NCBI GenBank assembly: GCA_030041135.1
Contig: JASHOL010000469.1
Location: forward strand, 1-49,728
Source of the DNA: Streptosporangiaceae bacterium
GTDB lineage: Bacteria; Actinomycetota; Actinomycetes; Streptosporangiales; Streptosporangiaceae
Reading direction: 5' to 3'
DNA length: 49,728 nt
Part shown: in pieces, positions 1 to 49,728 of the stretch
Numbering within the stretch: the stretch's first letter is position 1
How the letters are laid out: every line of letters starts with the position of its first letter
Notes under the pieces: generated by a model
The model's database searches: none
Seen by the model: only the letters and a program-made list of their open reading frames with translations
What the model was told of the DNA's origin: nothing
Translations under genes and position numbers: made by a program

Positions 1-3
1 ACC

Positions 4-63
4 CGGGCGCGGCGAGCTGCGGGTCCGGGCGCGGCGAGCTGCGGGTGCGGGCGGCGAGCTGCG
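4..63. repeat. 22-bp direct tandem repeat, about three copies
   Basis: Two copies of a 22-base unit (4-25, 26-47) are followed by a third (48-63) lacking two bases; the core is GGCGAGCTGCGGGT. The unit length is not a multiple of three, so the copies would fall in different reading frames, which argues against a protein repeat. The rest of 1-181 shows no convincing gene on either strand; it may hold the end of a gene outside the window. Confidence 0.6.
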
Positions 64-181
64 CGCGGGAGCTGGAGGGCGAAGGCGGGGGTGGCGAGAC
101 GCTGAGCTGCCGGCACAGAGGCGGTCGCCGACCTGCGGCGCGCGGGCGCGAGCCGCGGTGGAACCGTGGTGCCAGGTGGCC

Positions 182-730
182 TTAGCTGCGGCGGTGCGCG
201 CCAGCTGGTCGGCTGGCCGTGGTGGCCGGCGTGAGGCTCTCCTGCTCGGGTGGACCGCCCTTCGAGGCGGCGGACGGCATCGTCCAGACCCACTTGCGGT
301 AGGACCAGAACCGGAACAGCGTACCGACGCCCGTGCCGATGACCAGGGCCATGTTGTACCAGAGCTTGCCGGTCAGGCCCCCGACGTCCTGGATCAGCCA
401 GATGCACCCGTAGTAGATCAGCAGGCCAATGCCGTTCAGTATGAAGAACATGACGCTGTCGCGGGTCGTGCCCTGCCCTTGGCGATGACTGAACGACCAG
501 TAGCGGTTGCCGATGTAGGTGGCGATAACGGCAACGATCGTCGCCACGGTAATCGCCCAGTACTTCCCGATCCCGTGTAGTGCATTCGCGATGCCGAAGG
601 TGAGGATCGCGCCGATGGCGCCGACTACGAGGAATTTAGCGCCCTCGTGAATGAGCTGCCGGAACCGTTTGTACAACTCGCGGATGGTGCTCACCCTTGG
701 ACACGCCTCCCGATGCCCGAACGACCGCAT
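182..730 (-). CDS. GtrA family membrane protein
   Basis: A 182-residue protein with four predicted membrane helices (for example FLVVGAIGAILTFGIANAL and VMFFILNGIGLLIYYG) and the GtrA hallmarks GNRYWSF after helix 2 and FRFWSYRKWVW after helix 4. GtrA-like proteins are thought to help move polyprenyl-linked sugars across the membrane for cell-surface glycosylation; no glycosyltransferase lies beside this one, so its substrate is unknown. The C-terminal 25 residues are low-complexity and polar. The first 13 residues look non-native, and the GTG at 691 (VSTIRELYKRF) is an equally good start. It is divergent from the ABC exporter genes. Confidence 0.85.
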   Translation of the reverse strand: MRSFGHREACPRVSTIRELYKRFRQLIHEGAKFLVVGAIGAILTFGIANALHGIGKYWAITVATIVAVIATYIGNRYWSFSHRQGQGTTRDSVMFFILNGIGLLIYYGCIWLIQDVGGLTGKLWYNMALVIGTGVGTLFRFWSYRKWVWTMPSAASKGGPPEQESLTPATTASRPAGAHRRS

Positions 731-813
731 TGTGACCTTGTGAGACTACCGTGTGAACGCTAGCAACCTTGCCACTTGGCCATGTTCTTACCCGCCTGGG
801 GCCGGAATTTCAT

Positions 814-843
814 TTCAGGACTGTCGGCGCCCGCCGGTAGTCT
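814..843 (+). promoter_or_regulatory. Probable leaderless promoter of the ABC exporter operon
   Basis: TAGTCT (838-843) lies 7 bases before the GTG at 851, with TTCAGG (814-819) 18 bases upstream as a weak -35. There is no ribosome binding site before this GTG. This is the geometry of actinobacterial leaderless transcripts and favours 851 over the TTG at 776 or ATG at 782 as the start. Confidence 0.45.
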
Positions 844-850
844 CACGGGC

Positions 851-1789
851 GTGCCCGATCCAGAAGTCCTCATCACAGCCCACGGCCTGACCAAGCGATT
901 CGGTGACTTCACCGCTGTCGACGGGATCGACTTCGAGCTGCGACGAGGCGAGGCGTTCGGGTTCCTCGGTCCGAACGGGGCGGGGAAGTCCTCGACGATG
1001 CGCATGATCGGATGCGTCTCGCCGCCGAGCGGCGGGGAACTGTCGATCTTGGGCATGAACCCGCTGGTCGACGGCCCGGCCATCCGGGCCCGGCTGGGCG
1101 TCTGCCCGCAGGACGACACCCTGGACATCGAGCTCACGGTCAAGGAGAACCTGCTGATCTACGGCCGCTACTTCGGCCTGTCCCGCAGCGTGATCGCCGA
1201 GCGGACCGCCAAGTTGCTGGACTTCGTGCAGCTCACGGAGCGGGCCGACGACCAGGTGGAGCCGCTGTCCGGCGGCATGAAGCGCCGGCTGACCATCGCG
1301 CGTTCCCTGATCAACGAGCCGGAGATCCTGATCCTCGACGAGCCAACCACCGGCCTGGACCCGCAAGCCAGGCACGTCGTCTGGGATCGCTTGTTCCGGC
1401 TGAAGCAGCAGGGCGTCACGCTGATCCTGACGACCCACTACATGGACGAGGCCGAGCAACTGTGTGACCGGCTGGTCGTCATGGACGGCGGCAAGATCGC
1501 CGCGGAAGGCTCGCCCCGCGAGCTGATTGAGACCTACTCGACTCCCGAGGTGCTCGAGCTCAGGTTCCACGTTTCCGATCATGAGCAGGCGGCCGAGAAG
1601 GTGGCCGACGCGCCCTCCGAGCGGATGGAGGTGCTGGCCGACCGGATCTTGCTCTACGTCGCTAACGGGGATGCCGCTCTGGCTACGGTGCGCAGCCTGG
1701 GCCTGGAGCCGCTGACCTCGCTGGTACGCCGCAGCACGCTGGAGGACGTCTTCCTGCGGCTGACGGGCAGGCGGCTGGAGGACGGATGA
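851..1789 (+). CDS. ABC exporter ATP-binding protein, DrrA/NodI type
   Basis: Nucleotide-binding subunit that would power the two membrane proteins encoded just downstream. Visible motifs are Walker A GPNGAGKS, a Q-loop (CPQDD), signature LSGGM, Walker B LILDEPTTGLDP and the H-loop TTHYMDEAEQ. The roughly 80-residue tail after the ATPase core ends in LEDVFLRLTGR, which is typical of the DrrA/NodI group that exports drugs, lipids or polysaccharides. The open frame begins at 776 (TTG), but homology starts near VPDPEVLITAHGL, so the GTG at 851 is preferred. Its stop overlaps the next gene by ATGA, indicating translational coupling. The substrate cannot be told. Confidence 0.92.
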   Translation: MPDPEVLITAHGLTKRFGDFTAVDGIDFELRRGEAFGFLGPNGAGKSSTMRMIGCVSPPSGGELSILGMNPLVDGPAIRARLGVCPQDDTLDIELTVKENLLIYGRYFGLSRSVIAERTAKLLDFVQLTERADDQVEPLSGGMKRRLTIARSLINEPEILILDEPTTGLDPQARHVVWDRLFRLKQQGVTLILTTHYMDEAEQLCDRLVVMDGGKIAAEGSPRELIETYSTPEVLELRFHVSDHEQAAEKVADAPSERMEVLADRILLYVANGDAALATVRSLGLEPLTSLVRRSTLEDVFLRLTGRRLEDG

Positions 1790-2643
1790 CAGCGCCTGCC
1801 GTGCCGAGGGGCACCCCGTCCGCCGCGGAGACCGCTGAACTGCCAGGGACCAGGCCGGCCGTCGCGGGCCAGTGGGCGATGGCGATGCGCGCGTTCCGTT
1901 TCTGGCTGGTCAATTACCGGCGCACCTGGCGCGGGACGATGTACTCCAGCGTGCTCAACCCCGTGCTGTACCTGGGGGCCATGGGCCTCGGCCTGGGCAG
2001 CCTGGTCGACAAGCACCACAGCGCCAGCCTTGGCGGCGTCAGCTACCTGGCGTTCCTGGCGCCGGGCCTGCTCGCAGCGGCCGGCATGCAGACGGCCATG
2101 AACGAATCGACCTATCCCGTGATGGCCTCGGTCAAGTGGCTGAAGACCTATCAGGCGGCCGCCGCGTCCCCGCTGCGCCCAGGCGACCTGTTCCGCGGGC
2201 ACCTGATGTTCACCACGATGCGGCTGATCATGAACAGCATCATCTTCCTGGCGATCATGGCCGCGTTCGGGGCCGTCCGGTCGGCGTGGGTCGTCGCCGC
2301 GGTGCCGGTCGCCGTGCTCACCGGCCTGGCGTTCGCGGCGCCGATCGAGGCCTACGCCGTGACCAGGGAAAAGGAACAGGGCTTCGCGATGCTGTTCCGC
2401 TTCGGGATGATCCCGATGTTCCTGTTCTCTGGCACGTTCTTCCCGATCACCCAGCTCCCGGCCTGGATTCGGCCCCTGGCCTACATAACCCCACTCTGGC
2501 ACGGGGTCGCGCTGTGCCGGGCGCTGAGCCTGGGGACCGCCGGCCTGTGGTCGTCGGTCGGGCACCTTGCCTACCTAGCCGCGCTCACGTTGATCGGCCT
2601 GGTGGCCGGGTTCCGCACCTACCGGCGGCGGCTCTATGTCTGA
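1786..2643 (+). CDS. ABC-2 type exporter permease, first subunit
   Basis: A 285-residue integral membrane protein with six predicted helices and the ABC-2 pattern, including the late motif PMFLFSGTFFPITQLPAWIRP followed by LWHGVALCRALSLG. A 35-residue Ala/Pro-rich cytoplasmic head precedes the fold. It starts by a 4-base overlap with the ATPase gene and itself overlaps the next permease by 8 bases. With the second permease it probably forms a heterodimeric channel. Confidence 0.9.
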   Translation: MTAPAVPRGTPSAAETAELPGTRPAVAGQWAMAMRAFRFWLVNYRRTWRGTMYSSVLNPVLYLGAMGLGLGSLVDKHHSASLGGVSYLAFLAPGLLAAAGMQTAMNESTYPVMASVKWLKTYQAAAASPLRPGDLFRGHLMFTTMRLIMNSIIFLAIMAAFGAVRSAWVVAAVPVAVLTGLAFAAPIEAYAVTREKEQGFAMLFRFGMIPMFLFSGTFFPITQLPAWIRPLAYITPLWHGVALCRALSLGTAGLWSSVGHLAYLAALTLIGLVAGFRTYRRRLYV

Positions 2644-3484
2644 GCTGTCTGAGCAGCTACGCGGGCTGCCGCTGCGGATCCTGCCCCCGCAGTTGCTGGC
2701 GGCCAGGGGCAGGCTCCTCGGCGGCCGGGGGAGCGGGCACCTGATCGAGCGCCACGCCCGTGCCTACCGGCACGCCTGGCTCATCCTGGTCTCCGGGTTC
2801 TTCGAGCCGCTGTTCTACCTGCTGTCGATCGGCATCGGCATCGGCGTCCTGGTCGGGAAGGTCACCGGGCCGGGCGGGCACCTGATCGGGTTCACCAGCT
2901 TCGTCGCCCCGGCGCTGCTGGCGACCTCGTCGATGAACGGGGCCGTGTTCGACTCGACGATGAACGTGTTCTTCCGCCTCAAGTACGCCAAGCTCTACGA
3001 CGCCGCGCTGGCCACGCCCATGCGGTCAGGTGACGTGGCCCTTGGCGAGATCAGCTGGGCGCTGATCCGCGGCGGCCTTTATGCCATTGCCTTCATGGTC
3101 GTCATGCTTGCGATGGGGCTGGTGCACTCGGCCTGGGCCGTGTTCGCGATTCCGGCGGCGCTGCTGATCGGCTTCGCGTTTGCCGGCGCCGGGATGGCGG
3201 CGACCACGTTCATCCGCAGTTGGCTGGACTTCGAGTTCGTCACGCTGACGACGCTGCCGATGTTCCTGTTCTCGACAACCTTCTACCCGCTCAGCGTCTA
3301 TCCGCGCCCGATCCAGTACGTCGTGGACTGCACGCCGCTCTACCAGGGCATCGCGCTGCTGCGCGGACTCACGCTCGGCTTCGTCGGGCCGGGCCTGCTC
3401 TGGCACGTGCTCTACCTGGCCGTCATGGGCACGACGGGCCTGGCGATTGCCGGCCGGCGGATCACCCGCCTGCTGCTGCGCTAG
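2636..3484 (+). CDS. ABC-2 type exporter permease, second subunit
   Basis: A 282-residue permease of the same family as the preceding gene, with the matching late motif PMFLFSTTFYPLSVYPRPIQ and then LYQGIALLRGLTLG. About 45 polar, Arg-rich residues precede the first helix. Translation starts 8 bases inside the upstream gene, so the three genes form a tight operon. Two non-identical permeases with one ATPase is the DrrA-B-C-like arrangement of actinomycetes. Confidence 0.9.
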   Translation: MSELSEQLRGLPLRILPPQLLAARGRLLGGRGSGHLIERHARAYRHAWLILVSGFFEPLFYLLSIGIGIGVLVGKVTGPGGHLIGFTSFVAPALLATSSMNGAVFDSTMNVFFRLKYAKLYDAALATPMRSGDVALGEISWALIRGGLYAIAFMVVMLAMGLVHSAWAVFAIPAALLIGFAFAGAGMAATTFIRSWLDFEFVTLTTLPMFLFSTTFYPLSVYPRPIQYVVDCTPLYQGIALLRGLTLGFVGPGLLWHVLYLAVMGTTGLAIAGRRITRLLLR

Positions 3485-3511
3485 CCCGCCCGCAGATGCC
3501 ACGATCGGCTC

Positions 3512-3636
3512 ATGATCGGACGGCTGCATCACACTGTGCTCGACTGCCCTGACCAGGAAGCGCCGGCGTGGCCAGATCCGCAGGTCACCCGTTCTGCCTG
3601 ATCCGGCTGTCGCGCTGGGCACCGCCGATCCCGTGA
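3512..3636 (+). pseudogene. Remnant of a VOC (glyoxalase/bleomycin resistance fold) gene
   Basis: The ATG at 3512 opens with MIGRLHHTVLDCPD, a common N-terminus of actinobacterial VOC proteins, then passes straight to APAWPDPQ (a motif that sits mid-protein in that family) and stops at 3601. In the frame two bases over, AGHPFCLIRL, the family's C-terminal signature, runs from about 3580 to a stop at 3634-3636. A gene of about 350-400 bp has therefore collapsed to 125 bp by at least one large deletion plus a frame change. The call rests on recalled family motifs. Confidence 0.65.
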
Positions 3637-3728
3637 AAACCCTTCAGGACGGGAACGAGGTGTGTCCCCGGCTCGGTGCGTGCCGACGGCGCGACTACTC
3701 CTGGGCGGCGGCCTGTGGGTCGCGTCGC

Positions 3729-4790
3729 TCAGGCCGGCGCCGCCGACCGGTCGGCCAGCGGGCGGCGGCGCAGTGCGACGTCGGCCAGGGCCGGCGGGGT
3801 CCAGATCTCGTTGGGGTTGTACAGGTCAGTTCCCGGGGGCACGATCTCGTCGATCCGGTCGAGGGTCTTGTCGTCCAGAGCGAGCCAGGACCCTGCCAGC
3901 AGGCTGTCCAGCTGGCTTAGTGTCCGCGGGCCGATGATGACCGATGTGATCGCCGGATGGGCCATGGTGAACGCCACCGCGAGCTGGGGGAGCGAGCAGC
4001 CAAGGTCCTCGGCCAGCTCCGCCAGCCGGCCGGCCGCCGCGTACTTCGCGGAATTGGCGGGCAGCGCGGGATCGAAGCGATGCGGCGCGAGCGCCGCGCG
4101 GCCTGCGGTCAGGTCGACGTCGTCGCCGCTGTTGTACTGGCCGGACAGGAAGCCCCAGGCCAGCGGCGACCACGTGAGCACTCCCATCCCCAGCCGCTGG
4201 CATAGCGGAAGCAGGGAAGTCTCGATCCCGCGAGCCAGCATCGAGTAGGGCGGCTGTTCGGTGCGCAGCCGCATGAGGCCGCGTCTTTCTGCGACGTGAT
4301 AGGCGTCCACGATGTGGTCAGGCGGGAAGGCCGAGCAGCCGAACGCGCGGATCTTGCCCGCGCGGACCAGGTCGGTCAGGACGGAAAGCGTCTCCTCGAT
4401 GTCGGTCGAGGCGTCGGGCCGGTGCACCTGATAGAGGTCGATCCAGTCGGTCCGCAGCCGGTGCAGGCTGTTATCGATCTCGGCGAGGATCCAGCGCCTG
4501 GAGTTGCCGCTGCGATTGGGCCCGTCGCCCATCTGGAAGTGCACCTTGGTGGCCAGCACGACCTCGTCCCGGCGGCCGGCGAGCGCCTCGCCGACGATCT
4601 GCTCGGACTCGCCGTCGGAGTACATGTCGGCGGTGTCGACGAAGTTGATCCCGTGGTCGAGGGCGGCGTGGATGATCCGGGCGCAGTCGTCGTGATCGGG
4701 GTTGCCGACTGCGCCGAACATCATGGCTCCGAGGCAGTACGCGCTCACCTGGATCCCGGTTCCGCCGAGAGTGCGGTAGGTCATGGGCAT
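3729..4790 (-). CDS. Aldo/keto reductase
   Basis: NADPH-dependent oxidoreductase with a TIM barrel. The fold signatures are visible in order: YRTLGGTGIQVSAYCLGAM, the catalytic Asp and Tyr in NFVDTADMYSDGESE, Lys in VVLATKVHF, the HRPD segment (YQVHRPDAS, where catalytic His is expected) and the late cofactor motif SVIIGPRTLSQLDSLL. The open frame extends to 4913, but three in-frame ATGs (4796, 4790, 4784) precede MTYRTLGG. A promoter-like TAACGT ends 7 bases before the 4790 ATG, which is the start chosen here. The C-terminus carries about 20 extra Arg/Ala-rich residues. The physiological substrate is unknown. Confidence 0.9.
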   Translation of the reverse strand: MPMTYRTLGGTGIQVSAYCLGAMMFGAVGNPDHDDCARIIHAALDHGINFVDTADMYSDGESEQIVGEALAGRRDEVVLATKVHFQMGDGPNRSGNSRRWILAEIDNSLHRLRTDWIDLYQVHRPDASTDIEETLSVLTDLVRAGKIRAFGCSAFPPDHIVDAYHVAERRGLMRLRTEQPPYSMLARGIETSLLPLCQRLGMGVLTWSPLAWGFLSGQYNSGDDVDLTAGRAALAPHRFDPALPANSAKYAAAGRLAELAEDLGCSLPQLAVAFTMAHPAITSVIIGPRTLSQLDSLLAGSWLALDDKTLDRIDEIVPPGTDLYNPNEIWTPPALADVALRRRPLADRSAAPA

Positions 4791-4797
4791 GGGCATG

Positions 4798-4828
4798 ACG
4801 TTAGGTGCTGGAGCGCGCTCTAGGTCAA
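4798..4828 (-). promoter_or_regulatory. MerR-type promoter with operator palindrome before the aldo/keto reductase
   Basis: Read on the minus strand, TTGACC (4823-4828) and TAACGT (4798-4803) are separated by 19 bases. The spacer contains the perfect palindrome GAGCGCGCTC (4811-4820), extending to the 16-base near-palindrome CTGGAGCGCGCTCTAG (4808-4823). A 19-base spacer with a dyad between -35 and -10 is the hallmark of promoters activated by MerR-family regulators. No MerR gene is present in the window. Confidence 0.6.
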
Positions 4829-4909
4829 ATTGATAATGCGGGCGGCGCCGGGCGCGCAATCCGCTCAGTTCGCCTGGTCGGCCCAGGCACGGTCGATGGG
4901 CCCCGCCGC

Positions 4910-6268
4910 TCAATCGCGGGCGAGCCGTTCCAGCCGTTCGTGCAGGGTCGCGACGTAGGTCTCTGACTCTGGCTTCATCAGCACGCTCCGCAGGATACGG
5001 GCCCCGTCGACGTCGATCGCCATGTCCGGGTGGCGGCGCACGAAGGCGTCGGCCGAGACGCGCAGCGTGCTCACGAAGACGGGCTCGGCCGCTGCCGTCA
5101 TGCCGCGCTTGAGGATGTCCTCGCTGGCGGCGTCGATGGCGGACAGGCTGGGCTCGGCCGGGTAGTAGCTAATGATGTCCAGTTCAGGCTGCTGATAGAG
5201 GCGCAGGACATCGGACGCCTCGAGCCGTCCGGCCCAGTCAAGCGCGGCCCTGCGCCCGGCCGCCAGCACCTGGCCGAGTCCGTCGGGCGTCGGCGGCAGC
5301 ACCCGCAGTGTCAGCCACAGCGCGGCGGCGCTCGCGCCGGCCCGCGAGCACTCGAGGCTGATCTCGCCCAGGTGCAGCTCGTCCGAGGTGAAGTACGTGT
5401 ACGGCGAGTCGTGGACGTAGAACCGGCCAGCGGACGGGTCGGCGAAGATTACCGCGCCGCAGCCATAGGGCTGCAGGCCGTGCTTGTGGGGATCGACGAC
5501 GACCGAGTCGCAGTCGCGGATCGCCAGCCACGGCGCCGGGTCGAGCCCGGCCGGGCCGTCCTGGCCGGCCAGCAGCGTGAAGAAGCCGCCGTACGCCGCG
5601 TCGACGTGCACGCGCACGCCGTGCCGCCGGGCGACCGCGAGCACCTCGTGAACTGGGTCGATCGCGCCGAGGCCGGTCGTGCCCGCGGTCGCGACCACGG
5701 TCCCGATCTCGCCGCGGGCGAGCAGCGCGTCCAGTTCGGCCACGTCGATCCGGCCGCGGTCGTCCACGCCCACCGCGGTCCCTGAGATCCCGAGCACGCC
5801 GCACATCCGGCTGTGCGTGTAGTGCGCCTCGGCGCTATAGGCGATCCCGCGGCCGGGGTGCAGTTCCCTGGCGACATACAGCGCCTCCAGGTTGGCGATC
5901 GTTCCGCTGGTGGTCAGGTGCCCCAGGTGCGGCTCGAATCCGAACATCACGGCCAGCTGCGCGACCACCTCCTTTTCCATCGGCCCGGTGACCGGACCGC
6001 CGTCAAGCGCGTGGTTGTTCGGGTTGATGAGCATGGCGGCCAGGTAGCCGACGACCGCGGCCGGGTGCGGGGGCTTGAGCATCTGGCCGGCGTAGGAGGG
6101 GTGAAAGAACGGGTAGTTGCCGGCCAGCCTGCGGATCAGCTCAGCGAAGGCCGGCCCGAAGTCCTCGTCGCTGACCTGGACCGAGTCATGCTGCCGGTAA
6201 TCGCCGAAGCTGCGCTGCCACTCTTCGATCGCGGACGCCGTACTGCTCAGCCAGCGCTCTAGCTCCAT
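4910..6268 (-). CDS. Pyridoxal-phosphate-dependent decarboxylase (group II-like)
   Basis: A 452-residue fold-type I PLP enzyme. The Schiff-base lysine is K262 in VVDPHKHGLQPYG; the cofactor-nitrogen partner is D223 in HVDAAYGGFF; the substrate-pocket GTIANLEAL segment is near 122-130. Group II members decarboxylate aromatic or acidic amino acids or 2,4-diaminobutyrate; a few are aldolases or lyases instead, so the substrate is open. The ATG at 6268 has GAGGTGA upstream. It is transcribed toward the aldo/keto reductase, but that gene has its own promoter, so co-transcription is uncertain. Confidence 0.88.
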   Translation of the reverse strand: MELERWLSSTASAIEEWQRSFGDYRQHDSVQVSDEDFGPAFAELIRRLAGNYPFFHPSYAGQMLKPPHPAAVVGYLAAMLINPNNHALDGGPVTGPMEKEVVAQLAVMFGFEPHLGHLTTSGTIANLEALYVARELHPGRGIAYSAEAHYTHSRMCGVLGISGTAVGVDDRGRIDVAELDALLARGEIGTVVATAGTTGLGAIDPVHEVLAVARRHGVRVHVDAAYGGFFTLLAGQDGPAGLDPAPWLAIRDCDSVVVDPHKHGLQPYGCGAVIFADPSAGRFYVHDSPYTYFTSDELHLGEISLECSRAGASAAALWLTLRVLPPTPDGLGQVLAAGRRAALDWAGRLEASDVLRLYQQPELDIISYYPAEPSLSAIDAASEDILKRGMTAAAEPVFVSTLRVSADAFVRRHPDMAIDVDGARILRSVLMKPESETYVATLHERLERLARD

Positions 6269-6305
6269 CGCTCACCTCGGGTCGCTCGGGGGTCTCGCAA
6301 GCAGC

Positions 6306-6333
6306 TTGACACATTCCTATATGGGAATATGAT
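6306..6333 (+). promoter_or_regulatory. Leaderless promoter with embedded operator for the ArsR/SRPBCC operon
   Basis: TTGACA (6306-6311) and TATGAT (6328-6333) are 16 bases apart, a near-consensus housekeeping promoter. The spacer holds the dyad ATTCC-N6-GGAAT (6313-6328), a plausible site for the ArsR protein encoded next. The predicted transcription start falls at about 6340, the A of the ATG, so the mRNA should be leaderless and autorepressed. Confidence 0.7.
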
Positions 6334-6339
6334 TGCGGC

Positions 6340-6696
6340 ATGGCCAGGGCGGCGACGACGACCGACGCGTTCAACGCGGTCGCCGAGCCCCGGCGGCGGC
6401 AGATCCTTGACTTGCTCGCCGCCGGCGAGCTTCCGGTGAACGACCTCGTCGCCCGGCTCGGAGTCGCCCAGCCGCTGGTCTCCAAGCACTTGCGAGTGCT
6501 GCGGGAGGTGGGGCTGGTAGACGTGCGCGACGAAGGGCGGCAGCGCATGTACAGGCTCAACGGTGAGCCGCTCAAGCCGATCTACGACTGGGTGAGGGCC
6601 TACGAGCGGTCCTGGTCGACAAGGTTCGAGCGACTGGACGCGGTCCTGGCCGAGCTCAGGGAACAGGAGCAGGGAGATGACGGCAGTGACAGCTAG
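6340..6696 (+). CDS. ArsR/SmtB-type winged-helix repressor
   Basis: A 118-residue protein covering the whole ArsR fold: AEPRRRQILDLLAAGE, recognition helix region AQPLVSKHLRVLREVG, and the wing VRDEGRQRMYRLN. No Cys or His cluster for metal binding is seen, so it belongs to the non-metal ArsR group usually paired with SRPBCC genes, as here. It overlaps the following gene by 20 bases. The palindrome in its own promoter suggests that it represses both genes. Confidence 0.92.
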   Translation: MARAATTTDAFNAVAEPRRRQILDLLAAGELPVNDLVARLGVAQPLVSKHLRVLREVGLVDVRDEGRQRMYRLNGEPLKPIYDWVRAYERSWSTRFERLDAVLAELREQEQGDDGSDS

Positions 6697-7165
6697 CAAC
6701 GCGGTAGTGGTGACGCTGCCGAGCGACACCGAGGTTCAGATCACGCGGGTGTTTGACGCGCCGCGGGACCTGATCTACCTGGCCTGGACGACGCCCGAGC
6801 TGGTCAGGCGGTGGTGGGCCGGGGACCAGGGCGAGATCAAGAGCATCGAGATCGACCTGCGCGTGGGCGGATCCTGGCGGTACGTGATGGTCGCCAACGC
6901 CGGATTCGAGGTCGCCTTCCACGGTCAGTACCTCGAGCTCGTGCCAGGCGAGCGGATCGTATCGACCGATGTGTTCGAGGGCATGCCGGGCGCCACGGCG
7001 ATCAGCACGACGACGCTGACCGAGCAGGACGGGCGCACGACGCTCTCGATCCTGGTGCAGCACACGAGCACGGAGAACCGGGACGCGCAGGTGGCCTCCG
7101 GTATGGAGGCCGGACTGCAGACCTCGCTGGCTAAGCTCGAGCGGGTGGCGAACTCGCTGCGCTGA
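6677..7165 (+). CDS. SRPBCC/AHSA1-like protein
   Basis: A 162-residue helix-grip protein. Diagnostic stretches are ITRVFDAPRDLIYLAWTTPE near the start, RWWAGDQGEI, and WRYVMVANAGFEVAFHGQY. Such proteins bind a hydrophobic ligand in a cavity or act as Hsp90-activator-like domains, and they are often co-encoded with an ArsR repressor, which may sense the same ligand. The start lies inside the ArsR gene, preceded by CAGGGAGATG. The ligand is unknown. Confidence 0.9.
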   Translation: MTAVTASNAVVVTLPSDTEVQITRVFDAPRDLIYLAWTTPELVRRWWAGDQGEIKSIEIDLRVGGSWRYVMVANAGFEVAFHGQYLELVPGERIVSTDVFEGMPGATAISTTTLTEQDGRTTLSILVQHTSTENRDAQVASGMEAGLQTSLAKLERVANSLR

Positions 7166-7187
7166 TGGCGACCGGCAGCTGATCGCT

Positions 7188-8060
7188 TTAGCCGGCCGCG
7201 CCGAGCACAGCGCGCAGCCGGGCGGCGAACGCGGCTGGGCGGCTGGCGGCAACGAAATGGTCGGCTGGGAACTCGGCCAGCTCGACGCCCAGTTGCTCGG
7301 CGAGCGCGCGGGCGGTCTGGTAGGGCATGTGCTCCGGCAGTGACTGCGCGCCGATTCCGACGACTATGCGGGTGGACGCCGCTCGCAGGCCGGCCATGTC
7401 CGGCTTGTAGTTGCCGAGGTGCGGGATTAGCCAGCCTGCAAACAGCTCCAGGTTGCGCGAGACACGGGCCTCCGACTCGTCCTCGTCCGCGGTCGGCCCG
7501 GCGTCGTCCGCGCTCGGCTCGGTCTCGCCCGCGGTCGGCTCGTCCGGTCCAGGCCCGTCGCCAGGCCCGGCTCCGAACACGTACCCGACAAAGAAGTTCA
7601 GTGCCGGTTCCACTCCGTCCCGGCGGCAGATCTCCCCGACCTGCTCGTTGTTCGCCCGCCAGCGCTCGGCATCGGGAAGCAGCTCCGTCACCGGCGGTTC
7701 GTAGGCAACCAGCGTCCGTACTAGTCCCGGATGGCGAGCCACCAGCGCGAGGCCGTAGGTCGCTCCGCCGCTTGAGCCGAAGACGTCGGCCGGCCCGGTA
7801 CCGACCGCTTCGAGCAGGCGGCGGGCGTCCTCGGCGGCGAAATCGACGGTCAGGTCCTCTCGCGGTCCCGTCATCAGGCTCCTGGAGTTGCCCCGGCAGT
7901 CATACGTCACCACCGTGTAGCTGTCGGCCAGTTCCTCGGCGACGGGCCGGAAGCCCGAGGCGTCCGCGGGACCGCCCGCGATCATCAGCAAGACCGGACC
8001 GGACCCGCGCACCTCGTAGTACAGGGACCCGCCGGGAACCTCCAGCGTCGCGGCTTTCAT
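7188..8060 (-). CDS. Alpha/beta-fold hydrolase with an acidic insertion
   Basis: A 290-residue alpha/beta hydrolase: oxyanion-loop region LLMIAGGPADASGF, nucleophile elbow DVFGSSGGATYG with the second Ser as nucleophile, and a late DHFVAA segment carrying the catalytic His. The open frame begins at 8108, but the ATG at 8060 has AGGAG eight bases upstream and begins at family homology (MKAATLEVPGG). The lid region contains about 35 residues of near-repeated Asp/Glu/Pro/Ala (TAGETEPSADDAGPTADE), an unusual low-complexity insertion. The substrate is unknown. It converges on the SRPBCC gene. Confidence 0.88.
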   Translation of the reverse strand: MKAATLEVPGGSLYYEVRGSGPVLLMIAGGPADASGFRPVAEELADSYTVVTYDCRGNSRSLMTGPREDLTVDFAAEDARRLLEAVGTGPADVFGSSGGATYGLALVARHPGLVRTLVAYEPPVTELLPDAERWRANNEQVGEICRRDGVEPALNFFVGYVFGAGPGDGPGPDEPTAGETEPSADDAGPTADEDESEARVSRNLELFAGWLIPHLGNYKPDMAGLRAASTRIVVGIGAQSLPEHMPYQTARALAEQLGVELAEFPADHFVAASRPAAFAARLRAVLGAAG

Positions 8061-8219
8061 CAGTTGTCTCCTACCTGGGCGGCCACTCCCCAAGGAGAGC
8101 AAACTCACGTTGAATAGATCCAGTCAATGGCGGCGAGCCTCTTCATGCACAAGAAAGTGCTGAATGGCCGGATCTTGCTGCCACGAGCGGCGATGGCAGG
8201 GCGAGGGAAAGGCTGACGC

Positions 8220-11200
8220 GTGGCGTCGCTGGGCACCAAGGGGCTGCCGGTGCGGCTCGCCCCGCTGGTCGGCCGCGAGCACGAGGTGCGGGACGTGCTC
8301 AGCGCGCTCGGGCGCAGTCGGCTGCTCACGCTCACCGGTCCTGGCGGCACCGGCAAGACCCGGCTGGCGCTCGCCGCGGCGGCCGCCGCAGAAACCTCCT
8401 TCGCGGCCGGCATCGGCTGGATCGAGCTCACCTCGGTCGGCGATCCTGGCGTGGTGGCGCAGGAGGTAGCCAGGCGCCTGGGCGTTCCCGACAGTCCCGG
8501 CCTCGACGCGGCTGCCGCGACCGCCGAGCACGTCGGCGACAGCCCCGCGCTGATCGTCCTGGACAACTGCGAACACGTCGCGGGCGCGGTCGCCGAGCTG
8601 GCCGAGAAGTTGCTGACGACGTGCGGAGCGCTCTCGATCATGGCCACCAGCCGGGAAGTGCTCGGAGTCGAGGGGGAGCGGAACTGGCCCGTGCCCCCGC
8701 TGTCGCTGCCGGAAGCGGGAGTGGTGCCGACGGTGCCCGGCCTCGCCGAATTCGATGCGGTCAGGCTGTTCGAGCAGCGCGCGCAGCTTACCGCTCCGTC
8801 GTTCCGGCTGTCCGAAGGCAATGCAGCCGCGGTGGTCCAGGTTTGCCAGCGCCTAGACGGGCTGCCGCTGGCGATCGAACTGGCCGCCGCGCGGATGCGC
8901 ATCCTGTCGGTCGGCCAGCTCGCCGAGCGTCTTGACGACGTATTCGGCGTGCTGGCAGGCGGGAACCGGATGGCCCCGCTCCGGCACCAGGCGATGCGGG
9001 CCACGCTCGACTGGAGCCACGACCTGCTCGATGCTGACGAGCGCGCGGTGTTCCGCCGGCTCGCCGTGTTCGCGGGCGGGTTCACGCTGGCGGCGGCCGA
9101 GCAGGTCGCGGCCGCCCCCGGCCTTGAGCCAGGGCAGATGCTTGAGCTGCTGGCCAGGCTCGCCGATAAGTCGCTCGTCCGGGTCGAGCACTCCGGGGCC
9201 GGGGCGCGGTATCAGCTGCTGCACATCGTGCGCGAGTACGCCCGCGAGCGCCTGGCCGCCGCCGGCGAGGAAGAGCAGGCCAGGCAAGCCCATCTGGCAT
9301 GCTTCGCGCGCCTGGTGGAGGGTGTCGCGCCGCAGATCGAGCGCGGCGCCGATGGCCTGGCCGAACTGGAGCACGAGCTCGACGTGCTTGACGCCGAACG
9401 GCCGAACCTGCAAGGCGCGATCCAGTTCGCCCGGAGTCGGCACGACGCCGTGGCGGCGCTGCGCATAGCGGGGCCGCTTGGACGCTATGCCTACCTGCGC
9501 GGCCACTACCACGAGGTGCGGCAGTGGCTGGACACCGCGGTGTCGGCCACCGGCGAGACGCCGGCCGGCCTGCGAGCCGCGGCGCTGCTCGGCAGCGGCC
9601 GCCTGGCCCATCTGCAGTGCGACTACGTCCCGGCGGTGCGCAGGCTGGAGGCAGCCTTGCGGCTGTTCCGGGACCTTGAGGACTCAAGCGGCATCGCCGG
9701 CGCTCTTCAGGTGCTCGGCAGCGTCGCCCGTGAGCAGGGCCGGTACGCGCAGTCGCTGGAGCTGCACGCCGAGAGCCTGGCCACGGCGGAGGCGGCCGGA
9801 GACCGGTGGGCCGCGGCGAGTGCCCACAACTACCTCGGGTTCGCGCTGTGGCTGCAGTGCGAGTGGGAACGAGCGGCCGAAGAGTGCACCACCGCGCTGA
9901 CCGGCCTGCGTGAGCTGGGTGACGCCGAGGGCATCGTCTGGTCGCTGATCAGCCTGGGCGTGATCGCCCGCTACCGGGGCGAGGACGCGCGGGCGGCAGA
10001 CCTGCTGGCCGAGAGCCGGTCGCTGGCCGAGCGGATCGGTTTCCGCGAGGGCATCGGCTGGTCGCTGGAACAGCTTGGCCTGCTCGCGCTTGGGCGCGAA
10101 GAGCAGACGGCCGCCGGCCTGCTGTCCAGGAGCCTGGCGATCCACCATGAGCTGCACGACCGCTGGCGGGCATGCAGCGTGCTCGAGGACCTGGCCGCGC
10201 TGGCCCTGGCAGACGGCCGGGCAGCAGAAGCCACCGCGCTGCTGGCCACGGCCGAGGCGCTACGCACGGACATCGGGACGATCATCGCGCCGTGCGAGCG
10301 CGGCCTGCATGACAACACCCTGGCCGGCGCGCACGCCGCGCTGGGTGCCGACGAGTTCGCCGCGGCCTGGGAGCGAGGGCTGACCCAGCCCGCCGACGAT
10401 GTGATCGCGGATCTGGCTGAGCTGCGGCGCGATGAGGGTGTCGGCCAAGCCGGCGGGGCCGACCATGCCGGCGGCACGGTGGCCGGCCAGACCAGGCGGG
10501 CCAGGGCGCGGGCCGGGGATGCGGCGGGCGGCAGCGCGGTCGCGGCCGGCGGGACCCTGCGCATCCGCGGGCTCGGCGCCGCGACCGTGCACCGGGGCGA
10601 GGTAGCGGTGACGGCCGCCGACTGGGGCTACTCCAAGCCGAGGGAGCTGCTGTTCCTGCTGGTCACCTCCGGGCCTCTGACCAAGGAGCAGGTCGGCGTC
10701 GCGCTGTGGCCAGATCTGGCCACCGACCGGCTCGCCAATGCGCTGCACAGTGCGCTGCGCGGTGTCCGTCGGGCGCTCGGCGACCCTGGCTGGGTGACGT
10801 ACACCGACGGCCGGTATGCGTTCAATGCCGAGCGCGAGCACGACTACGACGTGCGGACCTTCGAGCAGTCTCTCGCCGCCGCCCGCCGGGCGCGCCCGGC
10901 CGCGGCCGCCTTGCCCGATCTTCAGCGCGCGGTCGCAGCGTACGGCGGTGACTTTCTGGCCGGCATGGCCGCAGGGGAGTGGGCCGAGGTCCGGCGAGAC
11001 GAGCTGGCCCGCAGCTTCGAGTCAGCGCTGCTGGCCGTCGGACGGCTGCACGTCGCGGCGGGTAAGTTCCAGCCGGCCGTGGCGGCGTTCCGCCGTGCCG
11101 TCGCCCATGAGCCGCTCAACGAGGTCGCGCACCGCGAGCTGATGATGTCGTGGGCCAGGCTGGGCGAGACCGCGAGGGCCGTCCGGCATTACCAGGAGCT

Positions 11201-11285
11201 GGCCGAACTGCTGCGCGACCGGGTGGGCGTGCCGCCCGCGGCCGAGACGACCGCGCTGTACCGGCAGCTCGGCGGGGACCAGTAG
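8220..11285 (+). CDS. Large STAND ATPase regulator with C-terminal SARP/BTAD module
   Basis: A 1021-residue multidomain regulator. Residues 1-330 are an NB-ARC-like ATPase (Walker A GPGGTGKTR near 40, Walker B ALIVLDNCEH near 110, and LPLAIELAA); about 400-750 is a TPR superhelix; about 765-860 is a winged helix (YSKPRELLFLLVTSGPLTKE); and 860-1021 is a bacterial transcriptional activation domain ending in the TPR-like AHRELMMSWARLGETARAV. In AfsR-type proteins the DNA-binding and BTAD parts come first; here they are last. The GTG start has AAAGG seven bases upstream. A roughly 60-residue Ala/Gly-rich linker (around 10440-10560) joins the halves. The likely role is ligand- or nucleotide-gated activation of nearby genes. 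Confidence 0.9.
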   Translation: MASLGTKGLPVRLAPLVGREHEVRDVLSALGRSRLLTLTGPGGTGKTRLALAAAAAAETSFAAGIGWIELTSVGDPGVVAQEVARRLGVPDSPGLDAAAATAEHVGDSPALIVLDNCEHVAGAVAELAEKLLTTCGALSIMATSREVLGVEGERNWPVPPLSLPEAGVVPTVPGLAEFDAVRLFEQRAQLTAPSFRLSEGNAAAVVQVCQRLDGLPLAIELAAARMRILSVGQLAERLDDVFGVLAGGNRMAPLRHQAMRATLDWSHDLLDADERAVFRRLAVFAGGFTLAAAEQVAAAPGLEPGQMLELLARLADKSLVRVEHSGAGARYQLLHIVREYARERLAAAGEEEQARQAHLACFARLVEGVAPQIERGADGLAELEHELDVLDAERPNLQGAIQFARSRHDAVAALRIAGPLGRYAYLRGHYHEVRQWLDTAVSATGETPAGLRAAALLGSGRLAHLQCDYVPAVRRLEAALRLFRDLEDSSGIAGALQVLGSVAREQGRYAQSLELHAESLATAEAAGDRWAAASAHNYLGFALWLQCEWERAAEECTTALTGLRELGDAEGIVWSLISLGVIARYRGEDARAADLLAESRSLAERIGFREGIGWSLEQLGLLALGREEQTAAGLLSRSLAIHHELHDRWRACSVLEDLAALALADGRAAEATALLATAEALRTDIGTIIAPCERGLHDNTLAGAHAALGADEFAAAWERGLTQPADDVIADLAELRRDEGVGQAGGADHAGGTVAGQTRRARARAGDAAGGSAVAAGGTLRIRGLGAATVHRGEVAVTAADWGYSKPRELLFLLVTSGPLTKEQVGVALWPDLATDRLANALHSALRGVRRALGDPGWVTYTDGRYAFNAEREHDYDVRTFEQSLAAARRARPAAAALPDLQRAVAAYGGDFLAGMAAGEWAEVRRDELARSFESALLAVGRLHVAAGKFQPAVAAFRRAVAHEPLNEVAHRELMMSWARLGETARAVRHYQELAELLRDRVGVPPAAETTALYRQLGGDQ

Positions 11286-11390
11286 GGCTGGCCGCCCGAG
11301 CCTCCCCAGACGCGCCTCGTTCCCCTCCCCCCGCGTATCCCCCAACCCCCCGGTGTTTTCCCTCGTGCCGAGTTGAAGTCTTGGTTGCGG

Positions 11391-11410
11391 CGGGCCGACG
11401 GCGCGGCCCG
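11391..11410 (+). other. Hairpin in the leader of the HAF-repeat gene
   Basis: CGGGCCG (11391-11397) and CGGCCCG (11404-11410) form a perfect 7-bp stem with a 6-base loop, about 48 bases before the next start codon. It could be part of a 5' UTR or a weak terminator after the regulator gene; there is no T-run. Confidence 0.4.
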
Positions 11411-11457
11411 GCCCGTGCACCGTCCTAAGTCGCCGGAGCTGATGAAAGGACCTTGAC

Positions 11458-12483
11458 ATGACTTCAACCGACATAGAGGTTTCGATGGCACGCGTGCGCA
11501 GCCGCAAGATCTCCCGGCGCGCTGGCCTGCGGGTTGGCGGCGGTGCTGCCGCGGTTGCCCTGGCTGCGACCGCTGCGCTGACGATGGCCGGCTCGGCCGG
11601 CGCGAGCGTGAGCCCTGCCGTCGATCACGGCTACACCTTCCGGACCCTTGACAACCACAGGGACGTGACGTTCAATCAGCTGCTCGGCATCAACAGGGCC
11701 GGGCTGATCGCCGGCTACTTCGGCTCAGGCGCGACTGGGCACCCGAACAAGGGCTACCTCCTGCAGCCTGGATACTCCCAGCGCGACTACACCAACGAGA
11801 ACTTTCCGCACTCGGTGCAGACCCAGGTGACCGGCTTGAACGACGTCGGGAACACGGTCGGGTTCTGGGCAAACGCGGCCGGGGCCAACTTCGGCTTCTA
11901 CACCGCCGGGACGCACTTCCACGAGGTGAACTTCCCGCACGTCCCCAACTCCAAGCCGCAGATGGACCAGCTGCTCGGCATCAACGACCACGGCGTCGCT
12001 GTCGGGTTCTACCAGAACAGCGCCGGCAACAACCGCGGCTACGAGTACAACATCCACACCCGCAAGTTCACCCGCGTGCTGATCCCCGGCGCGTCGGAGG
12101 GCCTGGACGGGCCGAGCCTGACCGCGGCGGCGATCAACAACAACGGCGAGGTGGCCGGGTTCTACGTCGCCAGCAACGGCGAGACCTTCGCGTTCGTCAA
12201 GACCGCGCACACGTTCACCACGATCATGTTCCCCCACTCGTCCATGACCCAGGCGCTCGGCATCAGCGACTCGGGCCTGGTGGTGGGCGACTACACCGTC
12301 GGCACCGGGAACTCGGCGAGGATGCACGGCTTCACCTGGCAGGCCGGCCACGGGTTCCGCGAGGTCAATGACCCGCTGGGCGTCAACACGACCACGATCA
12401 ACGGCGTGAACGACCACGGGGACCTGGTCGGCTTCTACGTCGGCCGTGGCGGAAACACCAACGGCTTCCTCGCCCGGCCGTAG
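11458..12483 (+). CDS. Exported HAF-repeat protein
   Basis: A 341-residue protein with a basic N-region (VRSRKISRRAGLRVGG, possibly twin-arginine), a hydrophobic stretch and an Ala-X-Ala-like cleavage site near GSAGASVS. The mature part carries at least six repeats with the core (I/L)N-x-x-G-x-x-(V/A)G-(F/Y), for instance GINRAGLIAGYF, GLNDVGNTVGFW, GINDHGVAVGFY, AINNNGEVAGFY, GISDSGLVVGDY and GVNDHGDLVGFY. This is the HAF-type extracellular repeat, probably a beta-propeller-like surface or secreted protein of unknown function. AAAGGA precedes the ATG at 11458; a second ATG (11485) is possible. It lies 172 bases after the SARP-like regulator and is a candidate target of it. Confidence 0.85.
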   Translation: MTSTDIEVSMARVRSRKISRRAGLRVGGGAAAVALAATAALTMAGSAGASVSPAVDHGYTFRTLDNHRDVTFNQLLGINRAGLIAGYFGSGATGHPNKGYLLQPGYSQRDYTNENFPHSVQTQVTGLNDVGNTVGFWANAAGANFGFYTAGTHFHEVNFPHVPNSKPQMDQLLGINDHGVAVGFYQNSAGNNRGYEYNIHTRKFTRVLIPGASEGLDGPSLTAAAINNNGEVAGFYVASNGETFAFVKTAHTFTTIMFPHSSMTQALGISDSGLVVGDYTVGTGNSARMHGFTWQAGHGFREVNDPLGVNTTTINGVNDHGDLVGFYVGRGGNTNGFLARP

Positions 12484-12506
12484 CAATAACCGGCACCCGC
12501 GCGACC

Positions 12507-12541
12507 GCGGCGGCCGCCACCAGTGGAGTGGCGGCCGCCGC
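12507..12541 (+). terminator. Strong hairpin terminator after the HAF-repeat gene
   Basis: A perfect 14-bp inverted repeat GCGGCGGCCGCCAC / GTGGCGGCCGCCGC with a 7-base loop sits 24 bases past the stop codon. No T-run follows, as is common in actinomycetes. The GTG at 12528, given as a start in the ORF track, lies in this stem and is very unlikely to be used. Confidence 0.75.
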
Positions 12542-12593
12542 AATGCGTGCCGACGGCAGCCTGGCGCGTGACTGGTGGGCGAGGATGGGCTTC

Positions 12594-13778
12594 ATGTCGG
12601 ACGGAACGGGTTCACCGCTGCGCGTCGAGCGATTCTCGGTCGCCGTCGATCAGCCGATGATCGACGACCTGAGAGCACGGATCCGCAACACCCGGCTGCC
12701 GGAGACCGCTCCTGGCGCGCCGTGGTCGCAGGGTACCGACCGGGACTGGCTGACTCGGCTACTCGGCTACTGGGCCGACGAGTTCGACTGGCGGGCGGCG
12801 GAACGCGAGCTGAACCGGTTCTCGCATTTCCGGGCACTGGCAGGCGACGCCGAGATTCACTTCGTGCACGAGTCGGCGCGCTCTGGCGGGATTCCGCTGA
12901 TCCTCGGGCATGGCTGGCCCAGCTGCTTTGCCGAACTGCTGCCGCTCGTGCCGCTACTCACCGATCCCGGCGGTCACGGGATTGACGGCCCGGCGTTCGA
13001 CGTGGTGATCCCGTCGCTGCCCGGCTACGGGTTCTCCTCGCGGCCGGTGGTGCCTGGCGGAGTAACCTACCGCTACGTCGCCGGCGTATGGCACCAGCTG
13101 ATGCGTGGCCTGGGCTATACCCGCTACGGCGCCGGCGGCGGCGACTTCGGCGCCGGGATTACCACGTTCATGGCGCTGGACAACCCAGGCTCGCTCATCG
13201 GCCTGCACCTGACGAACCTTGAACTGGCCCCCTATACCGGGCCCGGCTCGCGGCCGCTCTCCGCGGCGGAGCGGCGCTACCTCGAGCAGGCTGGCCGATG
13301 GGATGAGGCCGAACGCGGCTACACCGCAATCCAGTCGACCAAGCCCCAGACGCTCGGCTATGCGCTGACCGACTCGCCGGCCGGCCTGGCCGCCTGGATC
13401 TTGGAGAAGTGGCGGTCATGGAGCGACAGCGGCGGGGACCCTACCGCGCGTTTCTCGACGGATTTCCTGCTGACGATCGTCACCCTGTACTGGGTAACCG
13501 GCACCATCACCTCGTCGATGCGCGATTACTTCGACAACCGCCGGTGGCAAGGCGAGCCGCGCCTTGGCCCTGACGACATCGTGCGCGTGCCGACCGCGGT
13601 TGCGTCCTTCCCGCACATGCTGGTTCCGGAGGGCGAGCCGCCGCGAGAGTGGGCCGAGCGCCTGTACGACGTCCGCCGCTGGACCGTGATGCCGCGGGGC
13701 GGGCACTTTGCCCCGGCCGAGGAGCCGGGTCTCGTGGCCCGCGACATCGCGGCATTCTTCGCCGGGCTTGCCGAGTGA
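12594..13778 (+). CDS. Epoxide hydrolase family protein
   Basis: An alpha/beta hydrolase with the N-terminal epoxide-hydrolase extension: FSVAVDQPMIDDLRARIRNTRLPE, then the oxyanion motif HGWPSCFAE, LPGYGFSSRP, and nucleophile loop GAGGGDFGAG, where Asp rather than Ser is expected as nucleophile. WTVMPRGGHFAPAEEP near the C-terminus carries the catalytic His. Microsomal-type enzymes hydrolyse epoxides to diols through an ester intermediate. Starts upstream of 12585 fall in or just after a terminator; the ATG at 12594 follows GAGGATGGG. The length (394 residues) is normal for the family. Confidence 0.88.
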   Translation: MSDGTGSPLRVERFSVAVDQPMIDDLRARIRNTRLPETAPGAPWSQGTDRDWLTRLLGYWADEFDWRAAERELNRFSHFRALAGDAEIHFVHESARSGGIPLILGHGWPSCFAELLPLVPLLTDPGGHGIDGPAFDVVIPSLPGYGFSSRPVVPGGVTYRYVAGVWHQLMRGLGYTRYGAGGGDFGAGITTFMALDNPGSLIGLHLTNLELAPYTGPGSRPLSAAERRYLEQAGRWDEAERGYTAIQSTKPQTLGYALTDSPAGLAAWILEKWRSWSDSGGDPTARFSTDFLLTIVTLYWVTGTITSSMRDYFDNRRWQGEPRLGPDDIVRVPTAVASFPHMLVPEGEPPREWAERLYDVRRWTVMPRGGHFAPAEEPGLVARDIAAFFAGLAE

Positions 13779-13798
13779 GGCGCGGTGGTGGTCCCGGG

Positions 13799-14815
13799 TC
13801 AGGCCAGCTCGTCTCGGCTGCGCCGCCCGGCCAGGAACGCGCGGTAGGTCTCCAGCTGCTGCCGCCAGGTGCGTTCCTGTTCGCGCGGTGAGTTGCCCCA
13901 TGAGGTGTACGGCGGCAGCATGACGACCCGCTCGTCGCCGAGTCCTTGCAGCTCCCCGTGGTGCGGCTGCGGGTAGTACCCCTCGACCGCGACGCGGCGC
14001 ACCCGGCCAGAGCGGAGCGCGTCGAGCAGCGCGGCGGGATCCACGATCCGTGGATCAGCGGTGTTGTTCACCAGGGTGATCCCGCCTGCGCTGGACAGCA
14101 CATCGGACCCGACCAGGCCACGCGTGGTGATGATCGGCGTGTGGACGCTGAGGTGGTTGGCTCGCGCAGCCAGGTCAGGAAGCTCCTGGTACTCGATGCC
14201 CAGCGTGTCCTCGAGGTCGGGCCGCCGGGTGCGGGAGTAGTAACACACGCGCATTCCGCAGCCGAGCGCGAGCTGGGAGACTCGCTGGCCAACCTGGCCG
14301 AGTCCGATCACGCCTAGCGTGCTGCCGACGACGCCGCGCCGTGCGCCGATCGCGACTCCCTGCTCGTATCCGGCGTGGCCGTCCCTGGCGGCCAGATGCG
14401 CCGGGACCAGACCTAGTTCAAGCGCGAGCAGGAGCGTCAGTGCGCTCTCGGCGACGGCGAGGCTCGGCCCACACGGCGCGGTCAGTGTCACGTTGCGCGC
14501 CCGCAGCCCGGCAGCATCGAAGAATTGCTCGTAGGCGCCGAGTTCCCTGGTCGCTCCGACGTAGGTGACGATCCGCAGGCTTCCGCCGGCGGCATCCGCC
14601 AGCTCGCCGGACAGGTGTGGTCCGTAGTTCGGGTGGTTCATCAGGTATCCACCCGGCCGCAGCAGCGCGAGCCGCTCGGCTGCTTCCTCGACCCCAGTCA
14701 CGGGCGCACCGCCTGGGCCGAGCGGCACGAGTTCGACGCCCAGCGTCGTGGCCTGCTCCAGGACCCAGCCCGGCGGAGGGTCGCCGGTGTAGCACACGCG
14801 CAGCACGTCGCTCAC
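13799..14815 (-). CDS. D-2-hydroxyacid dehydrogenase-fold protein lacking canonical catalytic residues
   Basis: The NAD-binding Rossmann motif is clear (GVIGLGQVGQRVSQLA, then YYSRTRRPD). Where the family has its Arg (NxAR), this protein reads NNTADPRIVD; where the Glu-Pro pair is expected it reads GYYPQP; and where the catalytic His is expected (TPH) it reads PPYTSWGN. All three catalytic positions therefore appear substituted. It may be a non-catalytic binding protein or use a different mechanism. The GTG at 14815 lies 7 bases after TACGGT on the minus strand, implying a leaderless start; the ORF-track start at 14920 would overlap the upstream gene. Confidence 0.8.
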   Translation of the reverse strand: MSDVLRVCYTGDPPPGWVLEQATTLGVELVPLGPGGAPVTGVEEAAERLALLRPGGYLMNHPNYGPHLSGELADAAGGSLRIVTYVGATRELGAYEQFFDAAGLRARNVTLTAPCGPSLAVAESALTLLLALELGLVPAHLAARDGHAGYEQGVAIGARRGVVGSTLGVIGLGQVGQRVSQLALGCGMRVCYYSRTRRPDLEDTLGIEYQELPDLAARANHLSVHTPIITTRGLVGSDVLSSAGGITLVNNTADPRIVDPAALLDALRSGRVRRVAVEGYYPQPHHGELQGLGDERVVMLPPYTSWGNSPREQERTWRQQLETYRAFLAGRRSRDELA

Positions 14816-14822
14816 CGTCCTC

Positions 14823-14828
14823 ACCGTA
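14823..14828 (-). promoter_or_regulatory. -10 box of a probable leaderless promoter
   Basis: TACGGT on the minus strand ends 7 bases before the GTG at 14815. The same hexamer at the same distance precedes two other genes in this window (starts 19442 and 27434). Confidence 0.45.
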
Positions 14829-14873
14829 ACGCGCCGCGCCTGGGCGGTGCTTACCTGCGTTACCGCCGCAGCG

Positions 14874-15428
14874 TTACTCTCCGGTCTGCCCGTCCACGGA
14901 CTCCCGCAGCAGGTCGGCATGGCCGTTGTGCCGTGCGTATTCCTCGATCATGTGGCACAGAACCCAGCGCAGACTTGGTGACCGGCCGTCTGGCCAGGTC
15001 CGGACGGTCAGCTGGTCGAGGCCGCCCTCGGCCAGTGCGGTCGTGACAATGCGACGGGAACGATCCACTGCTGCCTGCCAGAGCGCGAGCAGCTGCTCAG
15101 GTGACTCAGTTGCGGCTGAGTTCCAGTCCCAGTCCGGGTCCGCCTTCCAGTCCGCCGTGTCCCATGGAGGCTGCCGGTCCTCCCCGCGGAGCCAGCGCGA
15201 GAACCACTCGGACTCGACGTAGGCCATGTGCTTGATCAGCCCGCCGAGCGTCATCGACGAGACGCCGACCTTCGCCGTCAGGCCCGCCGCGTCTAGTCCA
15301 CCGCACTTCCAGGCCAGGGTCGCGCGCTGCCAGTCAAGGTAACCAAGCAGGGTGGCGGTCTCACCGGCCGTGAGCGGTGGCTCCGGTCGGCCGTATTCAT
15401 CTATGTCGGTCATGTCGGCTGAGTCCAT
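14874..15428 (-). CDS. DinB/DUF664-like protein
   Basis: A 184-residue helical-bundle protein. The metal-site pattern of the DinB/MST superfamily is visible: IKHMAYVESEWF near the middle and HMIEEYARHNGHADLLRE near the end, supplying three His. Actinobacterial members are associated with mycothiol- or bacillithiol-dependent transferase chemistry, but most have unknown substrates. ATG 15428 or 15413 could be used. It may be read with the dehydrogenase-fold gene that follows, although that gene seems to have its own promoter. Confidence 0.85.
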   Translation of the reverse strand: MDSADMTDIDEYGRPEPPLTAGETATLLGYLDWQRATLAWKCGGLDAAGLTAKVGVSSMTLGGLIKHMAYVESEWFSRWLRGEDRQPPWDTADWKADPDWDWNSAATESPEQLLALWQAAVDRSRRIVTTALAEGGLDQLTVRTWPDGRSPSLRWVLCHMIEEYARHNGHADLLRESVDGQTGE

Positions 15429-15484
15429 TAAGCGCGGCGCAGGAGTCTGTTAACTGCGGTGCAGGCATCGGTGAGCGGATGACC

Positions 15485-15560
15485 CGGCTGGCTGGCTGGC
15501 GAGCTGGGTTGGCGGGCTGGCTGGCGGGGCTGGGCTGGCGGGCTGGGCTGGGCTGGCGGG
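15485..15560. repeat. GGCTGG-rich short tandem repeat tract
   Basis: About 75 bases made almost entirely of GGCTGGC, GGCTGG and GGCGGG units, strongly purine/pyrimidine-skewed, between two minus-strand genes. G-runs are short (two to four), so a G-quadruplex on the plus strand is possible. It ends a few bases from the stop codon of the 15567 gene. Confidence 0.7.
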
Positions 15561-15566
15561 AGGCGG

Positions 15567-16139
15567 CTAGCGGACGATGCGGAACGCAAGCCTCCGGTTC
15601 CCGCCGGACTGCTGCACGAGGGCGAACCACAGCGGCGACAGGCCGTCGACCGTGCGGGCCGCGCTCGCATCGCCGACGAAGGCGGGCTCGAGGCCAACGG
15701 CGCTGATGAGCTCTTCGGTGACCGATCGAGCACGTTCGTCGGCCGCGAAGAACAGGTTCGCGCCAGCCGGCGGCTGCGCGAAGTTCTCCCAGCCCAGGGT
15801 GTTGAACGCGCGGGCATAGTGGGCGCCTTGAGCGGCCGACTTGATGGCGGCCTGGCTGTTGGCCTCGGCCTGGCCCATCCGGTTGGCGGCGTCGATCACG
15901 ACCTTGCCGTCCAGGGCCGCCGCGTTGGCGGCGACGATGTCGGCGACCGCCGGTCCCGGCACGGCGACAAGCACAACGTCCGCGCCGCGGAGCGCGTCCG
16001 CGACCGTGGCGACCGGCTCACCGCCTGGGCCGTCGGCGCGGGCGGATCTGCCTCCGTACACCACGTCGTGGCCGGCCGCCTGCCATTTGCCGCCGAGCGT
16101 GCCGCCGATGTGTCCGGTCCCGATGACAGCGATTCTCAT
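15567..16139 (-). CDS. NADPH-dependent F420 reductase-like dehydrogenase
   Basis: A 190-residue Rossmann-fold protein: MRIAVIGTGHIGGTLGGKW (dinucleotide binding), then VVYGGRS, ALRGADVVLVAVPG and KVVIDAAN, and a C-terminal half resembling the F420:NADP+ oxidoreductase family (ARAFNTLGWENF). Such enzymes exchange hydride between NADPH and coenzyme F420, though many homologues have other partners. The ATG at 16139 is preferred; the ORF track begins at a TTG four codons upstream. It is divergent from an F420-type LLM oxidoreductase, which fits a shared cofactor. Confidence 0.85.
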   Translation of the reverse strand: MRIAVIGTGHIGGTLGGKWQAAGHDVVYGGRSARADGPGGEPVATVADALRGADVVLVAVPGPAVADIVAANAAALDGKVVIDAANRMGQAEANSQAAIKSAAQGAHYARAFNTLGWENFAQPPAGANLFFAADERARSVTEELISAVGLEPAFVGDASAARTVDGLSPLWFALVQQSGGNRRLAFRIVR

Positions 16140-16232
16140 GAGCCCATTCAACCTGCCGCACCGTTGGCAGAGTTCGCCGGATACCGTCTGGCTCCTTGTC
16201 GCGGCCTGCGGCGGCCGGTAGAACAGTCATTC

Positions 16233-17108
16233 GTGAACATCGGCGTTGTCTTCCCGCAGACGGAGATCGGGGCGGACGCGGGCGCGGTCCGCGCGTACGC
16301 CCAGCGGGTCGAGGAACTCGGCTATTCCCATGTGCTCGCCTACGACCATGTGCTCGGCGCCGACCCCGCCGTGCACGAGGGCTGGAGCGGGCCGTACGAC
16401 CTGCGCACGGCGTTCCACGAGCCGCTTGTCCTGTACGGCTATCTCGCGGCGATCACGTCCCTCGAGCTGGTCACCGGGATCATCATCCTCCCGCAGCGGC
16501 AGACCGCCCTCGTGGCAAAGCAGGCCGCCGAGGTCGACCTGCTGACCGGCGGCAAGTTCCGGCTTGGCGTCGGGCTGGGCTGGAACGCCGTCGAGTACGA
16601 GGCCCTGGGCAAGTCGTTCAGTGACCGCGGCCGCCGGATAACCGAGCAGGTGACCCTGCTGCGGCAGCTGTGGACCGAGGAGTCGGTGACCTTCGCCGGA
16701 CGCTACGAGACGGTGACCGGCGCCGGGCTCTGCCCGCTGCCCGCGCAGCGGCCGATCCCCATCTGGTTCGGCGCCCAGTCCGAACGTGCCTACGCCAGGG
16801 CCGGCCAGCTCGCTGACGGCTGGTTCCCGCAGGTCCCGCCTGGCCACAAGCTGGACGAGGCCAGGGCGATCGTAGAGCAGTCCGCGGCTGCCGCCGGGCG
16901 CGATCCCGCGCGGATCGGGATGGAAGGCAGGGTCGGCTGGGGCGAAGGCGGCGCGGAGAAGCTGGTTGAGAACGTCGGGCGCTGGCGAGCCGCCGGGGCA
17001 TCGCACGTGTCGGTGAACACGATGAGCGCCGGCCTGCGCTCCGTCGACGACCACCTGGCCGCGCTGGCCGCGGCCGCGGAAGCGCTGGAGCTGCGCGCTG
17101 CGAGCTAG
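16233..17108 (+). CDS. LLM-class (F420-type) oxidoreductase
   Basis: A 291-residue bacterial luciferase-like TIM barrel: NIGVVFPQTEIG at the start, GYSHVLAYDHVLG, the LVTGIIILPQRQTALVAKQAAEVD segment and FRLGVGLGWNAVEYEALG. This layout matches F420-dependent members (TIGR03619-like). The ORF track opens at 15819, but homology begins at the GTG at 16233 (VNIGVVFPQ), and the upstream part overlaps the divergent gene. Substrates of this class are diverse and not inferable here. Confidence 0.9.
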   Translation: MNIGVVFPQTEIGADAGAVRAYAQRVEELGYSHVLAYDHVLGADPAVHEGWSGPYDLRTAFHEPLVLYGYLAAITSLELVTGIIILPQRQTALVAKQAAEVDLLTGGKFRLGVGLGWNAVEYEALGKSFSDRGRRITEQVTLLRQLWTEESVTFAGRYETVTGAGLCPLPAQRPIPIWFGAQSERAYARAGQLADGWFPQVPPGHKLDEARAIVEQSAAAAGRDPARIGMEGRVGWGEGGAEKLVENVGRWRAAGASHVSVNTMSAGLRSVDDHLAALAAAAEALELRAAS

Positions 17109-17110
17109 TC

Positions 17111-17132
17111 CCGGAGGCGGACGGCCTCCCGG
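17111..17132 (+). terminator. Hairpin just after the LLM oxidoreductase gene
   Basis: CCGGAGGC pairs with GCCT-C-CCGG, an 8-bp stem with one bulged C and a 5-base loop, beginning 3 bases after the stop codon. No T-run. Confidence 0.6.
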
Positions 17133-17819
17133 ATCGGCTGCATTTCGAGACCACCCCAAGCCCGGCGCACTAGGTACGACCGTCGCGTCAGCCAAGCATC
17201 CGCGGCGACCTGGCTCGGCTGGGACCGTGGGTTTCGCGGCAATCCGGCCGCGATCGGTGCCGCACCTGGGCCGGGAGTCACGCTGGGTGTTGTGCGGGAG
17301 GCGGTCGGGTCGCCCGGCCGGCCGCGACCGCGCGCCAGGCGCCCCCAGGCCCCCGATAAACCGGACTAAACGCCCAGTCTCACGTCGGCGCGTGGGGCGT
17401 CGAGGCCCGCAACGACTGCCGGAGGATCACATTTCACCGACTCGGTCCCGATTCTTGACCTTTCTGTCCGTATTTGCCGGGATGGAGTCGGTGAAATGAC
17501 ACAGCGTGACCGGGCTAAACCATAGTGAATGCCGCATTGCGGGCTCGGCAGCGGAGGCGGCGATCGGGCGCGGCCCTCAGTTGCAGCCCCACGGGCTTAG
17601 GGCGCATTTCCGGCCAGCGCCGGGCTGGAGTCCGGCTCAGGCGAACCCGTCTGCGCAAGTTCGTGGCCCAGTTCACCCGTGGCGGATGATGCCAGCGGGA
17701 ACTCGCCCTCCATAGGTTGGCAGTCAGGGCACGATCTGCGGGCGGGGTTACGGCTGCCGAAATCACTACAGATCACATTATTACTGGCAGAGCGTGGCTC
17801 CCCCGAAGGGGGAAGAGGC
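17133..17819. other. Gene-free stretch with a long inverted repeat
   Basis: No convincing coding frame is seen. The ORFs listed here are rich in Arg/Pro or lack family features. The notable element is a perfect 14-bp inverted repeat, CATTTCACCGACTC (17430-17443) and GAGTCGGTGAAATG (17485-17498), extended inward by TCCCG/CGGGA after a 2-by-2 mismatch, leaving a 27-base loop. No target-site duplication is obvious at its ends. Confidence 0.6.
17430..17498. repeat. 69-base element bounded by perfect 14-bp inverted repeats
   Basis: The arms are CATTTCACCGACTC and GAGTCGGTGAAATG, with a second inner pair TCCCG (17446-17450)/CGGGA (17478-17482). It could be a structured small RNA, a bound dyad or a miniature mobile element. 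It lies 320 bases from the upstream stop and 322 from the downstream start, so it is not an ordinary terminator. Confidence 0.7.
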
Positions 17820-18383
17820 ATGAGCAGTGCACGAGGGCGCCCGGCTGGCGAGAGCGGCCAGGCCTACGAGGAGACGGGCGAGTACCAGCAGACGGGCGCG
17901 TACTCGCAATCGGCCGGGCACTCGCCGTCGGGCGCGTACTCGGAGGAACGGCCATACCCCCCGGATACGCGGGAGGGCCGGTACACCGGCCAGCGCCGGG
18001 CCGAAGGCGCCGCGGGTGCGCTCGCCGGCACCATCCTGGCCGGCGCGCTGATGATCATCTCCGGCGCAATCGGCTTCCTGTACGGGCTGGCCATGGTCAT
18101 CAGGGGCCACTTCTTCGCCTTCCATAGCGGCTACGCCTACGCCTGGACGACACGGAATTGGGGCTTCGCAGAACTGATCCTCGGCGGACTCATCTTCTTC
18201 GCAGGCGTCTGCGTAATGCTCGGCATGACGTGGGCCCGCATCCTGGGGGTGATGCTCGCGGTGCTGAGCGCCGTCGCGGCCTTCCTGACGGTTCCCTTCT
18301 TCCCGGTGTGGTCGATCCTGGTCGTCGCCATCAACGTGTTCATCATCTGGGCGCTGGTGTACCCCCGGCGACACCTCGTCTGA
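17820..18383 (+). CDS. Small four-helix membrane protein (DUF7144-like)
   Basis: A 187-residue protein with a roughly 75-residue hydrophilic N-terminus rich in Glu, Tyr, Gln and Gly (EETGEYQQTGAYSQS, GAYSEERPYPP), then four predicted helices (LAGTILAGALMIISGAIGFLYG; FAELILGGLIFFAGVCVMLG; ILGVMLAVLSAVAAFLTVP; WSILVVAINVFIIWALV). The pattern matches a common actinobacterial membrane-protein family of unknown function. The ORF track starts at 17679, but the ATG at 17820 directly follows a GGGGGAAGAGG ribosome site. Confidence 0.82.
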   Translation: MSSARGRPAGESGQAYEETGEYQQTGAYSQSAGHSPSGAYSEERPYPPDTREGRYTGQRRAEGAAGALAGTILAGALMIISGAIGFLYGLAMVIRGHFFAFHSGYAYAWTTRNWGFAELILGGLIFFAGVCVMLGMTWARILGVMLAVLSAVAAFLTVPFFPVWSILVVAINVFIIWALVYPRRHLV

Positions 18384-18416
18384 CCAGCGGAGTTTCACGG
18401 CCACTGCTAATGGGCG

Positions 18417-18448
18417 GGCCTGGGGCCTTTGGGGGGAGGCCTCAGGCC
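18417..18448. terminator. Bidirectional hairpin between convergent genes
   Basis: GGCCTGGGGCCT (18417-18428) pairs with AGGCCTCAGGCC (18437-18448) over 12 bp including one G-T wobble; the loop is TTGGGGGG. It lies between the stops of the membrane protein and the phosphotriesterase gene and could end transcription from both sides. Confidence 0.7.
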
Positions 18449-18485
18449 GCCGCCCTCAGGGCAGCGCAAGCCGCGCGGGAAGCCG

Positions 18486-19442
18486 TCACCCGGAGAAATA
18501 GCGCCGCGGATTGGCCACGAGCATCGTCTCGATCTGCTGGTCGGTGACCCCGCGCTCGCGCAGCGCGGGCAGGACGTCATCGAAGATGTGCTCGAAGTGC
18601 CACCTCGGCGCGAACACTCCGATCGCCTCTGGCGGGAACCAGTCGATGTGGCAGGACGCATCGTGGGACAGCACCATGCTGGCGGCGTAACCGCGCTCGC
18701 ACAGCGCGGCCACGGTCTGAACGCGCTGGTCAAACGGCGTGACGATGTCGATTCCGAACCGGTCCATGCCGAGGAGGCAGCCGGAGTCGGCCATCTCGGT
18801 CAGGTAGTCCAGGTCGGTGGTGTCCCCGCTGTGGCCGAGCACGACGCGGCTCAGGTCGACACCTTCGCCGCGGAGGACCCGCAGCACATCTCTCCCGGTA
18901 TGCGATGCCGGGTGCGTGTGCACGGTGACCGGCGCCCGGGTCTCCTTGTGCGCCTGGCCGACCGCGCGCATGGCCCGCTCCACGCCCGGCGTCAGGCCCT
19001 GGTCGTCGATCGCGCACTTCAGGAAGGCCGCCTTGATGCCGGTGCCGGCGATCCCGGTTGTGATGTCACCGATGAACATCTGCGCCATCGGGTCGAGGTC
19101 GCCGGCGCGCGGCAGCCGGTACCTGAAGTAAAACGGCAGTTCGTTGTAGGTATACAGGCCGGTCGCGACGACGATATTCAGCGGCACGCCGTCGGCGACC
19201 CGGCGGATCCGGTGGATGTCGCGGCCGAGGCCGAGCACGGTGGGGTCGACGACCGTCCGGCAGCCCCGGTCGTAGAGCGCGGTCAGCTTGGCGATCGCGT
19301 CATCGACCCGCTCGGTCTCATTCCAGTCGCCCGGGTAGTTCGTTCTGACCTCCTCGTTCAGTATGAACACGTGCTCGTGCATGAGCGTCATGCCGAGCGA
19401 GTCGACGTCGACGGGGCCACGTACAGTCTCGACCAGTGCCAT
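18486..19442 (-). CDS. Phosphotriesterase-like lactonase family protein
   Basis: A 318-residue amidohydrolase-superfamily TIM barrel. Metal ligands are recognisable: H22 and H24 in LMHEHV, the candidate carbamylated K142 in [10 protein letters not shown]175 and/or H177 in TVHTHPA, H204 in VLGHSGD, and D261 in LSHDAS. Members hydrolyse lactones (including acyl-homoserine lactones) or phosphotriesters. Its position, divergent from acyl-CoA dehydrogenase genes and sharing their operator region, suggests hydrolysis of a lactone or ester intermediate in the same pathway. The start is probably leaderless: TACGGT lies 6 bases before the ATG. Confidence 0.88.
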
Positions 19443-19448
19443 GGCCTG

Positions 19449-19481
19449 ACCGTAGCGTGGGGACGTACCGACCGGTAGGTA
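19449..19481. promoter_or_regulatory. Divergent promoter region with TetR-like operator
   Basis: TACCGACCGGTAGGTA (19466-19481) is a near-palindrome of the ACCGACCGGTCGGT kind found at TetR-family operators. It sits in the 77-base gap between the lactonase and acyl-CoA dehydrogenase genes and covers the expected -35 region of the lactonase promoter, whose -10 (TACGGT, minus strand) is at 19449-19454. One TetR repressor could thus control both arms. No TetR gene is in the window. Confidence 0.6.
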
Positions 19482-19519
19482 GTCTTATCCGGACCCGCCA
19501 GGGCCGCAGGAGGCAGCAG

Positions 19520-20737
19520 ATGGACTTCGCATACGACGCTCGCACCGAGGAGCTCCGCGGCCAGCTCCAGGCGTACATAGACGAGCACATCCTCCCGGCC
19601 GAGAAGGTCTTCGAGGAGCAGGCGGCGCAGCTCGCCGACGAGGGTCGCGGCTGGGAGCGCCCGGCGGTCATGGAGGATCTGAAGGCCGAGGCCAGGCGGC
19701 AGGGCCTGTGGAACCTGTTCCTGGCCCACCACCCCGACGGTGCGGGCCTGACCAACCTCCAGTACGCGCCGCTGGCCGAGCTGAGCGGCCACTCGGGCAT
19801 CATCCCCGAGGCGCTCAACTGTGCTGCACCCGACACCGGGAACATGGAGGTGCTGGCCGAGTTCGGCACGAAGGAGCAGCAGGACCGCTGGCTAAGGCCG
19901 CTGCTGGATGGCGAGATCAGGTCCGCCTTCTGCATGACCGAGCCGGATGTGGCCTCCTCGGATGCCACCAACATCTCCACCAGCATCGTCCGCGACGGTG
20001 ACGTGTACGTGATCAACGGGCGCAAGTGGTGGTCGTCAGGCGCGATGGACCCGCGCTGCAAGATCCTTATCGTCATGGGCAAGAGCAACCCGGATGCCGA
20101 CCGGCACCGGCAGCAGACTCAGATCCTCGTGCCCAGCGACACGCCGGGCGTGAACATCGAGCGCGGCGTGCACGTGTTCGGCTACACCGACGGCACGCAC
20201 GGCGGGCACGCCGAGATCGAGTTCAGCGACGTCAGGGTCCCGGCCGCGAACGTGATCGCCGGAGAGGGAGAGGGCTTCGCGATCGCCCAGGCGCGCCTCG
20301 GTCCCGGCCGGATCCACCACTGCATGCGCCAGATCGGCGCGGCCGAGCGCGCGCTTGAGCTGATGTGCAGGCGCGTCACCGACCGGGTTGCCTGGGGCAA
20401 GCCGCTGGCCGAGCAGGGGGTCATCCAGGACTGGATCGCCGAGTCCAGGGTCCGGATCGAGCAGGCCAGGCTGCTGGTGCTGAAGACCGCCTGGCTGATG
20501 GATACGGTCGGCAACAAGGGCGCGCATACCGAGATCCAGGCCATCAAGATCGCGGTACCGCGAATGACGCAGTGGGTGCTCGACCGGGCCATTCAGGCCC
20601 ACGGCGCGGGCGGGGTCAGCCAGGACTTCCCGCTCGCGACGATGTGGGCGCACGCCAGGACGCTGCGGCTGGCCGACGGCCCGGACGAGGTCCACAAGCG
20701 CTCCCTGGCTTACAGGGAGCTCAAGAAATACCGGTAG
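19520..20737 (+). CDS. Acyl-CoA dehydrogenase (ACAD10/11-like)
   Basis: A 405-residue flavoprotein that would introduce a 2,3-double bond into an acyl-CoA. The FAD/substrate motif [32 protein letters not shown] and the late [18 protein letters not shown] match the ACAD10/11 subgroup, which can act on unusual or 4-hydroxylated acyl-CoAs. The ORF track starts at 19436, but the ATG at 19520 follows AGGAGG. First gene of a five-gene run with two SDRs and two more dehydrogenases. Confidence 0.9.
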
Positions 20738-20788
20738 CCCAACGGGCCATCGGAGTACACGGGGCAGAGCCCCGCGGAGGAGGAATAC

Positions 20789-21550
20789 ATGTCAGAGGCT
20801 TCCCAGCGAGTGGCCATCGTCACCGGCGGCGCGCGTGGCATCGGTGCCGGCACCGCCAGACGGCTGGCTGCCGACGGGCTGGCGGTCGCGGTCCTCGACC
20901 TGAAGGAAGGCGACAGTCAGGGCACCGTCGACGCGATCACGAGCGCAGGCGGCACCGCGCTGGCCGTGGGAGCCGACGTCAGCGACGCCGACCAGGTCGG
21001 GGCCGCGGTCGACAAGGTCGCGACCGAACTCGGCCCGCCGGTCGTCCTGGTCAACAACGCGGGCGTCATCAAGGACAACATGCTGTTCAAGATGACCGAC
21101 GACGACTGGGACACCGTGATCGGCGTCCACCTTCGCGGCTCGTTCCTTATGTCGCGCGCCTGCCAGAAGCACATGGTCGACGGCAGGTGGGGCCGGATCG
21201 TGAACCTGTCCTCCAGCTCAGCGCTCGGCAACCGCGGCCAGGCCAACTACTCCACGGCCAAGGCGGGCCTGCAGGGATTCACCAAGACGCTGGCCATCGA
21301 GCTCGGCCAGTTCGGTGTCACCGCGAACGCGGTCGCGCCCGGCTTCATCGCCACCGACATGACCGCGGCGACCGCGGCCAGGCTCGGCATCGGCTTCGAG
21401 GAGTTCCAGAAGGCCGCCGCCACGCAGATCCCGGTCCGCCGGGTCGGAACCCCCGATGACGTCGCGCACGTCACTTCGTTCCTGGTCAGCGAGGGCGCCG
21501 GCTTCGTGTCCGGCCAGGTGATCTACGTAGCAGGCGGACCGCTGTGCTAG
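20789..21550 (+). CDS. SDR family oxidoreductase (FabG-like)
   Basis: A 253-residue short-chain dehydrogenase: cofactor motif TGGARGIGAG, NNAGV, a catalytic Ser in NLSSSSA and the YSTAK pair (Y154, K158), ending in the usual VIYVAGG. Such an enzyme would oxidise a 3-hydroxyacyl-CoA or an alcohol in the pathway set by the neighbouring acyl-CoA dehydrogenases. GGAGGAGG lies about 8 bases before the ATG. The last codons overlap the next start (GTG at 21544). Confidence 0.92.
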   Translation: MSEASQRVAIVTGGARGIGAGTARRLAADGLAVAVLDLKEGDSQGTVDAITSAGGTALAVGADVSDADQVGAAVDKVATELGPPVVLVNNAGVIKDNMLFKMTDDDWDTVIGVHLRGSFLMSRACQKHMVDGRWGRIVNLSSSSALGNRGQANYSTAKAGLQGFTKTLAIELGQFGVTANAVAPGFIATDMTAATAARLGIGFEEFQKAAATQIPVRRVGTPDDVAHVTSFLVSEGAGFVSGQVIYVAGGPLC

Positions 21551-22752
21551 ATGATGCAGCGCTAGACGGCGCGAAGGTCACCGCGGACGACCTGCGTGCG
21601 CAGGTCGCCGAGTTCCTGGCCGGTCATGACCCGGAGATCACCGGCCGGCAGGAGTTCCTGAACGCCCGGTTCGATGCGGGCCTCGCGTGGGTGCATTACC
21701 CTGCGGGCCTGGGTGGCCAGGGCCTGCCTCGTTCCCTCCAGACCGTCGTTGATCGGGCGTTCAACGATGCGCACGCGCCAACCAACCGCCCGGAGCGGAA
21801 CGGAATCGGCCTTGGCATGGCCGGGCCCACGATCCTGGCGCACGGCACGGCTGAGCAGAAAGAGCGCTGGCTGCGGCCGCTGTGGACCGGCGAGGAGATC
21901 TGGTGCCAGCTGTTCAGCGAGCCGGGAGCCGGGTCCGACCTGGCGGGCCTGTCCACCAGGGCGCTGCGCGACGGCGACGACTGGGTGGTGAACGGTCAGA
22001 AGGTCTGGACCTCCTCGGCTCACATGGCCAAGCGCGGACTCCTGGTCGCCAGGACCGATCCCGACCAGCCCAAGCACCAGGGGCTGACGTACTTCGCCCT
22101 GGACATGAAGCAGCCGGGAGTCGAGGTCAGGCCGCTACGCCAGATTACCGGCGAGGCGGAGTTCAACGAGGTCTTCATGACCGACGCCCGGGTCGCCGAC
22201 GCCGATCGCATCGGCGGGGTGGGCGAGGGCTGGCAGGTGTCGATGGCCACGCTGATGAACGAGCGCGTGTCCATCGGGGGGAACGCGCTGCCGCGTGAGG
22301 GCGGCATGATCGCCTCGGCGGCTCGCACCTGGCGCGAACACCCCGAACTCCGGACGCCGGGCTTGCATGACCGCCTGCTCCGGCTCTGGGCAGATGCCGA
22401 GGTGGCCAGGATCGCGGGCGCCCGGCTGCGCCAGTCGCTCGCCGCCGGGCAGCCGGGCCCCGAAGGGTCAGCCGCCAAGCTGGTGTTCGCCCGGTTGAAC
22501 CAGGAGGTCTCCGAGTTCGAAGTCGAGCTGGCCGGAGCGGACGGACTGTTGTACGACGACTGGACCATGCGCAGGCCAGAAGGCGCCAACTTCTTCGGCC
22601 GCAACCCCGACTACCGGTTCCTGCGGGCCAAGGGCAACTCGATCGAGGGCGGTACCTCGGAGGTCCTGCGCAACATCATCGCCGAGCGGGTGCTCGGGTT
22701 GCCGAAGGAGGCCAGGGTGGATACCGGGCCGTGGAAGGACCTGCCCCGGTGA
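21544..22752 (+). CDS. Acyl-CoA dehydrogenase, large-type subunit
   Basis: A 402-residue ACAD with LFSEPGAGSDLAGLSTRA (FAD/substrate loop), WVVNGQKVWTSSAH and the C-terminal GNSIEGGTSEVLRNIIAERVLGLP, which contains the flavin-adenine contact and catalytic-loop region. It starts by a 7-base overlap with the SDR. Together with the following, more diverged ACAD it probably forms a heteromeric alpha2beta2 enzyme like the paired FadE proteins of actinobacterial sterol side-chain degradation; this is inferred from adjacency. Confidence 0.9.
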   Translation: MLDDAALDGAKVTADDLRAQVAEFLAGHDPEITGRQEFLNARFDAGLAWVHYPAGLGGQGLPRSLQTVVDRAFNDAHAPTNRPERNGIGLGMAGPTILAHGTAEQKERWLRPLWTGEEIWCQLFSEPGAGSDLAGLSTRALRDGDDWVVNGQKVWTSSAHMAKRGLLVARTDPDQPKHQGLTYFALDMKQPGVEVRPLRQITGEAEFNEVFMTDARVADADRIGGVGEGWQVSMATLMNERVSIGGNALPREGGMIASAARTWREHPELRTPGLHDRLLRLWADAEVARIAGARLRQSLAAGQPGPEGSAAKLVFARLNQEVSEFEVELAGADGLLYDDWTMRRPEGANFFGRNPDYRFLRAKGNSIEGGTSEVLRNIIAERVLGLPKEARVDTGPWKDLPR

Positions 22753-22805
22753 GTGAGCTAGCCCCCGTGACTGAGGTAACCCCCGTGATTGAGATAACAC
22801 AGTGA
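22749..22805 (+). repeat. GTG-initiated 18-bp tandem repeat forming an 18-codon bridging mini-ORF
   Basis: Units begin with GTG at 22749, 22767 and 22785 (18, 18 and 17 bases) and a fourth partial copy supplies the GTG start of the next gene at 22802. Each has the form GTGA(C/G/T)TGAG(C/G/A)TA. From 22749 they read as one frame of 18 codons (VSELAPVTEVTPVIEITQ) that begins in a GTGA overlap with the upstream stop and ends in a GTGA overlap with the downstream start. Confidence 0.7.
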
Positions 22806-24007
22806 GCGAGACCGTGAACGCGACCCCCGCCAACCTGGGACCAGGCGCGAGCGGGAAGAACCGCGGCACCCGGACCGCTGACCTGCTCTACGGCGACACC
22901 GAGACGGAGCTGCGGGGTGCCGTCCGGGCGGTGCTGGAGGATAAGGCGACCTGGCGGGACGTGCTGGCCAGGACCGAAACCCCGCAGACGTATGACGACA
23001 AGCTGTGGCGGACGCTCGCGGCCGACATCGGGGTCGCCGGGCTACTAATCCCGGAGTCGCTGGGCGGTGCTGGTGCCTCCTACCGCGAGGCGGCAGTCGT
23101 GGCTGAGGAGATCGGCCGGGCTGTCGCGCCCGTTCCCTTCCTGGGCAGTGCCGTGATGGCAACCACCGCGCTGTGCGCCTGCGGTGACACGGCGCTGCTG
23201 CCGGAACTGGCCGGCGGCGGGGCGACGGCGGCGCTGGCGGTGCCGTTTGCGGCGGGAACGCGGGCCAAGCCGGTGCCGACCGTCAGGCTGGACGCTCCCG
23301 AGGCCGGGGACGGCCCTGGGGACTACCGGCTTACCGGCGTGATCACCGGACTGGCCGACGCGCTGCCCGCGGACCTGCTGATCGTACCGGCCGACAGCGT
23401 GCCGTATGGCCTGTACACGGTCCGGGTCAGCTCGCCGGGTGTCGGCAAGCGGCCGCTGACCTCCCTGGACATGACCCGGCAGCTGTGCGAGGTCCGGCTC
23501 GAGCAGGCGCCGGCGCGGGGCCTGGCCTCGGGAAAGCAGGCCGAGGACGCCGTCGCCGCGGCGCTGCTCGCCGGGGCCGGCCTGCTGGCCTGCGAGCAGT
23601 TCGGCCTGGCCGAGCGGTGCCTGGACACGACCGTCGCCTACGTCAAGGAGCGCAGCCAGTTCGCGCGGCCAATCGGCAGCTTCCAGGCGATCAAGCACCG
23701 GCTGGCCGACTTGTGGGTGTCGGTGACGCAGTGCCGGGCGGCGGCCCGGTACGCGGCCGACTGGCTGGCCGCCGGGTTCGGCCCGGAGACCACCCTCGCC
23801 GTGGCGCTGGCCAAGGCGGCCTGCTCCGACACCGCGCTCAAGGCCGCTCAGGAGATGATCCAGCTCCACGGCGGGATCGGGTTCACGTGGGAGCACCCGG
23901 CGCACCTGTACCTCAAGCGGGCCAAGGCCGACTCGCTCGCGCTCGGCACCGCCGACGCGCACCGGGCGTCGCTGGACGTGCTGGCCAACCTGCCAGGACC
24001 TGAGTAA
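22802..24007 (+). CDS. Acyl-CoA dehydrogenase, second (diverged) subunit
   Basis: A 401-residue ACAD-like protein with a less conserved middle (GVITGLADALPADLLIVPA) and a conserved C-terminal helix bundle: RSQFARPIGSFQAIKHRLAD and MIQLHGGIGFTWEHPAHLYLKRAK. Such diverged partners often lack the catalytic base and act as the non-catalytic subunit of heteromeric FadE pairs. It is linked to the preceding dehydrogenase by the mini-ORF repeat and to the following SDR by a TAATG stop-start overlap. Confidence 0.88.
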   Translation: MSETVNATPANLGPGASGKNRGTRTADLLYGDTETELRGAVRAVLEDKATWRDVLARTETPQTYDDKLWRTLAADIGVAGLLIPESLGGAGASYREAAVVAEEIGRAVAPVPFLGSAVMATTALCACGDTALLPELAGGGATAALAVPFAAGTRAKPVPTVRLDAPEAGDGPGDYRLTGVITGLADALPADLLIVPADSVPYGLYTVRVSSPGVGKRPLTSLDMTRQLCEVRLEQAPARGLASGKQAEDAVAAALLAGAGLLACEQFGLAERCLDTTVAYVKERSQFARPIGSFQAIKHRLADLWVSVTQCRAAARYAADWLAAGFGPETTLAVALAKAACSDTALKAAQEMIQLHGGIGFTWEHPAHLYLKRAKADSLALGTADAHRASLDVLANLPGPE

Positions 24008-24786
24008 TGCAGACCCTCAGCCGCGCCGGGGCCGTCGTCACCGGTGCTGGCAGCGGCATCGGCGCGGCGCTGGCCCGGCGGCTGTCGGGTGAGGGCGCCA
24101 GGGTCGTGGTGAACGACATCGACGCGGCGGCCGCCGCTGCCGTTGCGTCGTCCTGTGCCGGAGACGCCGTCCCGATCGGCGGAGACGCGGCGAGCGAGGC
24201 GGGTGTGGCTCGGCTGATCGGGGAGGCCAGGCGGGAACTCGGCGAGATCGACCTGTACTGTGCCAATGCCGGGATCGCCAGGGCTGGCGGTCCTGAGGCC
24301 TCAGAGGCCGACTGGGCCGACTCCTGGAACGTCAACGTGATGGCCCACGTCCGGGCGGCTCGCCTGCTGGTGCCGGCCTGGCTGGAGCGGGGGAGCGGGC
24401 ACCTGATCTGCACGGTCTCCGCGGCCGGACTGCTGGCCATGCCGGGCACGGCGCCGTATTCCGTGACCAAGCACGCGGCGCTGGCGTTCGCGGAGTGGAT
24501 GGCCTTCACCTATCGCCACCGCGGGATCACGGTGCAGGCCGTCTGCCCGCTCGGAGTGAAGACACCGATGCTCCCTGGTCCTGGTGAGCCAGGCTTCAAG
24601 CTGCTCGGCGAGGCGGCAATCTCGCCGGAAGAAGTGGCCGGCGCGGTAGTGGCCGGAATTGCCGACGGCCGGTTCCTGATCCTTCCGCATCCGGAGGTGG
24701 CCGGCATGTACGCGGGGCGGGCGTCCGATCCTGATCACTGGCGGGATGCCATGAGCAAGATCCAGCAGTTCCTCGAGGCGCCCTAG
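24007..24786 (+). CDS. SDR family oxidoreductase
   Basis: A 259-residue classical short-chain dehydrogenase: TGAGSGIGAA (cofactor), NDID (an acidic residue after strand 2 suggests NAD preference), NAGI, S138 in TVSAAG and YSVTK (Y151, K155). It is the last gene of the acyl-CoA catabolic run and starts within the previous stop (TAATG). A probable dehydrogenase for a hydroxyacyl intermediate, with low substrate certainty. Confidence 0.9.
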   Translation: MQTLSRAGAVVTGAGSGIGAALARRLSGEGARVVVNDIDAAAAAAVASSCAGDAVPIGGDAASEAGVARLIGEARRELGEIDLYCANAGIARAGGPEASEADWADSWNVNVMAHVRAARLLVPAWLERGSGHLICTVSAAGLLAMPGTAPYSVTKHAALAFAEWMAFTYRHRGITVQAVCPLGVKTPMLPGPGEPGFKLLGEAAISPEEVAGAVVAGIADGRFLILPHPEVAGMYAGRASDPDHWRDAMSKIQQFLEAP

Positions 24787-25328
24787 GCCTGCCATGCCGG
24801 CCATTGCGAGATAGTGCCGCTGGGGCCGCCCTGAACGCGTATGTAAGCCTGATAGGTACGCGCCGTAAAAAGATGCTCCCCAGTCATACAAGTCCCTGGC
24901 GTTGTCATTAACCTTGAGTGCGCCGAGATGCGCGGTCGGAACGCCCTTGACCGGCACAGGAGCACGCACAGCTAACGCGGACGCCATAGCTGGACTGAAC
25001 GCAGCAATCGTTGCAGCGGCCCGATGTCGGCACCTCCAGAAGCCGGGTCCCCCGGAGCCGGGTCGGGCTAGGCTACGTTCTGTCGAATGCGCCAAATGCC
25101 GCAAAGAGGTTGCGCAGGTGGCCGTAGCACGAGCAAACTGGCCGAGATAACCAGGCGATAGTCTGGCGGAAAACATGGTTATGACCTGGGCAGACGTAAG
25201 TCAGGCGGGCAGTTCTGAAAGCGCCAGCACCTGGTTAGATGGGCGAGGGGAGCGTGTTCACAGGCACCGCGCTCCGCAGGGTGACACCGGCTAGCCCAGC
25301 AGCTGAGGAGATCATCGGGGCCGTCATC
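24787..25328. other. Intergenic region without a supported gene
   Basis: About 540 bases with somewhat lower GC in the first third. Listed ORFs here have no recognisable family. A 7-bp inverted repeat ATAACCA (25147-25153)/TGGTTAT (25176-25182) lies about 150 bases before the next start and may be regulatory. On the minus strand around 24790-24960 two overlapping frames look faintly protein-like and may be a decayed gene, but I cannot name it. Confidence 0.5.
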
Positions 25329-25868
25329 ATGTCAGACACGGACGCAGTAGTCAGCCAGGAGCAGGCTGTACCCGACGCCCCCGCGGTGGCCGGGCCCTCG
25401 CCTGTCGCGCCTGGCATGCCCGCGCCCGCTGTGCCCGCGCCCGCGGCCTCCGCGCCGATGGCTCAGCGGCCGAGCCTGACCGGGATGATCCACCACGTGG
25501 AGCTCTGGGTGCCCGATCTCGACCGGGCGATCGTCAGCTGGGGCTGGCTGCTCGGCGCACTCGGATACCGGCTGTACCAGGACTGGCCCGGCGGCCGGAG
25601 CTGGGGAGCGGGGAACTGCTACATCGTGGTTGAGCAGTCGCCGGCCCGCACCGCCAGCCGGCACGACCGACTCCGGCCCGGCCTTAACCACCTGGCCTTC
25701 TTCGCGGCGGATCGCGCGCACGTGGACGAGCTTGTCGCCGAGGCGCTGCTGCACGGCTGGAAACTGATGTTCACCGACAAGCACCCCTATGCTGGCGGAG
25801 AGCATCACTACGCGGCGTACCTAGAAAACTACGACGGCTACGAGGTGGAACTAGTCGCCGCGGAGTAG
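25329..25868 (+). CDS. VOC family (glyoxalase-fold) protein
   Basis: A 179-residue protein with a roughly 45-residue Ala/Pro-rich head (PVAPGMPAPAVPAPAASAP) followed by a single VOC unit: GMIHHVELWVPDLDRAIVSWGWLLGALGY, GLNHLAFFAADRAHVDELV and the terminal YLENYDGYEVELVA, with the expected His and Glu metal-ligand candidates. It may be a dioxygenase, isomerase or resistance protein. The ORF starts at 25239, but MSDTDAVV at 25329 is a likelier start. The core alone begins at the ATG at 25458 or 25485. Confidence 0.82.
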   Translation: MSDTDAVVSQEQAVPDAPAVAGPSPVAPGMPAPAVPAPAASAPMAQRPSLTGMIHHVELWVPDLDRAIVSWGWLLGALGYRLYQDWPGGRSWGAGNCYIVVEQSPARTASRHDRLRPGLNHLAFFAADRAHVDELVAEALLHGWKLMFTDKHPYAGGEHHYAAYLENYDGYEVELVAAE

Positions 25869-25883
25869 ATCAGTGCTCGGTTG

Positions 25884-26195
25884 TCACATCGTTCCCGTCG
25901 GTTCCTGGCCCCCGGCGCGCTCGACCGGACGTCGCATGAAGTAGCACATCATGTTGTCGCCCATGCCGACGCCCTCAATCGGCCTGATCAGGTCGTTGAT
26001 CCACGCCGCGCACGCGGACCGCTCGCCGCGGTCGCTCACGATCCAGCCGTCGGCGCCCATGACGTTCGCGGCGCGCAGCAGGCTGTGTACGCCGTCAAGC
26101 ACGCGTGACTTCGATCCGTCGGTCACCACACACGCCGCGGGCGCGGGCCCGACCGTATGCACCACGTATATGTATCCGTACTCCCAGGCGGTCAT
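25884..26195 (-). CDS. Small DUF4177-like protein
   Basis: A 103-residue protein opening with MTAWEYGYIYVVHT and containing LRAANVMGADGWIVSDRG and, near the end, MMCYFMRRP. This reproduces the DUF4177 layout: an initial WEY strand, a helix ending in LG.dGWelv, and a final strand ending in (K/R)RP. The function of this family is unknown. GAGGAG lies upstream of the ATG. It is convergent with the VOC gene and divergent from the aminopeptidase. Confidence 0.72.
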   Translation of the reverse strand: MTAWEYGYIYVVHTVGPAPAACVVTDGSKSRVLDGVHSLLRAANVMGADGWIVSDRGERSACAAWINDLIRPIEGVGMGDNMMCYFMRRPVERAGGQEPTGTM

Positions 26196-26413
26196 CAGCT
26201 CGTACTCCTCGGTATGGCGCTCAGGCAGGCCGCGGGTTCAGATCATCACAGTTAACCGACGGTCGGGAAGACTTGACGGCGTAGGACATCGACGATGGCA
26301 GCTAGCCGACCGAGGCCCGGCTGTCCGCCGCGCGACCGCCCGCACTTCACGGGCTGCCCCGCTCGCGGCTTCCAGTACAGTACGGGGCTGGACCGCGCAA
26401 GTGAGGGAGACCA

Positions 26414-27379
26414 GTGGAGACCAGGACGGAACTGTACCCGCCGACCGAGCCTTACGACTGCGGCATGCTCGATGTCGGCGACGGGCAGTTGGTCTACTGG
26501 GAGGCGCGCGGCAACCCCGAAGGCAAGCCGGCCCTGTTCGTGCACGGCGGGCCAGGGCAGGGGTGCACGCCGAGCATGGGGCGCGCCTTCGACCCTGACC
26601 GCTACCGGATCGTACTGTTCGACCAGCGCGGCTGCGGCCGTAGCACCCCGAACGTCAGCGATCCGGCCGTGGATTTGCAGACCAACACTACCGATTTCCT
26701 GGTCGATGACATGGAGCAGCTGCGGGAGCACCTGGGGATCAACCGCTGGCTGCTGTGCGGTGGCTCGTGGGGCTCGACGTTGATCCTGGCCTATGCGGAG
26801 CGCCATCCCGAGCGCGTGACCGAGATCGTGATCTCTGCCGTGACGACCTCTCGCCGATCGGAGATCGACTGGCTGTACCGTGGAGCCGGGCGGTTCTTCC
26901 CTGGCGAGTGGGACCAGTTCCGGGCCGGAGTCCCCGAGGCGGACCGCCACGAGAACCTCCTCGTTGCTTACGGTCGCCGGCTCGCCGATCCCGATCCGGC
27001 GGTCCGGTACGAGGCCGCCAGCAACTGGATGGCATGGGAAGACGCAGTGCTGTCGCTTGAACCGAATGCCAGAGCGTCGTCGGAGGGGCCGCCAACCGAT
27101 GCCATGGTGGCCTTCGCCAGGCTCTGTGCGCACTACTACTCCCACGCGGCTTGGCTGGAGGAGGGTGAGTTGATCCACTGCGCAGGCCGCCTGGCCGGCA
27201 TTCCGGGCGTGCTCATCCACGGCCGCCTCGACCTGAGCTGCCCGCTGGACACCGCCTGGGAGCTGGCTCACGCCTGGCCTGACGCCGAACTCATCGCGCC
27301 GGCCGACTCAGGCCACCGGGGCAGCGTGACCAAGCGACTGCTCTTGCTGGCTGCACTGGACAAGTTCGGCCCGCAGTAG
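26414..27379 (+). CDS. pip: Prolyl aminopeptidase (proline iminopeptidase)
   Basis: A 321-residue alpha/beta hydrolase of peptidase family S33. Signatures are HGGPGQGC (44-51), FDQRGCGRSTPN (69-80), the nucleophile elbow GGSWGSTL (Ser near 118), HGRLDLSCPL (Asp) and DSGHRGS (His). It removes N-terminal proline from peptides in the cytoplasm. The start is the GTG at 26414, with GAGGGAGA just upstream. The length is normal for bacterial enzymes. Confidence 0.93.
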   Translation: METRTELYPPTEPYDCGMLDVGDGQLVYWEARGNPEGKPALFVHGGPGQGCTPSMGRAFDPDRYRIVLFDQRGCGRSTPNVSDPAVDLQTNTTDFLVDDMEQLREHLGINRWLLCGGSWGSTLILAYAERHPERVTEIVISAVTTSRRSEIDWLYRGAGRFFPGEWDQFRAGVPEADRHENLLVAYGRRLADPDPAVRYEAASNWMAWEDAVLSLEPNARASSEGPPTDAMVAFARLCAHYYSHAAWLEEGELIHCAGRLAGIPGVLIHGRLDLSCPLDTAWELAHAWPDAELIAPADSGHRGSVTKRLLLLAALDKFGPQ

Positions 27380-27421
27380 CCGGCCGCAGCCCACGGTTGC
27401 AGCCCCGCCGCGGGACCACGC

Positions 27422-27427
27422 TACGGT
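27422..27427 (+). promoter_or_regulatory. -10 box of a probable leaderless LysE promoter
   Basis: TACGGT lies 6 bases before the ATG at 27434, and no ribosome binding site is present. A TTGCAG at 27397-27402 is a possible, widely spaced -35. Confidence 0.45.
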
Positions 27428-27433
27428 GGCGTC

Positions 27434-28072
27434 ATGTTCTCGGCCGCCGATCTCCTTGGGTATGCGCTCGCATCCTTTGTCATCATCGTTATTCCCGGCC
27501 CGAGCGTGCTGTTCGTGGTCGGCCGTGCCCTGGCTTACGGTCGGCGCACCGCGCTGGTTACGGTTGGCGGGAACGCGGTGGGCAACTACGTGGTTGCCGT
27601 GTTCGTGGCGGTCGGCATCGGCGCGCTCGTGCAGCGGTCGGAGCAGGCCTTCGTCGCACTGAAACTGGCCGGCGCGGCGTATCTGGTCTGGCTGGGGATT
27701 CAGGCGTTCCGCCGGCGCGGCAAGCTGGCGGACGCGTTCAGCACACCTCCACCGCCGCGCACCGGCAAGCGCGCGGCGCGGGAGGGCTTCGTCGTCGGAG
27801 TGACCAACCCGAAGGCCCTGATCCTGTTCGGGGCCGTGCTCCCGCAGTTCGTTGACCGCTCCGCCGGTGACGTGCCAGTTCAGATGCTGCTACTCGGGCT
27901 GGTGTCGATCGCGATCGGACTGATGTCCGACAGCTCGTGGGCGATCGCGGCGAGTCAGCTGCGAGCCTGGTTCGCCCGGTCCCCGCGCCGCTTCGCCGTC
28001 GTCGGCGGGGCCGGCGGACTGGCCATGATCGGCGTGGGGGTCACCGTCGCCGTGACCGGCCGCAGTACCTGA
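27434..28072 (+). CDS. LysE/RhtB family amino acid exporter
   Basis: A 212-residue membrane protein with six predicted helices and the LysE start motif VIIVIPGPSVLFVVGRALAYGRRTAL, followed by AGAAYLVWLGIQAFR and the middle signature GFVVGVTNPKALILFGAVLPQFV. The family exports basic or neutral amino acids or related metabolites. It appears leaderless and monocistronic, following the prolyl aminopeptidase by 54 bases. Confidence 0.93.
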   Translation: MFSAADLLGYALASFVIIVIPGPSVLFVVGRALAYGRRTALVTVGGNAVGNYVVAVFVAVGIGALVQRSEQAFVALKLAGAAYLVWLGIQAFRRRGKLADAFSTPPPPRTGKRAAREGFVVGVTNPKALILFGAVLPQFVDRSAGDVPVQMLLLGLVSIAIGLMSDSSWAIAASQLRAWFARSPRRFAVVGGAGGLAMIGVGVTVAVTGRST

Positions 28073-28488
28073 CCTGACCTCAGCGCACGCGGCGGCCAGG
28101 GCCAGCCGCGCCCAGTTCAGCTTTTCGCCGCTCACCGCCCGATCCGTCCGCGCGGCGTGCTCACTGGATGGTCGGTGGCCGCCTGGCAGGAGTGCGAAGG
28201 CCGCGCCCGTCGGGCCGCCGTTGGATTGGCTCAAACTGATTAAGGGCGCGTTGACGGATAGGCCGTCTGCCCGGCGCGGCGTCACTCTGCCTGCAGCCAA
28301 CGTCGCCGCATCCTGGCTCGGCCGGAAGTCATCCGGCCCGGAGGGATTGGCATTACGGTCGGCCGGAAATGGCGGCATTTGACTATCGTGATGCCGCCTT
28401 ACAAGGATCGGTTTGCTCGCCGCGTTCCGGCGAGGAACATGGATCAGCATCGAACGGCGGGCGACGCCGGTTCAGAAAGGATCTTGTT
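28073..28488. other. Leader/intergenic region with two hairpins before the secreted peptide gene
   Basis: No gene is supported. Two stem-loops stand out: GGCGGCAT/ATGCCGCC (28371-28378 and 28391-28398, 12-base loop) and CTCGCCG/CGGCGAG (28416-28422 and 28428-28434, 5-base loop). Both precede the peptide start at 28489 and could form a structured 5' UTR. The ORF listed from 28369 runs through these and is less likely to be translated upstream of 28489. Confidence 0.5.
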
Positions 28489-28680
28489 ATGAGGCTCATC
28501 CGCAGCGTCACGGTCATCGGCCTGGCGGGTTCTGCACTGACGGCCGGTGGCCTCGCCATCGGGGCGCTCACGGCGGCGCCGGTCGCGCTCGCCGGCCCGG
28601 TGTCGAACCCGACGGCGGTGGAGTACGCGGGGGCGGTGTCGAACCCGACCGCGGTGGAGTACGGCGCCCACACGGGCTAG
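28489..28680 (+). CDS. 63-residue secreted peptide precursor with duplicated 12-residue unit
   Basis: The ATG at 28489 has AAAGGA eight bases upstream. MRLIRSVTVIGL followed by a hydrophobic Ala/Gly-rich stretch and APVALA is a typical signal peptide; cleavage after ALA would leave about 28 residues. These contain GPVSNPTAVEYA and GAVSNPTAVEYG in tandem and a final AHTG. No family is recognised. The coding of a very short mature product by a near-perfect duplication suggests a structural, signalling or adhesive peptide. It is followed by the nitrogen-controlled ammonium transporter on the same strand, but has its own upstream region. Confidence 0.75.
   Translation: MRLIRSVTVIGLAGSALTAGGLAIGALTAAPVALAGPVSNPTAVEYAGAVSNPTAVEYGAHTG
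28594..28665 (+). repeat. 36-bp in-frame direct duplication
   Basis: Two 36-base units encode G(P/A)VSNPTAVEY(A/G). They differ at only a few bases, so the duplication is recent or under purifying selection. Confidence 0.8.
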
Positions 28681-28796
28681 CAACGGCCAGCGCGCACGGG
28701 GAGTAGCAAAGAGGCACAGCACCAGTCGGCCGCCCTGGGTGGGTACGGCACCGGGCGTAGCCTGGCGCGTCCGTCCCATCAACGGGCGGCCGATTG

Positions 28797-28885
28797 GTCA
28801 CGTTAAGAAACAAAGGTTTAACGCTGCCGAAGCGCTGCTGAGTCACCGTGCCTTCGGCGTAACGGCTGGGAAACGTGAGCGAAAC
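28797..28885 (+). promoter_or_regulatory. GlnR-like box cluster upstream of the ammonium transporter
   Basis: GTAAC-N6-GAAAC-N6-GAAAC (28859-28885) matches the actinobacterial GlnR pattern gTnAC-n6-GaAAC with 11-base periodicity. A second, weaker set GTCAC-N5-GAAAC-N6-TTAAC lies at 28797-28822 and includes the inverted repeat CGTTAA/TTAACG. GlnR activates ammonium uptake under nitrogen limitation, which fits the gene that follows. Confidence 0.7.
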
Positions 28886-28940
28886 GGGGCTGTGGGAGAC
28901 ATGAAGCGTACCTGACAAACCGAAGAGTCGGCTGGGATCC

Positions 28941-30422
28941 GTGCTGGTCGCCGTTGCCTGGCTACCCGGCAGCCCTTCGCTTCAGCCTATGGGAGGCGGA
29001 GAGTTGGACCCGTACGCGAGTTTCCTCAGTCCAGGGGATAACGCCTGGCAGCTGACGGCGGCGACGCTCGTCGGGCTGATGAGCATCCCCGCGCTCGCCG
29101 TGCTGTACGGCGGGATCGTGCAGCGCAAGTGGGCCGTGAACACGATGCTGATGGTGTTCACGGCCTTCTGCCTGACCCTGATCGTCTGGGTGCTGTGGGC
29201 GTTCAGGATGGGGTTCGGATCACCCTGGATATCCACGTTCGTAGGTAAGCCGTCCGCGGTCGTCGGAGTGGCGGGCGAGCAGGCGCAGGCCGTCATCCCT
29301 TCGCTGAAGGGACTGATGCCGAGCTTCAGGTTCCCCGAGGGATCGCTGGTCTACTTCCAGTTCGTCTTCGCCGCGATCACCCCGATCCTGTTCCTCGGCA
29401 GCGTGATCGGCCGGATCAAGTTCAAGGTCTGGCTGATATTCGTCCCGCTCTGGATCACGTTCGCGTACGCCGTGAACGCGTTTCTGCTGTGGGGCGGCGG
29501 CTACTGGGCGGCCAAGGGCGCGCTCGACTACTCGGGCGGTTACGTCATCCACCTCGCTGCGGGCGTGTCGGGGTTCGTCGCCGCCGCCATGGTCGGTCCG
29601 CGTCTGGCCCGCGACCGGGAGAAGGCAGTCCCGAACAACCTGCTGTTCGTCGCGGTCGGAGCCGGCATCCTGTGGCTGGGCTGGAACGGCTTCAACGGCG
29701 GCGATCCGTACTTCGCCGGGGCAGACGCCACCGCCGCGGTCGTCAACACCAACCTCGCCACGGCGGTCGCGATGATGGCCTGGATCATCATGGACATGGG
29801 CTTCGGCAAGGACCGCAAGCCCACGTTCCTGGGCGGCGTGAACGGCATGATCTGCGGCCTGGTCGGAATCACGCCGGCCGCCGGGTACGTCAACGGCGTC
29901 GGCGCGATCGTCATCGGCCTGGTCGACTCGGTCGTGGTGTGGATGCTGTTTGCGTACCTGCCGCGCAAGATCTGGCCGTTCAACAAGGTCGACGACGCGC
30001 TCGGCGTGGTCTACACCCATGGGTTCGCGGGCCTGCTCGGCGGCCTGATGGTCGGCCTGGTCGCCGACCCGAAGATGATCGAGTACATCGGGATCGGCAA
30101 GGCACCGAGCGTCAGCGGCGCGGGCCTGTTCTACGGCAACGCGAGGCAACTGCTCATCCAGGCAGGCGCGGCCCTCACGATCATCGTCTGGGACGCCCTG
30201 GTCACCTATGCGATCCTGCGGATGATCAAGTTCTTCACGCCATTGCGGATGCCGGACGCCGAACTGCAGGTCGGCGACGCCGCCATCCACGGAGAAGTTG
30301 CCTATCCGGAGGAGGAGCCCGAGATCGTGCCCACTCCGGTGCTGGTAGGGGCAGGCCGGGGCGGCGACGATGGGTCCGGCGATCCTTTCCTTGGCGAGTC
30401 GCCCGACATCAGGAGCGCCTGA
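28941..30422 (+). CDS. amt: Ammonium transporter (Amt family)
   Basis: A large (up to 493-residue) Amt channel with eleven expected helices. The pore twin-histidine positions are visible: GGYVIHLAAGVSGFVAA (first) and VVYTHGFAGLLGG (second). It conducts NH3/NH4+ across the membrane. The ORF begins at a GTG at 28941; an in-frame TTG at 29004 (reading MDPYASFLSPGDNAW) is preceded at good distance by GGGAGG and is a strong alternative, as is the ATG at 28989. The C-terminal tail (about 55 residues) is acidic then Gly-rich. No glnK or glnD follows. Confidence 0.9.
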   Translation: MLVAVAWLPGSPSLQPMGGGELDPYASFLSPGDNAWQLTAATLVGLMSIPALAVLYGGIVQRKWAVNTMLMVFTAFCLTLIVWVLWAFRMGFGSPWISTFVGKPSAVVGVAGEQAQAVIPSLKGLMPSFRFPEGSLVYFQFVFAAITPILFLGSVIGRIKFKVWLIFVPLWITFAYAVNAFLLWGGGYWAAKGALDYSGGYVIHLAAGVSGFVAAAMVGPRLARDREKAVPNNLLFVAVGAGILWLGWNGFNGGDPYFAGADATAAVVNTNLATAVAMMAWIIMDMGFGKDRKPTFLGGVNGMICGLVGITPAAGYVNGVGAIVIGLVDSVVVWMLFAYLPRKIWPFNKVDDALGVVYTHGFAGLLGGLMVGLVADPKMIEYIGIGKAPSVSGAGLFYGNARQLLIQAGAALTIIVWDALVTYAILRMIKFFTPLRMPDAELQVGDAAIHGEVAYPEEEPEIVPTPVLVGAGRGGDDGSGDPFLGESPDIRSA

Positions 30423-30443
30423 ACGTACCGGCGATAGATGCGG

Positions 30444-32111
30444 TCAGTGCCCCCGGAATGCCTCCTCAAGCCACCACGAGGCATGGTCGGCCGTGACCTT
30501 CGCGTCGATCACGATGGGCCGGTCCCGCGATCCCTCTAGCCACTCGCGGACCGGCCCAAGGTCATCGACTTTCCGCACCGTCACCGCGGCGCAGCCAAAG
30601 CCGGCCCCGATCGCGGCGATGTCAACGGGAGGGAACCGGACGGTGTCCAGCGGATAGCCGTCGGGCCCGAAGTGGTGGACTTCGGCCCCGTACGCCTCGT
30701 CGTCATAGATCACGATCACCATCGGCAGGCCGAGCCGGACAGCGGTCTCAAGCTCGCTGATCCCCATCAGCGCGCCGCCATCACCCAAGGCCGCGACGGT
30801 CAAGCGGTCAGGCCGGGCGATCGCGACGCCGATCGCCGATGCCAGGCCGAGGCCGATCGACTGGTAGGCCTGGGTAAAGCAGAAGCCGTTCTGGTCAGGA
30901 ACCGACAGGTACATGCTTGGGTAGCCCATGAAGTTGCCGGAGTCGATGGCGACGGTCCGCTCGGCGGGCAGCATGTCGTCCAGCGCGATGGACAGGGTCC
31001 GCGGATCGATCCGCTGCCCGTCGCTCTCGTCCTCATAGGGCACGTCGCGCCAGCGGACTTCGCGAGCGATGCGATCGCGCAGTTGCGCGGAGCGGTACCC
31101 GGTGTCAGGCCAGCCGGACGCGGCCGGCACCCGGCCGAGCTTGGCCGTCACGGCAGCTGCGGTTTCGGCTACGTCACCGACGACGCCGACGTGGATCCGC
31201 CGGTGCGCGCCGATGGCCGCCTTGTCGATATCGACCTGCGCGACGGTCGCGGTCTTGCCGAGAAGGGTGCCGTGTCTGGTGGTCCACATGTTCAGCGAGC
31301 AGCCCCATCCGACAACCAGGTCGGCCTCGCTGATCAGCGACGCAGCCAGCGGCGAGGCGAAGCCGCCGCTCACGTCCAGGTCCCACGGGTTGTCCTTGAA
31401 CAGTCCCTTGGCCGCGGCCGATGTCGCAAGCAGCGCGCCGCACGCGTCGGCCAGGTATTCAAGCGGCTGGCGGGCGTCGGCCACGCGGGCGCCGCGCCCG
31501 GCGATGAACACCGGGCGCTCCGCACTCGCGATTGCCTGGGCCAGCGCCGCCACCTGCTGGGGCGACGGCTCCGGCAGGGCCTTTGCGGCGGGTTGCGTCG
31601 GGCCGCCGGCCGGCCACGTGCACTCGGCGGCCTGGATGTCCAGCGGCAGCGCCAGCACCACGGTGCGCCGCTCGTCCGCGGCGGTCAGGTACGCGCGGAC
31701 GGCATCGTCGATGGCCAGGCTGGGCGAGTGCAAGCGGGCGGGCGTCGCGCCGATGCCCGTGGCCAGCGCGGCCACGTCGATCCTGAAGTTGGACTGCACC
31801 GCCGACGCGCTAACGTCGGCGGCGAGTACGACCAGCGGAGTGCGGCTCTTGGCCGCCTCGGTGAGGCCGGTCATCGCGTTGGTGACGCCGGGTCCCTGGT
31901 GCACGCTCACGATGCCCGGCCGGCCGGTGCTCCGCGCCCAGGCATCGGCCATGCAGGCCGCGCCGCCCTCGTGCCGGGCCGCGACGTACCTGGCACCCTT
32001 GGCGATCAGGGCGTTCGTGACGTGGAAGTTGCCGCTCCCGACCACGCCGAAGACCGTGTCGGCGCCAAGCTCGGCTAGCGCGTCCGCGACCGCTTCGTGG
32101 ACGCGCATCAC
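30444..32111 (-). CDS. Thiamine-pyrophosphate-dependent decarboxylase/synthase family protein
   Basis: A 555-residue protein with all three domains of the acetolactate synthase/benzoylformate decarboxylase group. E48 in ARHEGGAACMAD is the conserved cofactor-activating Glu; the TPP/Mg motif is GDGGALMGISELETA...YDDEAYG near 440-470. Substrate-defining residues cannot be read by eye, so 2-keto acid decarboxylation or carboligation are both possible. It overlaps the upstream cyclase gene by 4 bases (ATGA), so the two are translated together. Confidence 0.9.
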   Translation of the reverse strand: MMRVHEAVADALAELGADTVFGVVGSGNFHVTNALIAKGARYVAARHEGGAACMADAWARSTGRPGIVSVHQGPGVTNAMTGLTEAAKSRTPLVVLAADVSASAVQSNFRIDVAALATGIGATPARLHSPSLAIDDAVRAYLTAADERRTVVLALPLDIQAAECTWPAGGPTQPAAKALPEPSPQQVAALAQAIASAERPVFIAGRGARVADARQPLEYLADACGALLATSAAAKGLFKDNPWDLDVSGGFASPLAASLISEADLVVGWGCSLNMWTTRHGTLLGKTATVAQVDIDKAAIGAHRRIHVGVVGDVAETAAAVTAKLGRVPAASGWPDTGYRSAQLRDRIAREVRWRDVPYEDESDGQRIDPRTLSIALDDMLPAERTVAIDSGNFMGYPSMYLSVPDQNGFCFTQAYQSIGLGLASAIGVAIARPDRLTVAALGDGGALMGISELETAVRLGLPMVIVIYDDEAYGAEVHHFGPDGYPLDTVRFPPVDIAAIGAGFGCAAVTVRKVDDLGPVREWLEGSRDRPIVIDAKVTADHASWWLEEAFRGH

Positions 32112-32884
32112 GGCCGCTCGACCAGCGCGAGCACGCGCGCCGGGCTGCCCGACCCGTTCACGATCGGCAGCGGCCCTATCACCAGGACGGCCCCGGTAGG
32201 CGGCAGGGAAGCCAGGTTCTGCAGTTGCGTCAGTCCGTACTTGCCGGCTCCGAGCAAGGCCGCATGGCAGGGGAACGGGGGATCGAACGAGTGCGCAGTC
32301 CCCGCGTCTGTGCCCACCGTCTCCACGCCGAGGCCGATGACCGGCGCCTCATCCGCCAGCCAGCGCGCGCACTCCACCGACACGCCGGGCGTGTGCGGGC
32401 CGGTCTCGTTGGCGTTCAGGAAGTCGGCCTGGCTGGCGGACCTAGCGTCCCAGCCAGTCCGGTACAGCAGCCACCCGCCTTCGGGCAGCGACCCGTGCTC
32501 GGTCTCCCACTTCTTGATGTGATCGGGCTCGAGCAGGAAGTCGGGGTCGGCGGCGGCCTCGGCCGAGAAGTCGAGCACGACAGCCGGTCCGATGAGGCTG
32601 GCGGGTGCTACCGCCGAGACGTCCTGGCCGTCCCTGCCGGTGATCCAGTGGATGGGAGCATCGAAGTGCGTGCCGGTGTGCTCGCCGGTCGTGATGTTGT
32701 TCCAGTACCACCCTGGCCCGCGCTCGTCGTAGCGGCTGATCTCCTGCATGCTGAACGGCACCGTGTTCCCGAACGGGGCGGGAAGCTGGATGATCGGGGT
32801 GGTCGGCTCGAGCCGGGCAGTCAGGTCAATTACCTCGATTCGGGCCGACCGTATGGCAGCGACGAGCTGGTCGAGCAGCGGCAT
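32108..32884 (-). CDS. Cyclase family protein (kynurenine formamidase-like metal hydrolase)
   Basis: A 258-residue member of the cyclase family, with the metal-binding HTGTHFDAPIHW motif (about 69-80) and a late GLGVETVGTDAG segment. Family members hydrolyse N-formylkynurenine or related amides, isatin or cyclic esters. The ORF starts at 32956, but the ATG at 32884 follows GGAGG at a 7-base spacing. Its operon with a TPP enzyme suggests production or release of an oxo-acid that the TPP enzyme then processes, as in isatin or aryl-glyoxylate breakdown (inference). Confidence 0.88.
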   Translation of the reverse strand: MPLLDQLVAAIRSARIEVIDLTARLEPTTPIIQLPAPFGNTVPFSMQEISRYDERGPGWYWNNITTGEHTGTHFDAPIHWITGRDGQDVSAVAPASLIGPAVVLDFSAEAAADPDFLLEPDHIKKWETEHGSLPEGGWLLYRTGWDARSASQADFLNANETGPHTPGVSVECARWLADEAPVIGLGVETVGTDAGTAHSFDPPFPCHAALLGAGKYGLTQLQNLASLPPTGAVLVIGPLPIVNGSGSPARVLALVERP

Positions 32885-33030
32885 GAAGTGCCTCCGGAGT
32901 AGCTGGCGGGTATCCGGGCCATAAACAATCGGGGAGCCTGCCCCGGACGTATGCACCAGACTGCCGCAGTACGACCGGGCCAGGGAAGACCCAGGCCTAG
33001 CTGGTCCCGACCGTCACGCAGAATAGGGAC

Positions 33031-33807
33031 ATGACGACGCCCGTGATTAAGTCAGAAACGCTGGTGACTGAGGACGGCGTACCCATTGACGCCGTTCATC
33101 TGGTCGGCGACCGGCGGCTGGCGTTCGTGCTGGCTCACGGGTTCACCCTGAACTGGCAGCGGCCGTCCGTCTGGCGGGTGGCCAGGCGGCTCAACCGGTT
33201 CGGCGGGGTGGTCGCGTTCGACTTTCGGGGGCACGGTCGGTCAGGCAGCGCATCGACGCTAGGCGATCTTGAGATCAGGGACCTGGACGTGGCGATCAGG
33301 TACGCCAGGGAACTCGGCTATGGGCGGATCGTCACGATCGGCTTCTCCATGGGCGCCTCGATTGTGCTCAGGCACGCCGCGCTGCTTGGCGGCGAAGACG
33401 CTGTGATCTCGATCAGCGGTCCCGGCCGCTGGTACTACCGGGGCACGCTGGCCATGCGGAAGGTCCACTTCGCGGTAGAGCACCGGCTGGGCCGCCTGAT
33501 CGCCAAGACGTTCATGAACACGAGGATCAGCGGCGGCCGGTGGGATCCGATCCCTGTGCCTCCCGCGGATGCTGCCGCCAAGATAGCGCCGACGCCGCTG
33601 CTGATCGTGCACGGCGACCAAGACGAGTACTTCCCGACCGATCATGCCGAGCAGTTGTTCGAGGCGGCGCATCAGCCCAAGGAGCTATGGATCGTGCCAG
33701 GCTTCGGTCACGCAGAGAACGGGGCGGAGGCGGCCCTGCTTGACCGGATTGGCATCTGGGCGGTGACCGCGATCACTCCGAGCATCGCACCCGACGTCGT
33801 GGCCTGA
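33031..33807 (+). CDS. Alpha/beta-fold hydrolase
   Basis: A 258-residue hydrolase: LAHGFTLNW (oxyanion region), FDFRGHGRSG, nucleophile elbow TIGFSMGAS, HGDQDEYFP (Asp) and PGFGHAENG (His). Probably a cytosolic esterase or lipase-like enzyme; no signal peptide. It is divergent from the cyclase operon (146-base gap) and convergent with the carboxypeptidase gene. Confidence 0.88.
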   Translation: MTTPVIKSETLVTEDGVPIDAVHLVGDRRLAFVLAHGFTLNWQRPSVWRVARRLNRFGGVVAFDFRGHGRSGSASTLGDLEIRDLDVAIRYARELGYGRIVTIGFSMGASIVLRHAALLGGEDAVISISGPGRWYYRGTLAMRKVHFAVEHRLGRLIAKTFMNTRISGGRWDPIPVPPADAAAKIAPTPLLIVHGDQDEYFPTDHAEQLFEAAHQPKELWIVPGFGHAENGAEAALLDRIGIWAVTAITPSIAPDVVA

Positions 33808-33811
33808 GCGG

Positions 33812-34693
33812 TTAGCTCGCGAACTGCGCGAACCCCCACTTCAGCAGGTCCTTGGCGGCCGCGAAGCGCTCGTTGGGATCGGTGCTCGTGCTGTTCAGGA
33901 CGACGCCAAGCAGCTCATGCCCGCTGCGGACAGCCTCGAAGAGCAGGCAGTACCCCGCCTTAGCCGTGTATCCGGTCTTGATCCCGATCGTGCCCTTGAA
34001 CTCGCCGAGCAGCAGGTTGGTGTTCTTCCAGAAGTAGTGGTGATGCAGCCTCGTCGCCCGGATGCTGGCCTTGGATAGCCTCACGATCTGACGGAACGAG
34101 GCGTACTTCATGACGGCCGCGGCCAGCAGCATCAGGTCGTGCGGGGTGGAGTAAGTCGTGTACTCGGTCGGCCAGGGCAGCCCGTCGAAGTTGGCATAGT
34201 GCGTCCTGGTCATGCCGAGTTTGCGGGCCTCGGCGTTCATCTTGCGCACGAAGCGCTTCCAGCCGGGCCCGTAGCTGCCCGCGAGCAGGTAAGCCGCGTC
34301 GCTGCCAGAGGGCAGCAGCAGGCCCTCAAGCAACTGCCTGGCGGTCAGGCGGTCACCGGGGATCAGGCCCGCCTCGCTGGGGTCGTAGGCCTGCCCGTAC
34401 TCCTCCGCAGCTTTCGTCACCCTGATCTCCCGGTTCAGGTCGCCGGACTGCAGCACTACCAGGGCCGTCATGACCTTGGTGATGCTGGCGATCGGGCGCT
34501 CGACGTTGACGGCACGGCTCCACATCAGCTGTCCGTTCGCAGCGTTAACCAGGTCGGCTCCAGCGGCCACGACGCCGGCCGGTCCCGGCCGGCTCGCCGC
34601 GGACGCGGCCGTCGTTGGCAGGGCGGCCAGCAGGCCCGCGCCTGCTAACCCGCCAGCCAGGATCGCGGCCAGTATGCGGCGTGCTGGGCGCAT
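33812..34693 (-). CDS. D-alanyl-D-alanine carboxypeptidase (penicillin-binding protein)
   Basis: A 293-residue exported peptidase of the S11 family. A signal peptide (ARRILAAILAGGLAGAGLLAAL) precedes the catalytic SITK motif, and the KTG motif is in GIKTGYTAKAG. The second motif, usually SGN, reads SGS in LPSGSDAAYLL; K15-like enzymes have Cys there, so a third-residue change is tolerated. It trims the terminal D-Ala of peptidoglycan stem peptides outside the membrane. It ends without a C-terminal membrane helix, so it may be secreted or only loosely bound. Confidence 0.9.
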   Translation of the reverse strand: MRPARRILAAILAGGLAGAGLLAALPTTAASAASRPGPAGVVAAGADLVNAANGQLMWSRAVNVERPIASITKVMTALVVLQSGDLNREIRVTKAAEEYGQAYDPSEAGLIPGDRLTARQLLEGLLLPSGSDAAYLLAGSYGPGWKRFVRKMNAEARKLGMTRTHYANFDGLPWPTEYTTYSTPHDLMLLAAAVMKYASFRQIVRLSKASIRATRLHHHYFWKNTNLLLGEFKGTIGIKTGYTAKAGYCLLFEAVRSGHELLGVVLNSTSTDPNERFAAAKDLLKWGFAQFAS

Positions 34694-34792
34694 GACTTCT
34701 CCCCGTCACGGCAGGTCGCTGTCGAGAGAAAGCGATCTACGTCGCCTGAATCATCTCGGGCATCGTACTACCGGCAGATAAACGCCCAGTTC

Positions 34793-36319
<1,527 letters not shown>

Positions 36320-36360
36320 TTACTGCCCTTGCTGGCGCTCGCGGAGTTCTCGCCGCCCAG

Positions 36361-36366
36361 TACCAT
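36361..36366 (+). promoter_or_regulatory. -10 box of a probable leaderless NYN-gene promoter
   Basis: TACCAT lies 7 bases before the ATG at 36374 with no ribosome site between. This selects 36374 rather than the ORF-track start at 36314. Confidence 0.4.
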
Positions 36367-36373
36367 CCCTGGC

Positions 36374-37168
36374 ATGGAAGACAGCCTGGGCAGCGAGAGC
36401 GCCGCGAAGCTCGCCGTGCTCATCGACGCCGACAACACGCGGCCCTCCGTCATCGAAGGCCTGCTGGCCGAGGTCGCCAAGTTCGGGACCGCGACCGTCA
36501 AGCGCGCCTACGGCGACTGGACCGGAACCCAGCTGCGCGGGTGGAAGGATCAGCTGCTGGCCCAGTCCATCCAGCCGATCCAGCAGTTTGCCTACACCAG
36601 CGGCAAGAACGCCACGGACGCGGCCATGGTCATCGATGCGATGGACCTGCTGTACTCGGGGCGCTTCGACGGGTTCTGCCTCGTCTCTAGCGACAGTGAC
36701 TTTACCCGCCTGGCGGCTCGGATTCGCGAGTCAGGGCTGACCGTGTACGGATTCGGCGAGCGCAAGACGCCCAAGCCATTCGTCGCCGCCTGCGACAAGT
36801 TCATTTACATCGAGAACCTTGCCTATCACGAGGACGCGGCCGTGCACGAGGACGCCGCCCTGAAGCCGACCCCGCGCCTGTCCGCGGCGAAGCTGAAGCG
36901 AGACGCCGCGCTGGTCACCATGCTCCGCAACGCCGTTGAGGCGGCGTCTGACGACGACGGCTGGGCGGTGCTGGCGTCGGTCGGACACATCCTCACCGAG
37001 CAGCGCCCGGACTTCGACTCTCGCAACTACGGCTACGCCAAGCTCAGCGACCTGATGGCCGCCACCACGCTGTTCGAACTGGAACGCCGCAGCCCGGGCG
37101 ACGGCAAGCCGGCGATCATCTACGTTCAGGACAACCGCCTCCGCCCGGCCAAGAGATCGTCAAGATAG
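36374..37168 (+). CDS. NYN-domain (PIN-like) ribonuclease with C-terminal OST-HTH domain
   Basis: A 264-residue protein. The NYN/LabA-like domain shows the acidic site residues in VLIDADN, KNATDAAMVIDAMDLL and LVSSDSDFTRLA, and the family signature ERKTPKPFVAACDKFIYIENL. From about residue 165 to the end is an OST-HTH/LOTUS-like winged helix (LRNAVEAASDDDGWAVLASVGHIL; YGYAKLSDLMAAT). NYN proteins are predicted metal-dependent RNases, and LOTUS domains bind RNA, including G-rich RNA. It is transcribed divergently from guaB1 with a 147-base gap. Confidence 0.88.
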   Translation: MEDSLGSESAAKLAVLIDADNTRPSVIEGLLAEVAKFGTATVKRAYGDWTGTQLRGWKDQLLAQSIQPIQQFAYTSGKNATDAAMVIDAMDLLYSGRFDGFCLVSSDSDFTRLAARIRESGLTVYGFGERKTPKPFVAACDKFIYIENLAYHEDAAVHEDAALKPTPRLSAAKLKRDAALVTMLRNAVEAASDDDGWAVLASVGHILTEQRPDFDSRNYGYAKLSDLMAATTLFELERRSPGDGKPAIIYVQDNRLRPAKRSSR

Positions 37169-37173
37169 GCCGC

Positions 37174-38016
37174 CTAGGCCGGGGGCCAGATCTCCTGCAG
37201 CTTGCCGATCTCACGACCGGCCTGCACGGCGCCTGCCTCGATCGCGGCAGGCCACTGGTGCCCGGTGTTCGCTCCGATGGCCGCGAACGACGCATCATCC
37301 GCGGTGATGACGTGCACGATCGCCGTGCCGAGCGCAGCGATCTGGGCGTCCAGTTCCGCGCGCGCCTCCGGGTCTGCCCGGATCGGCCCGATTACGACGA
37401 CGAGGTCATGCCCGGCCGCAAGGTCGACGTTGTAGGCGGAGTGGACACCGCCGTCCGCGTAGCGACGCCCGCCGATCTCGACCAGGGCGTGGATACCCGG
37501 AATGTTACCGCTGGCCATGACCGCGTCGAGCAAGGCAACGCCCGAGTTGGCGTCGAAGGTGACCCGGCCTCCCGACTCTGCGTCGACGGCGGCGAGCACC
37601 AGCTTCCTGGCCGGCCAGTCCTGGATCGGTAGCTGGGCAGAGACCTCGTGCCTGCGCTCGGCGGCGGGCACCAGAACGGAACCGAGGGGAGGCAGATTGG
37701 CGATGCGGCGGGCTGCTTCCTGCCGGCTGCTTGCCCCCGCGATGGCCGATCGCACGGCCGCCGGATAGCCCCGCAGCAGGGCCGGGAGCTGAACGAGGGG
37801 GAAGTCCGCGCGGCGGTATCTCGCGGCGACATCGGCGAGCGTTCCGGTGGCGAGCTGTGCCCCCGTCCGGGCGCCAGCCGAGGTTCCCACGATCAGGTCG
37901 GCTTCAGCAAGGTCGCAGCCCTTGGCTCGCAAGGTGTCGATGAGGCCGGCCATCCACGCTCCGCCGGCGGTGCCGCCGCCGGTCAGGACGAGTGCTCTGG
38001 TGCTAGCTGTCGCCAC
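37174..38016 (-). CDS. Patatin-like phospholipase
   Basis: A 280-residue Ser-Asp dyad lipase: oxyanion motif LTGGGTAGGAWMAGL (11-25), nucleophile S46 in IVGTSAGAR, and the catalytic Asp in YADGGVHSAYNVDLA. No signal peptide, so the enzyme is cytosolic or peripheral and would act on phospholipids or acyl esters. It follows the lactone-oxidase gene on the same strand by 39 bases and may be co-transcribed with it; its stop is 5 bases from the convergent NYN gene. Confidence 0.9.
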   Translation of the reverse strand: MATASTRALVLTGGGTAGGAWMAGLIDTLRAKGCDLAEADLIVGTSAGARTGAQLATGTLADVAARYRRADFPLVQLPALLRGYPAAVRSAIAGASSRQEAARRIANLPPLGSVLVPAAERRHEVSAQLPIQDWPARKLVLAAVDAESGGRVTFDANSGVALLDAVMASGNIPGIHALVEIGGRRYADGGVHSAYNVDLAAGHDLVVVIGPIRADPEARAELDAQIAALGTAIVHVITADDASFAAIGANTGHQWPAAIEAGAVQAGREIGKLQEIWPPA

Positions 38017-38055
38017 AGCGCGATCCTTTCGCTGGCGAGCTCGATCGGCCTTAGA

Positions 38056-39408
38056 TCAGGAACCGAGCACTTGCGTGAGGTACGGGTTACCGAACCGCCG
38101 GTCCGGGTCCACCGCGTTGCGCAGGGCGACGAAGTCGCCGAATTTCGGGTACCCGCGCGCGAGGTACTCGGCATCGCGGGTGTGCATCTTGCCCCAGTGC
38201 GGCCTCCCGCCGACAGCCGTCATAATCGCCTCGACCTCGGTGAAGTAGGCCTCGTGCGGCGACGGGTGGAAGACATGGAACGCGATGTAGGCGCTGTCGC
38301 GGCCGTATGCGGTTGACAGCCACAGGTTGTCCGATGGGGTCACGCGCACCTCGATCGGGAAGCTGATGCGCCAGTCGCGCCGCTGGATCACGGCCTTGAC
38401 CTCGGCCAGCACGTCCGACAGCGCGGCCCGCGGCACCGCGTACTCCTGTTCCTTGAACCGCACCCGGCGCGGGCTGGTAAAGACGCGGTAGGCAGCGTCG
38501 ATGTAGGTCCGCGAGCCGAGCGCCCTCGCGGCCAGCGAGTTTACCGTCGGGATCACCGCGGGAACCCGGCGGCCGAGCTGATTCGTGGCGTTGAAGACCG
38601 TGTTGGTCAGGAACTCGTCGTCCAGCCAGTACCGCCACCGCGGCACCGGGCGCGCCGGGCCGTCAGATCGGTTGTTCCGCTTAGTGAGGCAGCCCTCGCT
38701 GTAAGGGAACCAGTAGAACTCGAAGTGCTCGTTGTCGGAGGTCAGCTCGTCCAGCTCGCTGATCACGCGGGACCAGGTCATTGGCTCCTCGCGCGCCTCA
38801 AGCAGGAAGGCCGGCACGACGCTGAATGTCACCGCGGTGACAATTCCGAGCGCACCGAGGCCAACGCGGGCCGCGTCGAACAGGCCGGTCGCGCCGGGCA
38901 GGGACAGCCCGCCGGAGGGTGAGTCTACCGAGCAGTTCACGATGCAGCCGTCGGCAAGGACAAGCTCCAGGCCCGCGATCTGCGCGGCCATGCCGCCGAC
39001 GTCGCGGCCGGTGCCGTGGGTGCCCGTCTGCGTGGCGCCCGCCACCGTCTGTACCTGGATGTCGCCCATGTTGGCAAGCGACAGGCCACGGGCCAGCAAC
39101 TCGGCGTTGAGCACAGACAGCGGACAGCCGGCCTCGACCGTGACCGTTCCGGCCGCCGCATCGACCGACCTGATCGCCGTCAGACCGCCCGGCCTGAGCA
39201 GCACGCCGTCGGAGACGGCAGTCGGAGTGAAGGAGTGTCCGCTGCCGGTCATACGGACTCTCAGCCCATCTTCGGCCGCCTGCCGGACTTCGGCGGCCAC
39301 CTCCTCGGCAGACCCAGGGCGAGCAGTACGACGTGGGCTGGCCGTGACGTTCCCGGCCCAGTTGTGCCAGCCGGCGGACCCGCCGGCCTGCGCGCGATCG
39401 CTTCGCAT
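38056..39408 (-). CDS. D-arabinono-1,4-lactone oxidase family FAD enzyme
   Basis: A 450-residue FAD-linked oxidase of the VAO/ALO type: the PCMH domain opens with WAGNVTASPRRTARPGSAEEV, contains RMTGSGHSFTP (the His region where related enzymes bind FAD) and QTGTHGTGRDVGGMA; the C-terminal ALO domain ends in PHWGKMH. These enzymes oxidise sugar lactones or alditols with O2. The ATG at 39408 is preferred; the ORF extends to 39435 and would overlap the MFS gene. It forms an apparent operon MFS-oxidase-patatin. Confidence 0.9.
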   Translation of the reverse strand: MRSDRAQAGGSAGWHNWAGNVTASPRRTARPGSAEEVAAEVRQAAEDGLRVRMTGSGHSFTPTAVSDGVLLRPGGLTAIRSVDAAAGTVTVEAGCPLSVLNAELLARGLSLANMGDIQVQTVAGATQTGTHGTGRDVGGMAAQIAGLELVLADGCIVNCSVDSPSGGLSLPGATGLFDAARVGLGALGIVTAVTFSVVPAFLLEAREEPMTWSRVISELDELTSDNEHFEFYWFPYSEGCLTKRNNRSDGPARPVPRWRYWLDDEFLTNTVFNATNQLGRRVPAVIPTVNSLAARALGSRTYIDAAYRVFTSPRRVRFKEQEYAVPRAALSDVLAEVKAVIQRRDWRISFPIEVRVTPSDNLWLSTAYGRDSAYIAFHVFHPSPHEAYFTEVEAIMTAVGGRPHWGKMHTRDAEYLARGYPKFGDFVALRNAVDPDRRFGNPYLTQVLGS

Positions 39409-39412
39409 CGAC

Positions 39413-40708
39413 CTATTGTGCCGCCAGCACCTCACCAGTCGCGCACAGCCTGCGCCGCCCCAGAAGGCAGACTGTCACCGCCAGCGCGCCACACCCGGCC
39501 GCGAACTCGTAGCTGACGCGAGGTCCGGCCGCGTCGACAAGCTGGCCCGCGACGGACGAGCCGATCGCGACCCCCACCGAGATCGTCGAGGACAGCCACG
39601 TCATGGCCTCGGTCCGCCGCACATCGCTGGCCTGGCGCTCGACCAGGCTGTACCCCGCGATGAGCGTGGGGGAGATCGTGAGCCCGCAGACCAGCATGGT
39701 CAGGTCGAGCGAGACCAGGCTCGGCTGCATCCAGAACGTAGCGACTCCGGCTGCTGTGATCGCCAGCGTCACCAAGAACCGGCGCTCCAGCGGGGCCTGC
39801 CAGGTCCGCGATCCGTACCACAGCCCGCCGAGCGCGCTGCCGAGCGCATACGTCCCGAGAATGAATCCCGCCAGCGGCTTGTGGCCCTGCACTTGGGCGA
39901 AGTCCACGGTGGAAAGGTCGATGGCCGCGAACATAGCGCCGAGGAACAGGTAGACCGGCGCCAGGGTGGCCAGGCCCGGCGCGGCCAGCCCTCGCCATAG
40001 CGGCCGGGCACCGGCCGCTGGCTCGTCCCCGCTGCCGCCGCTGGTCCGCAGTCCGTGCGGCGGCTCGGTACGGCGCTGCGCGGCGAACAGCAGCGTCCCG
40101 ATCACGCAGACGACCAGTGCGGTGCCGACGCCCGACGCGGGCAGCAGCTTGGTAGCCAGCAGCGTGACCACCGCCGGACCGGCCACGAAAATCATCTCGT
40201 CCACGACGGACTCGAGCGCGAATGCCGAGTGCAGCCTGGGGGAGTCGGCCAGCAGCGTGCTCCACCGGGCCCTGACCATCGAGCCAAGCGAAGGCATTGA
40301 CGCGCCCGCGAGGCAGCCGGTCATCAGCAGCGCCCACACCGGCGCGTGCAACTCCGCGCACGCGATGAACACGCTCGTGCTGAGGGCGAAGAACGCGACC
40401 AGCGGCCGCAGGACCCGGCCCTGGCCGAACCGGTCGGCGAGAGTGGCTATGCGCGGCGCGCAGACCGCGTACCCGACGGAGCCTGCGCCGGAAACGAAGC
40501 CAGCCAGGCCGTACTGTCCGGTCGTGGCCTTCACCAGCAGGACGGTGCCGAGACCGAACATCGACATTGGCAGCCGGCCGATCGCGGCCGACACGGAAAA
40601 CCTCGCCGCGCCAGGGATCCGGAGCAAGCTCAGGTACGCGTTCTCGCTCGCCCGGTGCGCCCGCCCGGGCTGCTCTACCTCAAGTGCTGTAACCTGCGCC
40701 TGCGTCAT
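39413..40708 (-). CDS. Major facilitator superfamily transporter
   Basis: A 431-residue transporter with twelve predicted helices. The loop between helices 2 and 3 reads ATLADRFGQGRVLRP, the MFS-type conserved turn, and repeats with SYLVERQASDVRRTEAMT-like sequence in the second half. It resembles actinobacterial drug/solute exporters. The ORF begins at 40777, but MTQAQVTALEVEQ (40708) follows GGAGG by 11 bases and is chosen. The stop lies 4 bases from the lactone-oxidase start. Confidence 0.88.
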   Translation of the reverse strand: MTQAQVTALEVEQPGRAHRASENAYLSLLRIPGAARFSVSAAIGRLPMSMFGLGTVLLVKATTGQYGLAGFVSGAGSVGYAVCAPRIATLADRFGQGRVLRPLVAFFALSTSVFIACAELHAPVWALLMTGCLAGASMPSLGSMVRARWSTLLADSPRLHSAFALESVVDEMIFVAGPAVVTLLATKLLPASGVGTALVVCVIGTLLFAAQRRTEPPHGLRTSGGSGDEPAAGARPLWRGLAAPGLATLAPVYLFLGAMFAAIDLSTVDFAQVQGHKPLAGFILGTYALGSALGGLWYGSRTWQAPLERRFLVTLAITAAGVATFWMQPSLVSLDLTMLVCGLTISPTLIAGYSLVERQASDVRRTEAMTWLSSTISVGVAIGSSVAGQLVDAAGPRVSYEFAAGCGALAVTVCLLGRRRLCATGEVLAAQ

Positions 40709-40874
40709 CTGCCGTCTAGCCTCCGGCTCCGAGACTAACGACCGGCACTGACAGTCTGGAATCGGATTTTCCGTCATCTGAGTAACTGCAGTAACGCGGC
40801 CCGCTGGCAGCCGACGGTGAATTCGCCGGCCACCCCTTCAGGCCGCGAATCCCGGCAGTTATGGTTGAAGCCCT

Positions 40875-42152
40875 ATGGGACGCTCAGATCGGGACGCCGA
40901 CGAGAGCCCGGCGTCCACGAGACGCTGGCGTAGCGCCAGCATGCCCCTGGGAACGCCGTCGGCCAGGCGCCTGGCCGCGGTCGGCGCGGTCGCGGTCCTC
41001 GGCCTCAGCATCCACGACGGCGTCGCCGCCGGGTCTTCCGGCCGTCCGGACTCGCCGGACCGGGCGATTGGCCCCCTATCCGCGACCGAGCCCTCTTCGG
41101 TCCCGCACCTCAAGGCCGAGGGCTGGCTAGTCGCACCGGATACGACGAACGTCGCCAGCGAGCAGAACGCCAGCCGGGTGGCGGCCGAGGCAGCGAAGGC
41201 GAGCCCGTTCCGCCAGATAATCCTGCCGGACCTGCTCGTCGTTGCCCCCAAGGGTCTCACCGCCAGCCAGGTGACCAGACTTCGCAAGGTCACGGGCGTG
41301 CGGGACATGATCACCTTCGACGGCGCCCAGATCACGGCGGGCGGACGGCCGGTCAGCGTGATCGGGGTAGACCCGGCGACGTTCAGGTCCTGGGTCCCGC
41401 TGGCGGCAGCCTCCAACCAGGGGCTCTGGTCGGCGCTGAGCCGGGACGAATTCGTGGCCTCGCTTTCGGCCGGCAAGGCGCTCGGGCTGAAGGCCGGGAA
41501 GAGCTATGCGCTGACCGGGGCGACCAGTCAGGTCGTCACGTATGCGACGTCGGCCAGCCTCGGCCTTAGCGGCGTGGACCTGCTGGTGAACGAGGCGACC
41601 TCGCGCAAGCTCGGCCTGGTCAGGCAGGTGGCCGGCCTGATCAGCGCGCCCGGCGTGAGCCTGGCCACGCTGGACCAGGAGGTTTCCAAGATCCTCGGGC
41701 CCGGCGGGCGGATCGAGGTCCTCCGCAGCCAGAAGCTTCCTGTGGCCACCGTCGCGGCCGGCACCAGGCCCACCACGTACCTGCAGCTGTTCAAGGCCTC
41801 CGCTGCGGACTTCTGCCCTGGGCTGTCCTGGACGGTTCTCGCCGCGATCGGGCAGATCGAGAGCGCAGACGGCGAGAACAACGGGCCCTCGACGGCCGGA
41901 GCGCTTGGTCCGATGCAGTTCCTGCCGTCCACGTGGGCAATCTGGGGCATCGACGGGTTCGGCGAGACCGGGCCGCCCGACATCCTCGACCCCTACGACG
42001 CCGTCCCGTCGGCCGCGAGGCTCCTGTGCGCCGATGGGGCCGCGGCGGGCGGCTCGGCGTTGCGCCAGGCGATCTTCGACTACAACCACGCGACCTGGTA
42101 CGTCAACGAGGTCCTGGCGCTGGCGGCCGAATACGCCGCCGATTACGACTAG
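40875..42152 (+). CDS. Lytic transglycosylase-like protein with an extra periplasmic-type domain
   Basis: A 425-residue exported or anchored protein: short basic head, a hydrophobic segment (LAAVGAVAVLGLSI, about 32-50), a middle domain of about 200 residues (PDLLVVAPKGLTASQVTRLR through EVSKILGPGGRIEVLR) that resembles the MacB/FtsX-type extracellular domain, and a C-terminal SLT-like domain (ILDPYDAVPSAARLLC, FDYNHATWYVNEVL) with the catalytic Glu in IGQIESADG. It would cut peptidoglycan outside the membrane. TATGGT lies 9 bases before the ATG with a weak -35 at 40837, suggesting a leaderless transcript. Confidence 0.85.
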   Translation: MGRSDRDADESPASTRRWRSASMPLGTPSARRLAAVGAVAVLGLSIHDGVAAGSSGRPDSPDRAIGPLSATEPSSVPHLKAEGWLVAPDTTNVASEQNASRVAAEAAKASPFRQIILPDLLVVAPKGLTASQVTRLRKVTGVRDMITFDGAQITAGGRPVSVIGVDPATFRSWVPLAAASNQGLWSALSRDEFVASLSAGKALGLKAGKSYALTGATSQVVTYATSASLGLSGVDLLVNEATSRKLGLVRQVAGLISAPGVSLATLDQEVSKILGPGGRIEVLRSQKLPVATVAAGTRPTTYLQLFKASAADFCPGLSWTVLAAIGQIESADGENNGPSTAGALGPMQFLPSTWAIWGIDGFGETGPPDILDPYDAVPSAARLLCADGAAAGGSALRQAIFDYNHATWYVNEVLALAAEYAADYD

Positions 42153-42177
42153 TCCGGCCGGTCAGCGACGTTTGGGC

Positions 42178-42201
42178 AGCCCGTTATTGGGGGAACGGGC
42201 T
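42178..42201 (+). terminator. Hairpin after the transglycosylase gene
   Basis: AGCCCGTT and AACGGGCT form a perfect 8-bp stem with an 8-base loop (ATTGGGGG), 25 bases past the stop codon and 85 before the ferrochelatase start. Confidence 0.6.
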
Positions 42202-42286
42202 CGGCTCCTGGCCCCGTGCCGGCCGATGGTTCTACCGCGCGGGGCTGGCGGTAAAACCCGCGTCCGGTCCCTGGTTGGATGGGGGG

Positions 42287-43405
42287 ATGGCCGGTTACGA
42301 CGCGTTCCTGCTTGTGTCCTTCGGCGGTCCCGAGGGGCCGGACGATGTCATCCCGTTCCTGCACAACGTCACGGCCGGCCGGGGAGTGCCGCCCGAGCGC
42401 CTGGCCCAGGTCGCCGAGCACTACTACCAGTTCGGCGGGGTCAGCCCGATCAACCAGCAGTGCCGCGACCTGCTCGCGGCGCTCGAGAAGGAGTTCGCCG
42501 CGACCGGGATCTGCTTGCCGGTCTACTGGGGTAACCGGAACTGGCGGCCGTACCTCACCGACACGATGCGGCAGATGGCAGCCGACGGGGTGACTCGCGC
42601 GCTCGCACTCGTCACGTCCGCGTACAGTTCGTTCTCCAGCTGCCGGCAGTACCTTGATGACATCGAGGCAGCCCGCGTGGCCGTCGGGCCGGCCGCCCCG
42701 CAGGTTGACAAGCTCAGGCAGTTCTTCAACCATCCCGGCTTTATCGAGCCGAACGCCGACGCCGTGGCCGCGGCGGCCAGCTCGCTCGGGCCGGCCGCCG
42801 CCGGGACCTGGGACCTGGTATTTACCGCGCACAGCATCCCGCTCGGGATGTCGCAGGCCAGCGGGCCGCCAGGCGGGCCGTGGCCGACGGGAGCCGGCGG
42901 CCCGGCCGGAGGTGCGTACCCAGCGCAGCTCGCCGACGCGGCCGGCCTGGTTGCTTCGCTCGTGGACTACGACCGTCCCTGGCGGCTGGCCTACAACAGC
43001 CGCAGCGGGCCGCCCTCGGTCCCGTGGCTCGAGCCCGACATCAACGACTGCCTGAAGGAGCTGGCGGCATCCGGATCGCAGGCCGTGGTCGTGTCACCGG
43101 TCGGCTTCGTCAGCGATCACATGGAGGTCATATTCGACCTGGACGTGGAGGCCGCGCAGACGGCGCAGCGGCTCGGTCTCCAGTTCGCCAGGGCGGCCAC
43201 GGCAGGGACCGACCCGCGGTTCGTGTCCATGATCGCCGACCTGGTACGCGAGCGGACCGACGCTGCGACCCCGGCCGCGCTTGGCAGCTTCGGCGTCGGG
43301 CCGGACTCCTGCCCGCCCGGGTGCTGCGGCCAGGGCGCCCGACGTCCCGCGGGCGGACCCGGGGGATCGCCCGCCCAGGCTGAACCGGCAGGGGGACTGC
43401 GGTGA
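42287..43405 (+). CDS. cpfC: Coproporphyrin III ferrochelatase
   Basis: A 372-residue ferrochelatase that inserts Fe2+ into coproporphyrin III in the actinobacterial haem route. LLVSFGGPEGPDDVIPFL opens the protein; the metal-site H182 is in FTAHSIP and E280 in VSDHMEVIFDLD. A Gly/Pro-rich loop (about 190-210) is inserted after the active-site His. C342, C346 and C347 in SCPPGCC are candidates for the [2Fe-2S] ligands known in actinobacterial homologues. The ORF track begins at 41933, but the ATG at 42287 has a G-rich ribosome site and begins at homology. Confidence 0.93.
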   Translation: MAGYDAFLLVSFGGPEGPDDVIPFLHNVTAGRGVPPERLAQVAEHYYQFGGVSPINQQCRDLLAALEKEFAATGICLPVYWGNRNWRPYLTDTMRQMAADGVTRALALVTSAYSSFSSCRQYLDDIEAARVAVGPAAPQVDKLRQFFNHPGFIEPNADAVAAAASSLGPAAAGTWDLVFTAHSIPLGMSQASGPPGGPWPTGAGGPAGGAYPAQLADAAGLVASLVDYDRPWRLAYNSRSGPPSVPWLEPDINDCLKELAASGSQAVVVSPVGFVSDHMEVIFDLDVEAAQTAQRLGLQFARAATAGTDPRFVSMIADLVRERTDAATPAALGSFGVGPDSCPPGCCGQGARRPAGGPGGSPAQAEPAGGLR

Positions 43406-44223
43406 CACCGGATCCGGCCGAGCTTCTTGAGCTCGCCTCGGCCGCGGCCGAGGAGGCGGCCGAGTTGCTGCTGAGCCGGCACGGTGACGTGCGAGTCGTC
43501 GAGACCAAGTCGAGCCCGACCGACGTCGTGACCGAGATGGACGGCGCGGCCGAGGAGCTGATCAGGCACCGGATCCTCGCCGACCGGCCGGGCGATGCGA
43601 TCCTCGGCGAAGAAGGCGGCCAGACCGGTGCCGGCAGCCAGGTGCGCTGGATCGTGGACCCGCTCGACGGCACGGTGAACTACCTCTACGGGCTGCCCGA
43701 GTGGGCGGTGAGCATCGCGGCCGAGGTCTCCGGCACCGTAGTGGCCGGAGTCGTCTGCGCCCCGCTGCAGCGCAACACGTATAAGGCCGCGATCGGCCGG
43801 GGCGCGTGGCTGCATTCGGGCTGGCAGCCCGAACCGGTCCCCCTGTCGTGCAACACCGGCATAGATCTAGCCGACGCGCTGGTGGCTACGGGCTTCAGCT
43901 ACTCGGCCGCGCAGCGCGCGGGGCAAGGCTCGGTGGTCGCGCAGTTGCTGCCGCGAGTGCGCGACATCAGGCGCGCGGGCGCCGCGGCGATCGATCTGTG
44001 CTCGCTGGCGGCCGGCCGGGTAGACGCGTACTACGAGAGCGGCGTCTACTACTGGGACGTCGCGGCCGGCAGCCTGATCGCGCGGGAGGCCGGCGCACAC
44101 GTCGGCGGCCTGCACGGACACGACGCCGGTCCGGCCCTCACGCTGGCCGCGAGCCCGGCCCTGTTCGGGCCGTTGCACGATCTGCTGGCCGGCCTGTGGA
44201 CCGCAACGGCGGCGGGAACCTAG
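43402..44223 (+). CDS. Inositol monophosphatase family protein
   Basis: A 273-residue Mg-dependent phosphatase. The metal-site motifs are ILGEEGG, WIVDPLDGTVNYLYGLP and, near the end, YYWDVAAGSLIAREAGAHVGG. Members hydrolyse inositol phosphate, histidinol phosphate or related sugars. Its GTG start overlaps the cpfC stop by 4 bases (GTGA), so the two are co-translated, although no metabolic link is obvious. Its stop codon overlaps that of the convergent pseudokinase gene (CTAG). Confidence 0.92.
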   Translation: MTPDPAELLELASAAAEEAAELLLSRHGDVRVVETKSSPTDVVTEMDGAAEELIRHRILADRPGDAILGEEGGQTGAGSQVRWIVDPLDGTVNYLYGLPEWAVSIAAEVSGTVVAGVVCAPLQRNTYKAAIGRGAWLHSGWQPEPVPLSCNTGIDLADALVATGFSYSAAQRAGQGSVVAQLLPRVRDIRRAGAAAIDLCSLAAGRVDAYYESGVYYWDVAAGSLIAREAGAHVGGLHGHDAGPALTLAASPALFGPLHDLLAGLWTATAAGT

Positions 44224-45842
44224 GTCCTGCTCAGGGTGCCACTCGCGGGCTGCCCCGATGAGCTGAAGTTGAACTGGACCGAGCTGGACCCGGACTTGGT
44301 CAGGGTCACCGTGCCCGGCAGGCACGGCCCAGAAGAAATGGTCTGGCTCAGGGTTAGCTGCTTCGCGGTCTGAGTCTCAACGCTCAGCGCGCCCGTACAG
44401 CTCAGGTTGCTCGACGAGTAGCTGATCGAGCCGCGGTTGTGCCCCGCGGCTAGGCTGACGGTCACGTTGTAGCTGCTGCCGGGCTGCGAGACAAGGCCCG
44501 CCCAGCTGCCCGCGAACGCCGACGGTGTGACCGCCGTCGGCGTTGGGCTCGCCGTGGGTGACCTGGGAGTCGCCGACGCACTGGGGTCCTTCAGGTTGCC
44601 GTTGGCCGCGCCGTGCGTAGTCCCGGTGTTCTGCACGAGGTGCACGACGAGCAGGGCCAGCAGCGCGCAGACCAGAACGCCCCCGGCGATCAGGACCTGC
44701 CCGGCCCGGCGGCGGCCAAGCGACTGCTGGTGTGCGCCGTGCCGCTCCTGCGCCAGCCCTGGCGCGTGGGCGGTCGCCCGATGAATGTCGTCCGCGCGCC
44801 CGCGCCCGCTGGGGATCGGGCGCGGGCCGGTGCTGCGAGCCGTCGGCGGTCGCCCGCCAGCATGGGCTTCGGCCGGCCGGATCGGCCTCGGCCCGGTAGC
44901 GCGCGAACCGGTCGCGTGGATGCCCGCCGGCCTCGGGCCGCTCGGCCGGTCGATCACCGGCCGGCCTGGCGGTTGCCGGTCCGTGCCCTCGCGCTCGCCC
45001 GCTTCGCCCCAGGTTCGCCGCTCGGCCGAGGGCCAAGGCAACCCAGGGCCCGCCTGGGCCAACAGGTCATCATCCTGCGTGGCCCTCGGGTCTCCGCCAG
45101 GGACGGCACGGCGTGACCCCTCCGCGAGCACGCCCGCCGGCGGGTCCCGGTCACCGATCAACGCGATTACCGCGGCCCGCGCCGTCGGCCGGTCGATGGG
45201 GTTGGTGGTCAGGCACTCGATCACGACATCGCGCACGTGCGCGGGCAAGACATCGAGGTCGCCGATGGTTGTGGGCGGCTTGCCCGACGCCGCGAATACG
45301 ACCGTCTGCGCCCACGCGGTCATGTCTGCCGCCGGGGTGGACGCGCCGTAGGGCGGGGTTATGCCGAACTCGACGACACGCGGTCCGGCTACGGTCATGA
45401 TCACGTATTCGGGGCCGAAGTTGCCATGGACCAGGCCCGCGAGATGGATCGAGGCCAGCCCCGTCGCCATGCCGATGGCAGCCGCCTCAAGCTCGGGGCC
45501 GTCCAGGATGCCGTCGGTGGCGATGACCTCCATCAGGGATTCGCCTGGCACGTATTCGCTGATCAGGAATGCATCGTCGCCGTCCATGCCGGCGTCGAGG
45601 ATCCGCGCCGCGCAGAACGGCGGCACGCGCTTGGCGACAGCGGCCTCGGCCGCGAAGCGGTCCCGGGCGGCGGCATCCCTGGTCCACTCGCTGTGCAGGA
45701 CGCTGATGGTGACGTCGGAGCCGTCGGGTCCGGTGCCCAGGTAGATGGGTCCCTCGGCCGGGATCCCAGCGATCCGCGCCACAAGCCGGTAGCGGCCAAC
45801 CCGCCTTGGGTCGCCGGTCTGAAGCGGCGATTGGTGAGGCAT
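44220..45842 (-). CDS. Transmembrane pseudokinase of the PknB type
   Basis: A 540-residue protein. Residues 17-260 have a Ser/Thr-kinase-like fold, but the beta-3 strand reads VTISVLHSEW with no lysine, the catalytic loop reads LVHGNFGPEYV instead of HRDLKPxN, and the metal motif reads VVEFG instead of DFG. Catalysis is therefore improbable. An Arg/Pro/Gly-rich cytoplasmic linker (about 265-390) leads to one helix (VLIAGGVLVCALLALLVVHLV) and a 100-residue Ser/Thr-rich extracellular domain with two Cys (LSCTGALS; GPCLPGT). The ORF begins at 45899, but MPHQSPLQTG (45842) follows GGAG. Probably a signalling scaffold. Confidence 0.85.
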   Translation of the reverse strand: MPHQSPLQTGDPRRVGRYRLVARIAGIPAEGPIYLGTGPDGSDVTISVLHSEWTRDAAARDRFAAEAAVAKRVPPFCAARILDAGMDGDDAFLISEYVPGESLMEVIATDGILDGPELEAAAIGMATGLASIHLAGLVHGNFGPEYVIMTVAGPRVVEFGITPPYGASTPAADMTAWAQTVVFAASGKPPTTIGDLDVLPAHVRDVVIECLTTNPIDRPTARAAVIALIGDRDPPAGVLAEGSRRAVPGGDPRATQDDDLLAQAGPGLPWPSAERRTWGEAGEREGTDRQPPGRPVIDRPSGPRPAGIHATGSRATGPRPIRPAEAHAGGRPPTARSTGPRPIPSGRGRADDIHRATAHAPGLAQERHGAHQQSLGRRRAGQVLIAGGVLVCALLALLVVHLVQNTGTTHGAANGNLKDPSASATPRSPTASPTPTAVTPSAFAGSWAGLVSQPGSSYNVTVSLAAGHNRGSISYSSSNLSCTGALSVETQTAKQLTLSQTISSGPCLPGTVTLTKSGSSSVQFNFSSSGQPASGTLSRT

Positions 45843-46174
45843 GGCGCAAGCTCCGGGCGTGGGCGTGCACAGTGGAACTCGTTGTGCGGTTCGCACCATA
45901 ACGCACTATGTGAAAGACACTGTGCTGAATCGACTAAGTTACTCCAAAGTAGATCGGGCTGCCAGCAAATCGGCGGATCCCGGTGGGCCGAATGCCCAGG
46001 TACGGTGGGGAGGCCCTGCGGGCCGAGAGCGACACGCCTTGCCTCGCTAGCGATGGTTGGTGTACCGCGACCCTGGACGTGGCAGAATTCCCCGCCGGAT
46101 TCGGGCACAACCGAGGCCTCCCGAGCGTTACAACCGCGCGAACGGGTTAGTGAGATGGAGGGGTTAGAGCCGAG
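45843..46174. other. Divergent intergenic region between pseudokinase and DUF4193 genes
   Basis: About 330 bases without a supported gene. Its middle (45900-45960) is less GC-rich than the surroundings and could hold the promoters. A TACGGT at 46012-46017 on the plus strand is a candidate -10 for the DUF4193 gene, giving a roughly 150-base leader. Confidence 0.45.
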
Positions 46175-46474
46175 ATGGCTACCGATTACGACAGCCCGAG
46201 GAAGACAGACGACGAGCTGACCGAGGACAGCCTGCAGGAACTGCAGGCGCGCCGGATGGACAAGTCCTCGACGGCGATTGACATCGACCCCGATGACATC
46301 GCCGAGTCGCTTGAACTGCCGGGGGCTGATCTCTCGAATGAGGAGCTCTCGTTCCGGGTGATCCCACGGCAGGCGGACGAGTTCACCTGCTCGAGCTGTT
46401 TCCTTGTGCATCACCGCAGCCAGCTTGCCGAGACTCGCGGCGGTCAGATGGTCTGCCGGGAGTGCGCCGCCTGA
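46175..46474 (+). CDS. DUF4193 family protein
   Basis: A 99-residue actinobacterial protein with an acidic N-terminal half (DYDSPRKTDDELTEDSLQEL) and a C-terminal zinc-ribbon-like pair FTCSSCFLVHHRSQL and MVCRECAA (CxxC...CxxC). The family is restricted to actinobacteria and resembles small RNA-polymerase-associated or regulatory zinc proteins, but its role is not established. GGAGGGG lies upstream of the ATG. Confidence 0.9.
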   Translation: MATDYDSPRKTDDELTEDSLQELQARRMDKSSTAIDIDPDDIAESLELPGADLSNEELSFRVIPRQADEFTCSSCFLVHHRSQLAETRGGQMVCRECAA

Positions 46475-46503
46475 CCTGCGGAAAGCAGAAGGACGCGCTC
46501 ATG

Positions 46504-46579
46504 CCCCTAAAAGGGGACGAGGCATGCCACCGGGACGGCGCCGGCACTGCCGGCGGGCCGGTCCCCGGTGGCGCGTGCC
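46504..46579. terminator. Nested hairpins between convergent genes
   Basis: Three structures lie in 75 bases: CCCC-TAAAA-GGGG (46504-46516), the perfect CGCCGGC-ACT-GCCGGCG (46539-46555), and an outer stem CCACCGGG/CCCCGGTGG (46527-46534 with 46563-46571) enclosing the second. They separate the DUF4193 gene from the convergent TPR gene and are likely a bidirectional terminator. Confidence 0.6.
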
Positions 46580-46676
46580 TGCGAGGCTTCACCACAAGTA
46601 GGCCGAATCAGGCTAAGTCTGAATAGTTCTCAGTATTCGCGTAGCGCTGTGGCCGGACAGAGCCATAGCGCTACCT

Positions 46677-47546
46677 TCATCTTCGGCGCGCCGCGGCCAT
46701 GGTCCGCAGCAGGCGCCCTCTCGGTCCCGGCACTCGGCGCACCCGGCTCCAGATGCGGCCGGCCACCGCGGCCCCGACCAGCCCCGCGACAATCGCGAAC
46801 GGCGCCAGCCCGGCGAGAGCCAGTCCGGCGGTGCACCCGGCCAGCGCCGTCAGTAGCGTTCCCCAGGCCAGGAGGGTCAGCCCGACCCTAGTGAGCGCGA
46901 CCTCGGCGTTCTGGCCGAACAGGCTGTTCGCCGGCGCGGAGCGGACTGCCTGCAGGAAGTAGCCCGCCGCCGCCAGGGCGTCGCGACCGCGCAGGCTGAT
47001 CAGGCCGAGCTCGTTCACGGCCCCCGCGTTGGCCGGGTCGATTGCCAGCGCCGCCTGCTGGCTGGCCCTGGCCCCATCCAGGTCACCGACAGCCAGTGCC
47101 ACCTTCCCGGCCGTCACGTGCACATCTGGTTCTCCCGGCGCGATCGCGAGCGCCGCGGCGCTGGCCTGGCGGGCCAGTTCCGGCTGCCCGGCCGCCACCG
47201 CGGCTTGCGCCAGGCAGATGTGGGACCGCCAGCAGTGCGGGGCGAGGTTGAGCGCGGGGACCGCGGCGGCGAGGGCGTCATCGGCCCGGCCGAGGCCGAG
47301 CAGCGCGGTGCTGGCCAGGCGGTATGGCCAGTCATCGGCCGGGTCGAGTTCGCTGGCGCGACGAGCCGCCTGCACGGCCGCCGCCTCGTTCCCCCCGGCT
47401 AGCTGCGCACGCGAAAGCAGGCACCACGCCCGGCCGCTGTCCGGGGTAATCGCCACGGCCGCGGTGAGGACGCGAACGGCGTCGGTGAACCGGCCAAGCT
47501 CGATCATCGTGCCTGCCCGGCTGAGGTCGGCCGGCGAGCCCGTCAT
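46677..47546 (-). CDS. Membrane-anchored TPR protein, partner of the AAA ATPase
   Basis: A 289-residue protein. Residues about 1-210 are TPR units (AVAITPDSGRAWCLLSRAQLAGG; ASELDPADDWPYRLASTALLGLG; LAIDPANAGAVNELGLISLRG), and about 215-265 hold two membrane helices (LTLLAWGTLLTALAGCTAGLAL; FAIVAGLVGAAVAGRIW) followed by a basic tail. It starts 16 bases after the AAA gene's stop, on the same strand, so the two form an operon. It could dock the ATPase or its clients at the membrane (inference). Confidence 0.82.
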   Translation of the reverse strand: MTGSPADLSRAGTMIELGRFTDAVRVLTAAVAITPDSGRAWCLLSRAQLAGGNEAAAVQAARRASELDPADDWPYRLASTALLGLGRADDALAAAVPALNLAPHCWRSHICLAQAAVAAGQPELARQASAAALAIAPGEPDVHVTAGKVALAVGDLDGARASQQAALAIDPANAGAVNELGLISLRGRDALAAAGYFLQAVRSAPANSLFGQNAEVALTRVGLTLLAWGTLLTALAGCTAGLALAGLAPFAIVAGLVGAAVAGRIWSRVRRVPGPRGRLLRTMAAARRR

Positions 47547-47562
47547 CGGGGCTGCCCGGCCG

Positions 47563-48969
47563 TCACAGCATCTTCCGGTGCTTCAGGTAGGCCGCCAGGT
47601 CGTCGTAGGCACCGCCCTCGTTGGCAAACAGCGCGACGTTGCGGGCCGAGTCGAACCAAGGGGCGAGCGACGGCCTGACCTGCGCCGTGGCCGCAGCCAG
47701 GTCGTCCTGCCCGATCATCCTCGCCTGGCCGGAACGGGCCGAGTCCAGCAGCGCCAGCTCGGCCGCGGACTCGCAGACGTGGGCGATGTCCGCGGCCGAG
47801 TAGCCCTCGGTCATGGCCGCCAGCTTGGCCAGGTTGATCCCGGCCACTGGCCGGTCCTTCAGGTGGAACCGGAACACCGCCTCGCGGGCCTGCGGGTCTG
47901 GCGGCAAGACCAGGAGCGTCCGGTCCAACCGGCCGGGCCGGCGCAGGGCGCTGTCGACGTCCCACGGGAGGTTGGTGGCGGCCAGCACGAATACGCCGTC
48001 GTTACCGCCGGTCACGTCGTCCAGCTCGAGCAGCAGCTGGTTGACGGCGCTGCGCATGGGCGTGTTCCGCAGCTGACTCCGCTTCTGGCCGATCGCGTCG
48101 ACTTCGTCGAAGAACAGCACGCATGGGGCGTTCCGCCGGGCGACGGCGAACAATTCATGGATATTCCGCTCACTCGACCCGATGTACATGTCCACCACGT
48201 CGGCGAACGAGACCGCGAGGAAGTGGGCGCCAAGCTCGCCCGCAACGGCGCGGGCGATGAACGTCTTGCCGCAGCCTGGAGGTCCGTAGAGTAGCAGCCC
48301 GCCGCGCAGGCTCTTGCCGTAAAGCCTGCGCAGCTCGGGATTGCGCATCGGGGCGAGGAACGCCGCCTCGAGCCTGGCCTTGACCTCATTCAGGCCGGCC
48401 ACGTCGGCCAGGCGCAGCCGTGGCTTCTCCGCGTCGTAGGCGGGAGCCTCCCTCTCGTGCTCGTAGGCGGCGGACCCGTCCTGGTTCACGAACATCGGCG
48501 GCAGCAGGTCCCGCAGTTCGGCCTCGGCCTGCGCCCAGTTGAAGCCGCCTGCCGCGGCCCCGCCTGCCGCGGGCTGGGCCGTATCCAGGGGCGGCGCGTG
48601 GTCCGCGGGCTGGGCCGTATCCAGGGGCGGCGCCTGGTCCGCGGGCTGGGCCGTGTCGAGGGGCGGCACCTGGTCCGCGGGCTGGGCCGTATCCAGGGGC
48701 GGCGCGTCCACAGGGGCCGGGACTCGAATCTCTCCTGCGGACGCAGGCTCCGACCCGGCTAGCTCGGCCCGGCCGACCTCGGCGAGCATGCGCAGCGCCT
48801 GGACATTCGCCGGGTCCGCCTGCAGCACCGCCCCGAGGTGGCTGATCCCTTCCTCGCGCAGACCGGCGGTCATGAGCATGCTGGCGAGGTGCAGGCGGAG
48901 GCCGAGGTCGTCGGGTAGAGCCGCGACCGCCTTGCGGAGGCTCGCGATCACGGCGGGCTCGGAATCCAT
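47563..48969 (-). CDS. TPR-AAA ATPase
   Basis: A 468-residue protein. Residues 1-75 look like a TPR pair; 89-136 are a 12-residue repeat; 185-440 are one classical AAA module: Walker A GPPGCGKT (229-236), Walker B CVLFFDE (283-289), sensor-1 Asn in AATNLP, arginine fingers in LRRPGRLDR and a pore-loop YIG (262-264). The YIG loop implies threading of a protein substrate through a hexamer. The C-terminus ends in a helical piece (YDDLAAYLKHRKML). It resembles the VCP/Vps4/FtsH-core group but has no protease domain. First gene of an operon with a membrane TPR protein. Confidence 0.88.
   Translation of the reverse strand: MDSEPAVIASLRKAVAALPDDLGLRLHLASMLMTAGLREEGISHLGAVLQADPANVQALRMLAEVGRAELAGSEPASAGEIRVPAPVDAPPLDTAQPADQVPPLDTAQPADQAPPLDTAQPADHAPPLDTAQPAAGGAAAGGFNWAQAEAELRDLLPPMFVNQDGSAAYEHEREAPAYDAEKPRLRLADVAGLNEVKARLEAAFLAPMRNPELRRLYGKSLRGGLLLYGPPGCGKTFIARAVAGELGAHFLAVSFADVVDMYIGSSERNIHELFAVARRNAPCVLFFDEVDAIGQKRSQLRNTPMRSAVNQLLLELDDVTGGNDGVFVLAATNLPWDVDSALRRPGRLDRTLLVLPPDPQAREAVFRFHLKDRPVAGINLAKLAAMTEGYSAADIAHVCESAAELALLDSARSGQARMIGQDDLAAATAQVRPSLAPWFDSARNVALFANEGGAYDDLAAYLKHRKML
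48562..48705 (-). repeat. Four tandem 36-bp in-frame repeats
   Basis: The units encode (A/V)PPLDTAQPAD(Q/H), four copies in a row within the ATPase linker (residues 89-136). Near-identity of the copies suggests recent expansion and a likely length polymorphism between strains. Confidence 0.85.
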
Positions 48970-49586
48970 CGGGCTAACCTCGGCGTAGTTCGGGTGGGCT
49001 CGGGCGAATGCCCAATTTTATGCGTGTTTGCCGGATGCCGGGCGTGGAACTATCGCATAGACCGATCGAGATGCGTCCCGGAGCCGTCATAAGCCGACGG
49101 AGCCGGCCGCCACCGGCCGCGCACCAGATGGCCCGCAACGACAGCAGAGGGTCAAGAGATGCTGCTCTTCGGCCTGTTGCAGTGTTGACGCGGTCGGGTG
49201 CAGTGGGCCCCGGCCGTCCGGCTGGGCCGGGCGGCGGTTTGATGCCCGGGCGTCCCGGCTGGGCCGGGCGGCGGTGTGACGCGGCGCCCGGTATGGCCGT
49301 CGGCTGGTCTCGGGGCGCCCGCACTGCCGCAGGCTGTCGGCATCGTGCAAGTTGTCGGGTGCATACCAGGTCAAAGCGACCGCGAAAGTGTGGAGAACTT
49401 ACACGATGCCGGAGAACTTACACGGCGGCGGACCCGCGCGGCCCCGGCCTGGTGCCTACCAGGGCGGCCGGAACTGCCGCTCCGCCTGAGCCGGGATCCC
49501 GGATCCTCGCAAGAGATCCTTAGCGATGGATAGCCGCGCCGGCCGATTCTGAAACAACCCGTCTTGAGGCGGCACGTTTACCTCTG
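48970..49586. other. Gene-poor region with two pairs of direct repeats
   Basis: Listed ORFs are low-complexity Arg/Pro/Gly frames without family features. Two direct repeats are seen: CCGGCTGGGCCGGGCGGCGGT at 49218-49238 and 49255-49275, and GGAGAACTTACACG at 49392-49405 and 49411-49424 (19-base period). The second pair may be a tandem protein-binding site. Confidence 0.5.
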
Positions 49587-49728
49587 ATGCTGTTCAGGAC
49601 GCTGCCATACGGCAGCAGAGTGCCCTCCACTGCCCCGTCGCTGGCCGCATCGGTCAAGACGGGCCGTCAGGACCTGTCTGCATTCGCCGCGCTGCCGAGG
49701 CAACCTTTTGCGACGGTCGCCCGTACTT
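49587..49728 (+). CDS. Possible 5' part of a gene running off the window
   Basis: The ATG at 49587 opens a frame that stays open to the window end (47 codons, starting MLFRTLPYGSRVPS). No ribosome site or family is recognised, so this is tentative. Confidence 0.3.
   Translation, partial: MLFRTLPYGSRVPSTAPSLAASVKTGRQDLSAFAALPRQPFATVART

Follow-up and report, generated by a model that had tools for sequence, protein, structure and literature searches.

A 63-residue, predicted secreted peptide with a tandemly duplicated core, probably belonging to a genus-restricted peptide family in Streptosporangiaceae

Is a short open frame that encodes little more than a signal peptide and a repeated 12-residue unit a true gene, and if so, to which family does it belong and what might its product do outside the cell? 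Small secreted peptides are easily overlooked in annotation, and the question is raised here by positions 28489-28680 (+ strand) of a 49,728-nucleotide stretch of Streptosporangiaceae DNA (the window), which is part of a 6.6 Mb draft genome estimated to be 91.9% complete with 7.9% contamination. Reading frame, codon usage and the presence of a family in sister species identify the frame as the gene of a 63-residue precursor, the translation being MRLIRSVTVIGLAGSALTAGGLAIGALTAAPVALA (signal part) followed by GPVSNPTAVEYAGAVSNPTAVEYGAHTG (mature part) and a stop. The ribosome binding site, AGAAAGGA, is seen directly at 28474-28481 (+), with AAAGGA placed 7 nt upstream of the ATG, and a Sec-type signal peptide of 35 residues can be read at 28489-28593 (+), the cut after VALA being set by eye. 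The peptide is therefore predicted, with good confidence, to be secreted. The sequence-only reading of this locus had described a good ribosome site, a clear signal peptide, a mature part of about 28 residues and a duplicated 12-residue unit, and it proved sound in each of these respects.

Spurious open frames are numerous in DNA of high G+C content, and the peptide region has no convincing homologue at the nucleotide level in related genomes, so a chance frame has to be considered. However, the in-frame codon score of 0.39, compared with 0.30-0.68 in five neighbouring genes, is equalled in just 3 of 611 wrong-frame open stretches of equal length, and the G+C content at third codon positions is 94%. 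Together with the ribosome site, the signal peptide and a core motif common to a family under purifying selection (see below), the codon score makes a chance frame most improbable, and the frame is very probably a real gene.

The mature part consists of two units, GPVSNPTAVEYA (28594-28629, +) and GAVSNPTAVEYG (28630-28665, +), after which only the tail AHTG and the stop codon follow. Both the sequence itself and its self-match show the units to lie head to tail. Each spans 36 nt, of which 31 are the same in both, and within the 27-nt core encoding VSNPTAVEY the sole difference between the copies, ACG against ACC, is synonymous. At an offset of 12 residues the self-match amounts to 10 of 16 positions, a value attained by at most five in a million shuffles that keep the residue composition; internal agreement of this degree lies far beyond what chance would give. 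The mature part is acidic (pI 4.5), has a gravy value of -0.15 and shows no hydrophobic stretch past the signal. A tandem repeat that also has a 36-bp unit (3.9 copies, 93% matches) was noticed elsewhere in the window, at 48567-48705.

The peptide matches no entry in Pfam or NCBIfam, in keeping with the earlier opinion that no known family fits, and its relatives are visible by synteny and weak profiles only. In a direct search the signal part weakly matches many unrelated proteins; the best weak match within the genus, in genome G002, is an intact short secreted peptide that carries WEYG close to the C-terminus, and a search with this peptide leads to matches in G004 and G007. Overall, the genus (g1) has eight other genomes, of which six encode a divergent secreted peptide of 57-61 residues, namely G001 (MKNVRTRIVVALASSAVLASGLSMAVAVASSGSSAVPVASGSPSGSGPAPNVTIIYP), G002 (MKIIRTLAACALAGSALVGGGLSLAAVASSSVAPAAAVAGVTPQVCPDGTTWEYGSCPTL), G003 (MKNIRTRVIVALASSAVLASGMSVAVVAVSSGSSGAVAVADGSSSGSPAPAVTVTDP), G004 (MKVVHTRIAIALASSAVLASGFGLTAFAASSASSAAPVLTASQSANQPCPNDTIIDYCSQG), G005 (MKTIRTLAACALASSALVASGFGLAVAATSSASATATVAASQASTPCRNVTWIEYCP) and G007 (MKVVRTRIAVTLASSAVLASGFGLTAFAASSASSAAPVLTASQSASQPCPNTVIIDYCTQS). 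Homologues in sister species, on whose existence the sequence-only reading had made itself depend, are thus present, if in divergent form. The mature part of most relatives comprises a Ser/Ala-rich spacer followed by one C-terminal core (NVTWIEY, NDTIIDY, DGTTWEY), and the family core [ND]-x-T-x-[IVW]-[DE]-Y is exact in G002, G004 and G005 and varied in G001, G003 and G007. A pair of cysteines, often enclosing the core, is present in G002, G004, G005 and G007, where the flanked core may possibly form a disulfide-closed loop. The dN/dS ratios of 0.22 (G004/G007), 0.12 (G001/G003), 0.24 (G002/G005) and 0.34 (G001/G004), three of which are rough owing to a synonymous distance above 1, indicate that the family is protein-coding and under purifying selection.

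Whether the window copy belongs to this family is a separate question, to which several lines of evidence contribute. When a profile is built from the six relatives alone, the window peptide comes out first in its own genome (E = 0.0056), the match spanning positions 1-41, that is, the signal part; the stretch LA-[GS]-S-A-[LV] of the signal peptide and the Gly that follows are common to all seven. A seven-member profile gives 2e-23, a value that is circular since this profile includes the window peptide. The gene lies between a VOC/glyoxalase gene and amt on the same strand, as its counterparts do in G004 and G007, in a stretch of about 3.1 kb out of 6.6 Mb. Its NPTAVEY fits the family core and is present twice in tandem. 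This core, defined after looking at the sequences, occurs anywhere in 23 of 9,181 frames of at least 45 residues in 795 kb of fetched DNA; among the 10 small ORFs there with a signal-like start and a ribosome site, four have it, and these are three relatives and the window peptide. To these can be added the spacing of the TTGAC element upstream. Against membership, the independent profile reaches a modest E-value, and it does so over the signal peptide, a part in which sequences readily converge; the core match was seen post hoc, with degenerate cores in G001 and G003 (NVTIIYP, AVTVTDP) and NTVIIDY in G007. Nevertheless profile, position, core and TTGAC spacing are four moderate and largely independent lines, which make common descent likely, and on this comparison we regard the window peptide as very probably a member of the family. 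The likeness extends over length, signal-peptide stretch, core, promoter spacing and, where visible, the place after the VOC/glyoxalase gene. In contrast to relatives with a single, mostly Cys-flanked C-terminal core behind a spacer, the window copy carries two tandem cores with neither cysteine nor Ser/Ala-rich spacer, an observable contrast within one family.

The range of the family appears narrow. With the seven-member profile, searched against 343 genomes of the taxonomic family plus 395 sampled from the class, matches of at least 78 bits among the limited set of candidates scored per genome fall only in this genus, in seven of its nine genomes, compared with less than 30 bits for the remaining matches in family and class, most of which lie inside long frames. 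As judged from these profiles the peptide family is genus-restricted, no other sampled genus holding it. In the 343 family genomes, searches for the exact motif and with the protein placed NPTAVEY in unrelated frames only. No relative came up when genome contigs, phages, plasmids and viral contigs were scanned with the window peptide or its mature part, and matches of the mature part to PDB sequences were insignificant. The genome-contig scan with the G007 peptide gave one match, 100% identical, which is probably the G007 genome itself. Four weak matches of the six-member profile, inspected as possible relatives, were rejected as unrelated, and small-ORF scans 5' of amt in 21 genomes revealed no amt-adjacent peptide.

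Upstream of the window gene, a likely promoter can be placed at 28379-28405 (+), 110 nt before the start codon; it combines TTGACT with TTACAAG, a weak -10 region. A consensus promoter scan listed none in this upstream region, so the call rests on comparison: TTGAC occurs 104-108 nt upstream of the start in all five relatives having upstream sequence, against a background of 26 TTGAC in 49.7 kb on the strand of the peptide in the window. The relatives' -10 boxes (TAACAAT, TAAAAT, TGACAAT, TTAAACT) are better than that of the window. The 5' leader (28405-28473, +) has hairpin potential in RNA folding (28405-28488, -35.1 kcal/mol, z = -2.2); the peptide leaders of G002 and G005 likewise fold better than shuffles (z -2.8 and -3.3), whereas no such stability is seen for G001 and G004. 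Downstream, a strong hairpin with 28-nt arms, 75% complementary, separates the peptide gene from amt at 28721-28798 (+), the fold of 28681-28810 reaching -65.2 kcal/mol (z = -3.8). It has no U-tract and was not listed by a terminator scan, and from its sequence it is possibly the end of the peptide transcript. No Rfam RNA was found anywhere in the window, the GlnR box region of the amt leader included.

A link to nitrogen limitation, which the sequence-only reading had brought in, was not borne out. The GlnR box, GTAAC-n6-GAAAC-n6-GAAAC (28858-28885), lies in the amt leader, downstream of the peptide; its part at 28859-28874 fits the published GlnR box definition (PMC5826061) and is the only perfect gTnAC-n6-GAAAC near the peptide gene, none being present in front of it. 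Similar sequence is found in the amt leaders of relatives, and the leader is conserved with amt. With the box being amt's own, another neighbour next to the peptide in relatives, and the hairpin in between, an amt-linked role in nitrogen metabolism was dropped. The peptide gene's own probable promoter and the downstream hairpin give no indication of joint control of peptide and amt, although read-through is possible. The start of amt itself is probably TTG 29004 behind GGAGGCGGAG and not the longer GTG frame start at 28941, and in relatives amt appears to begin at about the same place.

The constant downstream neighbour of the peptide in the six relatives is a gene for a 323-residue protein, and in G002, G004, G005 and G007 the order is VOC/glyoxalase gene, peptide, 323-residue gene; the VOC gene of G001 and G003 is either beyond the flank inspected or on a different contig. 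In G004 and G007 the peptide is on the contig and strand of amt. In the window, by contrast, amt is next after the peptide, and hydrolase and LysE genes lie between the VOC gene (25239-25868) and the peptide. The two genomes closest to the window at this locus, G006 and G008, are without the peptide there. G006 has about 250 bp between VOC gene and amt. G008, 86% identical to the window over 25066-26211, retains 70 bp of the LysE end followed by just 97 bp up to the conserved amt leader, implying that 745 bp with the peptide are missing. Neither genome yielded a copy elsewhere with the seven-member profile among the matches listed, these assemblies being incomplete (88% and 73%), and the weak six-member-profile matches inspected in them were unrelated. 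As far as these drafts show, the peptide would have been kept or regained within this clade only in the window genome, and its absence in G006 and G008 suggests that the gene may be non-essential or in the course of being lost. In G008 (L116 2953-3217, corresponding to window 26211-28827) the hydrolase gene is gone as well, and so is LysE except for the 70 bp of its end, a deletion-like pattern. An open frame of 103 residues, antisense to its neighbours, was seen at 25884-26195 (-), within the stretch that is 86% identical in G008.

What the peptide may do is less certain. The best explanation, put forward tentatively as a whole, is that the ORF encodes the precursor of a fast-evolving, genus-restricted family that is cut outside the cell, its cores acting as a signal. 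Exported through Sec, the precursor would be cleaved after VALA by signal peptidase I and at the flanks of both cores by extracellular proteases. This would free peptides of about 7-12 residues that work extracellularly, most probably as a short signal, the dose of which the 36-bp tandem duplication may have raised. We lean towards a signal role, itself short of an even chance in our analysis, because the layout of the precursor resembles that of Phr propeptides, among which are ones with tandem repeated pheromones (PMC11343458, PMC9765709), and because relatives have a constant neighbour protein. Shared with the Phr-type RRNPPA propeptides of Bacillota are the small size and the export of the precursor, the repetition of a short core inside it (PMC11343458, PMC9765709) and, in relatives, a following gene for a protein without an evident signal; however, they belong to another phylum with no sequence similarity shown, and their receptors consist of TPR repeats, unlike the relatives' neighbour, which is modelled as helical and beta-rich with no Pfam match. 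No TPR receptor gene was found beside the window peptide, which is hence not classed as an RRNPPA propeptide. Also against the explanation as a whole, no copy of the neighbour protein adjoins the window peptide, its one homologue being on another contig, and the peptide is missing from the locus in G006 and G008. In a review, quorum sensing in Actinobacteria is described as under-explored (PMC4748050).

Alternatively, the family peptide, once secreted, could act at the cell surface or wall, in assembly or adhesion, the tandem repeat adding binding sites. Surface proteins commonly have repeats, and the Ser/Ala-rich spacer of the relatives looks like linker sequence. However, neither a chaplin nor any other surface domain is matched in Pfam and no sorting motif is seen, and past the signal the peptide lacks a hydrophobic stretch, its gravy value being slightly negative, which leaves a surface role rather doubtful. 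Chaplins and similar secreted peptides from Streptomyces are likewise small, Sec-exported and actinobacterial, but they are hydrophobic and self-assembling, unlike this acidic, hydrophilic peptide, and neither Pfam nor NCBIfam gave a chaplin match. That the peptide is the precursor of a small toxin or bacteriocin would agree with its small size, secretion, fast change and restriction to one genus, and with the possible disulfide loop of relatives; yet the mature part is not membrane-like, no immunity or modification gene is evident nearby (a LysE-type exporter gene is present upstream), and PADLOC gave no hit. Amongst the signal, surface and toxin roles, a toxin is the least likely, given a mature part that is short and acidic and no evident immunity or modification gene adjacent; we consider it very unlikely.

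Decay offers an explanation of another kind, in which the partner was lost in the window lineage and the doubled, cysteine-free core reflects drift. The absence of the gene at the locus in G006 and G008, a partner that is not adjacent in the window, the lack of both cysteines and the weak -10 box would all be accommodated. An intact frame with its high third-position G+C, a gene-like codon score, and a repeated core in which the only change is a silent one speak against a relic, and we judge it unlikely.

If the peptide is a signal, the relatives' neighbour gene becomes a directly testable receptor candidate. Every one of the nine genus members, and G010 besides, has one or two copies of the 323-residue protein; the single homologue of the window genome is on contig C447, away from the peptide, 3' of an acetyltransferase-like frame. 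It has no match in Pfam, NCBIfam or PADLOC, and its PDB sequence matches are insignificant. The AlphaFold2 model (mean pLDDT 78.8, pTM 0.62) shows a helical N-terminal part, which at a guess might bind DNA, and a beta-rich C-terminal part. Foldseek relates it to M1 aminopeptidases at E about 1e-5, with TM-scores of 0.25-0.3 and an rmsd near 9 that make these matches too weak for assigning function. A peptide communication system new to actinomycetes, in which the secreted core is sensed by this protein as a novel receptor class and the window strain is a sender whose signal became doubled while the receptor gene next to it disappeared, would be a long shot. Genes for this kind of protein, about 320 residues long, were observed at L094 7195-8187 and 6147-7088 (-) and at L142 7582-8520 (-), often as two tandem copies.

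Follow-up and report, generated by a model that had tools for sequence, protein, structure and literature searches.

A conserved bacterial gene pair encoding a TPR-headed AAA ATPase and a TPR membrane protein, a putative protein segregase

The window analyzed here, a stretch of 49,728 nucleotides from a Streptosporangiaceae bacterium, carries on its minus strand the genes for a single-ring AAA ATPase with a TPR head and for a TPR protein with a predicted membrane hairpin. The pair is an uncharacterized and widespread AAA-TPR membrane module, found in at least eight phyla, rather than a new principle. We consider it probable, at roughly 60%, that the two proteins form a two-part, membrane-docked protein segregase consisting of a hexameric threading ATPase and a TPR membrane anchor or adaptor. 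To our knowledge, few protease-free AAA segregases docked at the membrane are known in bacteria, and a two-gene module whose threading motor is intact and which brings its own membrane partner is a candidate for a general bacterial counterpart of Cdc48/Msp1/Vps4-type extraction. Because the module is present in cultured hosts (Streptomyces, Micromonospora, Actinoplanes, Anaeromyxobacter, Brevibacillus and Actinomyces oris), it is directly testable. The features of the two genes are as follows.

47563..48969, minus strand: gene for the TPR-headed single-ring AAA ATPase (P0001), 468 aa
48754..48957, minus strand: N-terminal two-TPR helical head of the ATPase, residues 5-72 (AlphaFold2; Pfam TPR_20 weak)
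48567..48705, minus strand: tandem repeat in the linker, 36 nt x 3.9, encoding a four-copy 12-aa repeat; lineage-specific
48490..48543, minus strand: short linker motif F(N/D)W(S/A)QAExELRDVLPxxF, residues 143-160 (from linker comparison)
48262..48285, minus strand: Walker A, GPPGCGKT, residues 229-236; invariant in family alignment A3
48178..48192, minus strand: pore loop 1, DMYIG, residues 260-264; aromatic-x-G in 126/135
48103..48108, minus strand: Walker B acidic pair, D288-E289; DE in 133/135
47929..47943, minus strand: arginine-finger segment RRPGR, residues 343-347; R344 and R347 invariant in A3
47578..47658, minus strand: C-terminal signature WFxSARNxALFANEGGAYDDLAAYL, residues 438-464; diagnostic of the family
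46677..47546, minus strand: partner gene (P0002), six-TPR protein with a C-terminal membrane hairpin, 289 aa
46938..47534, minus strand: TPR superhelix of the partner, residues 5-203 (model; Foldseek)
46737..46925, minus strand: predicted membrane hairpin of the partner, helices 208-244 and 248-270 (hydropathy and model)

Linkage of the ATPase and partner genes

In the window, the partner gene starts 16 nt downstream of the ATPase gene on the same strand. To follow this arrangement in other genomes, relatives were gathered by scanning species genomes and then by searching seven phyla with a profile (A2) made from the C-terminal tail only, and adjacency was counted over the 135 distinct family members for which 700 nt or more of sequence was available downstream. 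A partner-type gene was present on the same strand no more than 600 nt downstream in 112 of the 135, usually with a 4-nt overlap (often overlapping codons) or a gap of less than 30 nt. Such a gene followed 0 of 11 FtsH/proteasome-type AAA loci, and of 640 background frames on the same strand, 0 matched the partner profile. This profile was a TPR-based HMM derived from the window partner and its homologues at these same loci; therefore, the adjacency statistics, rather than its E-values, constitute the evidence. The spacing and the conserved adjacency suggest that the two genes form an operon. An earlier note on this DNA had named joint conservation of the genes as a check on their association, and given the observed adjacency, the objection that they are not conserved together fails.

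Apart from the pair itself, the flanking genes differed between loci, and an all-against-all comparison of flanking frames revealed no third conserved neighbor beyond close relatives. Streptomyces and Actinomyces plasmids carry the same gene pair in public annotation, where an "ATP-binding protein" or "AAA family ATPase" is followed by a "tetratricopeptide repeat protein" or "hypothetical protein." No adjacent partner was found for 23 of the 135 members (approximately 17%, or about one in six), most conspicuously in a branch from Myxococcota, and the paired or unpaired state switches approximately eight times on the ATPase tree. The existence of unpaired members indicates that the ATPase may work without a partner or with a distant one; it also speaks for the view that the two genes are merely co-transcribed and their products do no joint work. 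We regard that view as highly improbable, since adjacency maintained across at least eight phyla amid unrelated neighborhoods is hard to explain without a shared function.

In the literature searched, which mostly left out subscription journals and preprints, no functional study of the pair was found, and only PMC11237479 (mSystems 2024) mentions the pairing. That paper devotes one sentence to a bacterial "VPS4-like AAA+ ATPase" beside a gene for a protein with TPRs and six transmembrane (TM) segments, e.g., ACB74714.1; it regards the ATPase as Vps4-like and archaeal derived, and it gives no functional test. As worded there, the published pair is very probably of the same kind as the pair in the window. 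In both cases, the AAA gene of several bacterial lineages adjoins a gene whose TPR product has multiple TM segments; here, such adjacency was seen in the 112 paired members, with three to six TM segments predicted in many relatives, among them partners from Planctomycetota and Cyanobacteriota, and two in the window. Unlike in the description given by that paper, neither a beta domain nor an MIT domain was found in the family studied here, and p97 D2 is nearer.

Architecture of the ATPase and its place among AAA families

The ATPase is a classical AAA protein by its match to Pfam AAA (PF00004; 137.8 bits against a cut-off of 21.2), accompanied by AAA_lid_3; Pfam detected no peptidase domain in its 468 residues, as the earlier note had held, and no TM segment was predicted. 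The AlphaFold2 model, for which 42 family members were aligned, has a mean pLDDT of 82.6 and contains one AAA ring subunit with an all-helical C-terminal part. The TPR head that had been proposed from the sequence was borne out by a weak Pfam TPR match over residues 8 to 54 and by four modeled helices (residues 5-17, 22-34, 38-51 and 56-72) that form two TPR hairpins, with pLDDT values of 93 to 98 over residues 11 to 70. The linker that follows (approximately residues 76 to 175) is predicted to be disordered, with a short helix (145-153) in the region of the linker motif, which is common to close actinobacterial members. The repeat stretch within the linker has a pLDDT below 50. The four-copy, 12-residue repeat reported previously is real (93% matches across the copies) and is private to the source genome: it was absent even from L039, the nearest relative fetched (82% identical), and from other relatives. 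It is hence a local expansion of disordered linker sequence. It was therefore rejected as a functional element.

The catalytic and pore motifs are well maintained. Family alignment A3 showed Walker A, N333, R344 and R347 to be invariant; the Walker B DE pair was found in 133 of the 135 members and the arginine-finger motif in 128. The YIG pore loop, which had been read as a threading type, lies within DMYIG, and an equivalent W/Y/F-x-G was present in 126 members. Five members, L170 to L174, from the Cyanobacteriota sample and genomes of approximately 2 Mb, carry His in the pore loop (DMHVG) and retain the partner gene. A partner-less copy near the window clade (L011, L051 and L053) has Met in place of the aromatic residue (DSMLG) and may be a degenerate paralogue. 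The hallmark of the family is a unique C-terminal tail, WFxTARNxAxFANEGGAYDDL, which provides a simple handle for annotation.

In a tree with FtsH, the proteasome ATPase, p97 D1, p97 D2 and Vps4 as references, the ATPase family formed one clade (SH-aLRT of 98, by a quick method). The node joining it to a sister family had a support of 66 by the same method, and Vps4 and the proteasome ATPase were long branches; for Vps4 the reference was the AAA segment of the yeast protein, which agrees letter for letter with PDB 2rko. Among NCBIfam models, the ATPase scored 202.5 bits against CDC48 (cut-off, 802.65), 201.2 against FtsH (600), 183 against PAN (also far below its cut-off), 161.2 against CdvC (650), 120.6 against IetA (510) and 40.6 against EccA (466.65). 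The best solved sequence relatives were p97/Cdc48 D2 domains (176-bit domain), and the best fold matches of the model were p97 D2 crystal structures (TMt, 0.78 to 0.83). Indeed, the aromatic-x-G pore loop and the Walker and arginine motifs are shared with p97/Cdc48 D2; however, the ATPase has one ring instead of two, a TPR head takes the place of the p97 N domain, and the family has the unique C-terminal tail and a dedicated membrane TPR partner. The AAA module resembles that of FtsH to a comparable degree by score, yet the ATPase has no TM segment and no zinc metalloprotease (no peptidase M41 match), and it falls in a separate clade.

The resemblance to Vps4/CdvC lies in the succession of a small N-terminal helical domain, a flexible linker and a single AAA ring with the same aromatic-x-G type of pore loop. 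We therefore considered the possibility of ESCRT/Vps4-like remodeling, in which the ATPase would disassemble a membrane-bound polymer (e.g., of the PspA/Vipp1 type) and the TPR-TM protein would replace ESCRT-III as the platform. This anatomy speaks for it, as does PMC11237479, in which the snf7 neighbor of bacterial "VPS4-like" ATPases is replaced by a gene for a TPR protein with six TM segments and membrane-proximal action is proposed. We nevertheless judge it unlikely. The ATPase model had no strand of three or more residues after residue 353, where the pLDDT exceeds 90, and hence no Vps4 beta domain; in place of the three-helix MIT bundle there are the four helices of the two TPR hairpins, and Pfam returned no MIT match. 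Furthermore, p97 D2 was nearest by both sequence and fold, the CdvC score was below those of CDC48 and FtsH, the Vps4 branch was not firmly placed in the tree, and the flanks contained no conserved PspA/Snf7 neighbor that could stand for ESCRT-III.

EccA, like the ATPase, has an N-terminal TPR region and a C-terminal AAA domain; however, the EccA score fell far short of its cut-off, and no ESX gene was found among ten window neighbors scanned. ClpV and other HSP100 proteins are built with two rings and differ from the ATPase, which has a single AAA ring and no ClpV/HSP100 family among its Pfam or NCBIfam matches. Together, these results support the conclusion that the ATPase belongs to none of the named families Cdc48/p97, FtsH, Vps4/CdvC, EccA, ClpV and IetA, and that it looks built to act like a single-ring segregase. 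The earlier comparison with Vps4 and type VII/ClpV ATPases was thus right in that neither is matched, but the nearest relatives are the AAA modules of p97/Cdc48 D2 and of the FtsH type.

The membrane partner and a proposed mechanism

The partner gave strong Pfam matches of the TPR type only. In its model, which has a mean pLDDT of 91.9, six TPRs are followed by two long hydrophobic C-terminal helices and a short Arg-rich helix; Foldseek matched the superhelix to TPR superhelices of both designed and natural origin. An Arg-rich tail follows the hairpin, suggesting that the two termini of the protein, and hence the TPRs, lie on the cytosolic side. The two C-terminal helices described in the earlier note are indeed present in the window, but this form is particular to a close group: the nearest relative also has two membrane helices, whereas most relatives have three to six membrane segments by hydropathy, with up to six in Planctomycetota and Cyanobacteriota. 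In L058, L060 and L064 (Catenulispora and Actinacidiphila), the partner is a long TPR protein of approximately 615 aa with no predicted TM segment, so that anchoring may differ there. A three-gene version occurs in some loci from Pseudomonadota and Bacillota; L160, L161, L162 and L140 have a hydrophobic protein of approximately 140 to 180 aa encoded between the ATPase gene and a gene for a TPR protein with two TM segments. The intervening protein of L161, the one examined, had no Pfam match, and such proteins are possibly a third component of the machine in those loci.

The segregase reading draws on the gene linkage, the motor and pore motifs, the monophyly of the ATPase family, the predicted fold and the predicted membrane segments; from these we infer the hexamer, the contact between the two proteins, membrane recruitment, threading and the class of substrate. 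The hydrophobic gene inserted in some Pseudomonadota and Bacillota loci and a TonB C-terminal domain on one cyanobacterial partner likewise speak for a place at the membrane. The ATPase would assemble into one AAA ring, which by analogy with p97/Cdc48 D2 would be a hexamer; in it, the conserved aromatic-x-G pore loop may grip polypeptides so that the ring pulls them through its pore. Since no protease is attached or adjacent, substrates would be disassembled, extracted or refolded rather than degraded. The partner would hold its TPR superhelix in the cytosol on the membrane hairpin and, as anchor, adaptor or both, could recruit the ATPase to the inner membrane and present membrane-proximal substrates to it. 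Candidate contacts for the partner on the ATPase are the TPR head, the conserved linker motif and the conserved C-terminal tail. The partner, as the component with the predicted membrane anchor, probably recruits an ATP-driven motor. Counting against the segregase reading are the 23 unpaired members, the Catenulispora partners without a predicted TM segment, the loss of the pore aromatic residue in one unpaired member, its replacement by His in five members of the Cyanobacteriota sample, and the promiscuous binding of TPR proteins. The earlier idea of an uncharacterized membrane-linked remodeling machine stands insofar as the gene for a protease-free, threading-type AAA protein is linked to that for a membrane TPR protein. 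Tentatively, one may go further and see here a widespread and hitherto uncharacterized bacterial machine: an independent family of single-ring AAA proteins that has a membrane TPR receptor of its own and carries out p97/Msp1/Vps4-like extraction or remodeling at the bacterial membrane, in some lineages together with a hydrophobic protein as third component.

A role in membrane protein quality control or extraction, as for Msp1 or a protease-less FtsH, or as an energizer of envelope assembly or secretion, was also weighed. A membrane-docked AAA protein without a protease, with FtsH-type AAA modules among its closest profiles, is consistent with quality control, and an envelope function could be read from a cyanobacterial metagenome-assembled genome (MAG) in which the TM segments of one partner (L085:7330-8850) are followed by a TonB C-terminal domain (59.2 bits to Pfam TonB_2). 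However, the flanks showed no conserved gene for a substrate, for secretion or for the envelope, and we assign a low probability to these roles as separate explanations; they are in any case largely specializations of the segregase explanation and hardly exclusive alternatives.

Distribution and genomic context

Family members were found in Actinomycetota, Chloroflexota, Myxococcota, Planctomycetota, Cyanobacteriota, Bacillota, Pseudomonadota and Armatimonadota, the last represented by one MAG. Matches to the tail profile per genomes sampled, with each phylum sample including its own seed genome, numbered 5/198 in Actinomycetota, 10/151 in Chloroflexota, 17/141 in Myxococcota, 5/200 in Bacillota, 29/149 in Planctomycetota, 4/249 in Pseudomonadota and 13/117 in Cyanobacteriota. 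These patchy counts indicate that the module is accessory. The phyla are intermixed on the ATPase tree, a pattern compatible with horizontal transfer. An origin from phages was considered and rejected; phage records matched only FtsH-like AAA proteins at approximately 40%.

Because of the patchiness, which spans the low counts in Actinomycetota and Pseudomonadota and the highest in Planctomycetota, and because of plasmid carriage, a role in defense is possible, namely, that the pair is a two-gene accessory antiphage or conflict cassette like the AAA-containing IetAS system. IetAS is likewise a two-gene cassette with a classical AAA protein, and the IetA model matched the ATPase in part. That match, however, reached less than a quarter of the IetA cut-off, and the partner is a TPR-TM protein instead of the subtilisin-type protease IetS. 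Moreover, PADLOC run on 82 neighbor proteins gave a handful of scattered single or double matches, for which no formal background was computed, and hence no sign of a defense island, and the surroundings of the pair in the window are of a housekeeping kind. A defense role is accordingly rather improbable.

In the window, genes for a ferrochelatase, an inositol monophosphatase, a kinase-like protein and a DUF4193 protein (positions 42281-46471) flank the pair in an ordinary chromosomal context. A 37-nt direct repeat of 1.9 copies lies upstream of the ATPase gene (49209-49279), and, at positions 36314-37165, an NYN nuclease domain is fused to an OST-HTH/LOTUS domain.
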